This document shows, in pieces, positions 1 to 64,000 of a stretch of DNA of 64,000 nucleotides. A program made the position numbers and the translations under genes. Within the stretch, counting starts at the first letter, position 1; each line of letters starts with the position of its first letter. This stretch comes from a bacterium HR11. Its GTDB lineage: Bacteria; Acidobacteriota; HRBIN11. The stretch covers positions 62,001 to 126,000 of the forward strand of contig BEHN01000004.1 in NCBI GenBank assembly GCA_002898535.1, in the 5' to 3' direction. The notes beneath the pieces are model-generated. The model made no database searches. It saw only the letters and a list, made by a program, of their open reading frames with translations, and was not told the DNA's origin.

Positions 1-1
1 G

Positions 2-1003
2 ACGTTCTATGGATATTTTCCCCTGGAGACCCCGTCATTGACCTTCGAGCGGGTCGGCATCTACCACTCGGCCGACATCACGTATGAGCAGGAGCACTAC
101 ATTGACGTCCGGACGGTCGTTCAGGACGTCTTCTACTACTTCATGGGTCGCTATGCGGGCGTCGCATGGTACTTCACGCCGGCTCTGGTCGGTCTGGGGA
201 TGGCTCTGCGGCGGCCGCAAGCTCGCTCGATTTGGCTCTTGATAGGATTTGGCCTGATGGTCGCGGCCTTTATCGTGTCCCAGCCTCACAACTACCTCGG
301 CGGGGGTGGGACGATCGCCAATCGGTACTTTCTGTGCGTATATCCCTGGACGTTCTTCATGGTGACGGCGCCGCCGCGGGGTCGGACGCTGGGCCTCACG
401 GCGGCCGTGGCGGCCGTCTTCAGCCTGCCGATCGTCACGGCACCCTTCTTGACGGCCCGGTCCCCGTGGCGGTATGCGACCGGCCCGGTCCATGCGTGGC
501 TTCCCTTGGAGTACACCCAGCTGGAGAATCTACCCTCGAACACGTATCCTCATGGATTCAACGTGCCGTTTCCGGACCCGGGCCGGCCGGACTACTTTGC
601 GTTTTTCCTGAACGATGCCTTCTATCCCCGGGAGGGTCCGGGGTTCTGGGTCCGGGGGGGCCACACGCTCCGGATGGTCCTCAAGCGGCATCAGCCCCTG
701 GCGGGCGTCCGGATTCACCTACAGAACGGACCCGTCCCGGACCACCGGGTCCGGGTCCGATTCGGGTCGGCCTGGTTCCGGCTTCGTCTGCACAGCCGGG
801 AGCATCGGACGATCGAGCTCGCAACCCCGCGGGGCTATCGTGTACGAAACGTCTGGATGTGGCCCGTGGAGATATCGGCCGCGTCCGGCTTCGTCCCGGC
901 TTTTGAAGAGCCTGGCAACCGGGACCGGCGGTACCTGGGCGTATTTGTCGTCATCGAGCCGTGGACGCCGGCGTCGGCCGGGTCTGGGGGAGGGTCGCCA
1001 TGA
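2..1003 (+). CDS. Membrane protein, C-terminal part (5' end outside window)
   Basis: The frame is open from base 2, so the gene begins upstream; the first in-frame start-like codon is a TTG at 38 without a convincing ribosome site. The visible part has hydrophobic segments around positions 165-290 and 390-450 of the window, followed by a roughly 150-residue soluble tail rich in Arg and aromatic residues. This resembles the end of a polytopic glycosyltransferase-like or other envelope membrane protein, but I recognise no family signature. The stop overlaps the mlaE start (ATGA at 1000-1003), so it is probably translationally coupled to the lipid-transport operon. Confidence 0.6.
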   Translation, partial: TFYGYFPLETPSLTFERVGIYHSADITYEQEHYIDVRTVVQDVFYYFMGRYAGVAWYFTPALVGLGMALRRPQARSIWLLIGFGLMVAAFIVSQPHNYLGGGGTIANRYFLCVYPWTFFMVTAPPRGRTLGLTAAVAAVFSLPIVTAPFLTARSPWRYATGPVHAWLPLEYTQLENLPSNTYPHGFNVPFPDPGRPDYFAFFLNDAFYPREGPGFWVRGGHTLRMVLKRHQPLAGVRIHLQNGPVPDHRVRVRFGSAWFRLRLHSREHRTIELATPRGYRVRNVWMWPVEISAASGFVPAFEEPGNRDRRYLGVFVVIEPWTPASAGSGGGSP

Positions 1004-1794
1004 CGGTCGCCGTCTGGGCCGCCGACCGGGTCAAGCGGTGGCTGTACCACGTACAATCCTTTACCCAGTTTGTCCTCCATGTCCTCTGGTGCACGGCCAC
1101 GCCGCCCATCTATGTGAAGGACGGTCTGTACTACATGTACACGCTGGGGATCGGCTCGCTTCCGGTCATCCTGCTGACGGGGCTCTTTACGGGGATGGTC
1201 CTGTCGCTTCAGAGCGGCTACACGCTGGCCCAGTTTGGCGGCAAGTACTACCTGGCCCGCATCGTCTCTCTCTCGATGGTCCGAGAGCTGGGGCCTGTCC
1301 TGACGGCCTTGATGCTGGCCGGGCGGGTCGGGGCCGGAATCGCCTCGGAGTTGGGGGCGATGGCCGTGACCGAGCAGGTCAGCGCCCTGCGGGCGATGGG
1401 GGTCGACCCCGTCCGGAAGCTGGTCGTCCCCCGGTGGCTGGCCCTCCTGGGGATGGCCCCGACGCTGACGATCCTGTCGGCCTGGGTCGGCCTGTGGGGC
1501 GGGGCGATGGTCGCCGACATCAAGTACCAAGTCCGGCCGTCTTACTATTGGGCGACGGCCGCCTGGGTCTTATTCACCGACGACGTCATCCTGGGGTTCC
1601 TGAAGCCCTTTCTCTTTGGGACGCTAATCGCCTGGATCGGCTGTTACCAGGGCCTTACGACGGAGGGCGGCTCCCAGGGCGTCGGTCGCTCGACGACCTC
1701 GACGGTCGTCGTCACGTCCATCGCCATCTTGGTCGCCGACTACTTCTTCAACGAGGTTTTTATCACGATCATCATGATGACGGGTCACTTTTGA
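1000..1794 (+). CDS. mlaE: MlaE-type ABC lipid transporter permease
   Basis: A 264-residue permease of the MlaE/YrbE family, which forms the inner-membrane channel of MCE-dependent phospholipid transport. It shows the family pattern of an N-terminal amphipathic stretch, about five membrane segments and the conserved central region containing REL-GP and AGR-GA-I-SELG motifs (residues about 90-120). The ATG at 1000 overlaps the previous stop, and an in-frame GTG at 961 is less likely. The ATPase gene follows after 10 bp and the MCE protein gene after that. No mlaB or mlaC is present nearby, as is common outside Proteobacteria. Confidence 0.93.
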   Translation: MTVAVWAADRVKRWLYHVQSFTQFVLHVLWCTATPPIYVKDGLYYMYTLGIGSLPVILLTGLFTGMVLSLQSGYTLAQFGGKYYLARIVSLSMVRELGPVLTALMLAGRVGAGIASELGAMAVTEQVSALRAMGVDPVRKLVVPRWLALLGMAPTLTILSAWVGLWGGAMVADIKYQVRPSYYWATAAWVLFTDDVILGFLKPFLFGTLIAWIGCYQGLTTEGGSQGVGRSTTSTVVVTSIAILVADYFFNEVFITIIMMTGHF

Positions 1795-1804
1795 GGATTG
1801 TGGG

Positions 1805-2713
1805 ATGCGGTGGCCGGGGACGTGGCTGTCGAATCATGCCCGGGAGATTCACGAGCGGTTCCGACATTGTTATGAGGCGGCCGAATGTCCGGCCCTGCGG
1901 TTTGACGGGGTCGACTTTTGGGTCGACCCCGGGGAGCCGATCTTACAGGACATCTCGTTTGAAGTCTGGCCTCGGAAGACACTGATCATCCTGGGGGCCA
2001 GTGGCGCCGGCAAGAGCACGATCCTCCGCCTGGCGCTGGGTCTAATCCGGCCGACCCGGGGGTCGGTATGGGTCGGCGACTTTGAGGTCTCTCGGATGAG
2101 GGAGCGGGACCTGATCGAGCTCCGGCGGCACGTCGGCTTAGTATTTCAGGAAGGCGCTCTCTTTGACTCCCTGACCCTGGAGGAAAACGTCCTATTTCCC
2201 CTGGTCGAGCGGCTTCGGCTTCCCTTCCGGCAGGCCCGGGAGAAGGCCCGGGAGGTCCTCCAGTGGGTCGGCCTGCAGGGGCATGAGCACAAGCTCCCGG
2301 CCGAGCTGAGCGGGGGGATGCGTCGTCGGGCGGGGATCGCCCGGGCCCTGGTGACCGAGCCGTCCATCATGCTGTACGACGAGCCGACGGCCGGCCTGGA
2401 CCCCATCACGGCCCGGACGATCATCGACCTCATCGTCAAGCTTCGGGACGCCCGGGGCGTGACGTCGGTGGTCGTCACCCATCAGATGGACGATGCCTTT
2501 CGCATCGCCGGGACCCAGTGGGTCCGCTCGGACGGAGAGTGGGTCCTGGTCGAGCGGACGCCGGACGAGACGGCCGGAGACGTGCAGTTTATGCTGTTAT
2601 ATGCGGGGCGCATGGTATTTTATGGGAGCGCCCCGGACATGCGGGCCAGTCCTCATCCTTACGTCCAGGCCTTCCTGGGTGCCCGAGTCATGGAGGAGGC
2701 GATGAGGCCGTAG
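1805..2713 (+). CDS. mlaF: MlaF-type ABC transporter ATP-binding protein
   Basis: A 302-residue ABC ATPase that should energise the MlaE permease. Visible motifs are Walker A GASGAGKST (about residues 69-77), Q-loop VFQEGALFDSLT, signature LSGGMRRR, Walker B IMLYDEPTAGLDP and an H-loop VVTHQMDD. The sequence is somewhat longer than Escherichia coli MlaF because of about 35 extra N-terminal residues; a later start is possible, although 1805 lies 10 bp after mlaE. It also has a C-terminal extension after the H-loop that includes YAGRMVFYGSAPDM, typical of the family. Confidence 0.93.
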   Translation: MRWPGTWLSNHAREIHERFRHCYEAAECPALRFDGVDFWVDPGEPILQDISFEVWPRKTLIILGASGAGKSTILRLALGLIRPTRGSVWVGDFEVSRMRERDLIELRRHVGLVFQEGALFDSLTLEENVLFPLVERLRLPFRQAREKAREVLQWVGLQGHEHKLPAELSGGMRRRAGIARALVTEPSIMLYDEPTAGLDPITARTIIDLIVKLRDARGVTSVVVTHQMDDAFRIAGTQWVRSDGEWVLVERTPDETAGDVQFMLLYAGRMVFYGSAPDMRASPHPYVQAFLGARVMEEAMRP

Positions 2714-2842
2714 GGCAGTAAGGCGATGGGAGGCCGAGCGAAGCAATTCATTTAGATGGCCCTGCGCACGGCAATGTTCCCAAACTCGAGTGCCTTATCG
2801 CCTCATGGCCCGACTGCCTTATGGCCCATTTCGAGGTGCGAC

Positions 2843-3877
2843 ATGCAGGTCCGCCGACATCTGGGATGGCGGGACGTCCTGGTCGGCCTGAGTATCGCCG
2901 TGGCGATGTTGCTCCTGATGGTCGGGATCATCGCCGTCGGGGGCCAGAGCGGGGGATTCTGGGCGCCGAAGGCGACATACTACACGGACCTCCCGGAGGC
3001 GTCGGGCCTCTACGTCGGCTCCATCGTCATGATCGACGGCGTCGAGGTCGGCTCCGTCCGACGGATCGACTTCAACCCCGAGGGCCCGGGCATCCGGGTC
3101 TACTACTGGATCAACGCCCGGTATCAGGACCGTATCCGGCAGGACAGCGTCGTCAGCGTGCGGAGCCTGGGCCTCCTGGGCGACCGCTACCTGTACATTC
3201 AGTCGGGCCACCCGAGTCAGCCGGGCCTCCCGCCCGGCAGTGCTATCCGGGCCGTCGCCGCGGCCGACTATGGGGAGCTGGCGGCTCAGGTCTCCGAACG
3301 CTTGGCCGACCTGAAAGTCACCCTGGACCGGGTCAATCGGGTGATGGACCAGATCACCCGGGCCGAGGGCGTCATCGGCGCTCTGATCAACGACCCGACC
3401 CTCAAGCAGGACGTGAAGACGACCGTCCACGCTCTGGCCGAAGGGAAGGGTTCCCTGGGCAAACTCATTCAGGACGACCGGCTGTATCGGGAGCTCGTCC
3501 AGCTCACGGAACGTCTCCGGTCTCGGGACAGCATCGCCGGCCTGCTCCTTCAGGACTCAGAACAGGCCCGGCAGATGGCCGAGACCCTGGACCGACTCCA
3601 CCGCATCGTGACCGGCTTAGAGCAGGGCCAGGGTTCGGCCGGCAAACTCCTGACCGACGAGAAGCTCTATGGGGAGCTCACCCAGGCCATCCATCAAATG
3701 AACCAACTGCTGGACCCCCGGCAGAATCCCGACGGGACCCTCCAGCAGATCCTGCGAGACCCCTCCCTCTATCGGGACCTTCAGCAGACGGTCCGGGACG
3801 TCCGCCAGCTGATCGCCGACATCCGAAAGGACCCCAAGAAGTACCTGGCCGTGAAGATCGCCCTGATCGCTTTTTGA
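2843..3877 (+). CDS. mlaD: MlaD-type MCE domain substrate-binding protein
   Basis: A 344-residue MCE protein anchored by one N-terminal membrane helix (about residues 14-35). The MCE domain follows (about 45-130), with the characteristic ASGLYVGSIVMIDGVEVG stretch and a LLGDRYLYI strand. The C-terminal 200 residues are helical with repeated blocks (ALINDP, GKLIQDDRLY, AGKLLTDEKLYGEL), a pattern seen in MCE proteins that form a periplasmic tunnel. I chose ATG 2843, preceded by GAGGTG, over the longer frame from 2756, whose first 29 codons lie in low-complexity spacer. It completes the mlaE-mlaF-mlaD operon. Confidence 0.9.
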   Translation: MQVRRHLGWRDVLVGLSIAVAMLLLMVGIIAVGGQSGGFWAPKATYYTDLPEASGLYVGSIVMIDGVEVGSVRRIDFNPEGPGIRVYYWINARYQDRIRQDSVVSVRSLGLLGDRYLYIQSGHPSQPGLPPGSAIRAVAAADYGELAAQVSERLADLKVTLDRVNRVMDQITRAEGVIGALINDPTLKQDVKTTVHALAEGKGSLGKLIQDDRLYRELVQLTERLRSRDSIAGLLLQDSEQARQMAETLDRLHRIVTGLEQGQGSAGKLLTDEKLYGELTQAIHQMNQLLDPRQNPDGTLQQILRDPSLYRDLQQTVRDVRQLIADIRKDPKKYLAVKIALIAF

Positions 3878-3916
3878 TTCGTGACGGCGGGACGACGGGA
3901 CGGGGTCTGAGGAAGG

Positions 3917-3970
3917 AAGGGCCAAGGGCTAAAGGCGTAGGGCATCCTTTGCGTTTCGCCCTTGGCCCTT
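3917..3970. terminator. Bidirectional hairpin between convergent mlaD and KaiC-partner genes
   Basis: Perfect 13-bp arms AAGGGCCAAGGGC (3917-3929) and GCCCTTGGCCCTT (3958-3970) enclose a 28-base loop, exactly between two convergent genes. There is no T-run, so intrinsic termination is inferred from position and stem strength. Confidence 0.55.
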
Positions 3971-4018
3971 GGCCGGGGGCCTTCGGTCTCCCCGGGGGCC
4001 CACGGCGGGACTCCCACC

Positions 4019-4396
4019 TTATCGGTCCGGGCCGGCCTTAATCTCCCGGTAGGCCCACTGGGCCAGGGCTCCGGCGATATGGGACCGAAGCGTTCGGGTT
4101 CGCTCCAGCCCCTGACCCAGTTTGGCCTTCACCTCTTCGGGGTCGGCCCGACGGATGTTGCGGACCGTCGCCCGCGTCAACCCCAGGAAAGCGGCGATCT
4201 CCTCTTCCGTCTTGGCCGCCTCGTGCGTCAGGACGACGACGTAGGCGGCCTCCATGAGGCTCGGGAGCCACGTCAGGTGGCGGTACTCGACGAGCTTGCG
4301 GGGGCCGCCGAGGAGCTCGACGGCCTTCAAGAACACCCGTAGAGCCATCGCATCGACGTCGGTCGTCGGAATCACTTCCGGACTCAGGACCGGCAT
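4019..4396 (-). CDS. Small regulatory partner of KaiC-like ATPase (near-KaiC domain family)
   Basis: A 125-residue soluble protein. The central part contains a helix-turn-helix-like stretch (EEEIAAFLGLTRATVRNIRR, about residues 63-82). It resembles a family of about 120 residues that is regularly encoded beside KaiC-like RecA ATPases in archaea and thermophilic bacteria and is thought to be regulatory. The KaiC-like gene lies immediately upstream on the same strand (49 bp gap). Both genes have the same ribosome-site/start block, GGAGGTCGGCCATG. Family assignment rests on context plus length and HTH-like pattern. Confidence 0.7.
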   Translation of the reverse strand: MPVLSPEVIPTTDVDAMALRVFLKAVELLGGPRKLVEYRHLTWLPSLMEAAYVVVLTHEAAKTEEEIAAFLGLTRATVRNIRRADPEEVKAKLGQGLERTRTLRSHIAGALAQWAYREIKAGPDR

Positions 4397-4444
4397 GGCC
4401 GACCTCCTTTCGCCGAATCTCGAAGCCTTTCGGGGCCTGCCGAC

Positions 4445-5419
4445 TCATTCCTCGTCCGGACCGGCGGTCCCCAGGCCCGCCCCGGCCCGACGCCGCCGGG
4501 CCATCTCCTGGAGCGACTCTCGGACGACGACGAGGCCGCCCTCTGTGATCTCCATCCGATGGGTCGCCGTGTCGTGACCGCACATGCGACAGCCGTCGAT
4601 CCGGATGAGCCGGACGACCTCGCCCAGGGGGACGCCGTAGAGCCGCTCGTCATACGCCGACAGGACCGTCTTCTTGGCCAGGACGATGGACCCGTCGACG
4701 ATATGGGAGACGGCGTATCCGCCGGCCGCCTCCGCCGACAGCTCCTCGTGACCGCTTCGCTTCTGGGACACGAAGAGGGCCGTCTGGTACCACTTCTTCA
4801 TGAAGTTATACAGCCGCCGAACGATCGTCCGGGCGAGCATCTCCTTGGCTTCGTAAAGGCCCGTGACCGAGTCGATGACCGTGTTTTTGGCCTTGTATGT
4901 CTTGATGGCGTAGGCCAGGGTATTCAGGAGCGTCGGCAGGTCGTCCCGCAAGGCGGCATGACTGGCGGCGTCGACGATGACGATGCGGTCCTCGACGTCC
5001 TCATACCGGATCCCCATGGCCTTGGCCCGCTCCCGCAGAGAGGCCGCCAGGAAGGGCGCAGGTGCCTCGACGGTCACGAAGACCGTCGGATTCCCTATCG
5101 CCGCTTGCTGGAGGGCAAACTGCTCGGCCATCAGGCTCTTACCCGTGTCGGAGACCCCCGTCAGATGAATGACGGCGTACCGAGGAAATCCCTTCAGAGA
5201 CACTCGCCGCGGACGGCCCCGCTCGTCCAGGACCGTCATGAAGAACAGGTCGTCCAACCCCGGGACGCCCGTCGGCGTCCCCTCCAGCTTGGGCGCCCGC
5301 CGACTGACTTCCCGGAGGACCTCGACGGACTCCCGCAGGGGCTCTCGGGCCGTCTCTTTCTCCTCGGCCGAGAATTCAGCACTGTCGTCGGCTTCCCAAG
5401 GCGAGGGCGGACGCACCAT
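4445..5419 (-). CDS. KaiC-like RecA-superfamily ATPase
   Basis: A 324-residue single-domain KaiC/RecA-like ATPase. The Walker A motif GVSDTGKS is at about residues 88-95, Walker B is in the NTVIDSVTGL stretch, and a KaiC-like GVPGLDDLFF segment precedes the P-loop. The C-terminal region carries a C-x2-C...H pattern (CRMCGHDTATH) that may bind metal. The first 45 residues are acidic and probably flexible. ATG 5419 has a strong AGGAGG upstream; the longer frame to 5443 does not. It is not the double-domain clock KaiC; its role is probably signal sensing with the small neighbour. Confidence 0.82.
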   Translation of the reverse strand: MVRPPSPWEADDSAEFSAEEKETAREPLRESVEVLREVSRRAPKLEGTPTGVPGLDDLFFMTVLDERGRPRRVSLKGFPRYAVIHLTGVSDTGKSLMAEQFALQQAAIGNPTVFVTVEAPAPFLAASLRERAKAMGIRYEDVEDRIVIVDAASHAALRDDLPTLLNTLAYAIKTYKAKNTVIDSVTGLYEAKEMLARTIVRRLYNFMKKWYQTALFVSQKRSGHEELSAEAAGGYAVSHIVDGSIVLAKKTVLSAYDERLYGVPLGEVVRLIRIDGCRMCGHDTATHRMEITEGGLVVVRESLQEMARRRRAGAGLGTAGPDEE

Positions 5420-5523
5420 GGCCGACCTCCTCTTGGGACCCAAAGGGTGACGACGGCAAGCCCGTTTCGGGAAGGGGCCCGCCCCGTCCTCGATCTCGGG
5501 ACCAGGCCCTCCAGACCGAAGCG

Positions 5524-6039
5524 TCAGTGCGGCCCCTCGGGGGGAGCGGTCGACTTCTCCCGGAGGCTTTGGATCTCTTTCTCCAAGGCTTGGATGCGGG
5601 CCTCAACTTCTCGTTTCCGCTGGACCAGAGTCCCAAAGTCGGTCGCCCGGTACAGGGCCATCGAGGGGTTGATTTGAGTCTCGAGGGCCGCCAGCTCAGC
5701 CCGGAGCTTCTGAATCTCGGCCCGCTTCTTTTCGATTTCCTTCTCGACGTCCGGCGGTGCGGCAGGTTTTTCGGCCGGCCGTTCGGACGGCGGCGTCGGG
5801 GCCGCCTCGGCCGGGCCGGCCGGGGCTGAAGGCATCCCTACCGTCGAGATGAGAGCCTTTTCCCGGACCCGCTCCAGGTCCTGCGCCGTATATGAACGGA
5901 CCTTCGCCGTCTGATACTGCTTCTGACGTTCCTTTTCCCGCCGGGCCGCCTCGGCCAGGCTTTGGGCCGAGCCGACCGCCGGGCCGATAAGCGTAAGGGC
6001 CAAGCCCAGGACGACCCACCGGACAGGCGTAACCCTCAT
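5524..6039 (-). CDS. Exported coiled-coil protein
   Basis: A 171-residue protein with a signal peptide (residues 1-25, cleavage likely after VGSAQS), an Ala/Pro-rich linker (about 70-98) and a C-terminal heptad-rich coiled coil (about 99-163) with strong Glu/Lys/Arg periodicity. It is probably a periplasmic structural or adaptor protein; no family recognised. It follows uvrA on the same strand after 80 bp, but no functional link is apparent. Confidence 0.75.
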   Translation of the reverse strand: MRVTPVRWVVLGLALTLIGPAVGSAQSLAEAARREKERQKQYQTAKVRSYTAQDLERVREKALISTVGMPSAPAGPAEAAPTPPSERPAEKPAAPPDVEKEIEKKRAEIQKLRAELAALETQINPSMALYRATDFGTLVQRKREVEARIQALEKEIQSLREKSTAPPEGPH

Positions 6040-6119
6040 GGCGACCTCCTTGCAGAGCTAAATCCCGATTCGACCCCGCTTCCATATTAAATTTTAATCC
6101 TCCAGAGGCAAAGAAGCAC

Positions 6120-9017
6120 TTAGCGGACGATGGTCTGTAGAAAGCGAAGGGTATGAGACCCGCCGGGGTCTCGGGCCAGGAGGTCAGGCAGGGGACCCTC
6201 GGCGACGATGCGACCGCCCTCGCGGCCGCCCTCCGGACCGAGGTCGATGACGTAGTCGGCGTTCAGGATGACCTCCGGGTGGTGCTCGACGACGACGACC
6301 GTATGGCCGAGTTCCAGAAGATATTCGATCGTATCCAGCAGGGGCGGCAGGTCCTCGCCGTGGAGGCCGATGGTCGGCTCGTCCAGGAGGAAGACCGTCG
6401 CCGCATCGGCGGTCCGGCGGCCTGTCTGCTGGGCCAGCATGCGGGCCAGTTTCAGCCGCTGGGCCTCTCCCCCCGAGAGGGTCGCCAGGTCCTGGCCCAG
6501 GCGGAGGTAGCCGAGGCCGATGCGGTTCAGGGTCGCACAGGTATGGACGGGTCGCCGGAGGCCCGGGACGTCTCGGAAAGCCTCCAGGGCTTCGACGGCC
6601 GTCCATTCCAGGATGTCGGCGATGTGAACGCCGTTCCAGCGGACTTCTAAGGCCTCGGACCGGAGGCGGGTCCCACGGCAGGTCTCACAGGTAAGCCAGA
6701 GGTCCGATAAAAAGAGGAGTTCGACCTTGCGGCGGCCGAATCCTCGGCAGGTCGGGCATCGACCGCGGGGGCTATTCCAGGAAAAATCGCCAGCCGTCAG
6801 GCCTCGGGCCCGGGCTTCGGGCAGACGGGCCCACCACTGGCGGAGTTCGGTCAGGCCGCCCATGTAGCTGAGGACGTTCGCCCGTGGATTCCGGCTCGGC
6901 GGGTTCGGGTCGACCAGGACGACGTGGTGGATGGCATCGGAGACGGAGACGGCGCCCCATGTCCGGAGGTCCCGGGGGAGGGGTTTCCCCAGGTATCGGC
7001 GGAGGGCCGGGTACAGGACGTCCTGAAGGAGGGAGCTCTTGCCCGAGCCGGACACGCCGGTGATGACCGTCAGGCACCGGGTCGGGACCCGGACGCGGAT
7101 GTGGGCCAAGTTGTGGGCGTGGGCGTCTTCGACGACGATCCAGCCCTGAGGCGTCCGGTAGGGTCGGCTGCGGGTCAGGCGGAAGCGGTACCGGCGGAGG
7201 AAGCGGGCCGTCGCCGTCGAAACGCTCGGGTCCAGGAGGCCCGAGGGCGGGCCTTCGTAGACGAGACGGCCCCCCTGATGGCCGGCGCCAGGCCCAAGCT
7301 CGAGGACGTGATCGGCCGCCAGGATGATATCGGGGTCATGCTCGACGGCGACGACGGTGTTTCCCTGGTCCCGCAGGTGGCGCATGATCTCGATGAGCCG
7401 CTGGGTGTCCCTCGGATGGAGGCCCGCCGAGGGTTCGTCCAGGATGAAGAGAGTATCCGACAGGGCCGTCCCCAAGGCGATGGCCATCTGGATGCGTTGG
7501 GCCTCGCCGCCGCTCAGCGTGCCGGCCTGGCGGTCCAGGGTCAGGTAGCCGAGGCCGACCTGGACGAGGTAGCTCAGGCGACGTTCGAGTTCCTCGTAGA
7601 CCCGGCTCAGGGCCTGCCGTTCGGCGGGGCTCATCTCCAGGCTTTTCAACCAGGCCAGGACGTCTCCGACGGGCCATCGGACGACGTCGGTGATGGCTAC
7701 TTCGCCGATGCGGGCCCACCGGGCCTCCGGTCGCAGGCGGCTTCCCTCGCAGGCGGCGCAGGGCCGGTACGTGCGGTAGCGGGCGATGAAGATGCGGACG
7801 CCCCGTTTGTAACGTTTTTCCTGAAGCTTCTCAAAAAAGCCCCGGATGCCGAAGAAACGGTCGGTCCCCTCCATGATGGCCTGCCGGACGGACTCGGGGA
7901 GGTCCTTCCAGGGTGTGTCCAGGTCCCAGCTGTAGCGTTCGGCCGCCCGGAAGAGGTAGCGGTAAAGAAATCGCAGGCCCGGCGTGTTCCAGGGCTGGAT
8001 CGGATGGGCCTTCAGGGGTCGGTCCGGGTCCGGGATGATCTTCGTCCAGTCGAGGTCGGCGACGTCCCCGAAGCCCTGGCAAGCCGGACAGGCGCCCTCG
8101 GGCCGGTTGAACGAGAAGAGGCCGGGCTCCAGGGGCGGGAACGTCCGGCCGCAGTAGGCGCACTCGAGCCGTTGGGAGAAAACGTGAAGTTCACCATCGG
8201 GCGTGATGATCCCCATGCGGCCCCGACCCTTGCCGAAGGCCAGGTCCAGGAGGTCGATCCACTCGTCCCGCCGTTCGGGTTGAGGCCGTCGGCGGCCGAG
8301 CCAGAGCCACTGGACGGCTTGGGCCGTCCACTGCTCCGGCGTCATCTGGTCGAGGGCGACCCGCTCGCCCTGCCACCAAACGTCCAGGAAGCCCTCCCGA
8401 CGGAGCTGGCGGATTTGCTGGACGGGCTGGTCCCGGTCGACGTCCACGGGGGCGAGGACGGCGACGCCGGGACTGTCCGGCATCCGGAGGAGCCGCTGCC
8501 AGACGGACTGGGGCGTATCGACCGTGACCGGCCGCCCGCAGTCGGGGCACACGTAGTGGGCCAGCCGGGCGAACAGGACCCGCAGGTAGTCGTAGACCTC
8601 CGTGACGGTCCCGACGGTCGACCGGGGATTCCGGGCGTAGGCGTGCTGGCGGATGGCGATGGCCGGCAGGATCCCCCGGACCTCGTCGACGTCCGGCTTC
8701 TGAAGCCGCTGGAGGAACTGACGGGCGTAAGTCGACATCGACTCGACGTACCGCCGCTGGCCCTCGGCAAAGAGCGTGTCCACGACCAGGGACGACTTGC
8801 CGGAGCCGCTCACGCCGGTCACGACCGTCAGGGACCCAAGGGGGATGCGGACGTGCAGGTTCTGGAGGTTGTGCGTCCGGACGCCGATCAGCTCGATGGG
8901 CGGACGGACGACAGCCGGCCGCTCCGGGGCGACCCAGGCCGGGACGACTTCCGAAAGAGCGACCCCATCCGGGTCGCCAGGCGTCGTCGGAAGATCCTTC
9001 GGCTTCGTCGGTTCCAT
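6120..9017 (-). CDS. uvrA: Excinuclease ABC subunit A (UvrA)
   Basis: A 965-residue UvrA, the damage-recognition ATPase of nucleotide excision repair. Both ABC modules are intact: Walker A GVSGSGKSS twice, signatures LSGGEAQRI and LSGGEAQRL, and Walker B FILDEPSAGLHP and FLLDEPTIGLHG. Zinc modules are visible: the UvrB-binding region with CPDCGRP, an insertion-region CAYC...CPAC pair, CAACEGSR, and the C-terminal CPTC...CETC finger. The first 40 residues are a Pro-rich extension. Linkers are slightly divergent from Escherichia coli UvrA (for example VVAVEHDPDII), so a UvrA paralogue class cannot be excluded. No uvrB is in the window. Confidence 0.93.
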   Translation of the reverse strand: MEPTKPKDLPTTPGDPDGVALSEVVPAWVAPERPAVVRPPIELIGVRTHNLQNLHVRIPLGSLTVVTGVSGSGKSSLVVDTLFAEGQRRYVESMSTYARQFLQRLQKPDVDEVRGILPAIAIRQHAYARNPRSTVGTVTEVYDYLRVLFARLAHYVCPDCGRPVTVDTPQSVWQRLLRMPDSPGVAVLAPVDVDRDQPVQQIRQLRREGFLDVWWQGERVALDQMTPEQWTAQAVQWLWLGRRRPQPERRDEWIDLLDLAFGKGRGRMGIITPDGELHVFSQRLECAYCGRTFPPLEPGLFSFNRPEGACPACQGFGDVADLDWTKIIPDPDRPLKAHPIQPWNTPGLRFLYRYLFRAAERYSWDLDTPWKDLPESVRQAIMEGTDRFFGIRGFFEKLQEKRYKRGVRIFIARYRTYRPCAACEGSRLRPEARWARIGEVAITDVVRWPVGDVLAWLKSLEMSPAERQALSRVYEELERRLSYLVQVGLGYLTLDRQAGTLSGGEAQRIQMAIALGTALSDTLFILDEPSAGLHPRDTQRLIEIMRHLRDQGNTVVAVEHDPDIILAADHVLELGPGAGHQGGRLVYEGPPSGLLDPSVSTATARFLRRYRFRLTRSRPYRTPQGWIVVEDAHAHNLAHIRVRVPTRCLTVITGVSGSGKSSLLQDVLYPALRRYLGKPLPRDLRTWGAVSVSDAIHHVVLVDPNPPSRNPRANVLSYMGGLTELRQWWARLPEARARGLTAGDFSWNSPRGRCPTCRGFGRRKVELLFLSDLWLTCETCRGTRLRSEALEVRWNGVHIADILEWTAVEALEAFRDVPGLRRPVHTCATLNRIGLGYLRLGQDLATLSGGEAQRLKLARMLAQQTGRRTADAATVFLLDEPTIGLHGEDLPPLLDTIEYLLELGHTVVVVEHHPEVILNADYVIDLGPEGGREGGRIVAEGPLPDLLARDPGGSHTLRFLQTIVR

Positions 9018-9458
9018 CGTCGAGTCCTGCCCCTGTCACAGTCTCGTCCTTAAGTATAATGTCAATGTCAGGTGCTGGGTGTTGGATATAAAAGACCACG
9101 GACCAGAGACCCATAGACCCATCAAGGTAGCTTGGTTCGCCTTTATTAGCATGGCCCTTCAGTTCGTGAGAGGGGCGTCGGGACGACCTTTTCCATCGCC
9201 TGGAGAGCATGATTTTCAAACATCCGGCCGATGGACCCCTTGGCTTATGGCTCATAGCTCGTGGGTCATGGCCCCTATTAGCTCATAGCTCATGGCTGAT
9301 AGCTCATGGGACCATGAGCCATGAGCTATGACCCATGAGCTGATATGAGCTATGAGCCATGAGCCGCGAGCGCATCTCACCGGGACCTCGTACCTACCCC
9401 CTTTGAACCGTCCTGGGGAAGGGGGTATGCTAAGGGGGAACACGCCGTGAGGGGTCTT
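9018..9458. repeat. Intergenic spacer with hairpin-forming word repeats and a partial MITE end
   Basis: The 441-bp divergent spacer between uvrA and the outer-membrane gene holds no credible gene. At 9147-9225 there is a decayed left end of the 263-bp repeat family (TTCGTGAGAGGGGCGTCGG..., then ATTTTCAAACATCCGGCCGATGG). At 9240-9370 a low-complexity block repeats the words AGCTCATGG/ATGAGCCATGAGC in both orientations and can fold into long imperfect hairpins. A shorter GACCACGGACCAGAGACC block is at 9097-9118. Confidence 0.7.
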
Positions 9459-11039
9459 ATGAAGAGGCGAGCGTGGATCGGTTGGCTGATCGTCGGGGCC
9501 GTCGTCGGGGGGTTTGGCGGCCCCGGGTCCGGGTGGGGCCATGAGATTCAAGCTCATATCGAGTGGGTCGACTCGGCGCCGCCGCCGGTCGTGCGGGTCG
9601 CCGTCCTGTCCCTACAGGGGGAGCGACCCCTCTTTGAACAGCGCTCTGTCTTAAGTCAGCCCCTCCATGTCCGTCTGTCCCACGTTGTGCGGGGTCTCTA
9701 CCTCCTGGTCGTGGAGGTCATGCCCGGGGGTCTGCCCTTGGTTCGGTGGGTCCGTGTCAAGTCGGACGGTGAGGAGACGGTCCACGTGCGGGTCCGCCTG
9801 GACCGGGCGCTCCTGGAGGCCCTGAGACGGCAGGTGACCGAGTATCAGGGCGCCATGCGGATGCTTCATCGGTCGCCCCTTCATGAAGGGGAGGCCGATC
9901 CATTCCCGATGACGCTGGAGGTCCTTCAGCGGCCCGAGCCCATCAACGCAGAGGTAGGGTACTGGATGATGGTCATCCCCCAGACCTGGAGCACGGGGGC
10001 CACGCTCCATGTGACGCATTGGCAGTGGCACTGGGGTCGTGGGGCGTCCCGCGTCCAGGGGTACTTGGCCGGTCAATGGGTCCACGGGCAGTGGGACCGC
10101 TGGCGGAGTCAGGGCGAGCTCCGGTGGGAGCTGGGCGACCGGCAGGAAGTCCACCTGGAAGCCCTCTATGAACGGATGGAACCGACGAGCCCGTCCCCGC
10201 AGGGCGGGATCCACCACGGGTGGCTGGGCCTGGAGGCCCGCTGGCAGATGGGGTCTCGATGGGCCCTCCAGGTCGAGGGCCGGGGCCGGAGTTTGAGTAG
10301 CTCTTCGGCCGACTTCGTCTGGTCCTACTGGTCGGAGTTTCGGGTCGACTATGCGGACACGCCGCGCACCCGTCTATTTATTCGGGGTGGGAGCGGGCGC
10401 GTGATGGGAATGGACCTGATCCCGGCCCATCCCGTCCGACAGGCATACTGGGTCGAGCGGTTTCTCCTGACCGAGACCGGCTTTCCCGAGCTGACGGCCC
10501 TCCAGTGGTGGGGCGCCCTGGGGCTTCACATGGACGTCCACACCCACGCCGTCAGCCTGCAACTGCAATGGCGAGGCTACGACTGGCGGTGGGCCCAGAG
10601 CCGCCGCCGGATGGGCGGCCCGGGCCTGGAGTTGAATTCCCGCCTTCGGCTCCCGGTGGGGCGACTTACGGTCGATTACGAACTGACACGTCGAGCCTGG
10701 CGACCCTATTCCTTCGACCGTTTTCTGGAAGGGTGGTGCCATTCCTGGACCCTGGGCTATGACGTCCGCCGGGACCCCGTGGGTCAGCTCTCGGTGCGGT
10801 ACCATCTCCTGCGGGGTCCGGTCGTCCCGTGGGCCGTCGTCCCGGCGACGGCTCGGTCGTTGGACGTAGAGTGGGCCCGGGAGTGGTCCGCTCCCGGATG
10901 GGGGACCCAGCTCCAGTTCCGATTTGTCGTCATCAACCTGTTGAATCAATTCAGCGACCTCAGCGTCGGCCTACCCGGGGAATACTTCTGGATTCCGATG
11001 CCCCGGACCTGGGTGTGGAGCGTCACGACGAGGTGGTGA
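9459..11039 (+). CDS. Putative outer-membrane beta-barrel protein
   Basis: A 526-residue exported protein with an N-terminal signal peptide (about 25 residues) followed by an approximately 90-residue domain of beta character. From about residue 165 on it has alternating hydrophobic/polar strands rich in Trp, Tyr and Arg and ends in aromatic Trp, typical of beta-barrels recognised by BAM. No plug domain or TonB box is seen. The start may be ATG 9459 (after GAGGGG) or GTG 9447 (after AAGGGGG). It is followed after 1 bp by the histidine kinase gene, suggesting co-transcription. Confidence 0.65.
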   Translation: MKRRAWIGWLIVGAVVGGFGGPGSGWGHEIQAHIEWVDSAPPPVVRVAVLSLQGERPLFEQRSVLSQPLHVRLSHVVRGLYLLVVEVMPGGLPLVRWVRVKSDGEETVHVRVRLDRALLEALRRQVTEYQGAMRMLHRSPLHEGEADPFPMTLEVLQRPEPINAEVGYWMMVIPQTWSTGATLHVTHWQWHWGRGASRVQGYLAGQWVHGQWDRWRSQGELRWELGDRQEVHLEALYERMEPTSPSPQGGIHHGWLGLEARWQMGSRWALQVEGRGRSLSSSSADFVWSYWSEFRVDYADTPRTRLFIRGGSGRVMGMDLIPAHPVRQAYWVERFLLTETGFPELTALQWWGALGLHMDVHTHAVSLQLQWRGYDWRWAQSRRRMGGPGLELNSRLRLPVGRLTVDYELTRRAWRPYSFDRFLEGWCHSWTLGYDVRRDPVGQLSVRYHLLRGPVVPWAVVPATARSLDVEWAREWSAPGWGTQLQFRFVVINLLNQFSDLSVGLPGEYFWIPMPRTWVWSVTTRW

Positions 11040-11040
11040 G

Positions 11041-13854
11041 ATGGCACCCTGGCGGGTCCGTGAAGGGGCGTCGTTACGGCTGGTCTTGCATGTTCTCATC
11101 GGGGCGGCGGCCCTGAGCAATTGGGTCGTCGTGTACCTGCACCCGACGCCGGCGTGGCCCTTTGAGTGGTACCAGACGCCCGCCGGGCCGGTCGTCGAGC
11201 GGGTCTATGACCAGACGCTTCAGGACCGGGTCGCCCCGGGGAGCGTCTGGCTCCTGATGGACGGCTTGCCCGTCCAAGACGTCGCCGATACGGCGCGGCG
11301 GGTCCAGCGGCTCCGGGTCGGCGACTCCGTGACGCTGACCTTCTTACAGGACCGCCGCCTGGTTCACGTGACTTGGACGGCGGCCGGGCGTCGGTGGTTG
11401 CCGACCGTGTGGGTCTGGACGACGGGGGCCCTCCTGTGGGGCATCGCCCTGTGGCTACGCGTTCGGTACAGCTACCGGCGATTTTATCGTCGGATGTGGA
11501 CGGCCGTCCTGAGTCTCTCGATGGTCTACATGTTCACGCCCGTCGGGACGTGGGACTGGCTGGACCACTTCTTCTGGGCGCTGGACCGGGTCGGCTTTGC
11601 CGTAGCGCCCATCGCCGTCATCTACTGGGCGGCCGGGTGGCCACCGACTCGGCCGGGTCGCTTCCTCCGTCCGCTTCGGAAGGCCGTCCCGGCCCTCTGG
11701 CTGGGCCTCCACGGCCTCCCCTTGGTCCTCAGCCTCACGGGCCTGGTCTCTCCCTGGAGTCGGACGTTCCTACGATTGAACCACACTCTTTGGGACCTCG
11801 ACTGGGTCGTCCTCCTGGGGGCCTTTGGATACGCCTTTGTCCGCTGTCTGCGGGTCGTGTCCCGTATCCACGGCCTGGAGCGGGGCCAGCTCCAGATTTT
11901 AGCCAGCGCCATCTTCCTGGCCTTTTTCCCGACCCTGGTCGCCGTCGTCCCCCTCCTGCTGGGTCGCTCCCCGGAGCTGTGGGAGACGATGGCCGTCCTG
12001 ACGCATCCGGTCCTGCCCGTCGGCCTCCTGATGGCGACCCGCCAGCGGCGGTGGGACGTCGAGCACCTGTTCCGTCGGGCCCTGACGTATGCGCCCCTGC
12101 TGATCGGCCTGGTCGCCCTCTACACGCTCCTGGATGCCTTGATCTTGCATCTTCTGTCCTCGGACCGGACCGCCCAGGCCTTCCTGATGGCGCTTCTGGC
12201 GACCGTGCCAGGCGTCTTCGTATTCCCGGCCCTGCGGCAGTGGTCCGTCCGTTGGGTCGAGCGGATGTACCTGGGGGCTCGCTCCCATCCCCTCGAGGAA
12301 CTCCAACGGGTGATCTGGCACGAGGCCGGCGTCGGCCCCCTGCATCCGTGGCTCGCCCGCGTCCTCGGCCTCATCGAGCGGGCGATGGACTGCGCGTGGG
12401 TCGACGCCCGGCTTCAGACGCAGGGCGCCCCGGGCTGGGTCCGGACGTCGGGCCCGCCGCCGGACCTGGAGCCGCTTCTCGAGCGGGTCGTGTACCGACC
12501 GGACGAGTCGGGCGCTTACGGCCGTCTCATTCGACCGGGCATTTATCGCCACGCCGGTCATGGCTATACCGTGTACCGCATCGACTGCACGACCGACGTC
12601 GGCATCCAGGCCGAGCTCTGGTGCGTATGGCGGCATACGGACCACTGGTTGAGTCGGGACGAGCTCGAACGGATGGAACAGGTCCGGGCGCGCGTCCAGC
12701 AGGTCCTCAAGAACTACTCGCTCCTCCTGGAGGCCGAGCGTCAGAACCGGGCCCTGGAGGACCTGCGGCGCTTCCACCAGGCCGTCCTCCAGACGCTGGA
12801 CGCCGGGATCCTCGTCACGGACCGGGACCACACGACCGTCCTGATGGCCAACCGGAGCCTGGCCCGGTGGTTCCAGACGACGCCTGAAGCCATGCAGTAC
12901 CGGGACCTCCGGGCCTACCTGCCGGCCGACTTCGTCGAACGGGTCCAACAGTTCTTCGAGCACCCGATGGGCTCCCTGCCGGTCCTGCAGGTCTACCTGA
13001 ACCTGCCGGGCGCCCCGCCTCGACTCCTGCAAGTCTCCCGATGCCCCCTCCAGATTCCGATGGAAGACCGGACGACGGAAGGCTTCCTCTACGTCCTGGA
13101 AGACATCACCCACCTGCACCGGCTGGAACAGCAGTTGATCCAGTCCGAGAAGCTGTCCAGCATCGGCCTCCTGGCGGCGGGCATCGCCCACGAGATCAAC
13201 ACGCCCCTGACGGGCATCATGAGCTATACGCAGATGCTCCGCCAGCGGCTTCAGGACCCTAAGGCCCGCCAGCTCCTGAACCGGGTCCAGGACCAGGTCG
13301 ACCAGATCCGGCAAATCGTCCAGACCTTTCTGGACATGGCCCAGCCCCGGCGTCAGACGGCCCGCGTGTTAGAACTCCAGCAAACCGTCCAGCAGGGCCT
13401 TCGTCTCTTGCGGCCGCTCCTGAAGGACTACCCGATCCGCCTCCACGTGGAGCTGGCCCCTCAGCCCGTCTATGTGTGGGGTCACGAGGCCCAGATCCAT
13501 CAGGTCCTGACGAACCTGGTCGTCAACGCCCGGGACGCTATGCCCGACGGCGGCGACCTGACCGTCCGGGTCCGCCAGGACGGCGACTCGGCCGTCCTCG
13601 AAATTCAGGATACGGGCGTCGGGATGGACGAGGCGACCCTGCGGCGGGCCTTCGACCCCTTCTTCACGACGAAGGCCCACCAGGGCGGGACCGGCCTGGG
13701 CCTGACGATCAGCTATCACATCGTCCGCCAGCATGGGGGCCGCATCGAGGTTCAAAGCCGACCCGGCCACGGAAGCCTCTTCCGAGTTTACTTCCCCGTT
13801 TGGTCGGAGGACGTCAGCCGTGCGGTCCAACGCACGATTGTTGCTGATCGATGA
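11041..13854 (+). CDS. Membrane PDZ-like/PAS sensor histidine kinase
   Basis: A 937-residue kinase. It begins with one membrane helix (about 12-30) and a PDZ-like periplasmic segment (about 45-112, PGSVWLLMDGLPVQDV). Several more membrane helices follow (about 118-400), then a cytoplasmic coiled coil, a PAS domain (about 585-690), HisKA with phospho-acceptor His717 (GIAHEINTPLTG), and HATPase_c with N box (LTNLVVNARDAMPDGG), G1 (DTGVGMD), F and G2 boxes (GGTGLGL). The receiver gene starts inside its last codons, so the pair is a two-component system. The ligand is unknown; the architecture suggests an envelope signal. Confidence 0.9.
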   Translation: MAPWRVREGASLRLVLHVLIGAAALSNWVVVYLHPTPAWPFEWYQTPAGPVVERVYDQTLQDRVAPGSVWLLMDGLPVQDVADTARRVQRLRVGDSVTLTFLQDRRLVHVTWTAAGRRWLPTVWVWTTGALLWGIALWLRVRYSYRRFYRRMWTAVLSLSMVYMFTPVGTWDWLDHFFWALDRVGFAVAPIAVIYWAAGWPPTRPGRFLRPLRKAVPALWLGLHGLPLVLSLTGLVSPWSRTFLRLNHTLWDLDWVVLLGAFGYAFVRCLRVVSRIHGLERGQLQILASAIFLAFFPTLVAVVPLLLGRSPELWETMAVLTHPVLPVGLLMATRQRRWDVEHLFRRALTYAPLLIGLVALYTLLDALILHLLSSDRTAQAFLMALLATVPGVFVFPALRQWSVRWVERMYLGARSHPLEELQRVIWHEAGVGPLHPWLARVLGLIERAMDCAWVDARLQTQGAPGWVRTSGPPPDLEPLLERVVYRPDESGAYGRLIRPGIYRHAGHGYTVYRIDCTTDVGIQAELWCVWRHTDHWLSRDELERMEQVRARVQQVLKNYSLLLEAERQNRALEDLRRFHQAVLQTLDAGILVTDRDHTTVLMANRSLARWFQTTPEAMQYRDLRAYLPADFVERVQQFFEHPMGSLPVLQVYLNLPGAPPRLLQVSRCPLQIPMEDRTTEGFLYVLEDITHLHRLEQQLIQSEKLSSIGLLAAGIAHEINTPLTGIMSYTQMLRQRLQDPKARQLLNRVQDQVDQIRQIVQTFLDMAQPRRQTARVLELQQTVQQGLRLLRPLLKDYPIRLHVELAPQPVYVWGHEAQIHQVLTNLVVNARDAMPDGGDLTVRVRQDGDSAVLEIQDTGVGMDEATLRRAFDPFFTTKAHQGGTGLGLTISYHIVRQHGGRIEVQSRPGHGSLFRVYFPVWSEDVSRAVQRTIVADR

Positions 13855-15226
13855 CGAACCCATCATCCACGAAGTCTTCGGGGAACTCCTGACCGAGACG
13901 AACTACACCCTGGACGGCGCCTTCACGGCCGAGGAAGCCCTGCGCTACCTCCAGGACCGCTCTTACGACGCCGTCCTCCTGGACATCATGCTCCCGGACC
14001 GGCCGGGTGAAGAGGTCCTGACGGAAATCCTCCGCCACGACCCCGACCTGCCCGTCGTGATCATCACGGCCTACGCCACGGTCGACGGCGCCGTCCGTTG
14101 CCTCAAGGCTGGCGCCTTCGACTACGTCACCAAGCCGTTTCAAAACGAGGAAGTCCTCGCCACGATCCAGCGGGCCGTCCGCCAACGTCAGATCATCCTG
14201 GAGAATCGTCGCCTGCGACAGGAAGTCGAGTGGACCTACCAGTTCGAGAACATCGTCGGCAAGAGCCCCCGCATGCGGGAGATCTACGAGCTCATCCATC
14301 AGGTCGCCCCGACCCGCTCGACGGTCCTCATCCTCGGCGAGAGCGGCACGGGTAAGGACCTCATCGCCCGGGCCATCCACTACCGGAGCAACCGGGCCCA
14401 CGGCCCCTTCGTCGTCGTCAACTCGAGCAACATCCCCGTCGAGCTTCTGGAGAGCGAACTCTTCGGCTACGAGAAGGGTGCCTTCACGGGCGCCGTCCAG
14501 TCCAAGCAGGGCCTGCTCGAGCTGGCCGATGGCGGGACCGTCTTCCTGGACGAGATCAGCACGATGCCGATGTCGACCCAGGCGAAGCTCCTGCGGGTCC
14601 TCCAGGACCGGGAATTCATGCGCCTGGGCGGCCTCAAGACCATCAAGGTCGACGTCCGCTTCATCGCCGCCTCGAACGTGGACCTGGAGGCCCTCGTCCA
14701 CCAGGGCCAGTTCCGAGAGGACCTGTTCTACCGCCTGAACGTCATCACGATCCGCATCCCGCCCCTTCGGGAACGGTGGGAGGACATCCCCCTGCTGGTC
14801 CAGCACTTTCTGCGGAAGTACGGCCGGGAGAACGACAAGCCGGACCTGGAAATCAGCGAGCGGGCCCTGGCGGCCCTCGTCGAGTACAGCTGGCCGGGCA
14901 ACGTCCGGGAACTCGAACACACCATCGAGCGGGCCGTCGTCTTGGCGCAGGGCCCCGTCATCGACCTCGACCTTCTGCCCGACCACATCGTCCAAGCCGT
15001 CCGGGGCGTCCGGGTCGCCCCCGTCGAGCGGGTCGAACGGCGGCTGAGCTTCCGGGAGCGGGTCGATAACTACAAGCGGGCTCTCATCTTGCAGGCCCTG
15101 CGGGAGGCCGGCGGCGTCCAGCGGAAGGCCGCCGCCCTGCTTCGGATTAAGCCGACGACCCTCCACGAGATGATGAAACGCTACAAGATCCGCTTCCCTG
15201 AGTCCGGCCAGGATAAGACCCTATGA
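13820..15226 (+). CDS. NtrC-family sigma-54 response regulator
   Basis: A 468-residue regulator with receiver domain (DD pair near the N-terminus, phospho-acceptor in LLDIMLP, conserved Lys in VTKPF), AAA+ sigma-54 interaction domain (Walker A GESGTGKD, GAFTGA loop, Walker B-like GGTVFLDEIS, DLFYRLN, WPGNVREL) and a C-terminal Fis-type HTH (RKAAALLRIKPTTLHEMMKR). GTG 13820, preceded by GGAGG at 13806-13810, is preferred to the longer frame from 13733. It overlaps the kinase gene by 35 bp, consistent with translational coupling. Confidence 0.93.
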   Translation: MRSNARLLLIDDEPIIHEVFGELLTETNYTLDGAFTAEEALRYLQDRSYDAVLLDIMLPDRPGEEVLTEILRHDPDLPVVIITAYATVDGAVRCLKAGAFDYVTKPFQNEEVLATIQRAVRQRQIILENRRLRQEVEWTYQFENIVGKSPRMREIYELIHQVAPTRSTVLILGESGTGKDLIARAIHYRSNRAHGPFVVVNSSNIPVELLESELFGYEKGAFTGAVQSKQGLLELADGGTVFLDEISTMPMSTQAKLLRVLQDREFMRLGGLKTIKVDVRFIAASNVDLEALVHQGQFREDLFYRLNVITIRIPPLRERWEDIPLLVQHFLRKYGRENDKPDLEISERALAALVEYSWPGNVRELEHTIERAVVLAQGPVIDLDLLPDHIVQAVRGVRVAPVERVERRLSFRERVDNYKRALILQALREAGGVQRKAAALLRIKPTTLHEMMKRYKIRFPESGQDKTL

Positions 15227-15352
15227 GGAACGAAGAGTAGGGATGGGGCTTGGAGCCTCGGGAACGACTTTTCCCGACTCCATCCCGACTTCCAGATTCG
15301 CCATTCGCCGTCCGGCCGGTCCCCTCGCCCCTGGAGGGAAGGACAGGGCGAG

Positions 15353-16123
15353 ATGATGGAGTCGTCTGTGATGGGTGGTCCCTCCGGCCTGCGACCTGGA
15401 CCCTGGAACCTGAGACCCTACGGATGGCCCTTGAAGCCCCATCCCCAATTCCCCGGATCTCGATCCGCCACCTGCAACCCTCAAGCCGTAATCCGCGGCT
15501 GGGCGGTCGTCCTCGGCCTTCTGGTAGCGGCCTGCGCGGCCGCCGACCGGTCGCCCACGGGCCGGGGCACCTGCCGGGTCGAAAAGGTCCTCGACGGGGA
15601 TACCGTCGTATGTGCCGGCGGGCAGACGATCCGCTACGCCGGTGTCGATACCCCGGAGGTCTTCCAGACTTTTGCCGACCGGGCCCGCCAGACGAATCGG
15701 GCCTGGGTCCTCGGTCGGACGGTCGAATACGACGAGGTCGAACGGGACCGCTACGGCCGGAGCGTCGCCTTCGTCTACAGGAAGGACTGGGGCCCGCCGT
15801 CGGTCAACGAGCGTTTGCTGGCCGAGGGCCTGGCCTGGGTCTACTACCACGAGGCCGTCCGCCGGGATTGGGACCGGCTCTTGGAGACCCAACGACGGGC
15901 CATGCGGGCCGGTCGGGGCCTATGGGGCGTCCTGTCTCGAGAGCCGGCGACGTTCATCGGCAACGCCCGGACCCGTCGGTTTCATACGGCCCAGTGCGTG
16001 ATGGCCGACCGGATTCACACCCGCTACCGACGGACGTTCGCCTCCCTGTGGGAGGCCTTCTGGGAGGGGTACGCCCCGGCCCGGGAATGCGCCGCCTACG
16101 TCCGCCTTGCCCCCCTCCGGTAA
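15353..16123 (+). CDS. Exported thermonuclease-fold (SNase) lipoprotein with C-terminal Cys/His tail
   Basis: The SNase domain is clear: DGDTVV, YAGVDTPE, DRYGRSVAF and NERLLAEGLAWVYY carry the calcium-binding and catalytic Asp/Arg/Glu residues. Before it is a lipoprotein-like signal (VVLGLLVAACAA). After it is a segment FIGNARTRRFHTAQC...ARECAAY, similar to the zinc-binding tail often appended to exported SNases. The first 40 codons look like translated spacer; no ATG/GTG lies just before the signal peptide, so the true start is uncertain (TTG 15431, ATG 15371 or ATG 15353). Confidence 0.8.
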   Translation: MMESSVMGGPSGLRPGPWNLRPYGWPLKPHPQFPGSRSATCNPQAVIRGWAVVLGLLVAACAAADRSPTGRGTCRVEKVLDGDTVVCAGGQTIRYAGVDTPEVFQTFADRARQTNRAWVLGRTVEYDEVERDRYGRSVAFVYRKDWGPPSVNERLLAEGLAWVYYHEAVRRDWDRLLETQRRAMRAGRGLWGVLSREPATFIGNARTRRFHTAQCVMADRIHTRYRRTFASLWEAFWEGYAPARECAAYVRLAPLR

Positions 16124-16229
16124 TCGTCTCGGGAATCCGGCCGTTCGGCAACTCGGGAGTCCAGGAGTGCGGCCAAGGGTAGAAGCCGTCCGTCCAGCCC
16201 CGGATGCTCAGGAGCTGAACGGCTCTGTC

Positions 16230-16492
16230 AACAGAGCCGTTCGGTTCGTGAAAATGGCCTCAGAACAACCTTTCCCAACGCCCGGGAAGCACGGTTTTTC
16301 AAGCATCCGGCCGATGGGCAGGTCGGCAGATAGGCAGATAGAAGCCGGGTGGGCAAGGATCAGCCCCAGGGCTTTTGGGACCATCTGCCCATCTGCCGAA
16401 CTGCCTATCTGCCAAAGCTTGAAAAACCGTCCTTCCCGGAGGGTCGGAAAAGCCGAATCCATGGGGTTTTCACGACCCGAACGGCTCTGTTA
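16230..16492 (+). mobile_element. 263-bp MITE-like element, copy A1
   Basis: Ends are inverted repeats of about 25 bp (left begins AACAGAGCCGTTCGG; right is its complement with one mismatch). Internally it carries CACGGTTTTTCAAGC, tandem GGCAGATA/GGGCAGGTC words and the inverse AGCTTGAAAAACCG. The right end is followed by TA; the left neighbour is CA. Just outside the left end a second copy of the terminal word in inverse orientation (GAACGGCTCTGT, 16218-16229) makes a local palindrome. It occupies most of the 424-bp spacer between the nuclease and VWFA genes. It has no ORF of its own that looks like a protein. Confidence 0.85.
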
Positions 16493-16547
16493 AGGAGCCA
16501 GCGGCTGGCAAATGGCAAGCTCAGTAAGCCCCCCGGGCTACGGACCC

Positions 16548-18212
16548 CTACTGCATCCCGGGAGGCGGCGGCCCGATCGGCCAGCGCGCCCATCCGACCC
16601 GGCCGCTCTTGGGCTCGGCGATGACGATACCCCATACGAAGGTGCCCTCTCCGGGGACGACGACCTCCAAGCGGATCTTATCCTCGTCCTCGCAGAGTTT
16701 CTTCGATTCGGCCCGTTTGCTACGGACCTCGGTCGCCCCAGTCGTCGGGTCGACGGCCAGCAAGACGTGGAAGACATCGGTGACTTTTTTCCGCAGTTCC
16801 TTGGGGCATGCAACCTCCCATATCGCCTGCCGGTAGGTCGGGGCCGTCTTTTGGTGAACCTGTCCTTGGAGAGATAGCCACTGCACGTCGGCCGGTCGCC
16901 GGGTGAGGCCCTCAGGTCCCCGAGTGATGAGGTCGACGGCGAAAGCCCAACGCTCCTGAGGCGTCCAGTCCGCGTAAGCCCGAACGCCCGGGAAACCCGG
17001 TAAGGTCCACACCCGGGCACCCGGCCGGCGGACGCGAAGGTCGACTTTCCAGAATTTCCCCTTATCCGGGAGGCGGTCCAGATAAATACCGGCCTCGTAG
17101 TAAGCTGTCGTCCAGCCCTGGACTTGCGCCTGGAGGGTGGCCGGGTCCGTGCCCTCGATGTAGAGACCTCCCGCCACCTTGGCGATATGCCGGAGGGACT
17201 CCTCACCACCGGTCGGGTCTCCCGATTCCTGTTCGTACCCCTGGGTATTGACGATCATCGTCAGGGCCCCCGCTTCCGCCAGGGTCCCGACGGCTTCCTC
17301 GAAGTGTCGCTGGAGGAAGAGGGCCGAACGGCGGTCCGTCTCACGCTCTGCCGTATCGCTCTGCCAGGGATCGCCCCCCGGCGCCGTCGGGGCCAACACC
17401 TCGGGCTCCATCAGGGGATGCTCGGCCGGATTCGCATAAACGGCCCCGAAGTAAATGTTGTTCCGAATTCCTTGGGAAAGGTAAATCAACACCTTGGGTC
17501 CGGGGATGCTCCGTAAGGTCGTCGCCAGAGAATGGAAAGCTGCGGCCAGCTGAAGGGCGGTGGCCTGATAGGTCTGCTGGTTCAGGAATCGGGATTGGCG
17601 TACGGCATCTTCCATCTGCTCGAGCAGGGGACAGGAACGCTCTTGGAGACTTTCGCGGTCACCGGTCGTCATGACTCCGCCCTCTGGAGAAGGGGCATGG
17701 TGCGCCGCCATTGAAATGCCCAGGGATTCCTCCAATTTTTGGGCGACGGCATGACGCCCGGAGACCGGACCCCACACGAATTGGAGCCCCCGCAAGCCGC
17801 TAAAGGTCACCAGGTACACCTGGTCCGTATCCAGGACCTGCTGGCCCAGCCGCGCTACGAGGTCCCGAGCTCCCCGGAATCCCCGAAGCGTGGCAAAGGC
17901 AAGGTCGAATAAGAGAAATATCTTGCGGGGTTCGCGGCGGATACCCAGGGGAGGCCCCGCGACTGATTCGGAGGCGCCGGGAACGACTTCATCCCCGGTG
18001 TACCGGTCCAAGTGGCTAAGGGGGTAGGGGCGACCATTGAGTCGGATTTCGACTTCTTCAGGCTTGAGGTCACGGATGGGCTGACCCCGAGCGTCGACGA
18101 CGTAAAAGGGAACGATCCGCAGGTTCACCTCGACCGTCTCCTGGCCCGGTGGGGGTGCCTGGCTCCACGCCGTCACCGCCCCCAGCCATGCGACGCAGAT
18201 CCATCGGACCAT
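16548..18212 (-). CDS. Exported VWFA-related domain protein (Acidobacteriota type)
   Basis: A 554-residue protein with a short signal peptide (residues 1-17). The VWFA-related fold then follows: VNLRIVPFYVVDARGQPIRDLKPEEVEI near residues 30-58, KIFLLFDLAF with the metal-site-like Asp, and a later TMIVNTQG strand. This architecture is strongly expanded in Acidobacteriota, which supports the taxonomic guess. The MIDAS DxSxS motif is degenerate (FDLAFAT), so metal-dependent adhesion is doubtful. The gene stands alone between two repeat-rich spacers; it starts at ATG 18212 after AGGTGAAGG. Confidence 0.8.
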   Translation of the reverse strand: MVRWICVAWLGAVTAWSQAPPPGQETVEVNLRIVPFYVVDARGQPIRDLKPEEVEIRLNGRPYPLSHLDRYTGDEVVPGASESVAGPPLGIRREPRKIFLLFDLAFATLRGFRGARDLVARLGQQVLDTDQVYLVTFSGLRGLQFVWGPVSGRHAVAQKLEESLGISMAAHHAPSPEGGVMTTGDRESLQERSCPLLEQMEDAVRQSRFLNQQTYQATALQLAAAFHSLATTLRSIPGPKVLIYLSQGIRNNIYFGAVYANPAEHPLMEPEVLAPTAPGGDPWQSDTAERETDRRSALFLQRHFEEAVGTLAEAGALTMIVNTQGYEQESGDPTGGEESLRHIAKVAGGLYIEGTDPATLQAQVQGWTTAYYEAGIYLDRLPDKGKFWKVDLRVRRPGARVWTLPGFPGVRAYADWTPQERWAFAVDLITRGPEGLTRRPADVQWLSLQGQVHQKTAPTYRQAIWEVACPKELRKKVTDVFHVLLAVDPTTGATEVRSKRAESKKLCEDEDKIRLEVVVPGEGTFVWGIVIAEPKSGRVGWARWPIGPPPPGMQ

Positions 18213-18316
18213 CCTTCACCTCTAGTCAGGAGTTACGATAAGGATTCTATCAGAAGGCGCCGGGCGTGTCCAACCCCGCGTCCGATACTTCCTTCCGTTC
18301 AACCGCGTAAGTCCTA

Positions 18317-18567
18317 ACAGAGCCGTTCGGTTGGTGAAAACCCGCATAGATTCGGCTTCTTCGACCCTTCGGGAAGGACGGCTTTTCAAGCTTTGGCAGA
18401 TAGGCAGTTCGGCAGATGGGCAGATGGTCCCAAAAGCCCTGGGGCTGATCCTTGCCCACCCGGCTTCTATCTGCCTATCTGCCGACCTGCCCATCTGCCG
18501 AATGCTTGAAAAATCGTGCTTCCCGGGCATTAGGAAAGGTTGTCCCGACGCCATTCTCACGAACGAA
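18317..18567 (-). mobile_element. 263-bp MITE-like element, copy A2 (inverted, right end decayed)
   Basis: Begins TAACAGAGCCGTTCGG and follows the reverse complement of copy A1 through GGCTTTTCAAGCTTTGGCAGAT... and ...GCTTGAAAAATCGTGCTTCC. The far terminal repeat stops after TTCTCACGAACGAAC and lacks the final CGGCTCTGTTA, so this copy is truncated or mutated at one end. Confidence 0.8.
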
Positions 18568-18989
18568 CACCAGGGCGATCCTCACCCGCAGGGTCAAGCG
18601 GGCCAACTACTGGGGTGTGGAACTCACGCCGAAGCGGTCGCTCGCGGTATCGCGGAGTTGCTCCCCGATGGCTATCCGTCGGCCATAGTGATAGGTCGCC
18701 AGCTGCCCAGGGTCCTTTGAATGTAGCTTCAGCGGGCCGTCCTACCCAGTATCCCGTATCGGTGTCCTCCGATTCCCCCATCCCCACGTCTGGGGAAAAA
18801 TGCCCCACTCGTCCGACCCCGGTCCGCAGACCGAGGCGGGCCACGGGATCGCCTCCGAAGCCGCAATGCCTGTCGTCCCTGACGCCGGCACGGATTTTGC
18901 TGGAACCTATCTTCCACCCCTCTCCCGCAGGGAGAGGGTAAGGCGGGGTTCCCCTTCCACCCTTTCTCCCAGAGAAGGGGAATTCACTC

Positions 18990-19112
18990 GAACCAGTCTC
19001 ATCAATCCGAGGGGACCGGGATCGGACCCTCGATATCCGACCACAGACCATGGACCATAGACCACAGACCGGCTCGGGTCCAGGGGGTCTATGGTCTGTG
19101 GTCTATGGTCCA
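18990..19112 (-). repeat. Composite hairpin repeat D, copy D1
   Basis: A module CAGTCTCATCAATCCGAGGG...CCCTCGATATCCGACC is joined to a hairpin made of GACCATAGACCACAGACC words and their complement (GGTCTATGGTCTGTGG). The same composite, in the opposite orientation, occurs at 54526-54664 and 54782-54917. Confidence 0.75.
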
Positions 19113-19129
19113 TTTAATGGAGGTCGCCG

Positions 19130-19516
19130 ATGAAACGGTGGATCGCTGTCAGCCTCACAGCCCTGTTCGCCCTGGCCCTGACGGCCTGGGCCCAGCAGCA
19201 GACGCCGCCGGCCGCGCCGGTGGAAAAGGCCCCGGCGGCCCAGGCCGAGAAGACGGCGGCGCCGGCGACGACCCATAAGGCCGTGCGTCACGTCGCCGTC
19301 GGAAAGGTGACGGCCATTTCGGATACGAGCCTGACCATCGAGCGGACCGTCAAGGGCAAGACGGAGACGATGGAGTTCGCCCTGACGAAGCCGCTGTCGG
19401 GCATCGCCCAGGGCGATGAGGTCCGGGTGAGCTACAAGACGGAGGACGGTAAGAACGTGGCGGTCGCCGTCAAGAAGGTCGGGGCCAAGAAGGCGCCGGC
19501 TTCGACCAAGCAGTAG
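19130..19516 (+). CDS. Small exported protein with an OB/beta-barrel-like domain
   Basis: A 128-residue protein with a signal peptide (1-21, ...LTAWAQ), an Ala/Pro/Thr-rich linker (22-52) and a compact beta-rich domain (about 55-115: VAVGKVTAISDTSLTIERTV...GDEVRVSYKTEDGK...AVAVKKV). The pattern 'GKVTAIS...LTIE...V-YK--DGK' is like DUF5666-type periplasmic domains. The C-terminus is Lys-rich. A good GGAGG precedes the ATG; function unknown. Confidence 0.7.
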   Translation: MKRWIAVSLTALFALALTAWAQQQTPPAAPVEKAPAAQAEKTAAPATTHKAVRHVAVGKVTAISDTSLTIERTVKGKTETMEFALTKPLSGIAQGDEVRVSYKTEDGKNVAVAVKKVGAKKAPASTKQ

Positions 19517-19651
19517 CGTTCGGAGGCCCCACCTTCTATACTGTCGGGTGAGTCGGGCAGGGGGCGGGTCCCGTCCCCTGCCCCCGACACCCGAGGGCGG
19601 GCTTCAGTCCGCCGGACGGCACGGCCAGACACCCACCCCGAGGTCCGGCCC

Positions 19652-21004
19652 ATGCGATTCGCCCGGGTCCGGGGCCCGATTCCGGGCCCCCGGTCTCTGG
19701 AATGGTTCGAGCAGGAGCAGGCTTATATCGCGCCCGGGATTCAGAGCATCGCCCTGTATGCCCGGCTGGCCATCGCCCGGGGCGAGGGGGCCATCGTCGA
19801 GGACGTCGACGGCAATCGGTTCATCGACTTCTTCACGGGCGTGGGCGTCGCCATCTTGGGGCATGCCCATCCCAAGTGGGTCCGGGCCGTCCAGGAGCAG
19901 GCCGCCCGCATCGCCGTCGGAAGCTTTACGACCCAGGCCCGGGCCGAGCTGGTACGGCTTCTGAGCGAGATCGCTCCGGGCGACATCCGGCGAGCCCAGT
20001 TTTACAGTAGCGGGGCCGAGGCCGTCGAGGCGGCCCTTCGGCTGGCCAAGTCGTACACGAAGAAGCGGGAGTTCCTGGGCTTCTGGGGCGGCTTTCACGG
20101 CAAGACCGGTGGCGTCCTCGGCCTGCTGGGCGACCCCTTCAAGCACGAGCTCGGTCCCCTCATGCCGGGGACCTACCTGACGCCCTATGCCGACTGCTAC
20201 CACTGCGCCCTCGGCCAGACGTTCCCGGACTGTCAGTTCGCCTGCGTCGAGTTCTTACGCCAGAAGGTCCTCACCGAGACGACGAACGACCTGGCGGCCA
20301 TCGTCGTCGAACCCATCCAGGGGACGGCCGGCAACGTCGTCCCCCCGCCGGGTTACCTGCAGCGATTGCAGGCTTGCGCCCGGGAGTTCGGGGCCCTGCT
20401 CATCTGCGACGAGACGATCACCGGGTTCGGTCGGACGGGCAAGATGTTCGCCTGCGAGCACGACGGCGTCGTGCCGGACGTCATCGTCATCGGCAAGGGC
20501 TTCGGCGGGGGCTTCCCTATCACGGGCCTCCTGATTCGGGAAGAAGTCGCCCATGCCCGTCCCTTTGCGGACCCGAGCGGGAGCTCGTCCAGCTTCGGCG
20601 GCAATCCCCTCGCCGTGGCGGCCGCCCTGGCGACCGTCCGGGTCGTCCTGGAGGAGGACCTCGTCTCGCATGCGGCCCGCATGGGCCGGTTCATGCTGGA
20701 CCGCCTGGCGGTCTTTCCGGAACGGTACCCCTTTGTCGGACGGGTCCAGGGCCGGGGCCTCATGATCGGCATCGAGCTGGTCGCCGACCGTTGGACCCGG
20801 GCGCCCCTGGACCGGCGGTGGACCCGGATGATCTTCGAGGAATGCCTCCGGCGGGGCCTGATCGCCATGGTCTACCAGCCGAACATGCGGCTGTACCCGC
20901 CGCTGACCGTCACCGAGGCGATCGCCGAGGAGGGCATCGCCATCCTGCAGGAGGCCTTCGATGCCGTCGCCGATCGAATCCTCGCTGAAGCCCCGGGAGG
21001 TTGA
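19652..21004 (+). CDS. Class III PLP-dependent aminotransferase
   Basis: A 450-residue fold-type I aminotransferase of the acetylornithine/4-aminobutyrate group. Visible are the cofactor-binding YSSGAEAVEAALRLA, GFWGGFHGK, the DETITGFGRTGKMFACEH segment and the Schiff-base Lys in VIVIGKGFGGGFP, then SSSFGGNPLAVAAALA. Length is normal. It overlaps the CDP-alcohol phosphatidyltransferase gene by 44 bp and leads a four-gene cluster, so its substrate is probably a keto-sugar, cyclitol or keto-acid destined for a lipid head group rather than GABA. Confidence 0.88.
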   Translation: MRFARVRGPIPGPRSLEWFEQEQAYIAPGIQSIALYARLAIARGEGAIVEDVDGNRFIDFFTGVGVAILGHAHPKWVRAVQEQAARIAVGSFTTQARAELVRLLSEIAPGDIRRAQFYSSGAEAVEAALRLAKSYTKKREFLGFWGGFHGKTGGVLGLLGDPFKHELGPLMPGTYLTPYADCYHCALGQTFPDCQFACVEFLRQKVLTETTNDLAAIVVEPIQGTAGNVVPPPGYLQRLQACAREFGALLICDETITGFGRTGKMFACEHDGVVPDVIVIGKGFGGGFPITGLLIREEVAHARPFADPSGSSSSFGGNPLAVAAALATVRVVLEEDLVSHAARMGRFMLDRLAVFPERYPFVGRVQGRGLMIGIELVADRWTRAPLDRRWTRMIFEECLRRGLIAMVYQPNMRLYPPLTVTEAIAEEGIAILQEAFDAVADRILAEAPGG

Positions 21005-21887
21005 GGAGTGGGTCGACCTGTGGTTTTACCGGCCCGTCGGGTACCGGATCGCCCGGGTCTGCGGGCGTCTGGGGGTCCATCCCAACACCGTGACGGTCCT
21101 CAGCGGCCTGCTGGGCGTCCTGGCGGGCCACCTGTTTTACTACCCGAGCCGCTGGGTCAACCTGGCCGGCATCGGCGTCTTCTTGATGGCCGACCTCCTG
21201 GATAGTGCCGACGGTCAACTCGCCCGGCTGTCGCAGAAGGTATCCCTGTGGGGCCGGATCCTGGACGGCGTGGCGGGGACCCTCATGTTCACGAGTTGCT
21301 ATGTCCATCTCTGCGCCCGCCTCATGCGTTCCACGGGCCATGCGTGGGTCTGGCTCCTGGGCGCTCTGGCCGGGTGGAGCCACTCCTTCCAGAGTTCCCT
21401 GGCCGACTACTACCGGCTGGCTTACGTGCGTCTGGCCGTCCGTCCCGAGGAGGGCCCGATGGACCGGTCTTGGGTACTGCGGCGGCAGTACGAACGCTTG
21501 CGGGGCGTGCCGAACGGCTTCCTGCAAAGGCTCCTGCTGGCCTTCTATATCCCCTACGTCCGGCGGGTCGAGGTCGTCTCGCCGAACTTCGTCCGCCTCC
21601 TGCGTCGGATTTACGACGAGGGCGGCGGGGTCGCGCCGGCCGGTTTCGCCGAGATGTACCGCCGCCTGAATCGGCCCCTGATGAAGTATTACAGCCTGCT
21701 GGCGACGAACCTGCGGATCGCCGTCCTGTTCACCTGCCTCCTGCTGGACCGCATTTTGCTATTCTTTCTGTTTGAGGCCCTCGTCCTGAACGCCGTGGCG
21801 GCGGGCCTCCTGGTCATCCAGGACCGGCAGGTCCGCCGACTCCTGGGATGGCTCCGGAGCGGGGTCGGGACACCGGAGACGGCGTAG
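20961..21887 (+). CDS. CDP-alcohol phosphatidyltransferase family protein (variant motif)
   Basis: A 308-residue membrane protein with about six hydrophobic segments. The catalytic signature is recognisable at about residues 79-104: DSADGQLAR...GRILDGVAG. In the family pattern D-x2-DG-x2-AR-x8-G-x3-D-x3-D the last Asp is Gly here, although it is normally essential. ATG 20961 (after AGGAGG) lies inside the aminotransferase gene; the oxidoreductase gene starts 3 bp after its stop. It should transfer a phospho-alcohol between CDP-lipid and head group, or may be non-catalytic if the lost Asp is not compensated. Confidence 0.82.
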   Translation: MPSPIESSLKPREVEEWVDLWFYRPVGYRIARVCGRLGVHPNTVTVLSGLLGVLAGHLFYYPSRWVNLAGIGVFLMADLLDSADGQLARLSQKVSLWGRILDGVAGTLMFTSCYVHLCARLMRSTGHAWVWLLGALAGWSHSFQSSLADYYRLAYVRLAVRPEEGPMDRSWVLRRQYERLRGVPNGFLQRLLLAFYIPYVRRVEVVSPNFVRLLRRIYDEGGGVAPAGFAEMYRRLNRPLMKYYSLLATNLRIAVLFTCLLLDRILLFFLFEALVLNAVAAGLLVIQDRQVRRLLGWLRSGVGTPETA

Positions 21888-21890
21888 GCG

Positions 21891-22937
21891 ATGGTGTGGA
21901 AGGGTGCCATCCTCGGCGTCGGAAACATCGCCCTCCAGGCCCACGTCCCGGCCTTTCAGACCGACGAATTCCTGCGCCAGCGGGTCCGCATCGTGGCCGT
22001 CGTCGAGCCCGTCGAGGCCCGGCATGCGGCCATCCGGGAGCGCCTGCCCGAGGCCCGCATCTACCGGGACGCCGCCGACCTGTTTCGGTCCGAACGCCTG
22101 GACTTCGTGGACATCTGTGCGCCGCCCCATGTGCATCGGGACCTCATCCGACAGGCCGTGCGCCACGGGTGCCATGTCCTGTGCGAGAAGCCCCTGGCCC
22201 CCCGGCTGTCCGACGCCCGGGCCATCGCCCGACTCCTCCGGGACCGGCCCCGGGTCCTCATGGTCTGTCATCAATACCGCTACGCGCCCGTATGGCAAGC
22301 CCTCCGGGCCTTGATCGCCGAGGGGCGCCTGGGACCGGTCGGGTTTGCGGACATCACCGTCCTGCGGGCCGGCCCGGACCCAGGCGCCGGGGACTGGCAC
22401 CCCTACTGGCGGGTCGACGCCCGGGTCAGCGGCGGCGGGATCCTGATGGACACGGGGATCCATTACATCGACTTGCTTCGGTGGATTTTAGGACCGCCGG
22501 TCGCCGTGTGGGCCCGGACGCAAGTCGTCCGGTACGCCGGCTCCGGCGTGGAAGACACGGCCCTGGTATGCTTGCAATATCCGGCCGGATGGGCCACTCT
22601 TCATCTTTCGTGGGCGGCCCAAGGTCGGCAGAACCGCTTTTTCTTCATCGGCCCCCGGGCGACGGCCCTGTATGACGGCGGCGTCCTGTGGCTTCAGGCG
22701 GACGGGGCTTTGACAGAGCTCGTCCGGGAGCCTCTCTCGGACAAGTCTTGTTACGTGCGCTGGTACGCCGGCCTGTTTCGAGACTTCGTCGTCCGCCTGG
22801 AGGCGTGGCCAGCGTCGGCCGGGGACGACGACCCGCTGGAGGAGGCCGTCGCCACGCTCGACATCTTGGCGGCCTGCTACCGGTCGGCCCGGGTCCACCG
22901 GTGGGTGCCCCTCGTCTCGACCCGTCCGGCCTGTTGA
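21891..22937 (+). CDS. Gfo/Idh/MocA-family NAD(P)-dependent oxidoreductase
   Basis: A 348-residue dehydrogenase. The N-terminal Rossmann fold has GAILGVGNIALQAHVPAF, VVEPVEAR and the family hallmark CEKPLA (about residues 98-103). The C-terminal domain has GGGILMDTGIHYIDLLRWILG, with the conserved Asp/His pair. Members act on sugars, inositols or their phosphates; here the cluster suggests it makes the ketone that the aminotransferase aminates. It begins 3 bp after the phosphatidyltransferase gene. Confidence 0.9.
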   Translation: MVWKGAILGVGNIALQAHVPAFQTDEFLRQRVRIVAVVEPVEARHAAIRERLPEARIYRDAADLFRSERLDFVDICAPPHVHRDLIRQAVRHGCHVLCEKPLAPRLSDARAIARLLRDRPRVLMVCHQYRYAPVWQALRALIAEGRLGPVGFADITVLRAGPDPGAGDWHPYWRVDARVSGGGILMDTGIHYIDLLRWILGPPVAVWARTQVVRYAGSGVEDTALVCLQYPAGWATLHLSWAAQGRQNRFFFIGPRATALYDGGVLWLQADGALTELVREPLSDKSCYVRWYAGLFRDFVVRLEAWPASAGDDDPLEEAVATLDILAACYRSARVHRWVPLVSTRPAC

Positions 22938-22979
22938 GGGTCGGGACCGGACACCCGACGACCCAGCACCGGACACGGG

Positions 22980-24023
22980 ATGGAGATGCGCCCGGCTTGG
23001 CTTCGGTCCGTCGTCCCCTGGCTGTTGTTGGCGGGGGGTCTCGGATTCTTCCTGTACCTCCTGGACCGCTTCGGGGTCTCGGCCCTGGTCCATTCGATTG
23101 CCACGGCCCGGTGGAGTCTCCTGGGGATCGTCTCGCTATGGGTCCCCATCTATCTCTTGAACACGGCCGCCTGGTGGCTTCTGTTGGGACCCTATGGTCG
23201 GGGCCTATCATACGGACGGCTCCTGGCCCTGACCGTCAGCGGCTTTGCCTTGAACTATGCGACGCCCTTTGCCCACCTCGGGGGAGAGCCATATAAGGCG
23301 TACGTCCTCCGCCGGGACCTCGGAGCACCCGGGGCCATCGCGGCCGTCGTCGTCTACCGGATGGTCCACATGCTGGGGCACATGTCGATGCTGATCAGCG
23401 GGGCGGTCTTCACCCTGTTCTGGGTCCCCCTGCCGCCGTCGGTCCGTCGGGGCCTCAGCCTCTCGGTGGTCGGCCTCCTGGCCGTCGCCCTCTTGATTAT
23501 CTCCCGTCACCGTAAGGGGCTGTTTACCCAACTCTTCGGGTGGATGACCCGCAACGGGTTCATGCGGCGGCTCACGGACCGGTGGCCTCTCTCGCCGGAC
23601 GTCCTTCGAGAGATGGACGGCGTCGTGACCCATGCGTACCGTCACCGGGCGGGCCGATTCCTCGGGGCGGTCCTGTTGGAGTACTTCAGCCGTCTCCTGA
23701 TGGTCTTGGAGGTCTACTTGGCCCTGCGGGGGATCGGGGTGTCGGTTTCCCTCCTGGACGCCGTCGTCATCCACACGGTGTGGTCCATCGTCATCAACGT
23801 CCTGTCCGTCGTTCCCTTCAGCGTGGGTGTCCAAGAAGGTGGATTTTACGTGATTTTGCCGGCGTTTCACGTGGATCCCCTGGTCAGCGTGTACGTCGGC
23901 ACGGTCGTGCGTCTTCGGGAGCTGGTCTGGATCCTGATCGGCCTCGGAACGGTCGTCGGCCTGAGCCGCCGCCGGCCCGTCGTCGGTCCGGCCCGCTATC
24001 CTGAAGGAGGGGCATGCCCATGA
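22980..24023 (+). CDS. LPG-synthase/AglD-type transmembrane (flippase-like) protein
   Basis: A 347-residue protein with about eight membrane helices and the family stretch VSGFALNYATPFAHLGGEPYKAYVLRRDLG (about residues 80-110), plus an EGGFYVILPAF motif near the end. These belong to the lysylphosphatidylglycerol synthase TM (UPF0104) superfamily, whose members modify or flip lipids. The 42-bp gap from the oxidoreductase is made of degenerate GGACACCCGACG words, but the strand and order suggest one unit. It overlaps the following kinase by 10 bp. Confidence 0.82.
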   Translation: MEMRPAWLRSVVPWLLLAGGLGFFLYLLDRFGVSALVHSIATARWSLLGIVSLWVPIYLLNTAAWWLLLGPYGRGLSYGRLLALTVSGFALNYATPFAHLGGEPYKAYVLRRDLGAPGAIAAVVVYRMVHMLGHMSMLISGAVFTLFWVPLPPSVRRGLSLSVVGLLAVALLIISRHRKGLFTQLFGWMTRNGFMRRLTDRWPLSPDVLREMDGVVTHAYRHRAGRFLGAVLLEYFSRLLMVLEVYLALRGIGVSVSLLDAVVIHTVWSIVINVLSVVPFSVGVQEGGFYVILPAFHVDPLVSVYVGTVVRLRELVWILIGLGTVVGLSRRRPVVGPARYPEGGACP

Positions 24024-25552
24024 CGGTCCGGACCCGTCTCCTGCTGGTCACGGCCCTGGGCTTGACGCTTACGATGGCCCTGTGGGGCTGGCTCCACCTG
24101 CGGGCCCTGGCGGAGATCCTGCAACACCGGCAACTGGAGACCCTTTACGAGGTCGCCCAGACGGCCGGCGAGTACTTCCAGCACTTTCCCACCCGGCAGG
24201 GCTTAGTCGCCCTGGACCGGGCCCTGGAGGACCTCATCGAGCAGAATCCGAACCTGGTCCGGATCGACGTCTGCGTCCGGCTCCCCCAGGGCATCGGGAA
24301 TGTCGTGGGGGTCAGCCGTGTCAGTTACGACTGGCCGGAAGCGGACTTGGAAGCCGTCTTCCGGTCGGGACGCCCCAGGCAGTTGAGCATCCAGACGGAA
24401 GCCGGCCCGGCCCTGGCCCTCCTGTATCCGGTCCGGTCCGAGCGGTCGCGCAAGCCCTCGGCCGTCGTGGCGGTGGCGGTCTTGACCCACGCCATGACCG
24501 AGGTGCTGAGTCACTCCCGCCGACTCCTCCTCGTGAGTAGCGTCGGCCTCCTGCTGGCCACGCTGGCCGTCCTGACCCTGAGCTACCGGTGGATCATCGG
24601 GCGGCCTCTGCGGACCATCATCGAGACGGTGGACGCCCTCCGCAGTGACGGGGTCCTCCGCCGCATTCCCCTCCAGCGTCGGGACGAGTGGGGCCGCCTG
24701 GCCCGGCACTTCAATCAGATGACCGAGGAGCTGGAGCGCGTCCTGGCCAGCCACCGGGCCCTTCAGCAGGACCTGGAGCGGCGCGTACAGGCGGCGACCC
24801 ATCACGTCATTCAGCTTCAGTATCGGGTCAATCAGCTCGAACGGCTGGCGGCCCTGGGTCAGCTCGTGGCCGTCCTGGCCCACGACCTGGGGACGCCCCT
24901 GCACTCGATCGCCGGCCTGACCCAGCTCCTCCTGGAGCAGGACGTCTGGCCGCCGGAAGCCCGCCGAAAACTCGAGCTCATCCTCCAGCAGACCCAGCGG
25001 TTGCATGCCGTCATCCAGAACGTCCGCCGGGCGACCCGTCTGCCCGAGCCCCGGACGGAGCGGGTGCCGGTCTCGACGCTCCTGGATGAGACTCTGCCCT
25101 TCGTAGAGCCGTGGCTCCAGCGGGCCGGCGTCCGGCTCCAGGTCGACGTCGCCCCCGACCTGCCCCCGCTGTATGCGGACCGTTATCGAGTCCAGACCGT
25201 CCTGCTGAATCTGATCCAGAACGCCGTCGAGGCGATGCCGTCCGGGGGGCGTCTCACGATTTCGGCCCGGATGGTCCCCGAGCGCCATGCCGTCGCCATC
25301 GCCGTGCGGGACACGGGGCCCGGCATTCCCCCGGAGGTCCAGGCCCGCATGTTCGAGCCCTTTTTCAGCACTCGACAAGACGAGGGCCTGCGGGGCCTCG
25401 GCCTGGCCATCGTCCAGGACATCGTCCGGGGCCACGGGGGATCGATCGAGGTCGAAAGCCGACCCGGCGAGGGGACCTGCTTCGTGATTTACTGGCCGGT
25501 CGCCGTCTCCGAGTCCGAGGCGTCCGCCGACCCGGCGGGGAGCAGGCCGTAG
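24014..25552 (+). CDS. HAMP-domain sensor histidine kinase
   Basis: A 512-residue kinase with an N-terminal membrane helix (about 10-30), a periplasmic domain (about 31-170), a second helix (about 174-194), HAMP (about 195-250), a HisKA helix with His290 (VLAHDLGTPLHS) and HATPase_c (NLIQNAVEAMPSGG, DTGPGIP, GLRGLGLAI). It starts at ATG 24014 or 24020, overlapping the upstream gene. Its last 64 bp overlap, tail to tail, the end of the NtrC-type regulator on the other strand, its likely partner. Confidence 0.88.
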   Translation: MPMTVRTRLLLVTALGLTLTMALWGWLHLRALAEILQHRQLETLYEVAQTAGEYFQHFPTRQGLVALDRALEDLIEQNPNLVRIDVCVRLPQGIGNVVGVSRVSYDWPEADLEAVFRSGRPRQLSIQTEAGPALALLYPVRSERSRKPSAVVAVAVLTHAMTEVLSHSRRLLLVSSVGLLLATLAVLTLSYRWIIGRPLRTIIETVDALRSDGVLRRIPLQRRDEWGRLARHFNQMTEELERVLASHRALQQDLERRVQAATHHVIQLQYRVNQLERLAALGQLVAVLAHDLGTPLHSIAGLTQLLLEQDVWPPEARRKLELILQQTQRLHAVIQNVRRATRLPEPRTERVPVSTLLDETLPFVEPWLQRAGVRLQVDVAPDLPPLYADRYRVQTVLLNLIQNAVEAMPSGGRLTISARMVPERHAVAIAVRDTGPGIPPEVQARMFEPFFSTRQDEGLRGLGLAIVQDIVRGHGGSIEVESRPGEGTCFVIYWPVAVSESEASADPAGSRP

Positions 25553-26856
25553 CGCCGCATCTTCATCCGGAGGGTCTTCCGGTCGATGCCCAAGAGACGG
25601 GCCGTCCGGCTTCGGTTCCACCCCGTGGTCCGGAGTGTCTGCAGGATTTGGTCCCGCTCGGCCCGTTCGAGGGGCGTCAGCAGAGGCGGTTCCGAGCCTC
25701 GGCTCGCCGGTCGAAGCTTCTCGGGCAGGTGCTCGGGAAGGATCACGTCCAGCGAAGACATCAGGAGGGCATGCTGGAGGACGTTCTCCAGCTCCCGGAC
25801 GTTGCCCGGCCAGTCGTAGGCCATCAGGCACTCCATCGCCTCGGGGGACAGACGCACGTGGGGATGACCCAGGCGGTGGAGGCAGTGTTGGACGAGCAGG
25901 GGCAGGTCCTCCTTCCGTTCCCGGAGGGGCGGGACCCGCAGACGCACGACAAAGCGGTACAGGAGGTCGGCCCGAAATCGGCCGGCCCGGACCTCGGCGT
26001 CGATGTCCCGATTCGTCGCCGCCACGACCCGGACCTGCACCCGGCGGACGGTCGCGCTTCCCAGACGTCGCACCTCGCCGTCCTGGAGAAACCGCAGGAG
26101 CTTCCCCTGCAGGGCCGGGGACATCTCCGTGACCTCGTCCAGAAAGAGGGTCCCCCCTTGGGCCGATTCGATGAGGCCGACATGCGTGTGCTCGGCGCCC
26201 GTGAAGGCGCCCTTCTCGTAGCCGAACAGCTCGGACTCCAGCAGGGTCTCCGGGATGGCCCCGCAGTGGACGACGACGAAGGGGGCCGTCCGGCGGCCGC
26301 TCAACTGATGAAGGGCCCGGGCGACCAGCTCCTTGCCCGTCCCGCTCTCGCCCTCGATGAGGACACTGACCCAGGCGTCGGCCAACCGGACGAGTGTCTT
26401 GTACAGCTCGACCATGGCCGCCGAGGAGCCGACCAGGCGGGGGCCTTCATCGTCGGCGGCCTGGGCCTCCCAGCGGATGTGGTGCTGACGAAGTTCCCGG
26501 ACCTCCAGGACCCGGCGGACGGCCGCCCGGATGGCGTCCGGCGAGAACGGCTTGCTGATGTAGTCCCAGGCCCCCAGCTGAAAGGCCTCCATCGTCGTCT
26601 CCAGGGACCCATAGGCCGTCACGAGGATGACCGGCAGGTCCGGCCGCCGCCGGCGGACCGACCGCAGGAATTGAAGGCCGTCCACGCCGGGCATCCGGAT
26701 GTCGGAAATGACTAAGTCCACCTCGTCCAGGTCTCGCGGCGGGACAGCCTCGACCGACGTGTAGGCCGTGACCGCATAGCCGGCCCGTTCGAGGGCCTCC
26801 TGGAGAAACTCGCAGGCGACGGGGTCGTCATCCAGGACGAGGATGCGGGCCGCCAT
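25489..26856 (-). CDS. NtrC-family sigma-54 response regulator
   Basis: A 455-residue regulator. The receiver has VLDDDP, phospho-acceptor in VISDIRMPG, and ISKPFS. The AAA+ domain has GESGTGKE, GAFTGA, GGTLFLDEVTE and DWPGNVREL. The Fis-like HTH is NRSRTARLLGIDRKTLRMKMRR. ATG 26856 starts directly at MAARILVLDDDP; the 45 extra codons in the frame to 26991 are low-complexity spacer. The 3' end overlaps the kinase gene by 64 bp. The intact GAFTGA loop implies control of sigma-54 promoters. Confidence 0.92.
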   Translation of the reverse strand: MAARILVLDDDPVACEFLQEALERAGYAVTAYTSVEAVPPRDLDEVDLVISDIRMPGVDGLQFLRSVRRRRPDLPVILVTAYGSLETTMEAFQLGAWDYISKPFSPDAIRAAVRRVLEVRELRQHHIRWEAQAADDEGPRLVGSSAAMVELYKTLVRLADAWVSVLIEGESGTGKELVARALHQLSGRRTAPFVVVHCGAIPETLLESELFGYEKGAFTGAEHTHVGLIESAQGGTLFLDEVTEMSPALQGKLLRFLQDGEVRRLGSATVRRVQVRVVAATNRDIDAEVRAGRFRADLLYRFVVRLRVPPLRERKEDLPLLVQHCLHRLGHPHVRLSPEAMECLMAYDWPGNVRELENVLQHALLMSSLDVILPEHLPEKLRPASRGSEPPLLTPLERAERDQILQTLRTTGWNRSRTARLLGIDRKTLRMKMRRYGLLPAGSADASDSETATGQ

Positions 26857-26960
26857 GGCTGTGGCCGTTTCCGAGGCTTCTGGGGACGGGGCGCTCGGTG
26901 TCGACAGCGAAGGGTCTGTCGTCTGGGGTCCGTGGTCTCTCCTTGCGACGATCCCGTCCG

Positions 26961-27085
26961 GACGAGCAGGGCTGGGATGAAAATAACCCATTGGCCGACC
27001 TGCTTATCCTACCGAATTTTCGAACGCCTGGATTGCCGGATGAACGCGACCCCGCTCTCAGGCGAGCGGGGCTGGGATGAAAATA
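26961..27085. repeat. Pair of direct repeats 100 bp apart upstream of the NtrC gene
   Basis: GGCTGGGATGAAAATA occurs at 26970-26985 and again at 27070-27085, with similar preceding bases (GACGAGCAGG / GGCGAGCGGG). Both lie between the regulator start (26856) and tatA. They could be regulator binding sites or a tandem duplication; the complement TATTTTCATCCC reads toward the regulator gene. Confidence 0.5.
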
Positions 27086-27119
27086 GGACCCGAGCCGTGT
27101 CATGCCGTCCCCACGCTCG

Positions 27120-27368
27120 CTACGGCTCCCGCGACGGGCGGGCTTCGTCCCCGGCCGTCGTCGGAAGGGCCTTCCCGTCCGAGGCCTTCGGCGACGTCCG
27201 GTCGGGCGGGCCCTCCAGCTCCCGCTTGGCCTCCCGGAAAGCCCGGATGAAGTTGGCCACGCCCTCGCCGAGGCCCTTCCCGATGTCGGCCAGACGGCCA
27301 GCCCCAAAGATCATCAATACGATCAGGAAGATAAGCAAGAGTTCCCACAGCGAGACGCTTTCAAACAT
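27120..27368 (-). CDS. tatA: Sec-independent translocase TatA/TatE
   Basis: An 82-residue protein with the TatA layout: one N-terminal membrane helix (about 7-22, ELLLIFLIVLMIFGAG), the hinge RLADIGKGLGEG, an amphipathic helix (VANFIRAFREAKREL) and a charged flexible tail. The Phe-Gly of the hinge region is present. tatC is not in the window. The Rieske protein 2.7 kb away has a Tat-like TRRQF motif and is a plausible client. Confidence 0.9.
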   Translation of the reverse strand: MFESVSLWELLLIFLIVLMIFGAGRLADIGKGLGEGVANFIRAFREAKRELEGPPDRTSPKASDGKALPTTAGDEARPSREP

Positions 27369-27431
27369 GATCAGCCCTCACCGGGTCGGATGTTCGGGGA
27401 TGAAGGCTGGCGACTGTACGCCAAGCCTCTT

Positions 27432-27694
27432 ATCAGAGCCGTTCGGTTGGTGAAAACCCGCATGGATTCGGCTTTTCCGACCCTTCGGGAAGGACGGTTT
27501 TTCAAGCTTTGGCAGATAGGCAGTTCGGCAGATGGGCAGATGGTCCCAAAAGCCCTGGGGCTGATCCTTGCCCACCCGGCTTCTATCCGCCTATCTGCCG
27601 ACCTGCCCATCTGCCGGATGCTTGAAAAACCGTGCTTCCCGGGCATTGGGAAAGGTTGTTCTGACGCCATTCTCACGAACCGAACCGCTCTGTT
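27432..27694 (-). mobile_element. 263-bp MITE-like element, copy A3
   Basis: Starts TATCAGAGCCGTTCGG and ends CCGAACCGCTCTGTTA, exactly 263 bp between the TA dinucleotides. The interior is the reverse complement of A1/A4 with few changes. Nothing in it resembles a protein gene. Confidence 0.85.
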
Positions 27695-28018
27695 AGGAAA
27701 ATTTAGACGCTTTGACGGCGCAGGCCGTTTTGTCTGGGCCATCGTCGGCTTCTTGCCTGTACATTTACCCGGAAACCCTCGCCCGATTTCCCCCGCCGGG
27801 CCGAACCGGACCCCAAAAAGGCGGCGCGCCGGTGCGAGATCCGGGTTGGATCCGGGTGGCACAAAAGCGCCACAAAGGGGCCCCGGCCATGACGGTCGGA
27901 CAGGCCCGGGCCGGTCCCGCAGGCCGGGAGAGGGGCGGCGAATGGACTCGATGGACTTGACGGAAGGGTTCGTTCTCCTTGAAACTTCGTCCAGATATGG
28001 GCGAGGGGCCGGTGTTAG

Positions 28019-28043
28019 AGGGGCGACCCGCCGGGTCGCCCCT
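28019..28043. repeat. AGGGGCGACCC palindrome
   Basis: Perfect arms AGGGGCGACCC and GGGTCGCCCCT with a 3-base loop. A longer relative with no loop is at 38107-38138. Such GGGGCGACC palindromes recur in many unrelated bacterial genomes (general knowledge), so this is probably a dispersed extragenic palindrome. Confidence 0.6.
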
Positions 28044-28099
28044 ACGGCGGCCGGTACCCTCGTCCCTGGGGGAGGAGGTCAAGGTGAGGGAGCCCCAAT

Positions 28100-28362
28100 A
28101 ACAGAGTCGTTCGGCTCGTGAGAATGGCGTCGGAACGGCCTTTCCCAGCGCCCGGGAAGCACGGTTTTTCAAGCATCCGGCAGATGGGCAGGTCGGCAGA
28201 TAGGCAGATAGAAGCCGGGTGGGCAAGGATCAGCCCCAGGGCTTTTGGGACCATCTGCCCATCTGCCGAACTGCCTATCTGCCAAAGCTTGAAAAATCGT
28301 CCTTCCCGGAGGGTCGAAAAAGCCGAATTCATGCGGGTTTTCACGAACCGAGCGGCTCCGTT
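28100..28362 (+). mobile_element. 263-bp MITE-like element, copy A4
   Basis: Left end AACAGAGTCGTTCGG preceded by AAT; right end CGAGCGGCTCCGTT followed by AGG. It has the same length (263 bp) and orientation as A1. It directly precedes the ribosome site of the fatty-acid transporter gene and could therefore affect its expression. Confidence 0.85.
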
Positions 28363-28374
28363 AGGAGGTCGTGG

Positions 28375-29715
28375 ATGTTACGGCGGGTGGCGGCCGTCCT
28401 CACGCGGTGGAGTCTCCGGTGGGTCCCGGACGCCTGGATCATCGCCGTCGCCCTGACGGTCATGACCTTCGGCCTGGGCCTGGTGTTTACGCCCCGGGGC
28501 CTGTACGGGTTGATTCGGGATTGGGGCGACGGCTTCTGGACCCTCCACAGCTTTGCGATGCAGATGTGCCTGATCGTGATCACGGGGTCGATTCTGGCCG
28601 ACGCCCGGCCCGTACGGGCCTGCCTGAACGGTCTGGCCGGTCTACCCCGGACGCCCCGGCAGACGGTCGCCCTGATGGCCTCGGTCTCGATGCTCCTGGC
28701 GTGGTTCCACTGGGGCCTGTCGCTCATCGGAAGCGCCGTCTTGGCGCGGGCGATGGCCCGCCGTCAGCGGGGCGTGGACTACGGGCTCCTCGTCTGCACG
28801 GCCTACCTCGGCCTGGGCGGCGTGTGGCACGCGGGTCTTTCAGCTTCGGCGCCGCTCCTGGTGGCGACGCCCCAGCACTTCATGGAGGCCGAGATGGGCC
28901 GAGTGCCGGTCACGGAGACGATCTTGCGGCCCTTCAACCTGGGCCTGACCTGCCTGGTCGTGGTCGTCTGGACGGCCCTGGCGGCCCTCCTGCATCCCCG
29001 GCCCGAGGACACCGTCGAGGCGGACCCGTCGCTGTTCCAGGAAGCCCCGGAGGCGGCCGCGCCCCGACGGCCGATGACGCCGGCCGAATGGCTGGCCCAC
29101 ACGCCGTGGGTCAATCTCCTCGTCGCCGGAGCGGGCTTTGCGTGGCTGGTCGGCTACTTTCGGAGTCGCGGCCTGGCGGGGCTGACCATCGACACGGTCA
29201 ACTTCGGGTTCCTGCTACTGGGGATTCTCCTGCATGGGACGCCGGCGGCCTTCCTGCGGTCGGCCGCCGAGGCGAGTCGGCACGTGTGGGGGATCATCCT
29301 GCAGTTTCCGTTCTATGCGGGGATCTTCGGCCTCATGAAGTCTTCGGGCCTGGCCGAAGTCATCGCCGGGTGGTTTGCGGCCGTCGCCACGCCGCGGACG
29401 TATCCCCTCATCGTCTACTGGTACTCGGGGGTCCTGAACTATTTTGTTCCCTCCGGCGGTTCCAAGTGGGTCATCGAGGCGGCCTACATCGTCCGGGCGG
29501 CCCGACAATTGGGCGTCGGTATGCCCGAGACGGTCCTGGCCTATGCCTGGGGAGACATGATGACGGACGTCATCCAGCCGTTCTGGGCGATTCCCCTCTT
29601 GAGCATCGCCCGACTTGAATTCCGGCATATCCTGGGATATGCTATCGTGTTCTTCATCGTCTACGTGGTCCTCACGTCGGCCGCCTTCTTTCTGCTCCCC
29701 GGGTGGGGCACCTGA
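28375..29715 (+). CDS. atoE: Short-chain fatty-acid transporter, AtoE family
   Basis: A 446-residue inner-membrane protein with about 11 hydrophobic segments. The family pattern is visible in VLTRWSLRWVPDAWIIAVAL at the start, WHWGLSLIGSAVLAR-like text and the conserved end block FVPSGGSKWVIEAAYI...AYAWGDMMTDVIQPFWAIPLL. AtoE proteins carry short-chain fatty acids across the membrane. ATG 28375 is used because AGGAGG lies 7 bp upstream; 52 more in-frame codons upstream are the MITE A4. No ato degradation genes are adjacent. Confidence 0.88.
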   Translation: MLRRVAAVLTRWSLRWVPDAWIIAVALTVMTFGLGLVFTPRGLYGLIRDWGDGFWTLHSFAMQMCLIVITGSILADARPVRACLNGLAGLPRTPRQTVALMASVSMLLAWFHWGLSLIGSAVLARAMARRQRGVDYGLLVCTAYLGLGGVWHAGLSASAPLLVATPQHFMEAEMGRVPVTETILRPFNLGLTCLVVVVWTALAALLHPRPEDTVEADPSLFQEAPEAAAPRRPMTPAEWLAHTPWVNLLVAGAGFAWLVGYFRSRGLAGLTIDTVNFGFLLLGILLHGTPAAFLRSAAEASRHVWGIILQFPFYAGIFGLMKSSGLAEVIAGWFAAVATPRTYPLIVYWYSGVLNYFVPSGGSKWVIEAAYIVRAARQLGVGMPETVLAYAWGDMMTDVIQPFWAIPLLSIARLEFRHILGYAIVFFIVYVVLTSAAFFLLPGWGT

Positions 29716-29751
29716 AGGCGGACTTCCAAACTCGCCGTCCCCGAATTAGGC

Positions 29752-29880
29752 CATAGACTATAGACCACGGACCACAGACTGCAGACCCGATCCATCGGGT
29801 GTTCTTCTGGCGAGTGGCGAATAGCGAATGGCGAGTGGCGAATGGTACCTGTCGCTACTCGCTATTCGCTGTTCGCCCCT
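29752..29880. repeat. Word repeats GACCACAGACC and GCGAATGGCGAGTG
   Basis: Degenerate tandem words CATAGACTATAGACCACGGACC (29752-29785) and GCGAGTGGCGAATAGCGAATGG (29811-29845), the latter followed by its inverse CGCTACTCGCTATTCGC (29854-29872), forming a hairpin upstream of the bc-complex promoter. Confidence 0.65.
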
Positions 29881-29930
29881 TCGACCTATCCACCTACCAA
29901 AAATGGAACGGGCCCAGGAGATCAAGGTAA

Positions 29931-29958
29931 TTGACAGCCGGGGTCGGTTCAATAGAAT
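29931..29958 (+). promoter_or_regulatory. Sigma-70-type promoter for the bc-complex operon
   Basis: TTGACA (29931-29936) and TAGAAT (29953-29958) are separated by 16 bp, and the Rieske start is 38 bp downstream. The -35 is a perfect consensus and the -10 has five of six bases. Confidence 0.65.
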
Positions 29959-29995
29959 GTAGGACCCCCTACGGCGGGATGACCGGAGGTGCCCG

Positions 29996-30523
29996 ATGGC
30001 CGCCGAGGAAGTAAAGACCGAAAGCGGCGTCACGCGACGGCAGTTCATCGTCTCGTGGGTCGGCCTGAGCTGGGCCGCTTTCATTGCGTCCGTCTTAGCG
30101 ATGCTGGGGACGTGGCTCCGGTATTTCTATCCGCGAGTCCTCTTTGAGCCGCCCCAGACCTTCAAGGCGGGCTTTCCGACGGACTACGGTCTGGGCGTCG
30201 ACGAACGGTGGAAGAACAAGCACCGGGTGTGGATCGTCCGGGACATGGGCGGCTTCTATGCGATTTATGCCCAATGCACGCATCTGGGGTGTACGCCGAA
30301 CTGGCTGGCGATGGAGCAGAAATTCAAGTGCCCCTGTCACGGGAGCGGCTTTTACATGAGCGGGATCAACTTCGAGGGTCCGGCGCCCCGGCCGCTGGAA
30401 CGTTGCAAGATATGGCTGGCCGAGGACGGGCAGATCGCCATCGACAAGAGTATTCGGTTCCGCTATGAAAAGGGGGAATGGTCGAAGCCGGAGGCGTACC
30501 TGCCGATGCCCTATACGGGGTGA
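29996..30523 (+). CDS. Rieske iron-sulfur protein of a bc-type complex
   Basis: A 175-residue protein with an N-terminal Tat-like segment (TRRQFIVSWVGLSW) and one membrane helix, then a Rieske domain. The 2Fe-2S ligand boxes are CTHLGC (about residues 93-98) and CPCHGSGF (about 112-119). It is the first gene of the quinol:cytochrome c oxidoreductase cluster (Rieske, cytochrome b N-part, C-part, octaheme cytochrome), behind a sigma-70 promoter. Confidence 0.95.
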   Translation: MAAEEVKTESGVTRRQFIVSWVGLSWAAFIASVLAMLGTWLRYFYPRVLFEPPQTFKAGFPTDYGLGVDERWKNKHRVWIVRDMGGFYAIYAQCTHLGCTPNWLAMEQKFKCPCHGSGFYMSGINFEGPAPRPLERCKIWLAEDGQIAIDKSIRFRYEKGEWSKPEAYLPMPYTG

Positions 30524-30536
30524 GGGGAGGCGAGCG

Positions 30537-30615
30537 TCGGTGTTGGGTGTTAGGTGTAGGGGGTAGGGTCGGGTCCTTGGAAGGACCGAACACCTAACAC
30601 CGAACACCCGGCATC
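30537..30615. repeat. Hairpin of GTTAGGTGT / ACACCTAAC words
   Basis: GTTGGGTGTTAGGTGTAGGG at 30541-30560 is followed, after GGTCCTTGGAAGGACC (itself a palindrome, about 30573-30588), by CACCTAACACCGAACACC. It sits inside the bc operon between the Rieske and cytochrome b genes and could modulate read-through or transcript stability. Confidence 0.6.
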
Positions 30616-30659
30616 GACATCTTGCATCCGGCGATTCCCAGTCGTTCGAGGTAGCCGGT

Positions 30660-31442
30660 ATGGCCGAACGAGGTTTATGGACACGGATTCGGAAGTCCCA
30701 AGTCTGGCGTTCGATGTTCCGACATGACATCCCGAAGGACGCGCGGGGGCGCTCCTTAGCCGTCCTCTCCAACGTATTCCTGCACCTGCATCCCGTGAAG
30801 GTCCGCAAGAACGGCCTCAAGCTTAGCTACACGTGGTGCATGGGGGGCCTGTCCTTCTTCTTGTTCCTGGTCGAGACGGTCACGGGCGTGCTCCTGATGT
30901 TCTACTACCGGCCGACGGCGCAGTACGCCTACTTTGACATCGTGGACCTCCGGGAGCAGATTCCCTTTGGGATCATGCGGGAGATCCACCGGTGGGGCGC
31001 TCACCTGATGGTCCTGTCCGTATGGCTCCACATGCTTCGCGTCTTCTTGACAGGGTCCTACAAGCCGCCGCGGGAGTTCAACTGGGTCGTCGGGGTGAAC
31101 TTGCTGGTCCTGACCCTGCTGTTGAGCTTCACGGGCTATCTCCTCCCGTGGGACCAGTTGGCCATCTGGGCCGTCACGGTCGGGACGAACATGGCCCGGG
31201 CGACGCCTCTGTTGGGTCATGAGGGGCCGGGGGCGGCACTCCTGAAGCTGGGCGACCTCCAGCTCATCCACATCGGGAGCGACGTGCGGTTTGCCCTCCT
31301 GTCCGGTCGTTTCATCGGGGAGGCGACGTTAAATCGTTTTTATATCCTACATTGTGTATTTTTCCCACTTATCGTGGCGACCCTGATCGCCGTCCACTTC
31401 TGGCGAGTCCGGAAGGACGGCGGTATCTCGGGACCCCTGTGA
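30660..31442 (+). CDS. Cytochrome b (N-terminal, haem-carrying part)
   Basis: A 260-residue membrane protein matching the N-terminal, cytochrome b6-like half of cytochrome b. His ligands lie in the [20 protein letters not shown] helix (about residues 102-121) and in the last helices ([28 protein letters not shown]). The Qo-site-like [17 protein letters not shown] stretch is conserved. Extra N-terminal residues (1-55) are polar. The C-terminal half is a separate gene 33 bp downstream, as in b6/subunit IV systems. Confidence 0.92.
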
Positions 31443-31475
31443 CAATTCGAATTCCGAAGGGGGGAGCGAGCCGTC

Positions 31476-32552
31476 ATGCAGTACCTGATGGACCTCGTCA
31501 ACTGGCTGACGAATCCGCCGATCCTCTTCACGGTGGCCATCGTCGCCTTCTTCCTGGCTCTTCGTACCCGGTGGGTCTGGACGAACCGGTTTTTCATCAT
31601 CTGGACGAGCGGGTTGACGCTCTTCTTCTTGGTCAGTTTGGCGCATCCCCACTTCCGGGAGATCGTCACGAAGGGCGACAACATCCCCATCGTCATCATG
31701 GTGTATGCCGTCAGCTTTTTCGTGTGGCTGGGCCTCAAGCAGGCCTATGAGAACGACGAACGGATCGCTCGCGGGGAGCCCCCCTGGGAGGCCAGCTTCC
31801 AGGGGGAGAAGGAGTACGTCTGGCCGGACCTCGTGTACATCGAGTTTCTGTCGACCCTCGTCGTCGGCTTGGGCCTGCTGGTCTGGTCGCTCTTTGTCCC
31901 GGCGCCCCTGGAACAGCCGGCCGACCCGACGAACTCGCCGAATCCCTCGAAGGCCCCGTGGTACTTCCTGGGTTTGCAGGAAATGCTCGTCTACTACGAC
32001 CCCTGGATCGCCGGTGTCCTCCTGCCGGGCCTGATCATCATCGGCCTGATGTGCATTCCGTACATCGACGTGAACCCCCGTGGGAATGGCTACTACACGT
32101 TTCGGGAACGGAAGGCCGAGATCACGCTGTACCTGTTCGGTTTCCTGATCCTGTGGTGTCTGTTGATCTTCATCGGGACGTTCCTGCGGGGGCCGAACTG
32201 GAACTTTTTCGGCCTGTATGAGGAGTGGGACATCCACAAGGTCGAACCCCTGACGAACGTGGACTTATCCGAATACTTCTGGATTCGTCTGCTGGGCCAG
32301 CCCCTGCCGGCCCAGTGGTACGTCCGGGAGGCGCCGGGCCTCGTCCTGGTCGTCCTGTACCTCTTTGGCCTGCCGCCCCTCCTGGCGAAGACATTCCTGC
32401 GTCGGTATTACGAGAAAATGGGCTTTATCCGATATAACATTTTCGTCCTGCTCCTGCTGATCATGCTCAGCATGCCGATCAAGATGTACCTTCGGTGGCT
32501 GTTCAACCTGAAGTACATCGTCCACCTGCAGGAGTTTGAGTTCAATATTTAG
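31476..32552 (+). CDS. Cytochrome b C-terminal part (subunit IV-like, extended)
   Basis: A 358-residue membrane protein with about eight hydrophobic segments. The Qo motif PEWY appears as KAPWYFLGLQEML (about residues 154-166), so the Glu is replaced. After the usual three helices there are extra segments (IRYNIFVLLLLIMLSMPIKMYLRW). The protein is longer than plant subunit IV and begins with two extra helices (about 15-75). It is expressed with the b N-part and the octaheme subunit. Confidence 0.88.
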   Translation: MQYLMDLVNWLTNPPILFTVAIVAFFLALRTRWVWTNRFFIIWTSGLTLFFLVSLAHPHFREIVTKGDNIPIVIMVYAVSFFVWLGLKQAYENDERIARGEPPWEASFQGEKEYVWPDLVYIEFLSTLVVGLGLLVWSLFVPAPLEQPADPTNSPNPSKAPWYFLGLQEMLVYYDPWIAGVLLPGLIIIGLMCIPYIDVNPRGNGYYTFRERKAEITLYLFGFLILWCLLIFIGTFLRGPNWNFFGLYEEWDIHKVEPLTNVDLSEYFWIRLLGQPLPAQWYVREAPGLVLVVLYLFGLPPLLAKTFLRRYYEKMGFIRYNIFVLLLLIMLSMPIKMYLRWLFNLKYIVHLQEFEFNI

Positions 32553-32587
32553 GGGAATTCGGCCATTCGGGAGTTCGGCAGTCGGGG

Positions 32588-32741
32588 AGCGGACCGACCT
32601 GACAAGTCCGTCAGAATCTCTCTGGGAAGAGGCTTTTTGAGAATCGCTTTAAACGGACCGCAAGCCCTTTGAAAGCTTCAAGCATGGTCTGCTCACCGAC
32701 CGATGGCCTCAAGGCGTCCCATCCCGCTCGCCCGACTGCCG
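32588..32741 (+). repeat. Repeat family C, copy C1
   Basis: About 150 bp running from GCGGACCGACCTGACAAGTC to GCGTCCCATCCCGCTCGCC. An inverted copy lies at 40057-40210. It is flanked by TTCGGCAGTCGGG and CTGCCGAATTCCCGG words. The interior CTTTGAAAGCTTCAAGCATGG resembles the TTTTTCAAGC core of the MITE families. Confidence 0.75.
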
Positions 32742-32788
32742 AATTCCCGGATGGCCGGATTCCCGAATGGCCATGGGGAGATGGCTTT

Positions 32789-35689
32789 ATGCCGGCGCCG
32801 ACGAAAGGAATGCCGACGTTTTATGACATGGTTCGTCTCCATCGGGTATTCTTCATCCTGAGTGCCCTCTGGTTTGTCCTCCTCGTCTTCATGGTGTGGC
32901 AAGACTACCGACGGGAATGGCACCGCTATCAGCGGGAGTTCCGGAAGGTCGAGATGGAACGTGCTCAGCTCGCCCTCCGGGCGGCCGAGCAGTCGCCAGA
33001 AGCCCAGAAGCTCCGGGAATTACGGGCCCAGCTCCGGCAGGTCGAACAGCGGTTGGCCGCCAAAAAGGACGAGATCCGGGCCCTCGAACGGGAGCTGGCC
33101 GGTCTGGAAGCCCGTCGGTACGTCGAGGACCAGCAGTGGCGGTTCGCCAAGTCCGAGCGGGACAGCCTTCGTTACATGTACGAGGTCGCCCTGAACGAGA
33201 ATCATCCCGACGTGGAGCGGCGGCGTCGACGCCTCGAAGAGGCCGAGCGCCGGGTCGATGCCGCCTTTGAAGCCCTCAAGGCCCTGGACGAACAGATCGA
33301 ACGGGTCCATCAGGAGCTGGCCCGGCTGACGGGCGAGCGGGCCCGCATCGAGAAGGAACTCCAGCTCTTAGCCGGTAAAGTCGAGACCCTGGAAAAGCGT
33401 CTGAGCGAGCTGAAGCCCAGCCTCGTCAACTATCTTCGGGACCTCCCCCTCCTGGACTTCATGGTCCCTTACTTTCAAATCCGCCAAGTCTACCTCAGCG
33501 ACCTTTACTACGACGTCAACTTCCGGCTCGTCGAGCGGGCCGACCGTTGTATGACCTGCCACCTGGCCATCGACCGACCCGACTTCCAAGAGTATCGCCG
33601 ACAGCCCTTTAAGGCCCATCCCAAACTCGACCTGATGGTCGGCGGTGCCTCGCCGCATCCTGTCGAGAGCTTCGGTTGCACGATCTGTCATATGGGCCGG
33701 GACCGGGGGACGACGTTCGTCACGGCCGCCCACACGCCGCGGGACGACGTCCAGAAGCGTCTCTGGCAGGCCAAGTATGACTGGAAGCCCATGGAGCTCT
33801 GGGACGACCCCATGCTCCCCCTCCAGTACGCCGAGGCGACCTGCCTGATGTGTCACCAGGGCCAGCTCTGGGTCCGGGGGGCCGACCGACTCAACCGGGG
33901 CCTGGACCTCATCCGACGGGCCGGTTGCTACGGATGCCACAAGATTCCCGGCTTCGAGTACCTCCGGAAGGCCGGGCCGTCCTTAGAAAAGATCGCCGCC
34001 AAGACGACCCCCGAGTGGGTCTTCCGGTGGATCAAAGACCCCCAGAGTTTCCGCCCGACCTGGATGCCCAAGTTCTTCGACCTGACGAATACCCGGGACG
34101 AGTATTACCGTCGGCGGAATCACGTCGAGGCCCTGGCCATCACGGCTTATCTCTTTGAGAAGTCCCAGAAGGAGACCTATCCGCCCGTCCCCGTCCCTGG
34201 GGACCCCGCTCGCGGTGAACAGCTCGTCAAGAACCTGGGCTGTCTCGGATGTCATACCCTGGACCCTCAGGACTGGGCTCGGACCGACTCGGTCAGCCGA
34301 CGGAAGTTCGGACCCAACCTGGCGTACATGGGGAGCAAGGTCCGGCCCGAATGGCTGTTCGCCTGGCTGAAGGACCCCAAGGCCTATTGGCACAAGACCC
34401 GGATGCCGAACCTCCGTCTGTCCGACCAGGAGGCCGCCGACATCACGGCTTACCTGATGTCTCAGCGGAATCCGGCCTTCGAGGCCGCCCGCCTGCCGGT
34501 GCCCGACGAGTCGATCCTGGACGAGATCGCCGCTGAACAATGGATCAACCGCATGACGGCGTCGGAGATCCAGGCCAAGCTCCGACAGATGTCGCTTCGC
34601 GAAAAGCTCGTCTTCGTCGGCGAGCGCATGATCGCCCGGTACGGCTGTTTCGGCTGTCACGACATTCCCGGCTTTGAGACGACGCAAGCCATCGGGACGG
34701 AGCTTTCCGAGGAGGGCGACAAACCCATCGTGCGGCTGGACTTCGGGTACCAGAAGATTCCCCACACCCGATGGGACTGGTTCCGGACGAAGTTGAAGGA
34801 CCCCCGCATCTTCGACGTCGGCCGGGAGGTCAAGCCCTGGGAAAAGCTCCGGATGCCCCAGTTCGCCTTCTCCGATGACGACATCGACGCCATCGTGACG
34901 GTCATCCTCGGGCTGAAGAAGACGAACATCCTGGGGCCGACCAAGGTTCGACGCCTGACGCCCCGAGAGGAAGCCGTGTGGGCCGGCTGGCGCATCCTGG
35001 AGGAGCACAACTGCATCGGATGCCACCAGATCGGCCACGTCGGCGGGGACATCCGGGGCTTCATGCAAGAGGCCGGTATCGAACCCGGCCTGTGGCCGCC
35101 TGTCTTGAAATACGAAGACCGGCCCGGTCCGGGCGCGAAGGTCCGGACGGACTGGCTGTATCAATTCCTCAAGGCCCCCTATCCGATTCGGGTCTGGCTT
35201 CAGGTCCGCATGCCGACCTTCGGCCTGACTGACGAGGAGGTCAACACCCTGATCCGGGCCTTCGCCTCGATGGACAACGTGACCTATCCCTTCGAGGAGG
35301 CCTGGTACCAGAAGCCGCCCCAGGACTACGTGGCCATGGGGAAGGTCCTGTTCGATAAGCTTCAGTGCATCCGGTGCCACATCGTGAGCGCCCAAGCGGT
35401 CGGCGCTGGCGAGGCGGCCGCCTTCGCTCCGAACCTGGAGCTCGTCCGGTCCCGTCTCCGGCCGGACTGGCTCGTCCAGTGGCTGAAGGACCCGAACGCC
35501 ATCATGCCCGGCACCCGGATGCCGACCTATCCGTGGGGCGAGACCCTCCGGTCGTTGGACCCCACCATCGACCCCGACCCGAATAAGCAGGTCCTGGCCG
35601 TCCGTAATTACCTGCTCAACTTCTCGGCGGCCTCCGCCTCAGCTTCGACGGCGACCCGACCTGCCTTGACCCAACGGACTTCTCCGTAA
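32789..35689 (+). CDS. Octaheme c-type cytochrome with membrane anchor and long coiled coil (bc-complex subunit)
   Basis: A 966-residue protein. One membrane helix lies at about residues 21-38 (VFFILSALWFVLLVFMVW), then a charged coiled coil of about 190 residues (45-235). Eight CxxCH haem sites follow: CMTCH 254, CTICH 297, CLMCH 352, CYGCH 380, CLGCH 485, CFGCH 620, CIGCH 742 and CIRCH 860. The modules with WLKDP and RMP motifs look like repeated cytochrome c domains. ATG 32789 follows GGGGAG; 40 upstream in-frame codons are repeat C1. As the last gene of the bc cluster it should carry electrons from the Rieske centre to periplasmic acceptors. Confidence 0.9.
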   Translation: MPAPTKGMPTFYDMVRLHRVFFILSALWFVLLVFMVWQDYRREWHRYQREFRKVEMERAQLALRAAEQSPEAQKLRELRAQLRQVEQRLAAKKDEIRALERELAGLEARRYVEDQQWRFAKSERDSLRYMYEVALNENHPDVERRRRRLEEAERRVDAAFEALKALDEQIERVHQELARLTGERARIEKELQLLAGKVETLEKRLSELKPSLVNYLRDLPLLDFMVPYFQIRQVYLSDLYYDVNFRLVERADRCMTCHLAIDRPDFQEYRRQPFKAHPKLDLMVGGASPHPVESFGCTICHMGRDRGTTFVTAAHTPRDDVQKRLWQAKYDWKPMELWDDPMLPLQYAEATCLMCHQGQLWVRGADRLNRGLDLIRRAGCYGCHKIPGFEYLRKAGPSLEKIAAKTTPEWVFRWIKDPQSFRPTWMPKFFDLTNTRDEYYRRRNHVEALAITAYLFEKSQKETYPPVPVPGDPARGEQLVKNLGCLGCHTLDPQDWARTDSVSRRKFGPNLAYMGSKVRPEWLFAWLKDPKAYWHKTRMPNLRLSDQEAADITAYLMSQRNPAFEAARLPVPDESILDEIAAEQWINRMTASEIQAKLRQMSLREKLVFVGERMIARYGCFGCHDIPGFETTQAIGTELSEEGDKPIVRLDFGYQKIPHTRWDWFRTKLKDPRIFDVGREVKPWEKLRMPQFAFSDDDIDAIVTVILGLKKTNILGPTKVRRLTPREEAVWAGWRILEEHNCIGCHQIGHVGGDIRGFMQEAGIEPGLWPPVLKYEDRPGPGAKVRTDWLYQFLKAPYPIRVWLQVRMPTFGLTDEEVNTLIRAFASMDNVTYPFEEAWYQKPPQDYVAMGKVLFDKLQCIRCHIVSAQAVGAGEAAAFAPNLELVRSRLRPDWLVQWLKDPNAIMPGTRMPTYPWGETLRSLDPTIDPDPNKQVLAVRNYLLNFSAASASASTATRPALTQRTSP

Positions 35690-36039
35690 CTCGGCCATTC
35701 GGGAATTCGGCAGGTCGGCAGAGGGCGGGGGTGTCCTCTCCTCGGGACCGCCCGTCACGGCAGTGTCCGACCTCAGAACGCCGGGAGTCATCCGACGTCC
35801 GTCCCCTGTCGAGCACGACCCGAAGCACCATTACTTTGTCATCTTGTATTCTTTGGGAATCCGGACGTCCGGGAACCCGAGAAATTCGTCGGAGACGCTG
35901 GGTCTTGGTGGGGATCGGCGTCTTGGTCGGGCCGGCGGTCCAATCTCAGGAGCGGAAGAATCACGTGTCTATCCGGCGCCTATGGGTGGGTCCTGACGGG
36001 AGGGACGGACTGTAGTTCGTACTCCGTCACGCCGTCACG
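35690..36039. other. 350-bp convergent spacer
   Basis: A short GGCCATTCGGGAATTCGGCAG word block is at 35692-35721. The rest (35722-36039) shows no gene and no clear hairpin. It separates the convergent octaheme cytochrome and FHA activator genes. Confidence 0.5.
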
Positions 36040-37884
36040 TCAATCCATCAGGTGATCCGGTCCGGCACCCTCCTTGCGAGGGCGTCGGCCCCGGCCGGGC
36101 CGGGACTGCAGACCGGCCCGACGCAAGAGCTGATAGAAGCCGACCCGGGACAGTCCGCTCCGGCCCGCCGCCGCCCGCACGTTCCCGCCGCTTCGCCGGA
36201 GTTGCCACCGGGCGTAAAGGCCATCAAATATCCGGGTCGCCTCCCGGTAAGGCCGGTCCAGGAGGCCCTCGTCCAGCCAGAAGGTCGGCCCCGGCTGGAC
36301 ATCCGCCCGGAGGGCCGCCCACACGTCCTCGACCTCAGCCATCGTCCCCCGGACCGACCCGACCAGCCGCCGGACGACCCCGGCCAGCTCCCGGACGTTG
36401 CCCGGCCAGTCGTAAGCCTGAAGGACCTCCATGGCTTCTGCCGTGAACCCCTTCAGGCGGCACCCGGGGCGGCTCCCTCGCTCCTGCTCCAGCAGGAGCA
36501 AGACCAGTCTTGGAACGTCCTCCCGCCACTCCCGCAGAGGCGGCACCCGGATCGTCTGAACCGACAGCCGGTCCCAAAAGTCCCGCCGCAGGCGTCCCTG
36601 CTCCATCAGCTCCCGGGGGTCCTCATTGGTCGTAGCGATGAACCGCACGTCGGCCCGGACCTCCCCCTGTACGCCCGGCCCCAGGGGCAAAAAGCTCTGG
36701 GTCTCCAAGACCCGCAGGAGCTTCGCCTGGACCTCCAGGGGGCACGACTCCAACGAGTCCAATACCAGCGTGCCCCCGTCGCAGGCCTCCAACAAACCTG
36801 GCCCCTCGACGGCCCCCGTGAAGGCCCCTCGCCGGGACCCAAAGAGCTGAGCCTCCAACAGGGAGGGACTCAGGTTCGGACACGGCAGGACCAGGAAGGG
36901 TCCCGCCCGGCGGGGACCCCATTCGTGGATGACCCGCGCAAAGGCCGTCTTGCCGACCCCCCGCTCGCCCACCAGGACGACCGGATACGGCAGGTGGGCG
37001 ACCGCCCAGAGTCGCTCCAGAAAGGCCCGGAACACCGCCGCCGTTCCCAGACACAGCACCCAGTCGCCGACGACCAGCGTCGGCCCCCAGGCCGGCTGGG
37101 CGCCCCACTGCCGGGCGGCCGCCGTATCCCAGGCCGGTGTCCAGGTCTCCGCCGCCGCCTCGACGACGACCTCCGGACGCCGGCATCCCCCGGCCCAAAA
37201 CGCATATAGCACTAACATTCGAGGGCCCTCGACCCATACGGGCCAGCAGTACACGGCCGTCTCCGCATACCCTTGGAGCGACTCGCCAGGCCCCCGCAAG
37301 TCCCTCGGGGCCCACAGACCCGTCCGCCGCCGACGGACGGCTTGCAGGACCGTCTGGCTCAGGGCCCGTTCCCAGGCTCCACTCCCACCCCGCAGGACCG
37401 ACCCTGCTCCGCCAGTCTCGACTAAGGCCAGGCTGTCACATCCCAGCTCCGATCGCAGGCCCTCCAAGGCCGTCTGGAGGGAATCCTCTCGGTCCGCCTC
37501 CAGGACCGCCGTCAGCTTCTCCTTCCACGGCCCCGGACCTTGCCAGACTTTCCGGTCATCCTCCGGCTCCAGGACCCACTGGTCCCTCTCCCGCCGACAG
37601 ACCCACTGAAACGGACCGACCTCCAGCCGGTCGCCCGGCTCCAGGATCCCGGCCTGGACCCGCCGACCGTTCAGCCACGTCCCGTTCTTGCTCCCCAGGT
37701 CCCGGACCCATACCCCGTCCCGTCCGACCGTCAGTTCGCAGTGCCGCCGGGACACCGTCGCGTCGTCGGCCACATAGTCGGCCTGAACGGCGTCCCGCCC
37801 CAGGACGCCCGAAGCGGCCAGCACGAAGGTCGGGGCCGCCCCGGGCTTCGACCGGCGTCCGTATCGGGTCGCATCCATCGTCAT
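36040..37884 (-). CDS. FHA-domain sigma-54 activator with Fis-type HTH
   Basis: A 614-residue regulator. An FHA domain (about residues 20-100) has VLGRDAVQADYV, SRRHCELTV, and DLGSKNGTWLNG. A central GAF-like region (about 125-270) follows, then an AAA+ domain with Walker A GERGVGKT, the GAFTGAV loop and DWPGNVREL, and a Fis-like HTH (VRAAAGRSGLSRVGFYQLLR). There is no receiver, so the trigger is probably a phospho-Thr partner bound by FHA. ATG 37884 follows GAGGT. Walker B is degenerate (GGTLVLDSLES, Glu replaced by Ser), which may weaken hydrolysis. Confidence 0.88.
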   Translation of the reverse strand: MTMDATRYGRRSKPGAAPTFVLAASGVLGRDAVQADYVADDATVSRRHCELTVGRDGVWVRDLGSKNGTWLNGRRVQAGILEPGDRLEVGPFQWVCRRERDQWVLEPEDDRKVWQGPGPWKEKLTAVLEADREDSLQTALEGLRSELGCDSLALVETGGAGSVLRGGSGAWERALSQTVLQAVRRRRTGLWAPRDLRGPGESLQGYAETAVYCWPVWVEGPRMLVLYAFWAGGCRRPEVVVEAAAETWTPAWDTAAARQWGAQPAWGPTLVVGDWVLCLGTAAVFRAFLERLWAVAHLPYPVVLVGERGVGKTAFARVIHEWGPRRAGPFLVLPCPNLSPSLLEAQLFGSRRGAFTGAVEGPGLLEACDGGTLVLDSLESCPLEVQAKLLRVLETQSFLPLGPGVQGEVRADVRFIATTNEDPRELMEQGRLRRDFWDRLSVQTIRVPPLREWREDVPRLVLLLLEQERGSRPGCRLKGFTAEAMEVLQAYDWPGNVRELAGVVRRLVGSVRGTMAEVEDVWAALRADVQPGPTFWLDEGLLDRPYREATRIFDGLYARWQLRRSGGNVRAAAGRSGLSRVGFYQLLRRAGLQSRPGRGRRPRKEGAGPDHLMD

Positions 37885-38513
37885 GACAGACCTCACCATT
37901 TTCACCGTTCTTATCTATCTAAGAATTATCGTCCCCACGTTCTGTCCGTTGCCGACAAGGGGCAAAGCACAGAGGGCAGAGGGCGAAAGATGTCGCTTAC
38001 CCGACGCCCGTATTTCAGTAGCGATCCACCCAGATGGGGTGTCCCGAAGCGCTGACTTCCTACTTCATCGACCGGCTCCTCGTCGACCGGGGCCGGTCCC
38101 GTTCCGCCGCAGGGGCGACCGGCCGGTCGCCCCTGCGGACAACAAAATCGGCAACTGTTGGCGACCCTTCCCCGGACCCCTCCGTAAAGTTTCGTTTACA
38201 TCCTTAGCAAAGTTTTGTGAACTTTCCGGCCCCGACGGGCCTTGCCCGACCTGACCGGTGACCCCCCGAGGCCTCACTTTTCCGCTTCCGCGGGCCCATC
38301 CAACGCTGAGATCGTCCGAACCCCAACTTCGGCACGACTCTTGCTAAAGGGTATCAGAGTCGTTCGGTTCGTGAGAATCCGCGGCCCATCGAGAAAGACG
38401 ATTTTTCAAGCTTCGGCCGATGGGCCCGTCGGTTCATGGCTCGTAGCCCATGCGCCATATATAAGAGGGAAGCGGTTGCGTCGGATTCGGGTGAGTCAGG
38501 CTGGAGGCAAATC
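37885..38513. other. 629-bp divergent spacer with palindrome and partial MITE end
   Basis: This spacer holds no credible gene. A perfect 32-bp palindrome lies at 38107-38138 (CCGCAGGGGCGACCGG and complement). An A/T-richer stretch at 38185-38225 has two AAAGTT words. From 38352 a left-end fragment of the MITE family begins (TATCAGAGTCGTTCGGTTCG), running to the TTTTTCAAGCTTCGG core near 38415. Confidence 0.65.
38107..38138. repeat. Perfect 32-bp palindrome
   Basis: CCGCAGGGGCGACCGG followed directly by its complement, with no loop. Same core as the 28019 hairpin. A cruciform, terminator-like element or extragenic palindrome is possible; there is no T-run. Confidence 0.6.
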
Positions 38514-38879
38514 GTGTCAAAGATCGCCGTCTCGACCTTACTGGTCGCGACCCTGGCAGGATGGGGACTCGCGTGCACTCCGGCCATGCAGATCGTCCAT
38601 CGGGCGAACGTCTCATGCATGAACGATGCCCTGGCACTGGGCGAGATGACCGTCTGTCGCTGCGCCCTCCCCGGGGGTGAATGGCCTCAGGGCCTTCGAC
38701 CCCGCTGGTTGTACGACCCCTGGTCGATGGACGTGGAACCCTGGTGGGACGACCCCTTCACCGTGCACGTCAAGGCTCTGCCCCACGGGGAAGATACCCC
38801 GCAGACCATCACCTGCGTGGTTCGGACGGACCCGGTGACGTACTTTCGGGGCCACGTCAACATCTTCGTCCAGCGATGA
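38514..38879 (+). CDS. Small hypothetical lipoprotein
   Basis: A 121-residue protein from GTG 38514 (CTGGAGG 7 bp upstream), with a signal peptide ending LAGWGLAC that fits a lipobox. The mature part is Trp/Pro-rich (WLYDPWSMDVEPWWDDPF) and has four more Cys residues (CMND, CRC, TCVV), which could form disulfides. I recognise no family. The upstream spacer contains a MITE left-end fragment. Confidence 0.6.
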   Translation: MSKIAVSTLLVATLAGWGLACTPAMQIVHRANVSCMNDALALGEMTVCRCALPGGEWPQGLRPRWLYDPWSMDVEPWWDDPFTVHVKALPHGEDTPQTITCVVRTDPVTYFRGHVNIFVQR

Positions 38880-39173
38880 CGATGCGGGATGCAGGGAAGA
38901 CCTCCCCATTCGCCCCGGCGGATAGGGTTAGGGTGGAACGGCTGACGAGCCTCATCCTAACAGAACCGTTCGGTTCGTGAGAATGGCGTCCGGACGGCCT
39001 TTCCCACCGCCCAGGGAGCACGGTTTTTCAAAGTGATGGAGTGACGAGCAACGGCCTTGGGCCGGTCGGCCGATAGGCCGATAGAGCCCTGGAGGGGAAA
39101 GGAGCGGCCCCAGGGCTTTTTTGACCATCTGCTGACCTGCCGAATTCCCGAATTGCCGGATTGCCGAACGGTC
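38880..39173. repeat. Partial MITE with alternative interior
   Basis: From 38959 the sequence AACAGAACCGTTCGGTTCGT starts a MITE-like left end that continues through CACGGTTTTTCAAAG and then ACGAGCAACGGCCTTGGGCC, an interior shared with 57186-57300. It ends in TGCCGAATTCCCGAATTGCC words near the stop of the next gene. Confidence 0.65.
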
Positions 39174-39971
39174 CTATCCCTTCAGCAGGGCCGCCAGGTC
39201 GAAGTACCGGCCGTCTTCGGCGGCGATGACCGTCCGGCCCGTCTTCTGCGTCCACTCTTGGGCGATCGTCCAGGGCTTGCTCCGGAGGACCTCCATCCCG
39301 AAATGGGTCAGGACGGTCACCCGGGCGTTTAGGTTGACCATCAACTCGAAGGCCTCCGGCAGGCTCAGGTGCTGGACCTCGGGCTTGGGCTGGGCCAACG
39401 TCACGTTCAGGATGACGACATCGCATCCCCGATATGCCGGGATAAGGTCCTCGCAGAAGGCCGTATCGGCGACGTAGGCCAGGCGAACGTCCTCCATCTC
39501 GAAGATGAAGCCGTAGGTCTCGACCGGGTGTCGATGTCGAAGGGGGACGTGAAGGACGATGTCCCCGACCTCGTACCGCCGGCCGGGCTGAAGGACTACC
39601 GGCGGGGCCGGTAGGAACTCCAGGACGTGGGGGAAAAAGACGCTGTGGGGCGTCAGGCAGTCTTCGGGGCAGAAGATGGTGCCCCGACGCTTGGTGCCGG
39701 CCAGGGTCATCGCCTCGACCATCACGGAGGCGTCACTACAGTGGTCGATGTGCCGATGAGACAGGATGACGGCCGTCAGCTTCTCGGGTTTCAACGGAGG
39801 CCGGCTCGCATGACAGCGGACGAGGGCTCCCGGCCCGGGGTCTATATGGAGGAAGGTCTCCCGGTAGCCGACCCAGAAGCCACCCGTCGAGCGGAGCTGG
39901 CGGGTCATGACGAAACGGGCCCCGCCCGTCCCGAGAAACTTCACGAAGGGAGGTACCCGTTCGCGAGCCAT
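39174..39971 (-). CDS. Metallo-beta-lactamase-fold hydrolase
   Basis: A 265-residue MBL-fold protein. Metal ligands are in HRHIDHCSD (about residues 76-84), with further His/Asp in VADTAFCEDL and LTHFG near the C-terminus. GTGGARFV at the start and the ...TETFLHIDPGPGALVR-like strand fit the RNase Z/ElaC-like or PhnP-like branch. ATG 39971 is the first plausible start. The bases just before it are GCCGAATTGCCGAACG repeat words and hold no good ribosome site, so expression may be weak or leaderless. Confidence 0.8.
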   Translation of the reverse strand: MARERVPPFVKFLGTGGARFVMTRQLRSTGGFWVGYRETFLHIDPGPGALVRCHASRPPLKPEKLTAVILSHRHIDHCSDASVMVEAMTLAGTKRRGTIFCPEDCLTPHSVFFPHVLEFLPAPPVVLQPGRRYEVGDIVLHVPLRHRHPVETYGFIFEMEDVRLAYVADTAFCEDLIPAYRGCDVVILNVTLAQPKPEVQHLSLPEAFELMVNLNARVTVLTHFGMEVLRSKPWTIAQEWTQKTGRTVIAAEDGRYFDLAALLKG

Positions 39972-40261
39972 CGTTCGGCAATTCGGCGATCCGGGAGTCC
40001 GGCAGTTCGGGAGTTCGGCAGTCCGGCAGTCTGGGAATTCGGAAATTCGGGGGCTCGGCAGTCCGGCGAGCGGAATGAGACGCCTTGAGACCATCGGTCG
40101 GTGAGCGGACCATGCCTGAAGCCTTCAAAGGGCTTGCGGTCCGTTTAAAGCGATTCTCAAAAGGCCTCTTCCCGGGGAGATTCTGACGGACTTGTCAGGT
40201 CGGTCCGCTCCCTGACTGCCGAACTCCCGAATTCCCGAACTGCCGAATTCCCGAACTGCCG
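39972..40261. repeat. CTGCCGAATTCCCGAA word arrays flanking repeat C2
   Basis: Arrays of CGGCAGT/TTCGGGA words occupy 39973-40056 and 40213-40262. Between them lies repeat C2 (40057-40210), an inverted copy of C1. The nuoI stop codon follows immediately. Confidence 0.75.
40057..40210 (-). repeat. Repeat family C, copy C2 (inverted relative to C1)
   Basis: Reads CGAGCGGAATGAGACGCCTT ... GACTTGTCAGGTCGGTCCGC, the reverse complement of 32588-32741 with scattered differences. The pair brackets 7.3 kb containing the octaheme, FHA activator, lipoprotein and MBL genes. Confidence 0.75.
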
Positions 40262-40798
40262 TTATTTATATGGGACCGACGGCTCGGAGTTCAGCATCGT
40301 CTCCATGTCGAGGACCATCTGGAAGCGGTCGTAGCTGGCCAGGCGGAAGTCGAAGACGTCCATCCGGATGGCGTCCTCGGGGCAGGCCTCGACGCAGTAG
40401 CCGCAGAAGATGCACTTGCTCAGGTCGATGTAAAACGCCTTGGGGGCCTTTTCGATGAAGGGGTCCGGGACCTCCTGGGGAATGATGTGGATGCACTCGG
40501 CCGGGCAGATCGTCTCGCACATGTAGCAGGCCACGCACCGAGGCGTCCCGTCGGGTCGTTTCAGGAGCCGGTGTCGCCCCCGGTAGCGGGGGGCGACCGG
40601 CCGGGGTTCTTCCGGCCACTGGTAAACGACGCCGGCCCGGACGTGCTTCAGCAGGCCGAACCGGTGGGCCGTGAAGATGAAGAGGTTCCGGAAGAAGTGA
40701 CGGGCCGTGATCCACAGGCCCTGCAGGATAGCCGGCAGGTACGACCGGACCCACCAGTTCTCCGGCGGACGACGTACTTTCTTGAACTGCCCGGGCAT
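40262..40798 (-). CDS. nuoI: NADH-quinone oxidoreductase subunit I
   Basis: A 178-residue protein with two 4Fe-4S ferredoxin motifs, CVACYMCETICP (about residues 89-100) and CIFCGYCVEACP (about 129-140), carrying clusters N6a and N6b of complex I. The N-terminal helix region (VRSYLPAILQGLWITARHFF) fits NuoI. ATG 40798 follows GGAGAG. It lies 29 bp after nuoH; no other nuo genes are in the window. Confidence 0.93.
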   Translation of the reverse strand: MPGQFKKVRRPPENWWVRSYLPAILQGLWITARHFFRNLFIFTAHRFGLLKHVRAGVVYQWPEEPRPVAPRYRGRHRLLKRPDGTPRCVACYMCETICPAECIHIIPQEVPDPFIEKAPKAFYIDLSKCIFCGYCVEACPEDAIRMDVFDFRLASYDRFQMVLDMETMLNSEPSVPYK

Positions 40799-40827
40799 CC
40801 GAAGCTCTCCTGAATTTCCGAATAACC

Positions 40828-41919
40828 CTACTGCCGGATCAAGAGCACGGCGGCCGTCCCAAAGGTATTCAGGACCGACAGGGGAAGCAAGTACTGCCAG
40901 CCCAGCCGGACGGCCTGGTCGATCCGGAACCGCGGGAGGGTCCACCGGATCAGCAGGAGAAACCAGCAGACGGCAAAGACCTTGACCCAGAAGGCGGCCA
41001 TCTGAAGGAGGGTGACCCCGACGGGCGGCACGGCCGTATGAGCGCCCCAGGGCCACACGAACCCGCCCTGGTCGGCCGACAGGTAGGGCACGCTCCAGCC
41101 GCCCAGGAAGACCGTGACCGTCAGCATGGCGACGACGACCGTCTCGATGAAGTCGGCCAGGAAGAAGGCCCCGAACTTCATGCCGCTGTATTCCAGGAAG
41201 TAGCCGATGATCTCGGACTCGCCCTCCGGGAGGTCGAAGGGGATCCGCTTGGTCTCGGCGATCCCGACGGTCAGGAAGATCAGGAACGCCAGGGGCTGGA
41301 AGAAGATCCCCCACCGGGGGAGCCACCCGCCGAGGACGGTCGCGTCCTGCCAGCGGACCATCTCCTGGAGGTTGAGGGTCCCATACAGGAGGACCGGCCC
41401 GATGAGGGAAATGCCTAAGACGACGCCGAAGCCGATGAGCTGGGCGGCCGCCCGCAGGCTCCCCAAGACGGCCCACTTGTTGCGGGTCACCCACCCGGCC
41501 AGGATGACCCCGTAGATGGCCATCGAGGCGATGGCCAGGGCGTATACGAGGCCCACCTGCATGTCCATCAATTGGAGCTCGATGGCTTGCCCGCCCCAGT
41601 AGAGCACGTGGCCAAAGGGAACGGCCGCCGCCGGCAGGCAGGCCACCGTCAGCGTCACCCAAGGGGCCATCGCATGAAGCCACGCCGGGACGCCGGCCGG
41701 CACGAAGTCTTCCTTCGTCAACAACTTGACGGCGTCCGTGATGATGTGGGGCAGACCCAGGAGACGCAAGCCGAAAATACGGGCTCGATTCGCCCCGACG
41801 CGGTCCTGCATGAGGGCACTCTGCTTCCGCTCGAGCCACGTCAGGATGGCCGCCAGGCCCATGAGGCCGCCAAACAAGTAGAGGGCCTTACCGACTTCTA
41901 TCCAGAGGGTCCGCACCAT
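40828..41919 (-). CDS. nuoH: NADH-quinone oxidoreductase subunit H
   Basis: A 363-residue membrane protein with eight to nine helices and NuoH signatures: TWLERKQSALMQDRVGANRA (about residues 28-47), AIASMAIYGVILAGW, and the quinone-site AETKRIPFDLPEGESEIIGY (about 227-246). It anchors the peripheral arm of complex I to the membrane arm. It forms an apparent operon with a TPR lipoprotein upstream and nuoI downstream. Confidence 0.95.
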   Translation of the reverse strand: MVRTLWIEVGKALYLFGGLMGLAAILTWLERKQSALMQDRVGANRARIFGLRLLGLPHIITDAVKLLTKEDFVPAGVPAWLHAMAPWVTLTVACLPAAAVPFGHVLYWGGQAIELQLMDMQVGLVYALAIASMAIYGVILAGWVTRNKWAVLGSLRAAAQLIGFGVVLGISLIGPVLLYGTLNLQEMVRWQDATVLGGWLPRWGIFFQPLAFLIFLTVGIAETKRIPFDLPEGESEIIGYFLEYSGMKFGAFFLADFIETVVVAMLTVTVFLGGWSVPYLSADQGGFVWPWGAHTAVPPVGVTLLQMAAFWVKVFAVCWFLLLIRWTLPRFRIDQAVRLGWQYLLPLSVLNTFGTAAVLLIRQ

Positions 41920-41942
41920 CAGCCCCCACAGGATAATTCCCC

Positions 41943-42662
41943 TTACCGCCGCTTCAGCCGCTGGAGCAGGTCTCGCACCTGGGGCGCCTCGGGGGCCTCT
42001 GGAGCCAGCCGCAGGAAGTTTTCTAAGTACTGGATGGCCGTCGCCTTCTGGTTCAGGTTGTAGTATGTCATCCCCAGGTAGTAGTGAGCGTAGGGCCGCT
42101 GGGGGTCCTTATCGACGGCCTGCTTGAGGGCCGGAGCGGCGTCCTTGTATGCCTTCTGGAGATAGCGCACGAGGCCCGTCGCATAGGCGACCTCGACGTG
42201 GTCCGGCGCCTTCTCTCGAGCCGTCTGGAGGACCTTCAGGGCCTCCTCGAAGGCTCCCTGGCCGGCCAAAGCGTACGCCTTGGCCGCATAGCCCAGGATG
42301 AGATTCCCGTCCAGGTGGAGGGCATGATCGGCCGCCCGGAGGGCCTCGTCCCACTTGCCCTGGCGTCCGTAACAGAAGGCGATATAGGCTTGCACGTCGG
42401 CCCGACCGGCCGCATTCTCAAGGCCCTGGAAAGCCTGAAGCGCCTCGCCGACCTTGCCCTGCTGGTACAGGGCGACGGCTCGCTGGAAGGGGTCCTCCGG
42501 TAGCTCCGGGGGAGCGGCCGGAGCCGGCGGTGGCTCTACCCGGGGGGGCGGCGGTACCGGCGGCGGCGCGCTGGCCCCCGCCGAACAACCCACGGGAATC
42601 CAGCCCACGAGGATGAAGCCGAGCCCACTCCAGACCCACGTCTTCCATCGTCTGCGACCCAT
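41943..42662 (-). CDS. TPR-repeat lipoprotein
   Basis: A 239-residue protein with a lipoprotein signal (lipobox ...IPVGC at about residue 26), a Pro/Ala-rich linker (30-55), and about five TPR units (about 57-225; for example GKVGEALQAFQGLENAAG and ALHLDGNLILGYAAKAYA). It is likely a periplasmic scaffold. It begins with GGGAGG upstream of the ATG and is followed after 23 bp by nuoH. A TACAAT -10-like hexamer (complement of 42695-42700) precedes it. Confidence 0.85.
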   Translation of the reverse strand: MGRRRWKTWVWSGLGFILVGWIPVGCSAGASAPPPVPPPPRVEPPPAPAAPPELPEDPFQRAVALYQQGKVGEALQAFQGLENAAGRADVQAYIAFCYGRQGKWDEALRAADHALHLDGNLILGYAAKAYALAGQGAFEEALKVLQTAREKAPDHVEVAYATGLVRYLQKAYKDAAPALKQAVDKDPQRPYAHYYLGMTYYNLNQKATAIQYLENFLRLAPEAPEAPQVRDLLQRLKRR

Positions 42663-43032
42663 GACGGACCTCCCAAGGAATCCGAGTGGTCCCTATTGTA
42701 GCGGGTCCCGGCAGGGCAGGGAAGTCCGGGGTCTCGGACGAAGGAAGCCAAGTTGGGCGGCCTGGTACAACCGACGCCGGGCCTGGGAGGCAGTCTTCCG
42801 GGACGCAAAGCGGCGTCGCTACGGCCTCCCGATCGAGCAGGGGCGGTTGGAGCGTCCGGTCCACTTGGCTGAAAGACTTCCCGGACGGCTCGGTGGCTTC
42901 GTGCCCCCGCTTCCGGTCATTCGCGGTATGGAATCGCCCCCCCGCCAGAGGACAACTCGCAGAAAGAGGAAGGGAAAAGTGCCCAGGCGTCGGGATGGGC
43001 CTCACCTGGGCACCGGGAAGACTCAGGTCTCG
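42663..43032. other. 370-bp spacer without a recognised gene
   Basis: The frames open on both strands have no recognisable content and no good ribosome site. The region upstream of the TPR lipoprotein probably holds its promoter. I see no repeat family here. Confidence 0.4.
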
Positions 43033-43335
43033 TTACCAGGAACGAGGTCCACGGGGACGGCGTTCCCGGTCCCGGCCGGGACTCCGCCTTTCCGTACGTG
43101 GCCGGGCCTCGCTGACCCGGATGGACTGACCCTTCAGGGATGCGCCGTTCAGGGCGGCGATGGCGGCCTGGGCTTCCTCCCGGGACGGCATTTCGACGAA
43201 GCCGAAACCGCGGGATTCCCCGCTGAAGCGGTCGCGAATGACCGTCGCCGAGGTCACCTGGCCGTAGGCCTCGAAGGCCTGCCGCAGGTCCTGATCGGTC
43301 ACATCACGGGACAGGTTGCCGACATAGATGTTCAT
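43033..43335 (-). CDS. RRM-type RNA-binding protein
   Basis: A 100-residue protein made of one RNA recognition motif: RNP2 IYVGNLS (residues 3-9) and RNP1 RGFGFVEM (about 41-48), then an Arg/Pro-rich tail of about 20 residues (RRSPGRDRERRPRGPRSW). This is the common bacterial/cyanobacterial RNA-binding protein layout, linked to RNA chaperone or cold-response roles. ATG 43335 follows GGAGA; the longer frame upstream is spacer. Confidence 0.9.
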   Translation of the reverse strand: MNIYVGNLSRDVTDQDLRQAFEAYGQVTSATVIRDRFSGESRGFGFVEMPSREEAQAAIAALNGASLKGQSIRVSEARPRTERRSPGRDRERRPRGPRSW

Positions 43336-43553
43336 CGGAGTGTCTCCTTGGTTAAGCGGTCGGGAGGCCCCCTCAGGCGGTCGGACGACCGGTGTCTGAG
43401 AAGACGGACTCTGGACCGCGGATTGGGTTAAATGCGTGGAGGTTGGCAAAGAACAAAAGGAGGCCATCTATGGGACGCAGGCACGGGGGAGAGAAGTAGC
43501 ACGGGGAGTCGTCGACAAGTACGAAAAACGGGACAAGCGTCATCGATCGCATC

Positions 43554-43630
43554 TGGTCGGGATGAGCGGATTCGAACCGCCGACCACTGGACCCCCAGTC
43601 CAGTGCGCTACCAAGCTGCGCCACATCCCG
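43554..43630 (-). tRNA. tRNA-Pro (GGG anticodon)
   Basis: On the minus strand the acceptor CGGGATG pairs with CATCCCG. The D arm is GCGC...GCGC and the anticodon stem CTGGA/TCCAG has loop CTGGGGG (anticodon GGG). The T arm has TTCGAAT. A73 and an encoded CCA follow. The total is 77 nt. Confidence 0.92.
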
Positions 43631-43678
43631 ACGACTTCTCAACCGACGCCCTCGCGGGCGTGTCGTCGTAGCTTAAGC

Positions 43679-44059
43679 TTAATCCAAAGGGGTGCCCCTG
43701 TCAAGGAGCTGGAGGAGACGGGCGAGTTTGTCCTTGATGTGCTTGAGGCGCTCGGCGACCAGCTCGGTCTTCAGGTGGGCCTGGACGTTTTCGGGCACGC
43801 CGCTTTCGTGGATCCACTGGCGCAATTTCTTCCGGGCGCCCTCGATGGTATAGCCCTCTTCGTACAGCAAGTATTTGATCAGCATGGCGATGCGGACGTC
43901 CTCTTCCGTGTATATCCGCTGGCCGTGACGGTTCTTCCGGGGGGCCAATTCGGGGAATTCCTTTTCCCAGTAGCGGAGGACGTGCGTTTCCACCCCCAGG
44001 ATCTCGGCCACCTGGCCGATGCGGAAGTAGATCGATCCACCCGCCCGTGGCCACTGCAT
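43679..44059 (-). CDS. MerR-family transcriptional regulator
   Basis: A 126-residue protein with an N-terminal winged HTH of MerR type (YFRIGQVAEILGVETHVLRYWEKEFPEL, about residues 11-38; RIYTEEDVRIAMLIKYLLYEEGYTIEGA, about 48-75) and a C-terminal helix of leucine-rich coiled-coil character. The region has no effector-binding Cys cluster, so it is not a metal sensor of the MerR/CueR kind. It lies between tRNA genes. Confidence 0.88.
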   Translation of the reverse strand: MQWPRAGGSIYFRIGQVAEILGVETHVLRYWEKEFPELAPRKNRHGQRIYTEEDVRIAMLIKYLLYEEGYTIEGARKKLRQWIHESGVPENVQAHLKTELVAERLKHIKDKLARLLQLLDRGTPLD

Positions 44060-44142
44060 GAATGCCCCTGCGCCGGAATAAGTGACAGGGGAGGAGCGAC
44101 AGGGTTCGGCGACCTCCGTCGCCCGTCCCCTGTGACCCAGGG

Positions 44143-44236
44143 TGGCGGAGAGGGAGGGATTTGAACCCTCGGCCCCGGGTTTCCCCAGGGCAACTGCTTA
44201 GCAGGCAGCCCTGTTCGACCGCTCCAGCACCTCTCC
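44143..44236 (-). tRNA. tRNA-Ser (GCT anticodon)
   Basis: Minus-strand acceptor GGAGAGG/CCTCTCC, anticodon loop CTGCTAA (anticodon GCT), long variable arm (CCCTGGGGAAACCCGGGG region), T loop TTCAAAT, discriminator G, encoded CCA. The total is 94 nt, a class II tRNA. Confidence 0.92.
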
Positions 44237-44244
44237 ACGGGGTA

Positions 44245-44334
44245 TGGCGGAGGGTGTAGGATTCGAACCCACGGTTCCGTTGCCGGAACAGCGGCTTTCA
44301 AGGCCGCCGCCTTCGTCCGCTCGGCCAACCCTCC
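44245..44334 (-). tRNA. tRNA-Ser (TGA anticodon)
   Basis: Minus-strand acceptor GGAGGGT/ACCCTCC, anticodon stem GCGGC/GCCGC with loop CTTGAAA (anticodon TGA), long variable arm (GTTCCGGCAACGGAAC), T loop TTCGAAT, discriminator G, encoded CCA. 90 nt; it lies 8 bp from the previous tRNA-Ser. Confidence 0.93.
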
Positions 44335-44600
44335 GCCCCACGGGCGATAGTATAAACCCCCGTCGCGGAGAAGGCAACGCCAAGGGCCGCGGGCCGTGAA
44401 TGGACCAGGGGAACGGCCGGGTAAGGGGAAGCCTCAAAATATCAAAATGAATTTTGACGATGCAGAGATCTATAACCGGTTGCATCTTAGGCCTGGAGCC
44501 TGGCACCTGGGATCCGGGACCCCTCATCCTGTATCCTGTACCATCACCCGACACGCGGCACCCAACACCCATTCCGTCCATCCCTCGAGATGGGGGTGTC

Positions 44601-46328
44601 ATGATCAAGCTTCGAGTTCAGGTCTTTATGCGAGACCCCTTCACGGTGACCTTGCAGAAACCCGTCGTCACCCTGGGGCGTTCGACCCGCAACGATGTAT
44701 GCCTGGAAGACATCCTGATTTCCCGCCTGCACGCTGAAATCCGAGAGGAGGGTGGGGCTTATTGGCTGGCCGACCTGGGGAGTGCGAATGGGACATTCCT
44801 GAACGGCGAACGGCTTCAGGCCCCTGTCCGGATTCAGGCCGGCGACATCATTCAGATGGGCCGGAGCCTCCTCACCGTCGAGGTCGCCGCCCCGGCGGTT
44901 CAAGCATCCCAAGAGTCACCCGAGACATCGGACGTCACGAGGCCGACGCCCGTCTTGACCGGACTGACCGGCGAGGGGGTACCCCCCGTCGAGGCCTATG
45001 CCGCCGAGGACTCGGAGCTGACTCGTTTGGTCCGCCAGGTCCGGGCCGAGACGCGGGTCTTGCGGGGTCGACGACAAGCCGAACGCCGGCAAGCCCTACT
45101 CGACCTAATCCAACGGGTCGGCCAGGCCTTGGCCGCCCATCGGTCGCTGGACGAGTTCCTCCGGGTGATCGTCTACGGGGTCTTTGAGACCTTTCCGGCC
45201 GACCGGGCGCTCCTGCTCCTGCGGCGGTCCGATACGGACGACCTGACATGCGTGGCCGCCTACAGTCGGGGGACCCCGACGGACGTAGCCGACCGGGACG
45301 TGCGTCTATCCCGGTCGGTCGTCGAGGCCGTACTTCAGCGGGGCACGCCCCTGCTGGTCCCGGACCTGCACGTCGACCCGGCCTTTCGGGACAGCGCCTC
45401 CGTCCTCGCCAGTCCGGTCCGGTCGGTCGCCGTCGTGCCCGTCGTCGTGCATGACCGGCCGGTCGGCATCCTCTACATGGACAGCGCCGTGGGCCAACGC
45501 TTTACCCAAGAAGACGTGGATTTGCTGACGTTGATGGCCTTCATCCTTGGAATCAAGGTCGAAAACGACCGTCTCATCGAGCAACGCATCGAGAACGAGC
45601 GCATTCGGCACCAGCTGGCCAGCGCCCGGGACATTCAGTTTCGTCTCCTGCCCGCCCGGCCGCCCGAGGTCCCCGGCTATGAGATCACGGGCGTCAGCGT
45701 CCCCTGCTATGAAGTCGGCGGCGACTACTTTGACTTCATCGACCTGCCGTCGGGCGTCGTGGTCGTCGCCTTGGGGGACGTCTCGGGCAAGGGCTTTGAT
45801 GCGGCCCTTCTGATGGCCGGTCTCCATGCCAGCGTGCGGTCGCAAGCCTACACGGCGGCGCCCGTCGCCGAAAAGGTCCGGGCCGTGCACCGGTATCTCT
45901 GGGAGTGCACGCCGCCGAATCGGTTCGTGACCCTCTTCTACGGGGAGCTGGACCCCCGGACGCATCGGCTCGTTTACGTCAATGCGGGCCACCTGCCCCC
46001 GGTCCTCGTGCGGTCGGACGGGGCCGTCGAGCGCCTGGAGGCCGGCGGCCTCCCCCTGGGCATTTTGGGGGACGCGACTTACTCGGACCGGGCGGTCTGC
46101 CTCGAGCCGGGCGACCTGATGGCCGTTTACAGCGACGGCGTGGCCGAATTGCAGTCGCCGGCCGGTGAAGAATTCGGCACGATGCGGGTCGTCGAGCTCC
46201 TGCGGCAGAACCGGCACCTGCGGGCGACCCGACTGCGGGACGTCCTCGAGGCGGCCATCCGGGACTTTCGGGGGACGGCCCCGGTGCCGGACGACCTGAC
46301 CTTTGTCCTCGTCCGACGAACGGCGTGA
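44601..46328 (+). CDS. FHA-GAF-PP2C (SpoIIE-type) serine phosphatase
   Basis: A 575-residue cytoplasmic protein. An FHA domain lies at about residues 1-95 (VTLGRSTRNDVCLED, SRLHAEI, DLGSANGTFLNGE). A short linker and GAF domain follow (about 170-330), a coiled coil, then a SpoIIE/RsbU phosphatase domain with EVGGDYFDF, LGDVSGKGFDAALLMA, VNAGHLPP, and YSDGVAE (metal-ligand Asp residues). Such proteins act on anti-sigma antagonist partners. ATG 44601 is taken as the start; the 49 upstream in-frame codons are TCCTGTATCCTG-type spacer words. Confidence 0.9.
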   Translation: MIKLRVQVFMRDPFTVTLQKPVVTLGRSTRNDVCLEDILISRLHAEIREEGGAYWLADLGSANGTFLNGERLQAPVRIQAGDIIQMGRSLLTVEVAAPAVQASQESPETSDVTRPTPVLTGLTGEGVPPVEAYAAEDSELTRLVRQVRAETRVLRGRRQAERRQALLDLIQRVGQALAAHRSLDEFLRVIVYGVFETFPADRALLLLRRSDTDDLTCVAAYSRGTPTDVADRDVRLSRSVVEAVLQRGTPLLVPDLHVDPAFRDSASVLASPVRSVAVVPVVVHDRPVGILYMDSAVGQRFTQEDVDLLTLMAFILGIKVENDRLIEQRIENERIRHQLASARDIQFRLLPARPPEVPGYEITGVSVPCYEVGGDYFDFIDLPSGVVVVALGDVSGKGFDAALLMAGLHASVRSQAYTAAPVAEKVRAVHRYLWECTPPNRFVTLFYGELDPRTHRLVYVNAGHLPPVLVRSDGAVERLEAGGLPLGILGDATYSDRAVCLEPGDLMAVYSDGVAELQSPAGEEFGTMRVVELLRQNRHLRATRLRDVLEAAIRDFRGTAPVPDDLTFVLVRRTA

Positions 46329-46450
46329 CAAGCGGCGTCTCGTAGGACGTCGTCCCGCCATGCCGCCGATGGAGTTGTCGGGGCGATGAGAATGCAGTAG
46401 TTTTTGAGATCCAAAGCCTTCGTGGGCCCGTCGGGTACTTCGGTTCGGAC

Positions 46451-47992
46451 ATGAAGACTATCGCTCGATGGTTCCTATGGGGATGTCTGGCGTATCTATC
46501 GGGGATGCCATGGGTCGAGGCCCAGTCGGAAGACCTGGCCCGCCGCTATCTGCAGAGCGGCTACCGGTTCTATGAACGGGGCGACTACGAACAGGCGCTT
46601 CGGGACTGGCAGACCGTCGTCGAGAAGTTTCCCGATTCGCCTTATGCGCCGGAGGCCTTAGTCGCCGTGGGTCGCTACCTCCTGGAGCACCGCGCGGACC
46701 CCGACGCGGCCCTGGAAGCCTTCCGGGGCGTGCTCCAGCGGTATCCGACCTCATCTCAGGCGGCCGCAGCCTACTACTTCGCAGGCTACATTCAGCTCCA
46801 TTACGGGCAGTCCTTCCCGGCCGACGTATCCGAGGCCGTGGCGAACTTAGAGCGGATGGCCGTCCTATACCCAGGCAGTGAATGGGCCGGCCGGGCCCTG
46901 ACCGAGGTCGGCCTGTACCTGGGGGCGACGGGCCAGCCTGCCCGGGCCCGTCATTTGTGCCGATGGGTCGTCGAGCACCATCGGGGTGGGGCGACCGCCG
47001 AGGCGACCCTCTGTATGGCGCAGGCTTACGCTTATGAGGGTCGGTGGGATGAAGCCTTGCGTAGGTTGACGACGGTCCGACTGGCCGACGTGCCGGCCCC
47101 GGTCGCTCGGAAAGTTCGGGCCGCCGCGACGACGCTGTATCGGCAGGCCCTCCGGGGTTCGACGACCGCCGGTCTCTATGCCGTCGACCCCAACTTCCAG
47201 GCGTCCCAGCAGATTCGGTGGGACGAGCCCGTGCGGCTCCTCGGATGGTCCCGGGGCTGGGCCGTCGTCGACCGGGGCCTCAAGTGGGTCATCTTCTATG
47301 ACGCGACGGGCCGCTACGTCGACCGGCAGACCTTCTCCAAGCTCGACGACGCGTTTATCACGCCCGACGACCAGTTGTACGGCCTCGCCGGCGACCGGGT
47401 CGTCCTCCCCCGGGGGAGCCCGGTCCCCCTGGTCGGCGTGACCGAGGGCCGTCGGAGTCGGGCTATCGAGCCGGCCGCCCTCGTCGTCGACCGGCGTCGA
47501 ACCCTGTGGGCCTATGCCGACGACGCCTCCGGCCTCTGGGCCTTTCCGGCTCGGCCGGAAAGGCCGAAGAATCCGGCGTCTTCCGGTTCCGCCTGGACTT
47601 CGGAGCGTCGACTGACGCTCGCTCTGGACGGCAAGCCCCTCCGGGTGTCCCGGATATACCTCGACGACTGGCAACGCTTCTGGGTCATCGACCGGGACCA
47701 GGCACGGGTCCTGGTCTATGCCCGGGACGGGACGCTGGTCCGGCGCTTGGAAAATCCCCAACGGCCCTTCCAGCAGGTCGTCGCCCTGGGATGGGACGTC
47801 TGCGGTCTCATTTACGTCCTGGACGCGAAGGCCCAGACGGTGTTCATCTTCACGCCGGCCGGCCAGCTCCATCGGACCCTCAGTCTTCGAGCTTTCCTAC
47901 CGGAAGGGAAGCTCCAAGACATGTTGGTCGCCGACGACGGGAGCCTCTACCTCTTGGACCGGAAGGCCCGCCGGGTCATTCGGTTGATATGA
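46451..47992 (+). CDS. Exported TPR protein with C-terminal beta-propeller-like region
   Basis: A 513-residue protein with a signal peptide (1-24, ...PWVEAQS), five or so TPR-like units (about 30-230; SGYRFYERGDYEQALRDWQ), then a region of repeating short strands (about 250-505) with FWVIDRDQARVLVYARDGT, LIYVLDAKAQTVFIFTPAGQL and SLYLLDRKARRVIRL. These look like NHL/6-bladed propeller repeats. It is followed after 23 bp by another large exported TPR/PEGA protein, so an envelope complex is likely. Confidence 0.72.
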   Translation: MKTIARWFLWGCLAYLSGMPWVEAQSEDLARRYLQSGYRFYERGDYEQALRDWQTVVEKFPDSPYAPEALVAVGRYLLEHRADPDAALEAFRGVLQRYPTSSQAAAAYYFAGYIQLHYGQSFPADVSEAVANLERMAVLYPGSEWAGRALTEVGLYLGATGQPARARHLCRWVVEHHRGGATAEATLCMAQAYAYEGRWDEALRRLTTVRLADVPAPVARKVRAAATTLYRQALRGSTTAGLYAVDPNFQASQQIRWDEPVRLLGWSRGWAVVDRGLKWVIFYDATGRYVDRQTFSKLDDAFITPDDQLYGLAGDRVVLPRGSPVPLVGVTEGRRSRAIEPAALVVDRRRTLWAYADDASGLWAFPARPERPKNPASSGSAWTSERRLTLALDGKPLRVSRIYLDDWQRFWVIDRDQARVLVYARDGTLVRRLENPQRPFQQVVALGWDVCGLIYVLDAKAQTVFIFTPAGQLHRTLSLRAFLPEGKLQDMLVADDGSLYLLDRKARRVIRLI

Positions 47993-48015
47993 AGTTGATA
48001 TGAAGAGGGTAGGGG

Positions 48016-50232
48016 ATGCGAGATACAAGATGCAGGAGGCAGGATACAGGACGCAGGATACGGGATAGGGGATGGTGCCGGCTGTGGCTCCTACTGGCCA
48101 TGGGCGCTCTGCTGACGTGCCGGGCCGGGGCCCAACCGGTCCCGACGTGGGTCAGGGACTTCCAAAAAGCGCGCGAGGACGCCGTCGGCGGTAACTGGGA
48201 CCAGGCCGTCCCGGTATTTCAGCGGATCGTCCGGGAGGTCGAAGGGGTCCGCTTGACCCGTCCCCTGACGTCGGAGGAAAGCCGGGTCTACCAGTGGGCC
48301 TTAGACTACTTGGCCCGTTTTTACCTCCAGCAAGACCGCCCCCAGGAGGCCCGGGTTTACTACATCACCCTCCTGCAGGTGAATCCCCAATACGAGTTCC
48401 CGGACACGCCGCCGCCGTCGGTCGCCGCCTTCTTTCAGCAGTTGCGGCAGTCCCTGATCGGCTTCCTATCCGTTTCGGTAAAACCGCCGGACGCCGTCCT
48501 GTACCTGGACCAGCGCTGGCTCGGCCGGGGCTCTCTTTCTCAGCAACCGGTCTTGGAGGGCACCTATCAACTGCGGGTCGAACGACCGGGCTACGCCCCC
48601 TGGCAGAGGATCGTGACGATCAAAGGCGGTCGGCTCACGGAGGTCGAGCCGATCGAACTGCAACGTGTGTCAGGGGCCCTCTTTGTCGCCACGGCGCCCC
48701 GAGGGGTGGAAGTCTATCTGGACGGCCGCCGCGTCGGGGTGACGCAGGGAGAGGCGCCGCCGGGAGTCCGAGCCTTCGCCGAGACCCGGCAGTGGCCGCC
48801 GGAGGAGTTTTCCGACTATCTGGCCATTCCTGTCAGCGATACCGGGGAGCACTACGTAGAATTTCGAAAGCCCTGTTATGACACCGTCCAGCTCATCGTC
48901 CGGGTGCCGCCCTTGCAAGACGTATTTATCGACCCCGTGCGCCTGGAGCCGGCCGTCGGCCGTATCGTCCTCCAAGCCGACGCCGAGGCCGACGTCTATA
49001 TCGATGGCCAGCTCCAAGGCAAGGCCTCGCAGGGGACCTTCGTGGCCTGTGCAGGTCGGCACACGGTGACGCTGAAAAATGCGTGGGGCACCTTCTCCCG
49101 CGACGTGGACGTCGTCCGGAGCGAGGTCGTCCCCGTTCCGGCGTCCGTCGTCCCCCGGGTCGTCTTCTTGGGCTGGGGCGTCGACGATGGCGTGCCGGAG
49201 GGGGTCATCCAGCGACTTCGGGACCTTGTACAGAAGGGCGTCCAGCGCTGGGACCGGGCCGTGTGGGTCGATGCCAGCCAGGTCGACATTCCGTGGGACG
49301 GCTCAACGGTTCGCGGCGGGGACCTCGCTCGCCAAGTCCTGGCCGCTTGGGAGACGAAGCCCCCGCCCGCCTTTCAGGCCTTATTGAACCGGGTCGCCCG
49401 GACGTTCGAGAGTCGCTTGTTTTTGGTCCTCCGTCTCCGGGCCGGCGACGGGCCCCGGGTCGAGTTCCTCCTGTTCTCCGATATGTCGAGCCGACCCGAC
49501 CGGGTCCAGGTCGATGTCATCGAGGAGAAGGGGGTCGTCGAGACGCTCACCCAAATGACGTATGAGGCCCCCGTCCTCCGTCGGACACTCCCCCTACGAT
49601 TCGTCTGGACGACCCTCTATGACTATCCTGTCGTCGTCGAGGTCGATGCCGCTCGACTGGGCACCGGCGACCGACCCAAGCCGGGGGACCTCCTGCTTTC
49701 CGTCGAGGGTCTTCAACTGGATCGCCCCGACGCTTGGGCGGCCGTCGAGGCCGCCGTCCAGACGAAGGAGAAGGTCGTCCTCCAGTTCGAAGACCCCCTC
49801 CAGCCCAAGATTCGCACCGTCGAGGTCTCGACGGTCGAGACGCCGGTCGAATCGGACGAGGACCCCGGACATCCCTTCTACCACCGGTTGGCCATCGGCT
49901 ATCTGCGGTATGCCGAACGACCCGAGGATACCCTCGTCCATCAGGTGGCCCGTTTGAACCTGGCCCGCCTGTACATGCGCTTTCAGGATTATGTCCAAGC
50001 GCTGGAGTGGCTCCGGCGGATTCGGCTCGAACGGGATGCCGGGATCAGTCCGGCGACCGTCGAATACCGGATGGCCGAGTGTTACCTTCAGATGGGCCGC
50101 TTGGCGGAAGCCCGTCAACTATTTCAGAAACTCCAGGATGCCCGACGGGCGACCCTCGGCACGGACTGGGGCGAAAGCGTGGCTGAAGCGGCCCGGGATG
50201 CCCTGGCGGCCCTCCAGCGGGACGGCGGGTAA
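48016..50232 (+). CDS. Exported PEGA/TPR protein
   Basis: A 738-residue protein. The signal peptide (about 20-40; WCRLWLLLAMGALLTCRAGAQ) is preceded by an Arg-rich n-region (MRDTRCRRQDTGRRIRD) encoded by GATACAAGATGCAGGA repeat words. Several PEGA-like beta units follow (for example GFLSVSVKPPDAVLYLDQRW, SGALFVATAPRGVEVYLDG, VLQADAEADVYIDGQLQG; about 150-345), then a large mixed region, a PDZ-like stretch (PKPGDLLLSVEGLQLDRPDA, about 555-575) and C-terminal TPR helices. Start choice: ATG 48016; the next in-frame ATG falls inside the signal core. Confidence 0.78.
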   Translation: MRDTRCRRQDTGRRIRDRGWCRLWLLLAMGALLTCRAGAQPVPTWVRDFQKAREDAVGGNWDQAVPVFQRIVREVEGVRLTRPLTSEESRVYQWALDYLARFYLQQDRPQEARVYYITLLQVNPQYEFPDTPPPSVAAFFQQLRQSLIGFLSVSVKPPDAVLYLDQRWLGRGSLSQQPVLEGTYQLRVERPGYAPWQRIVTIKGGRLTEVEPIELQRVSGALFVATAPRGVEVYLDGRRVGVTQGEAPPGVRAFAETRQWPPEEFSDYLAIPVSDTGEHYVEFRKPCYDTVQLIVRVPPLQDVFIDPVRLEPAVGRIVLQADAEADVYIDGQLQGKASQGTFVACAGRHTVTLKNAWGTFSRDVDVVRSEVVPVPASVVPRVVFLGWGVDDGVPEGVIQRLRDLVQKGVQRWDRAVWVDASQVDIPWDGSTVRGGDLARQVLAAWETKPPPAFQALLNRVARTFESRLFLVLRLRAGDGPRVEFLLFSDMSSRPDRVQVDVIEEKGVVETLTQMTYEAPVLRRTLPLRFVWTTLYDYPVVVEVDAARLGTGDRPKPGDLLLSVEGLQLDRPDAWAAVEAAVQTKEKVVLQFEDPLQPKIRTVEVSTVETPVESDEDPGHPFYHRLAIGYLRYAERPEDTLVHQVARLNLARLYMRFQDYVQALEWLRRIRLERDAGISPATVEYRMAECYLQMGRLAEARQLFQKLQDARRATLGTDWGESVAEAARDALAALQRDGG

Positions 50233-50458
50233 AGTCCGGCAGGGATTTCCGGTGCCCCGTCTTAGGTCCTGAGAGCCTGTTTCACGACTCACCGCCGAGG
50301 CGCAGAGGACGCAGAGGATGAGGGTTTTTCTTCGATTTTTCTCTGCGTTCTCGGCGTCTCAGCAGTGGAATAGAGTTTTTGAAATACGCTCGAGTGAGTA
50401 ACAAGGCACTCGACGGGTTTGTCAACAGAACCGTTCGGCCCGGGAGAATCCCGATTTC
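50233..50458. repeat. CGCAGAGGACGCAGAGG hairpin and MITE terminal fragment
   Basis: ACCGCCGAGGCGCAGAGG (50291-50308) with GACGCAGAGG and, across a short A/T-rich loop, CTCTGCGTTCTCGGCGTCTC (50341-50360) forms a hairpin. A shorter copy in one orientation is at 54743-54768. At 50424-50456 there is a MITE terminal fragment (CAACAGAACCGTTCGGCCC). Confidence 0.6.
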
Positions 50459-51592
50459 TTACACCGCGCCCATCGCTCGGTGAAGGTCTCGGACGGCCTC
50501 AGCCAGACGATGCCGCTGGTGGAGGAGGGCCCCGCCGATCAAGAAAATGGCTTCGGTCCCATAAGTGGCGACCATCTCGGGGACTCGGTCCAGGGTCATC
50601 CCGCCGGCCGGGACCGGGAAGATGGTGCGGATAGCGCCCATCGGACGGGCCGTCGCCTCGGCGATGGCCTGGCAGATCTCCCGAGAAAAAGCGACGAACC
50701 GCCCCCCGTAGTTCGGAAAAATGGTGGCATCCGCCCCGGCCAGGCGCATGAGCTGACCCAGCAGGACCCCGGGGGCGATGCCCGATTCCGGCCCCACGAG
50801 GAAGCTCCCCAGGAAGGCCGGGTGCGCCATCAAGGGGAGGGCGACCCGGTCCTCGTCGGCCAGGGCGCGGAGGGTATCCAGGCCCGTCAGGCCGGGGCTA
50901 AGGAGGAGCCCGCCCGCGCCGGCTCGGCGGGCATATTCGGCCCGCTCGAAGACCCGGTCCGCCGGGGCCGTGACGTTGGGCATGTAAATCGCCCGGCGGC
51001 CCGTCTCTCGATTCGCCCGCTCGACGGCCTCGACGCAACGGGGGACCCGCTCCCGAAACGGGCAAAACGGCGGGTCGGCGATCCCGTGGTCGTCCTTGAT
51101 GAGGTCCACGCCGGCCCGGGCCATCTCGTAGGCCAGCTCCGCCATTTCTTGAGGAGCCAGGCCCATCGGCTTCAGGGCCGTGCACAGGAGGGGTCGGTCC
51201 CACACCCCGAGAATCTCCCGAAGGCCGGTCCGACCGAACCGGGGGCCCCGGAAGTGGCGAAGGAAGCTGTCCGGGAACTCGATGGCCTCGACCCGGATGC
51301 CGGGCTTCAGGCTGACGTTGCCGAAGACGACGTTCAGGAGCTGGGTGAGCTCGGTCCCGACGACCTCGACGGCATAACTGATGACGGCTTCAAAGGCCGT
51401 CGGTCCGATGGGCCGCAGGTCCTCGATACAGCCTACGACCTGGGCCCGGATGTCCTCCCGAATCGGCAAGTCCTCCGGCACTTCGACGGTCTGCTCGTAG
51501 CAGATGTCCCGGGCCCGGGCATGGGCCTCCGCCTCGGAGTCGGCCCGGATGCGGTACGTGACGTGCAACCGTTCGCCGGAGAGTCTCAGCAT
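50459..51592 (-). CDS. RuBisCO-like protein (form IV)
   Basis: A 377-residue RuBisCO large-subunit homologue. The substrate-lysine region is TALKPMGL, the activation region DLIKDDHGI keeps Lys and Asp but replaces the usual Glu (KDDE) by His, and loop 6 is FPNYGGRF instead of the GKxxG form. VPAGGMTLDRVPEM corresponds to the phosphate-binding SGG region. These changes exclude CO2 fixation. It is likely an enolase, isomerase or decarboxylase of phosphorylated sugar-like compounds. It follows the two transketolase genes, 53 bp after the C-subunit. Confidence 0.85.
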   Translation of the reverse strand: MLRLSGERLHVTYRIRADSEAEAHARARDICYEQTVEVPEDLPIREDIRAQVVGCIEDLRPIGPTAFEAVISYAVEVVGTELTQLLNVVFGNVSLKPGIRVEAIEFPDSFLRHFRGPRFGRTGLREILGVWDRPLLCTALKPMGLAPQEMAELAYEMARAGVDLIKDDHGIADPPFCPFRERVPRCVEAVERANRETGRRAIYMPNVTAPADRVFERAEYARRAGAGGLLLSPGLTGLDTLRALADEDRVALPLMAHPAFLGSFLVGPESGIAPGVLLGQLMRLAGADATIFPNYGGRFVAFSREICQAIAEATARPMGAIRTIFPVPAGGMTLDRVPEMVATYGTEAIFLIGGALLHQRHRLAEAVRDLHRAMGAV

Positions 51593-51645
51593 GTTCGGTA
51601 TCGAGTGGGGCCAGCGACCCAGGCTCCGTCCCGGAAGCCGAGGCC

Positions 51646-52665
51646 TCACAGGGCCTCCGCCTGAGCGGTACCGGTCGGGAGGGCCGGCTCCACGGCGGCC
51701 AGGTCCGCCTCGGTCACCCCCAGGGACGTCCCGACCAGCGTCTCGACGGCCCGCACGAGGGCCATCGCATCGAGGCCGTATTCTTTCATCAGGTAAGCCC
51801 GGCTGGCCCCGTGGGCGAAAGTATCCTGCAGGCCGAGCCGAATCAGACGCCGACCCACGCCGGCCTCGGCCATGAGCTCGGCGACGGCCGACCCGAGACC
51901 GCCGATGACGCTGTGGTTCTCCATCGTGACGACGCCGTATCGGACGCCAGCGATGGCTTCGAGTAGTGTGGGGTCCCGGAAGGGCTTCAGGGTCGAGACG
52001 TGGAGGTGGGCGACGGAAACGCCCCGCCGCCGGAGGGCCGCCGTCGCCCGCAGGGCTTCCTCCGTGCAAATCCCGCTCGAGAGGACGGCGACGTCCTCGC
52101 CCCGGCCGAGGATTCGGGCCTGCCCGAGTCGGAACGGCTCCGTCTTCGGAAACAGCCGGGGGACCTCGCCCCGGAGCATCCGGATGTAGACGGGCCCCGG
52201 AACCGAATGGGCTACGTCGAGGACGGTCTCGACGTCCGTGGCGTCCCCGCACTCCAGGACCGTCATGTTCGGCAGGACCCGCATGAGAGCCACGTCGTCG
52301 ATGGCCTGATGCGTCACGCCGCCCGGCGTCGTGATGCCCGGCAGGAAGCCAATCAGCCGGACCCGCAGGCAGGGATAGGCGACCTGCATGGCGACCTGGT
52401 CATAGACCCGACGGGTGAGAAATACGGCGAAGGTATGAACAAAGGGTTCGAAGCCTTCCCGGGCCAGACCGGCCGCAAAACCGATCATGTTCTGCTCGGC
52501 CATCCCCATCGAGAAGAAACGGTCCGGATAGGTAGCCTGGAAGTCGTCGACCTCGCAGGAGCCCGTCAGGTCCGCCGAGAGGACGACGACGGCCGGCTTG
52601 TCTTTCGCCCAAGCGACCAGGTTCCGAGCATGAGGCCGCAGGACCGTCTCCATCGCTTCGCTCAC
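51646..52665 (-). CDS. Transketolase, C-terminal subunit
   Basis: A 339-residue protein corresponding to the pyrimidine-binding and C-terminal domains of transketolase. SMGMAEQNMIGFAAGLA carries the conserved Glu that activates thiamine pyrophosphate, and VHTFAVFLTRRVYDQV the pyrimidine pocket. It starts at GTG 52665 (AGGTGAG upstream) or ATG 52653. Its N-terminal partner is encoded upstream on the same strand, but a 469-bp repeat-filled spacer separates the two genes. The last 20 residues extend past the normal end. Confidence 0.88.
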   Translation of the reverse strand: MSEAMETVLRPHARNLVAWAKDKPAVVVLSADLTGSCEVDDFQATYPDRFFSMGMAEQNMIGFAAGLAREGFEPFVHTFAVFLTRRVYDQVAMQVAYPCLRVRLIGFLPGITTPGGVTHQAIDDVALMRVLPNMTVLECGDATDVETVLDVAHSVPGPVYIRMLRGEVPRLFPKTEPFRLGQARILGRGEDVAVLSSGICTEEALRATAALRRRGVSVAHLHVSTLKPFRDPTLLEAIAGVRYGVVTMENHSVIGGLGSAVAELMAEAGVGRRLIRLGLQDTFAHGASRAYLMKEYGLDAMALVRAVETLVGTSLGVTEADLAAVEPALPTGTAQAEAL

Positions 52666-53134
52666 CTACCATCGGGCAGATCGGCAGGGTCGGCAGATGG
52701 GGCAGGTCGGCGGTCGGCAGTCGGCAGGTAGGCAGGTAGGCAGATAGGGTCCCATGCGCGATTCGCTGTTCCTCCTTCATTTCAGGCGGTGGGCAAGGCC
52801 GACCTGACGCCCCTCCCACAAACTGAACCACTCTGTTAGCAGAGCTGTTCGGTTGGGAGAAATGTTGCTCCCATCCGGGAAAACGGTGGCCCAGCGATCT
52901 CGATTTTTCAAGCTTTGTTAAGGATGACACCGCCATGACGGGCGGTGTTTGGAGGGGATGACACCGCCATCCCTGGCGGTGTTCAGATGGGATCGACCCG
53001 GCCAGGACGGGCGGTGCATGAGGATGACGCCCGCAGGACGGCCGGTGTTCCGGGGATAGACACCCGTCTCCCGACCTGCCGACCTGCCCATCTGCCCATC
53101 TGCCCATCTGCCCACCTGCCAAATGCCCATCTGC
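52666..53134. repeat. 469-bp spacer between the transketolase halves
   Basis: GGCAGAT/GGCAGGTA word arrays lie at 52676-52748 and 53072-53146. Most of the rest is element B1 (52836-53146). I see no gene. Confidence 0.8.
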
Positions 53135-53146
53135 CTATCTGCCGAC
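52836..53146 (-). mobile_element. Chimeric MITE-like element, copy B1 (inverted, truncated)
   Basis: Starts TTAGCAGAGCTGTTCGGTTG, then a GATTTTTCAAGCTTTGTTA core, then an array of small hairpin units (ACACCGCC-ATCCCT-GGCGGTGT and relatives, 52926-53060), then CTGCCCATCTGCC words. The far terminal repeat is missing: the sequence runs into the end of the transketolase N gene, whose stop codon (TAG at 53135-53137 on the minus strand) lies within a GGCAGATAG word. Confidence 0.75.
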
Positions 53147-54088
53147 CGGTCCGATAGGCTCTTGGACCGCCTCCATCCGCTCCAGGACGGCCTGATAGGC
53201 CGCCCGCTCGGCCTCACTCCGAAAGCGAACGTAGTGGAGCTTCGGGGCCCGCGCCCGGAGGGGCTCGACCCCCCGGCAGGGGTCCGTCCGACAGACGACG
53301 ACGAGGGGCCGGCCGGGATGGGGCCGCTCGGCCGGGGTTGCCAGGGCCTCGACGTCATGACCGTCGACCTCGTAGACGCAAGCGCCGAAGGCTTCCAGCT
53401 TGGCCACGATGGGCTCCACGTTCATGACCGTCTCGACCCGACCGTCGCACTGCTGGCCGTTGGCGTCGATGTAAATCCCCACGTTGTCCAGCCGATAGTG
53501 GGCCATCGCCATCAGCGCTTCCCAGGTCTGACCCTCCTGAAGTTCACCGTCGGACATGAAGACCCAGACCCGACCCGTCTCGCCTTTCAGCTTCCGGGCC
53601 AAAGCGATGCCCCCCGCTACACTGACGGCCTGACTCAGGGAGCCGGCCGTGACCTCGATGCCCGGCGAGTGTTCAGCCCCGATCATCTCGACCGTGCTCC
53701 CGTCCTGATTGAACATCTCGAGGGCCTCGGGGGCCAGCCGACCGACCTCGATCAGCGTGGCGTACAGAGCCAGGGCGTAGTGGACGGGCGAGAAGATAAA
53801 CCGGTCCAGGTCCGGCGCTCGAGGCCCGTTGTAGAGGCCGCCCCATCCGGCCAGGGGCCGGTCGGGCCCCGGCACACCGGGGAAAGGCCGAGGGATCATC
53901 GGTCCCTGACTGGGACCCAGGCGCATGACGCGCGTGTACAGGGTCGCCAAGATCTCGGCCGCCGAGCAGGCCTGGCTCAGATAGCCACCGTTATGCCGAA
54001 GGACATAGGCCAGGACCCGCCGCCGGATGCCCCCGGCGACCCGACGGGCGACGTCTGCCCAATGTTCCGTTTGAACCGTGGACCGCAT
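53135..54088 (-). CDS. Transketolase, N-terminal (TPP-binding) subunit
   Basis: A 317-residue protein matching the TPP-binding domain of transketolase: RRVLAYVLRHNGGYLSQACSAAEILATLY near the start, SLSQAVSVAGGIALA, and the TPP motif SDGELQEGQTWEA (about residues 151-163) with IDANGQQCDG. Start ATG 54088; upstream codons in the frame are MITE B2. The final residues GR and stop codon fall in a GGCAGATAG repeat word. It should pair with the C-subunit to move two-carbon units between sugars. Confidence 0.88.
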   Translation of the reverse strand: MRSTVQTEHWADVARRVAGGIRRRVLAYVLRHNGGYLSQACSAAEILATLYTRVMRLGPSQGPMIPRPFPGVPGPDRPLAGWGGLYNGPRAPDLDRFIFSPVHYALALYATLIEVGRLAPEALEMFNQDGSTVEMIGAEHSPGIEVTAGSLSQAVSVAGGIALARKLKGETGRVWVFMSDGELQEGQTWEALMAMAHYRLDNVGIYIDANGQQCDGRVETVMNVEPIVAKLEAFGACVYEVDGHDVEALATPAERPHPGRPLVVVCRTDPCRGVEPLRARAPKLHYVRFRSEAERAAYQAVLERMEAVQEPIGPVGR

Positions 54089-54097
54089 AAGCGTCCT

Positions 54098-54415
54098 ATC
54101 AGAGCCGTTCGGTTCGTGAGAATGGCGTCGGAACAACCTTTCCCATCCCTCGGGAAGCACGATGTTTCAAGCATTCGGCAGATGGGCATTTGGCAGATGG
54201 GCAGGTCGGCAAGTCGGGCGACGGGCGTCTATCCCCGGAACACCGGCCGTCATGCGGGCGTCATCCTCATGCACCGCCCGTCCTGGCCGTGTCGATCCCA
54301 TCTGGACACCGCCAGGGATGGCGGTGTCATCCTTAACAAGCTTGAAAAATCGAGATCGCCGGGCCATCGTCTTCCCGGATGGGAACCGCATTTCTCCCGA
54401 CCGAACGGCTCTGTT
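54098..54415 (+). mobile_element. Chimeric MITE-like element, copy B2 (complete)
   Basis: Starts TATCAGAGCCGTTCGGTTCG, like family A for about 100 bp (CACGATGTTTCAAGCATTCGGCAG). It then switches to the hairpin-unit array (ACACCGGCCG..., CACCGCCAGGGATGGCGGTG), and ends with GCTTGAAAAATCGAG and CCGAACGGCTCTGTTA. TA dinucleotides lie at both ends; length about 318 bp. Confidence 0.8.
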
Positions 54416-54525
54416 ATCAAAGGGGCTACAGGATGCAAGATGCAAGATACAAGATGCAAGATGCGGGATGCAAGATGCGGAACGATATAGGACGCGACAA
54501 GCCATCTCATAAAAGGTGCCTGGAA

Positions 54526-54664
54526 ACGCTCGCATAAATCCGACCATAGACCATAGACCACAGACCGTAGACCGGCTTGGGCCCCGGGGGGGTCTATGGT
54601 CCATAGTCTGTGGTCGGATATCGAGGGTCCGATCCCGGTCCCCTCGGATTGATGAGACTGGTTC
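54526..54664 (+). repeat. Composite hairpin repeat D, copy D2
   Basis: CGCATAAATCCGACC, GACCATAGACCACAGACC words, a CCCCGGGGG turn, complementary GGTCTATGGTCCATAGTC, then TCGAGGGTCCGATCCC and GATGAGACTGGTTC. It is nearly identical to D3, 256 bp downstream. Confidence 0.75.
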
Positions 54665-54781
54665 GAGAGCGGGATACGATTGGCTACTCGCCGTTCGCCA
54701 TTCGCTACTCGCCATTCGCCATTGGCCGTTCGCCATTCGCTCCTCTGCGTTCCCCGCGCCTCGGCGGTAAAATACATGAAG

Positions 54782-54917
54782 CGTTCGCATAAATCCGACC
54801 ACAGACCATAGACCACAGACTATAGACCGGCTTGGGTCCAGGGGGGTCTATGGTCCATGGTCTGTGGTCGGATATCGAGGGTCTGATCCCGGTCCCGTCG
54901 GATGGATGAGACTGGTT
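54782..54917 (+). repeat. Composite hairpin repeat D, copy D3
   Basis: Same order of blocks as D2, ending GATGAGACTGGTTC. The ribosome site of the ankyrin gene lies 15 bp after its end, so the hairpin falls in the leader of that transcript. Confidence 0.75.
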
Positions 54918-54948
54918 CTTGTCTCGGACTTCCCGGAGGGCTGATGAG

Positions 54949-55239
54949 ATGCGGCCGATCGACCATCGGTTATTTTTAGCCGCCTATTCAGGGGACGTCG
55001 AGCAAGTCCGGCGTCTCCTGCAAGAAGGGGCCGACGTGGACGCCCGGACCGGCGACGGCAAGACGCCCTTGATGATCGCCGCCATCGCGGGGCGAGAGGA
55101 CGTCGTGGAGGTCCTCATCCAGGCCGGGGCGGACGTCCATGCCCGGGACGCTTACGGCTATTCGGTCCTGACGTGGGCGACGCAACGGGGCCATGGGGGC
55201 GTCGTCGCCCGTCTCCGAGCAGTCGGGGCCCGGCAATAA
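54949..55239 (+). CDS. Ankyrin-repeat protein
   Basis: A 96-residue protein with two full ankyrin repeats and parts of a third: DHRLFLAAYSGDVEQVRRLLQ, GADVDARTGDGKTPLMIAA and GADVHARDAYGYSVLTWAT. There is no signal peptide, so it is probably a cytoplasmic protein-binding adaptor. ATG 54949 follows GGAGGG. The upstream leader holds hairpin D3. Partner unknown. Confidence 0.85.
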   Translation: MRPIDHRLFLAAYSGDVEQVRRLLQEGADVDARTGDGKTPLMIAAIAGREDVVEVLIQAGADVHARDAYGYSVLTWATQRGHGGVVARLRAVGARQ

Positions 55240-55633
55240 GTTCGGCGTCGGGTCTGGGATGCTCGGGATGGGCACCGGCATGACGGCCGGTGTCCCGAGG
55301 GATACGGGCCGGCATTCCGGACGGCTGGCGTTCCGGGGGTCGATGTTCCCCAACTCGCTTCATCACTCCGTCACTTCGTCACTTCATCGGGAGGGGGAGG
55401 CAGGGTCTTGGGTCCCCATAGCTTCCGATAATGGATCTTATGTTAAGAATCGTCGCCTCGACGAAAAGGGCCTGCATGCCGGCCTGAGCCCCCGGGAAAT
55501 ACGCCTTCCCGGCGATCATTCGGGAGTCCAGGAGTTTCGGGAAGACGACAGAACGGCGTCCGGGAACGACCACCGACGCCGGACCCCAAACCGTTCACCG
55601 TTCGCTACTCGCTATTCGCCATTCGCGGGCCTG
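55240..55633. repeat. 394-bp convergent spacer with hairpin units
   Basis: Contains hairpin units of the B-element type (CACCGGCATGACGGCCGGTG at 55271-55290, followed by CGGCATTCCGGACGGC), CACTCCGTCACTTCGTCACTTC words (about 55364-55388), and TTCGCTACTCGCTATTCGCC words (55600-55625) next to the polymerase gene stop. I see no gene. Confidence 0.6.
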
Positions 55634-56755
55634 TCACGCCGTCGTCAGCCGACCCGGCACCTGCCAGGCCCCCCCAAAGTGGTACACCGCCATGTCGTGT
55701 AGAAAGCTCAACCACGCCTCGATCCGGCCCTCGACCCACGCCGGCTCGACCCACGCCGCCATCCGCTCCAGCGTGCCCACGACGTCCACGTTCACGATCA
55801 AGTGGCGCAGGCCCAGCCGAAGCCAGTAAAGGTCCCGCAAGATCATCAAACCGTGTAGGACGACTTGCTGGACCCACCATCGGTTCCATACCCAGCCGTC
55901 GGCCGTGTAAATTCCGCCGGTGATTCGAAAGACCTCTTGGGCCAGGCCCGTCAGCGGTCGCAGGTCCATCTCCATGTACCGCCACCAGGCCTCCTGCGGC
56001 TGGGGAAGCCACTGCTGGAACCAGTCCAGGACGGCCCGTCGGAGTCGCTTGTGAAACTCCCAGAAGCTCCGGGGTTGGAGGACCAGACCGGGTCGGCCCT
56101 GACTCCACCGGATCACCCACCGAGCCTCCGCCTCGGTCCATTCGCCTTGCCGCATGAGATAACTCAACAGGACGTCCTCCCGGACCGGTCCAAAGCGCAG
56201 GATTTGGGCCCGGGAGCGAATGGTCGGGAGGATTCGATAGACCTGGGACGTGATGAGGATGGTGATCGTGTCCTCCGGCGGTTCTTCGAGGGTCTTCAGC
56301 ATCGCGTTGGCCGCTTCCTGGCGCATCCGCTCGGCGTCGTCCCAAAGGAAGAACTTGACGTCCCCGTGCCAGGGTTTCAGGGCGACCTGATGCTGGAATC
56401 GCCAGACGTCCTCGATGCTGTGGTTCTGACCGGGCTCGACCGTAAACACGAGGACGTCCGGGTGCTGGCCCTGGTCGATCAGACGACAGGCCCGGCACGT
56501 ACCACAGCCCAGGAAGGTACCCTGCTCACAGAGGTATCCCCGGGCGAAACGCAGGGCCAGCGTTTTTTTCCCGACGGCCGGGGGGCCGACCCACAGCATG
56601 GTACCGCCCCGCCAGCGTTGACGGTGGTAGGTCTGGAGACGCCGGAGGACCGACTCGTGACCCAGGATGGGCGGCCGGGCGTCACCCGGCGGGCCCGGCG
56701 TCGGTGCCGGGGGTGTCGGTCCGGCCGGTGGATGTTTGCGCTTGCCGCGGGGCAT
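55634..56755 (-). CDS. holB: DNA polymerase III delta prime-like subunit
   Basis: A 373-residue clamp-loader ATPase homologue. Walker A GPPAVGKKT (about residues 57-65), a zinc module CGTCRAC with an upstream Cys, a Walker B-like FFLWDDAERM, sensor region LKTLEEPPEDT and RSRAQILRF are visible. The lysine of the P-loop is present although the SRC motif is SRA. The N-terminal 30 residues are Pro/Lys-rich, and the Trp-rich C-terminal domain is divergent. It is isolated between repeat spacers. Confidence 0.85.
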   Translation of the reverse strand: MPRGKRKHPPAGPTPPAPTPGPPGDARPPILGHESVLRRLQTYHRQRWRGGTMLWVGPPAVGKKTLALRFARGYLCEQGTFLGCGTCRACRLIDQGQHPDVLVFTVEPGQNHSIEDVWRFQHQVALKPWHGDVKFFLWDDAERMRQEAANAMLKTLEEPPEDTITILITSQVYRILPTIRSRAQILRFGPVREDVLLSYLMRQGEWTEAEARWVIRWSQGRPGLVLQPRSFWEFHKRLRRAVLDWFQQWLPQPQEAWWRYMEMDLRPLTGLAQEVFRITGGIYTADGWVWNRWWVQQVVLHGLMILRDLYWLRLGLRHLIVNVDVVGTLERMAAWVEPAWVEGRIEAWLSFLHDMAVYHFGGAWQVPGRLTTA

Positions 56756-57784
56756 CCGACGTCATCCCCCAAGAGCTCTGGAGTGCAGGATACAAGATGC
56801 GGGATGCGGGGTGCAAGATATACAAGATATCAGAGCCGTTCGGGAGGTGAGAAGTGCGATGGGAAGCGGAAGGGGTACCTCCACGAAAGCATGATGTTTC
56901 AGGCAGTCGGCAGATGGGCAGTCGGCAGATGGGCAGGTCGAGAGACTGGCGTCTATCCCCGGAACACCGGCCGTCATGCCGGTAGCTTCCGCAGAGAGCC
57001 CGCCGTCCTGCGGGCGTCCTCCTCAGGCACCGCCCGTCATGGCCGGGTCCTCCGGAGGAAGCTTGAAAAATCGAGATGGCCGGGCCATCGTTTTCCCGGA
57101 TGGGAGCGGCATTCCTCCCAACCGAACAGCTTGGATATACGGGATGTGGGCGGCCGGGGTCTGGGGATCTATCCCGGCCTCCTACTTCCGATAATAGAGC
57201 CCTTCGGCCCGGGAGAAGGGCGTCGGGACGGCCTTTTCCACCCCACGGGAAGCACGATGTTTCAAAGGGGCGGAGTGACGCGCAACGGCCTTGGGCCGGT
57301 CATCCGAGTCTAATCGGTAGGAGGTCGTGCGGGTCCGGATTCTGCCAGGCCCGTCGCCTGTCCCGGAAAGACTTTTCCCGGGTCCATGACGCCTCGCGGC
57401 CTCTTGGCCTGGAACCTAGTGGCGACCCGGTACGGCCGATCAGTCGAACGACTGGGCTGTGCGCCGGACGCGGGCCCCGACCGGGACCGGCGCCTCTCGG
57501 AGAGACGATTCCATGTAACCCCGATGCTTTTCATTTCTCCAACTCTTATGAGGAATGGGACAACTCTGTGGATGGGCCGACTCCTGATGCTATGAGCAAA
57601 ACATAGTAGTGACCGACCTGTACGGGATACCTCAGAACGTTGAGAGTCATGGCGGCGTCACAAGAAAAACCGAGCGCTTGCAGTCATGCGGGCGTTTGAA
57701 AACGCGCCCATCAGGTTTGCATTTACAGGTGGTCACTACCCAAATCGTCAGGCGAGTCGGCCGACCGATGAAGGAGGAGGCATC
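56756..57784. repeat. 1-kb spacer: repeats then a putative regulatory region
   Basis: 56780-56828 has GATACAAGATGCGGGATGC words and 56829-57136 is element B3. 57186-57300 is a partial MITE with the interior shared with 38959-39100. 57301-57784 shows no gene, but 57535-57760 is less GC-rich and holds the inverted repeat GTAGTGACC (57606-57614) / GGTCACTAC (57731-57739), probably regulatory for the flavoprotein. Confidence 0.65.
56829..57136 (+). mobile_element. Chimeric MITE-like element, copy B3
   Basis: Left end TATCAGAGCCGTTCGGGAGG, core ATGATGTTTCAGGCAGTCGG, a hairpin-unit array (ACCGGCCGTCATGCCGGT, CCGCCGTCCTGCGGGCG), then GAAGCTTGAAAAATCGAGAT. The right end CCGAACAGCTTGGATA is mutated relative to CTCTGTTA. 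Confidence 0.75.
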
Positions 57785-59053
57785 ATGACAGGCGTTCGAC
57801 AGCGACCGAAGATTGTCGTCTTAGGGGGCGGTTTTGGGGGCCTGGAGGCGGCCTTCTACCTGCGGTTCCGTCTGGGGGACCGGGTATCCATTACCCTCGT
57901 ATCCGACAGCGATCATTTTCTGTTCAAGCCAAACACGATTTATATCCCCTTCGGGATGGACCCCGAGCGCCTCCGGGTCCCCCTCGAACGGCCCGCCCGC
58001 CGCATGGACATCGACTTCGTCCAGGCCGCCGCTCGCGAAATCGACCCTGCTCAGGGACGCGTCCACGCCGACGGACGGGTCCTGCCCTATGACTTCCTGG
58101 TCGTGGCGACGGGCGCCGGCATGCGGGCCGAGGAAATCCCTGGCCTGGCCGAGTATGCTTACACGATCTGGACCCCCGAGGAGATGCTCCGGCTCCGGGC
58201 GGCCCTGCAGGACCTCCTGGAGAAGGCCCGGGCCGGACAATGGCAAGAGGTCCTCTTCTTGGTCCCGCCCAACAACAAGTGCTCAGGACCCCTCTACGAG
58301 ATTGTCTTCATGCTCGATACGTGGCTCCGGCGGCACGGCGTTCGCGACGCCGTGAACGTCACCTACACGACTTACGAGGAGACCTTCATCCAGGCCTTTG
58401 GGCCTCGGCTCCATGAGGTCGTCCTCCGGGAATTCGAACGGCGGGGCATCACCGGCTTCACGCGGTATGCCGTCGATCGGGTCGAATCGCGGGAGGTCGT
58501 GTATCGGAACGGCGAGCGTCGACCTTACGACTTGCTCATTTCGTTCCCGCCCTATGTCGCTTCGACGCCCTTCCCGGGCCTGCCTACGGATGAGCGGGGC
58601 TTCCTGCGGACTCATCTGGAGACCCGACAGGTCGTGGACCATCCGAATATCTACGCCGTCGGCGACGCCGGCGATTTTCCCGTCAAGCAGGCCTTCCTGG
58701 CCCTTTTGCAGGCAGACACCGCCGCCGAGCACATCGCCGCTGAAGTCCTGGGTCGAGCGCCCTCGTTCCGCTTCGAGCCGACCAGTATGTGCATCATGGA
58801 GCAATTCGACAAGGCGACCTTTGCCCAGGTGCCTCTGCGCCTGACGGGGCGACCCGACAAGCCCGTCGAGGTCCGGCCGGAGGCTCTCGCCATGTACCGG
58901 GTCGGCTCCTCGGCGACCTGGCGGCTGGGCAAGAAGCTTCTGGGGCTTTACCTACCGTGGCGGTTCCGGAACGGGAAGCCCTTCCATGCGGGACTGCCCT
59001 GGCAGGCGATGGAGGTGGGTCTGAAGCTCATGAGCCGGGTCCTGGCCCGTTGA
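57785..59053 (+). CDS. Sulfide:quinone oxidoreductase / NDH-2-type flavoprotein
   Basis: A 422-residue FAD enzyme. The N-terminal dinucleotide fold is IVVLGGGFGGLEAAFYLR, followed by VVATGAGM and the C-terminal FAD motif IYAVGDAGDFP. Cysteines sit in PPNNKCSGPLYE (about residue 164) and PTSMCIMEQF (about residue 338), which match the two redox Cys of sulfide:quinone oxidoreductases, and the terminal amphipathic helices fit membrane attachment. The first Cys follows a Lys, so an NDH-2 or other function is possible. ATG 57785 follows GAAGGAGGAGG. Confidence 0.75.
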   Translation: MTGVRQRPKIVVLGGGFGGLEAAFYLRFRLGDRVSITLVSDSDHFLFKPNTIYIPFGMDPERLRVPLERPARRMDIDFVQAAAREIDPAQGRVHADGRVLPYDFLVVATGAGMRAEEIPGLAEYAYTIWTPEEMLRLRAALQDLLEKARAGQWQEVLFLVPPNNKCSGPLYEIVFMLDTWLRRHGVRDAVNVTYTTYEETFIQAFGPRLHEVVLREFERRGITGFTRYAVDRVESREVVYRNGERRPYDLLISFPPYVASTPFPGLPTDERGFLRTHLETRQVVDHPNIYAVGDAGDFPVKQAFLALLQADTAAEHIAAEVLGRAPSFRFEPTSMCIMEQFDKATFAQVPLRLTGRPDKPVEVRPEALAMYRVGSSATWRLGKKLLGLYLPWRFRNGKPFHAGLPWQAMEVGLKLMSRVLAR

Positions 59054-59254
59054 AGCATGAAGGTCTGGACTTGCGGGTCATCGGGGACGTTGCCATCCTC
59101 GCGGCGATCGTCCCGCTTTTTCACCCGCACGTCCAGGCCACCCCCATCTGTAAATCTGTAAAGAAGAAGACGTTCAGCGGGTCGGCAGGAACTGCACGTA
59201 GGTTCCCGGCCCGGGTCCAGCCCAACCGCCGTCCGTCCAGGACCTGGGAGGAAG

Positions 59255-59473
59255 TTAGCGCCATGAGGCGCGGTGGGCCTCCTGAAAGGTCCGGGCCAGA
59301 CAGTGGGCCAGGAGGGTCTTGACCTGTGGGGGCCGGAGTAGATCACGTGACCCCGCACGAAGGGGGCGTAGATCGTCAAGGGCATGACCCGGTCGAGACC
59401 CGGGACGACCCGACCGACCGTTGCGGTCAGGCGCCTCAGCGCTTCATGCACCGCTGGAAGCGTCTCGACCCCT
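59255..59473 (-). pseudogene. Possible frameshifted small gene
   Basis: On the minus strand one frame reads GVETLPAVHEALRRLTATVG...YAPFVRGHVIYSGP. A one-base slip at a C-run then gives PQVKTLLAHCLARTFQEAHR to a TAA at 59255-59257. Both pieces look protein-like and meet end to end, suggesting a decayed or mis-sequenced gene of about 70 codons. I recognise no family. Confidence 0.3.
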
Positions 59474-59656
59474 TACTGCCTCTATCTCTGGACGGCGCAC
59501 TCTTCGGTCCCATTGTATCAAACCGGTCCGGCCGGGCGGGCCTTTCCGTCTCACCAGCGGTCTGCGAAGGGTCCCAATTTTGAGACAAGGGAAACCAGGG
59601 GTCCGGGTCTATCCCCTTGCTCGTGTCTCAATATTTAGACGAATAATGGGATCTAT

Positions 59657-59685
59657 TTGACAATTGACGCCGACCCGTGTATAAA
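59657..59685 (+). promoter_or_regulatory. Strong sigma-70-type promoter of the haem-copper oxidase operon
   Basis: TTGACA (59657-59662), 17-bp spacer, TATAAA (59680-59685), 63 bp before the subunit II start. It is close to full consensus. Confidence 0.75.
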
Positions 59686-59747
59686 CATCTTGTCCGACAA
59701 CGATGAAAAATTCGTCCGGGGACGTCCTCATCCGGAGGTAAGCACCG

Positions 59748-60308
59748 ATGAGTCGCCATATCCCCATCTTTCTCCTGGAAGCCGTCAGCGCCGGGATCGT
59801 CCTGGTGTTCGCCTACGTGGCCCTCCGGTCCCGACGGTCCGGGACCGTCTCGCCCGACCGGGCCCGGCGGCTCCAGACGGCCCTCCTGATCGGACTCCTG
59901 GGTTTTGCCGGTCTGTTCCTGGCCTTCACCTTCCCGCGAGCCCCCTACCCCCGGCGGGCCGAACGTCCGGACCGGGTCGTGTTCGTCGTCGGCAAGCAGT
60001 TCAACTTTGCCGTCTCGGAGCGTCCCATCACGAACGACCGGGAGTGGGAGGAGGTCGTCCAATTCGGGGAGCCGGTGACGGTGTCGGCCGGCGAGCTGGT
60101 CGAATTTCGCGTCACGAGCTTTGACGTCAATCATGGGTTTTCGCTGTATGACCCGGACCGCACGCTCCTGGGCCAGGTCCAGGCCATGCCGGGCTATGTG
60201 AACCGTCTGCGGTTCCGTTTTGCCAAGCCGGGTCGGTACGAGGTCCTCTGTCTCGAGTACTGCGGCAACGGTCATCCCCGGATGCGGGGCTACTTCTACG
60301 TGAAGTGA
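59748..60308 (+). CDS. Haem-copper oxidoreductase subunit II with CuA site
   Basis: A 186-residue protein with two hydrophobic segments near the N-terminus (about 8-26 and 45-63) and a cupredoxin domain. The CuA ligands are complete: His129 (DVNHGF) and Cys168, Cys172, His176, Met179 in CLEYCGNGHPRM. It is shorter than most subunit II proteins, similar to ba3-type small subunits. It starts at ATG 59748 after CGGAGG, behind a strong promoter, and precedes subunit I by 119 bp. Confidence 0.92.
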   Translation: MSRHIPIFLLEAVSAGIVLVFAYVALRSRRSGTVSPDRARRLQTALLIGLLGFAGLFLAFTFPRAPYPRRAERPDRVVFVVGKQFNFAVSERPITNDREWEEVVQFGEPVTVSAGELVEFRVTSFDVNHGFSLYDPDRTLLGQVQAMPGYVNRLRFRFAKPGRYEVLCLEYCGNGHPRMRGYFYVK

Positions 60309-60427
60309 CGACGGGTGGGTTGACGGAGGGACGAGGCGGTGCCCCTGCGGGGCGCCCGAGTCTATCCCCTTTCAGTCCGTCCCTCCGGCTCTTCGTCACC
60401 CCATCCTGTCTGTCGGTGGAGGTGGCC

Positions 60428-61972
60428 ATGGCGCATGGAGAAGCCCAAGCCCTGCCCTGGCAGGCCCCCGTCATCCTGGAGAAGGAGGCGGCGGTCTCGG
60501 AGGCGGAGGACATCGGCTTCCGGCGGGTGACGCTCGTCTGGATCACGACGGTCCTGGCGCTCTTTGCCGTCCTGGGTGTCCTGGGCTGGCTGATGCGTTT
60601 GACCCAGGGTCGCTTCCTGACCCTGCGGCCCGAGTGGTTTTACAGCCTCATGACCCTCCACGGCCTCGGCATGTTTGGAACGTGGTATATCTCGACGATG
60701 GTCGGGGTCCGTTACCTGCTTACCCGATACGCCCGTCTGAGTCTTTCGGTGAGTTGGGTCGTCTACCTCATCACCCTTGGGGCGGTGGGCCTCTTTGTGG
60801 TCGCCACGCTCGTCGGTCGATTCAGTCCCGGTTGGTACTTTTTGTATCCGCTTCCGTTCCATTCCCAGGGCGTCTGGAAGCCCTGGGCGACGACCATGTT
60901 CCTTACGTTTGTGGCCCTCCTGGGGGTCGCCTGGGTGATCTGGGAAGTCGACGTCCTGCGGGCGATCGCGCGGCGGTGGTCCCTGCCCCAGGCACTGGGG
61001 TGGGACGTCCTGTTCGGGCGGCGGAACGTCTCCGACGTCCCCCTGGCCGTTCACATCGCCACGGTCATGCTCGTCCTGCACCTCTCGGCCTTGCTGGCCG
61101 CCGTAGTCCTCCTGACCCTTTACGCCCTGGAGGGCATCGGCACGGGCCTTCAGAACGACCCCCTCCTCATGAAGAACCTGACGTTTTACTTCGGCCACGT
61201 CACGGCCGAGGTCACGACCAACCTCTCGTTCCTGATCGTCCTGGAGCTGATGCCGAGGCTGGCGGGGCGGCCCCGGTTTTACGTGAACCGCATGTTCGCC
61301 GCGGCCTTCAACGTCGTCCTCGTCCTGATCGCCATCACGTATCTCCACCATCTCTTGATGGACTTTGCCCAACCCTTCTGGCTCCGCATCCTCGGGCAGA
61401 CGGCGTCTTATCTGATTCCTATCCCGGCGGCGGTCGTGACGATCTTCGTCACCCTGAGCCTCGTTTACGGCTCCCGCATGCGATGGACCCTCCCGGCCGT
61501 GCTCTTCTACTTGGGCGTGATGGGCCTGGCCATCGACGGCGTGGGGGCCGCCTTTATCAGCTCCACGCCGGCCCTGCAGTTCCTCTTCCACAACACGCTG
61601 GTCGCGGTCGCCCATCTTCACCTGGGCTTTCTCATGGGCGTCGTACTCATCAGTCTTGGATTTGCCTTCCAGTTCGTGAAGGAGCTCAGTCAGACCGACG
61701 AGACGCCCCGGATGACCTGGGTGGTCCCGGCCCTGCTGGCCGTCGGCGGGTATGGTTTGGTCCTGATGTTCTCCCTGGCAGGCGCGGCTTCTGTCCCCCG
61801 TCGGTACGCCATCTATCCTGAGGAGCTGGCGCAGGGCGTCACGATGGCGAGGTGGGCCGTCGTGCCTCTCGTCCTCCTGACGGTCGGCGTCCTCCTCTAC
61901 CTGTGGGAGTTGATTCGGCGATGGCCTCGCGCTTGGGCGGCGTTGCGGCCCTCCTCGGCTGGGGGCTCCTGA
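60428..61972 (+). CDS. Haem-copper oxidoreductase subunit I, Tyr-less (possible NO reductase)
   Basis: A 514-residue protein with 12 predicted membrane helices. Haem and CuB/FeB ligands are present: His78 (TLHGLGMF), His257, His307-His308 (YLHHLL), His396 and His398 (VAHLHLGF). At the position of the Tyr cross-linked to the CuB-ligand His (GHxxxY) the sequence is FGHVTAEVTTN, so Glu261 replaces Tyr. NO reductases have Glu at this place (HLWVE). The ALQFLFHNT segment resembles B-type oxidases. ATG 60428 follows GGTGG. Confidence 0.85.
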   Translation: MAHGEAQALPWQAPVILEKEAAVSEAEDIGFRRVTLVWITTVLALFAVLGVLGWLMRLTQGRFLTLRPEWFYSLMTLHGLGMFGTWYISTMVGVRYLLTRYARLSLSVSWVVYLITLGAVGLFVVATLVGRFSPGWYFLYPLPFHSQGVWKPWATTMFLTFVALLGVAWVIWEVDVLRAIARRWSLPQALGWDVLFGRRNVSDVPLAVHIATVMLVLHLSALLAAVVLLTLYALEGIGTGLQNDPLLMKNLTFYFGHVTAEVTTNLSFLIVLELMPRLAGRPRFYVNRMFAAAFNVVLVLIAITYLHHLLMDFAQPFWLRILGQTASYLIPIPAAVVTIFVTLSLVYGSRMRWTLPAVLFYLGVMGLAIDGVGAAFISSTPALQFLFHNTLVAVAHLHLGFLMGVVLISLGFAFQFVKELSQTDETPRMTWVVPALLAVGGYGLVLMFSLAGAASVPRRYAIYPEELAQGVTMARWAVVPLVLLTVGVLLYLWELIRRWPRAWAALRPSSAGGS

Positions 61973-62739
61973 CCCTGGGGGTCGGTCTCGTCCCGGGTCC
62001 GGGGCTCGGTGCCCTGGCCCGGGACGCCGGGGCCGGACCGGAGGGACCTTACGGGATCCCCCGGGAGGAGCGCTATCTCTATCGGCCCGTACCGAACGTG
62101 ACGGTCACCACGCGGAACGGCACCGTGTCCCTGGACCGGCTCTGGCAGGACCGGTCCGTCCTGCTGACCCTGGTGTACACCCGTTGCGCCGGCGTGTGCT
62201 ACCCCTTCGTGCGGTCCCTGAAAGAAGCCGTCCGCCGGGTCGGGGGCCTCGGCCGGGATTACCGGGTCGTGGTCCTCAGTTTCGACCCCCGGGACACCGT
62301 CGAGACGATGGCGTCGATGGCCCGAGCCGTCGGCTTAGCGGACCATCCCGATTGGGTCTTTGGCGTGACGACCCCGGCCGCCATCGAGCGGCTGACCCGC
62401 ACGGTCGGCTACTGGACCCGGTGGGATGCGGCGACCCGGCAGTATGACCACCCGTCTGTCCTGATCGGCATCGACCGGGGCCGGGTCGTCCGGTTCCTCG
62501 TCGGCGCCGCCGTCGTTCCCGACCGCCTGTACGAGGTCGTCCGGGAGCTCCGGGGGGAATTCGTCGGGACCTATCCCCTGCCGAGGAAAAACGTCGTCTT
62601 CCGATGCCTCCAGTACCGACCGGGTCAGGGGACCACGCTGGATTGGGGCTTCCTGTTGCTTCCCGCGCCGGGGTTTGTCGCCTTCGGGATGACGGCCCTC
62701 ATCTTCTGGAAAGTCCGCCGCCGACGGAACGTCGGGTAG
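61921..62739 (+). CDS. SCO1/SenC-type copper chaperone
   Basis: A 272-residue protein with an N-terminal signal/anchor (about 6-30), a thioredoxin-like domain with Cu-binding CAGVC (Cys89, Cys93) and the third ligand His177 (YDHPSVL), and a C-terminal membrane helix (about 243-265). SCO proteins deliver copper to CuA. ATG 61921 lies inside the subunit I gene (52-bp overlap), so the two are probably co-translated. Together with subunits II and I it forms a compact enzyme-plus-assembly operon. Confidence 0.9.
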   Translation: MASRLGGVAALLGWGLLTLGVGLVPGPGLGALARDAGAGPEGPYGIPREERYLYRPVPNVTVTTRNGTVSLDRLWQDRSVLLTLVYTRCAGVCYPFVRSLKEAVRRVGGLGRDYRVVVLSFDPRDTVETMASMARAVGLADHPDWVFGVTTPAAIERLTRTVGYWTRWDAATRQYDHPSVLIGIDRGRVVRFLVGAAVVPDRLYEVVRELRGEFVGTYPLPRKNVVFRCLQYRPGQGTTLDWGFLLLPAPGFVAFGMTALIFWKVRRRRNVG

Positions 62740-62855
62740 GGCTCAGGCAAACCGGTCCGTTCGCTGAACTTTCAAGAGGGGCCGTCGCCCCTCCTGGGAA
62801 TGAGGCCGGACGGCCCGACGACCTTATGACCTTATGGCCTACCGAGGAGGGCGCC

Positions 62856-64000
62856 ATGACGTCCGTTACCTTAGACCATCGGCGGCTCTATCGTTTGCCC
62901 TGGACCCTCCCGGACAACGGAATCTCCTGGCTCGAGCCGACGTCGGCCTGCAACATCGTGTGCGTCGGCTGTTACCGGGAGAACCTGCCGTCGTCCCACA
63001 AGCCCCTCGAAGTCGTCCGGGAGGAGATCGACACGTTCCAACGTCTGCGTAAGTCCGACTGCATCTCCATCGCCGGCGGCGAGCCCCTCCTGCATCCCCA
63101 GATCGTCGAGATCGTCCGGGAGATCGCCGCCCGGGGCTTCAAGCCCATCATCAACACGAACGGCGTGGCCTTGACGCCGGAACTCCTGCGGGAGCTCAAG
63201 AAGGCAGGCGTCCGGGGCTTTACCTTCCACATCGACAGCCAGCAGTTTCGGGCCAAGTGGCGGGGCAAGAACGAAATCGAGTTGAACGAGCTCCGACTGC
63301 ACTACGCTCAGATGCTGGCCGAGGTCGGGGGCCTCTCCTGCGCCTTCAATGCGACAGTTTACGAAGACAACCTCCCGTACGTCCCCGACATCGTCGAGTG
63401 GGCGGCCCGGCACATCGACATCGTCCACGTCGTCGTCTTCATCGCCTATCGGCAGATCGTCCCCCGGCTGATGGAGAACTTCGAATTTTACGCCGGCGGC
63501 CGGAAGGTCGACCTGAATCCCCTCCCCTACGTGGCCGACGGGGAGCAAAACGTCGGCATCCGTTCGACCGACATCCTGGCCGTGATCCGCCAGCGCTTCC
63601 CCGACTTCATGCCCTGCGCTTACCTCAACGGGACGGAGCGGCCCGACTCGTTCAAGTGGCTCCTGACCGTCCGCGTAGGTGCCCGGGGCGGAAAGGTCCT
63701 GGGCTACGTCGGCCCCAAATTCATGGAGTTCGTCCAGACGCAACACCACCTGTGGCGGGACCGGTACCTCGCCTACGCCCACCCCCGGATGTTACGGTTT
63801 GGGCGGTCCGGATGTCTCCTGCTGTCGCCGCTCGACCGGGGTGCCCGGAGCGTCGTCACCCGCTACCTGGCCTGGGCTCTTCGGAATCCCTTACGACTCT
63901 TTCGACCCCTGCACTTCCAGTCCGTCATGATCATCCAGCCGGTCGACATCTTGGAAGACGGCCGTCAGGACATGTGCGACGGCTGTCCGGACGTGACGGT
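62856..64000 (+). CDS. Radical SAM protein (3' end outside window)
   Basis: At least 381 codons, still open at the window end. The cluster motif CNIVCVGC (Cys32, Cys36, Cys39, CX3CX2C) is followed by SIAGGEPLLHP and INTNGVALT (about 75-105), all typical of the radical SAM/SPASM group. A later CDGC at the truncated end may begin an auxiliary cluster site. ATG 62856 follows GAGGAGG. It is 116 bp after the SCO1 gene. Its product could be a modified peptide or cofactor; not assigned. Confidence 0.88.
   Translation, partial: MTSVTLDHRRLYRLPWTLPDNGISWLEPTSACNIVCVGCYRENLPSSHKPLEVVREEIDTFQRLRKSDCISIAGGEPLLHPQIVEIVREIAARGFKPIINTNGVALTPELLRELKKAGVRGFTFHIDSQQFRAKWRGKNEIELNELRLHYAQMLAEVGGLSCAFNATVYEDNLPYVPDIVEWAARHIDIVHVVVFIAYRQIVPRLMENFEFYAGGRKVDLNPLPYVADGEQNVGIRSTDILAVIRQRFPDFMPCAYLNGTERPDSFKWLLTVRVGARGGKVLGYVGPKFMEFVQTQHHLWRDRYLAYAHPRMLRFGRSGCLLLSPLDRGARSVVTRYLAWALRNPLRLFRPLHFQSVMIIQPVDILEDGRQDMCDGCPDVT

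Follow-up and report, generated by a model that had tools for sequence, protein, structure and literature searches.

A haem-copper enzyme assigned to the sNOR lineage, with glutamate at the oxidase tyrosine position and a remodelled active-site pocket

Haem-copper enzymes pass electrons from CuA to a low-spin haem and on to a binuclear centre, and the residue at the position of the active-site Tyr (Y, E, Q, D or N) sorts oxidases from the nitric oxide reductase (NOR) families. One of these, sNOR, is presumed to convert toxic nitric oxide to nitrous oxide. The locus described here raises the question of what is catalysed by an enzyme that has a CuA-bearing subunit II and Glu at this position. 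It lies at 59748–62739 of the window, by which we mean the whole stretch of 64 000 nucleotides that was analysed. The initial annotation had read it as a ‘CuA-type NO reductase or other non-oxidase’, in part because of the likeness of this Glu to that of the cytochrome c-dependent NO reductases (cNOR).

Three open reading frames, all on the + strand, make up the locus and encode a CuA subunit II, a haem-copper subunit I and a protein of the SCO1/SenC family. The first, norS-like (59748–60308, 186 aa), specifies a CuA cupredoxin that matches Pfam COX2 over the cut-off (7e-5) and is homologous to sNOR subunit II, at 33–66% identity; in an alignment with 19 subunit II homologues its CuA site is complete, with every ligand present (H129 and C168-x-E170-x-C172-xxx-H176-xx-M179; 60132–60284). 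The norY-like gene (60428–61972; Pfam COX1, 5e-40) encodes the catalytic subunit of 514 aa from an ATG at 60428, with GGAGG just 5′ of it; the mechanically defined reading frame, of 555 aa, runs from a GTG farther upstream. General models name this subunit only COX1 or CtaD-like, with scores far under the equivalog cut-offs. The gene for the SCO1/SenC copper chaperone (61921–62739; Pfam SCO1-SenC, 7.5e-7) overlaps the end of norY, and its product keeps the copper ligands, CAGVC (CxxxC) and the conserved His. CuA subunit II and SenC are encoded in one operon with subunit I, the arrangement by which sNOR operons are recognized, and the earlier statement that a CuA subunit II and SCO1 are present is borne out down to the individual copper ligands.

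Subunit I retains all six His ligands (H78, H257, H307, H308, H396 and H398). Its helix VI motif, GHVTAE (residues 256–261), runs from the metal ligand H257 to Glu261 (61196–61210, + strand; Glu261 codon GAG, 61208–61210), which replaces the Asn of sNOR and the Tyr of oxidases. Glu261 pairs with the Tyr of the mitochondrial COX1 motif GHPEVY in a HMMER alignment, and the register is the same in every family alignment, in agreement with the initial annotation on both the His ligands and the position of the Glu. That reading would have been undone by a Tyr elsewhere able to take the same place; in the alignments there is none at helix VI +4, which is E261, or at the position used in cbb3 oxidases, helix VII −6, which is Ile301. 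A substitute Tyr of the cbb3 kind is ruled out, because both sites are occupied by other residues. An AlphaFold2 model of subunit I (pLDDT 72, pTM 0.78) has the expected helices, is weak at residues 378–395 and finds its best Foldseek match in the ba3 oxidase 4g7s; a predicted structure with a pLDDT of 72 leaves the active-site geometry around Glu261 unproven.

Homologues of subunit I were drawn from a scan of GTDB genome contigs, the window's own phylum, two other genome groups and plasmids, and are about 29–53% identical to the window sequence. In IQ-TREE analyses the window falls within a 22-row sNOR clade (support 100/100), with L063 as its sister (96/95), and this clade is separate from the A, B and C oxidases, from eNOR and from the cNOR/NOD branch. 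The placement is unchanged when the columns of the remodelled helices, considered below, are dropped from the alignment. Both plasmid homologues, from Thermomicrobium roseum and Ruegeria pomeroyi (a species once placed in Silicibacter), fall in the same clade. The genus Silicibacter is entered under sNOR in Table A4 of PMC8756737, and the norSY-senC part of the norSY-senC-orf1 sNOR operon of ammonia oxidisers (PMC4940428) is ordered as in the window, an order also found in most of the relatives. We conclude that, judged by tree and gene order, the window enzyme is a member of the sNOR clade and operon type, a known kind and not a new class. The comparison with NOR and oxidase families that had been proposed as a check places the enzyme in sNOR, and the initial reading of a CuA-type NO reductase holds as a statement of lineage.

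For sNOR, the literature gives Asn at the Tyr position (PMC8756737). Asn is present there in every one of the homologues (22/22), which come from several phyla and include the sNORs of Ruegeria and Thermomicrobium; Glu is confined to the window, and a single Asn-to-Glu change on the tree accounts for it. For a residue so conserved across the aligned family, chance is no concern. Because Glu261 stands where an sNOR should have Asn, we do not file the enzyme as a standard sNOR and refer to it as an sNOR-lineage variant. Searches of 297 and 396 genomes of the same phylum (draws that overlap), of 291 and 346 genomes from two further groups, of the plasmids and of contigs in the GTDB scan gave no second Glu-bearing homologue, and Glu261 is known from one sequence in a single MAG-like draft genome.

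NORs are customarily recognized by a Glu, Gln, Asp or Asn in place of the Tyr (PMC3475470), and several families are therefore worth setting beside the window enzyme. The sNORs (NorS-NorY with SenC; Nitrosomonas, Ruegeria, Thermomicrobium) share with it the clade, the CuA subunit II, the linked SCO/SenC gene, the six His and the absence of Tyr, but their universal Asn is Glu261 in the window, which also changes 11 other invariant positions. The CuA NO reductase of Bacillus azotoformans (qCuANOR/bNOR), whose sequence is outside our tree, likewise has a CuA subunit II, a linked SenC, a B-type relation and a replaced Tyr, but the residue there is Asn (PMC3475470). The eNOR and gNOR enzymes are, like the window's, cupredoxin-subunit NORs in which the Tyr is replaced, but eNOR has Gln and forms a separate clade, and gNOR has Asp (literature, PMC8756737). 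The A, B and C oxygen reductases have a His-cross-linked Tyr, at helix VI +4 or, in cbb3, on helix VII, and the window has neither.

The cNOR and qNOR enzymes do share with the window a Glu at helix VI His +4. They form a separate branch of the superfamily, however, and the window has a CuA subunit II and neither the NorC haem c subunit nor a fused quinol domain. In cNOR, E215 and E280 are further Glu residues of the catalytic site; the corresponding positions in the window are N265 and I330. Close kinship with cNOR/qNOR on account of the Glu is ruled out by the trees, in which the window lies outside the NorB clade. The likeness to the cNOR Glu thus fails as a reason for the original assignment, the nearest relatives having Asn and the cNOR/NOD sequences being remote. 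These comparisons indicate that Glu261 was gained independently of the c/qNOR Glu, and that sharing it gives no ground for calling the window enzyme a cNOR relative.

Two observations on the relatives may be recorded here. L054 (G087:C103:49745-51112) and L057 (G028:C33:98131-99483) are qNOR-like and carry a putative NO dismutase signature, in which helix VII reads HN, not HH, and Gln stands at the site of the catalytic Glu (STLQVVP/STLQVLP), as described for such enzymes (PMC3413370); L057 lies ∼7 kb from the sNOR gene of G028, and both genomes, G028 and G087, belong to the window's phylum. The T. roseum plasmid NC_011961.1 carries two such enzymes, L032 and L027; one is eNOR-like (HGAQQ) and the other is an sNOR, which the annotation lists simply as a cbb3-type cytochrome oxidase subunit I.

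We consider the chances slightly better than even that the window encodes a haem-copper NO reductase that is fed through CuA and descends from the sNOR (norSY-senC) lineage, with a Glu gained convergently with that of c/qNOR. Electrons would pass from a c-type cytochrome or a cupredoxin to the CuA of subunit II, and thence through the low-spin haem (H78, H398) to the high-spin haem (H396) and the metal held by H257, H307 and H308, and at this binuclear centre two NO would be converted to N2O. Glu261, one helix turn from H257 and at the site of both the cross-linked Tyr of oxidases and the essential Glu of c/qNOR, would then be likely to act as a proton relay to bound NO or hyponitrite, as a fourth, carboxylate ligand of the B metal, or as both. 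We infer this role from the c/qNOR Glu, which is indispensable and serves either as a ligand of FeB or as a hydrogen-bond partner, via water, of the bridging oxygen (PMC10256718), and from the finding that a Tyr radical is not needed for NO reduction (PMC8079940). The B metal could be either CuB or FeB, NO is the presumed substrate, and the N2O formed may feed the NosZ encoded elsewhere in the genome.

Denitrification genes of this genome were checked family by family. It encodes a Sec-type clade II NosZ (872 bits, over the cut-off), with NosD and an ABC protein nearby, and can probably reduce N2O. Its only other haem-copper enzyme is a cbb3-like oxidase, which has FixO and carries the Tyr on helix VII; the presence of this oxidase and of NosZ would fit a separate NO-to-N2O step. 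The profile check gave no NirK over the cut-off and no convincing match to NirS in the genome, the cytochrome d1 hits being short, weak beta-propeller matches, and an internal source of NO is therefore not shown.

Glu261 is accompanied by a wider change. The window replaces 12 of the 55 positions that are invariant in the 17 other full-length homologues, and those others change 0 to 5. All 12 lie around the active site, in helix VI (N261E, Y265N, Y272L; 61208–61243, + strand) and helices IX–X (W367L, G370D, D378S, N384Q, W392V, V393A, P394V, F397L, Y400G; 61526–61627, + strand); the 43 others and every metal ligand are kept. The hypergeometric P for this clustering is about 1e-7, for segments defined post hoc. 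These pocket segments are normally the most conserved part of the family and in the window are the least conserved, with an identity to the family of 37% within them and 42% elsewhere, the reverse of the sister sequence L095 (63% and 47%). Taken on the alignments, the real anomaly of this enzyme is Glu in an Asn family together with a rebuilt pocket. We also asked whether the changes in helix X converge on cNOR (HxHL[AG]F-like). Agreement with the cNOR residue is limited to E261, L272 and L399, the last of which is not an invariant position, and within the pocket segments the window averages 23% identity to the cNOR/NOD rows and L095 20%; we therefore do not claim such convergence.

The 12 lost residues could mean an altered or a lost function. 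It is conceivable, though we hold it doubtful, that this sNOR branch evolved the c/qNOR catalytic Glu anew and reshaped helices VI, IX and X into a carboxylate-assisted, possibly iron, B site, and so arrived at an independent NOR chemistry on a B-type scaffold. We think it unlikely that the pocket was rebuilt for another reaction altogether, on a different N-oxide or with a different metal such as FeB; the concentration of the replacements in helices VI and IX–X and the reversed pattern of identity would suit such a change, but the six His and the CuA and SCO ligands are all kept, Glu at the Tyr position is normal in NO chemistry, and the genome gives no hint of another substrate.

The surroundings of the operon bear on the question of function loss. 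In the same-genus genome G026 the operon is missing from the corresponding site, where a MoxR-type ATPase gene, still intact, and a radical-SAM gene point away from each other across a retained promoter-like intergenic region; in the window a MoxR remnant is followed by the promoter-like region, then by the operon and the radical-SAM gene. The absence from the congener implies either accessory gain in the window or loss in G026. That a gene acquired at a rearranged locus is now losing its function is rather improbable. It would agree with the loss of invariant residues, the reduction of the adjoining MoxR gene and the lack of the operon in G026, but the norY frame is intact, its GC3 stays between 0.86 and 0.95, the odd segments included, the remaining invariant positions and all metal ligands are kept, and the changes are clustered, not scattered. 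Read together, the GC3 of 0.86, the intact frame and the spared ligands argue for a maintained gene that is not obviously decaying.

An NO reductase also remains our preferred reading over a Tyr-less high-affinity O2 reductase, which we regard as improbable. An oxidase role was put forward on expression grounds for the N. europaea sNOR (PMC6967387), and CuA and SCO are present here; the window nevertheless lacks Tyr both at +4 and at the site used by cbb3 on helix VII, and a cbb3-like oxidase that does bear the Tyr is already encoded in the genome, with FixO. A sequencing, assembly or local frameshift artefact, conceivable in a single draft genome, is very improbable, because the changes are dispersed single substitutions and compensating frameshifts in helices VI and X are rejected by the scores of the other frames (14–21, versus 56–97 for the real frame).

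The window sequence breaks the rule that sNOR has Asn, and classifiers based on this residue would therefore misfile the enzyme. If active, it would be a natural experiment in which Glu was acquired independently in a CuA-type reductase, and the role of the Glu, as proton relay or metal ligand, could be tested independently of everything else in the cNOR scaffold. The N2O yield of such enzymes bears on nitrogen-cycle inference from genomes.

The suggestion of a strong promoter finds little support, and that of constitutive expression is not sustained. The promoter-like element TTGACA-17-TATAAA (59657–59685, + strand) is visible in the sequence, but a strict promoter scan reported no site there, and G026, which lacks the operon, carries a comparable element 5′ of its radical-SAM gene. 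An FAD oxidoreductase encoded upstream was considered as a partner of the operon; it is also present in the congener, where the operon is absent, and is therefore not an operon member.

The remnant of the MoxR-type gene, intact in G026, occupies 59270–59451 of the window (− strand). The radical-SAM protein downstream of the operon (62856–63998 onward) is 97% identical in G026 and has distant matches to haem-synthesis and GDGT radical-SAM models. A dispersed repeat of ∼300 bp at 56828–57138 has > 40 copies, at 73–90% identity, in its own genome, with partial copies in the window at 54097–54410 and 52843–53112, and a repeat of ∼70 bp at 57192–57265 is present in very many copies in G026 and several in the window. 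A RuBisCO-like protein is encoded at 50459–51600 (− strand), for which the best model is DK-MTP-1P enolase, under the cut-off (222 of 409 bits).
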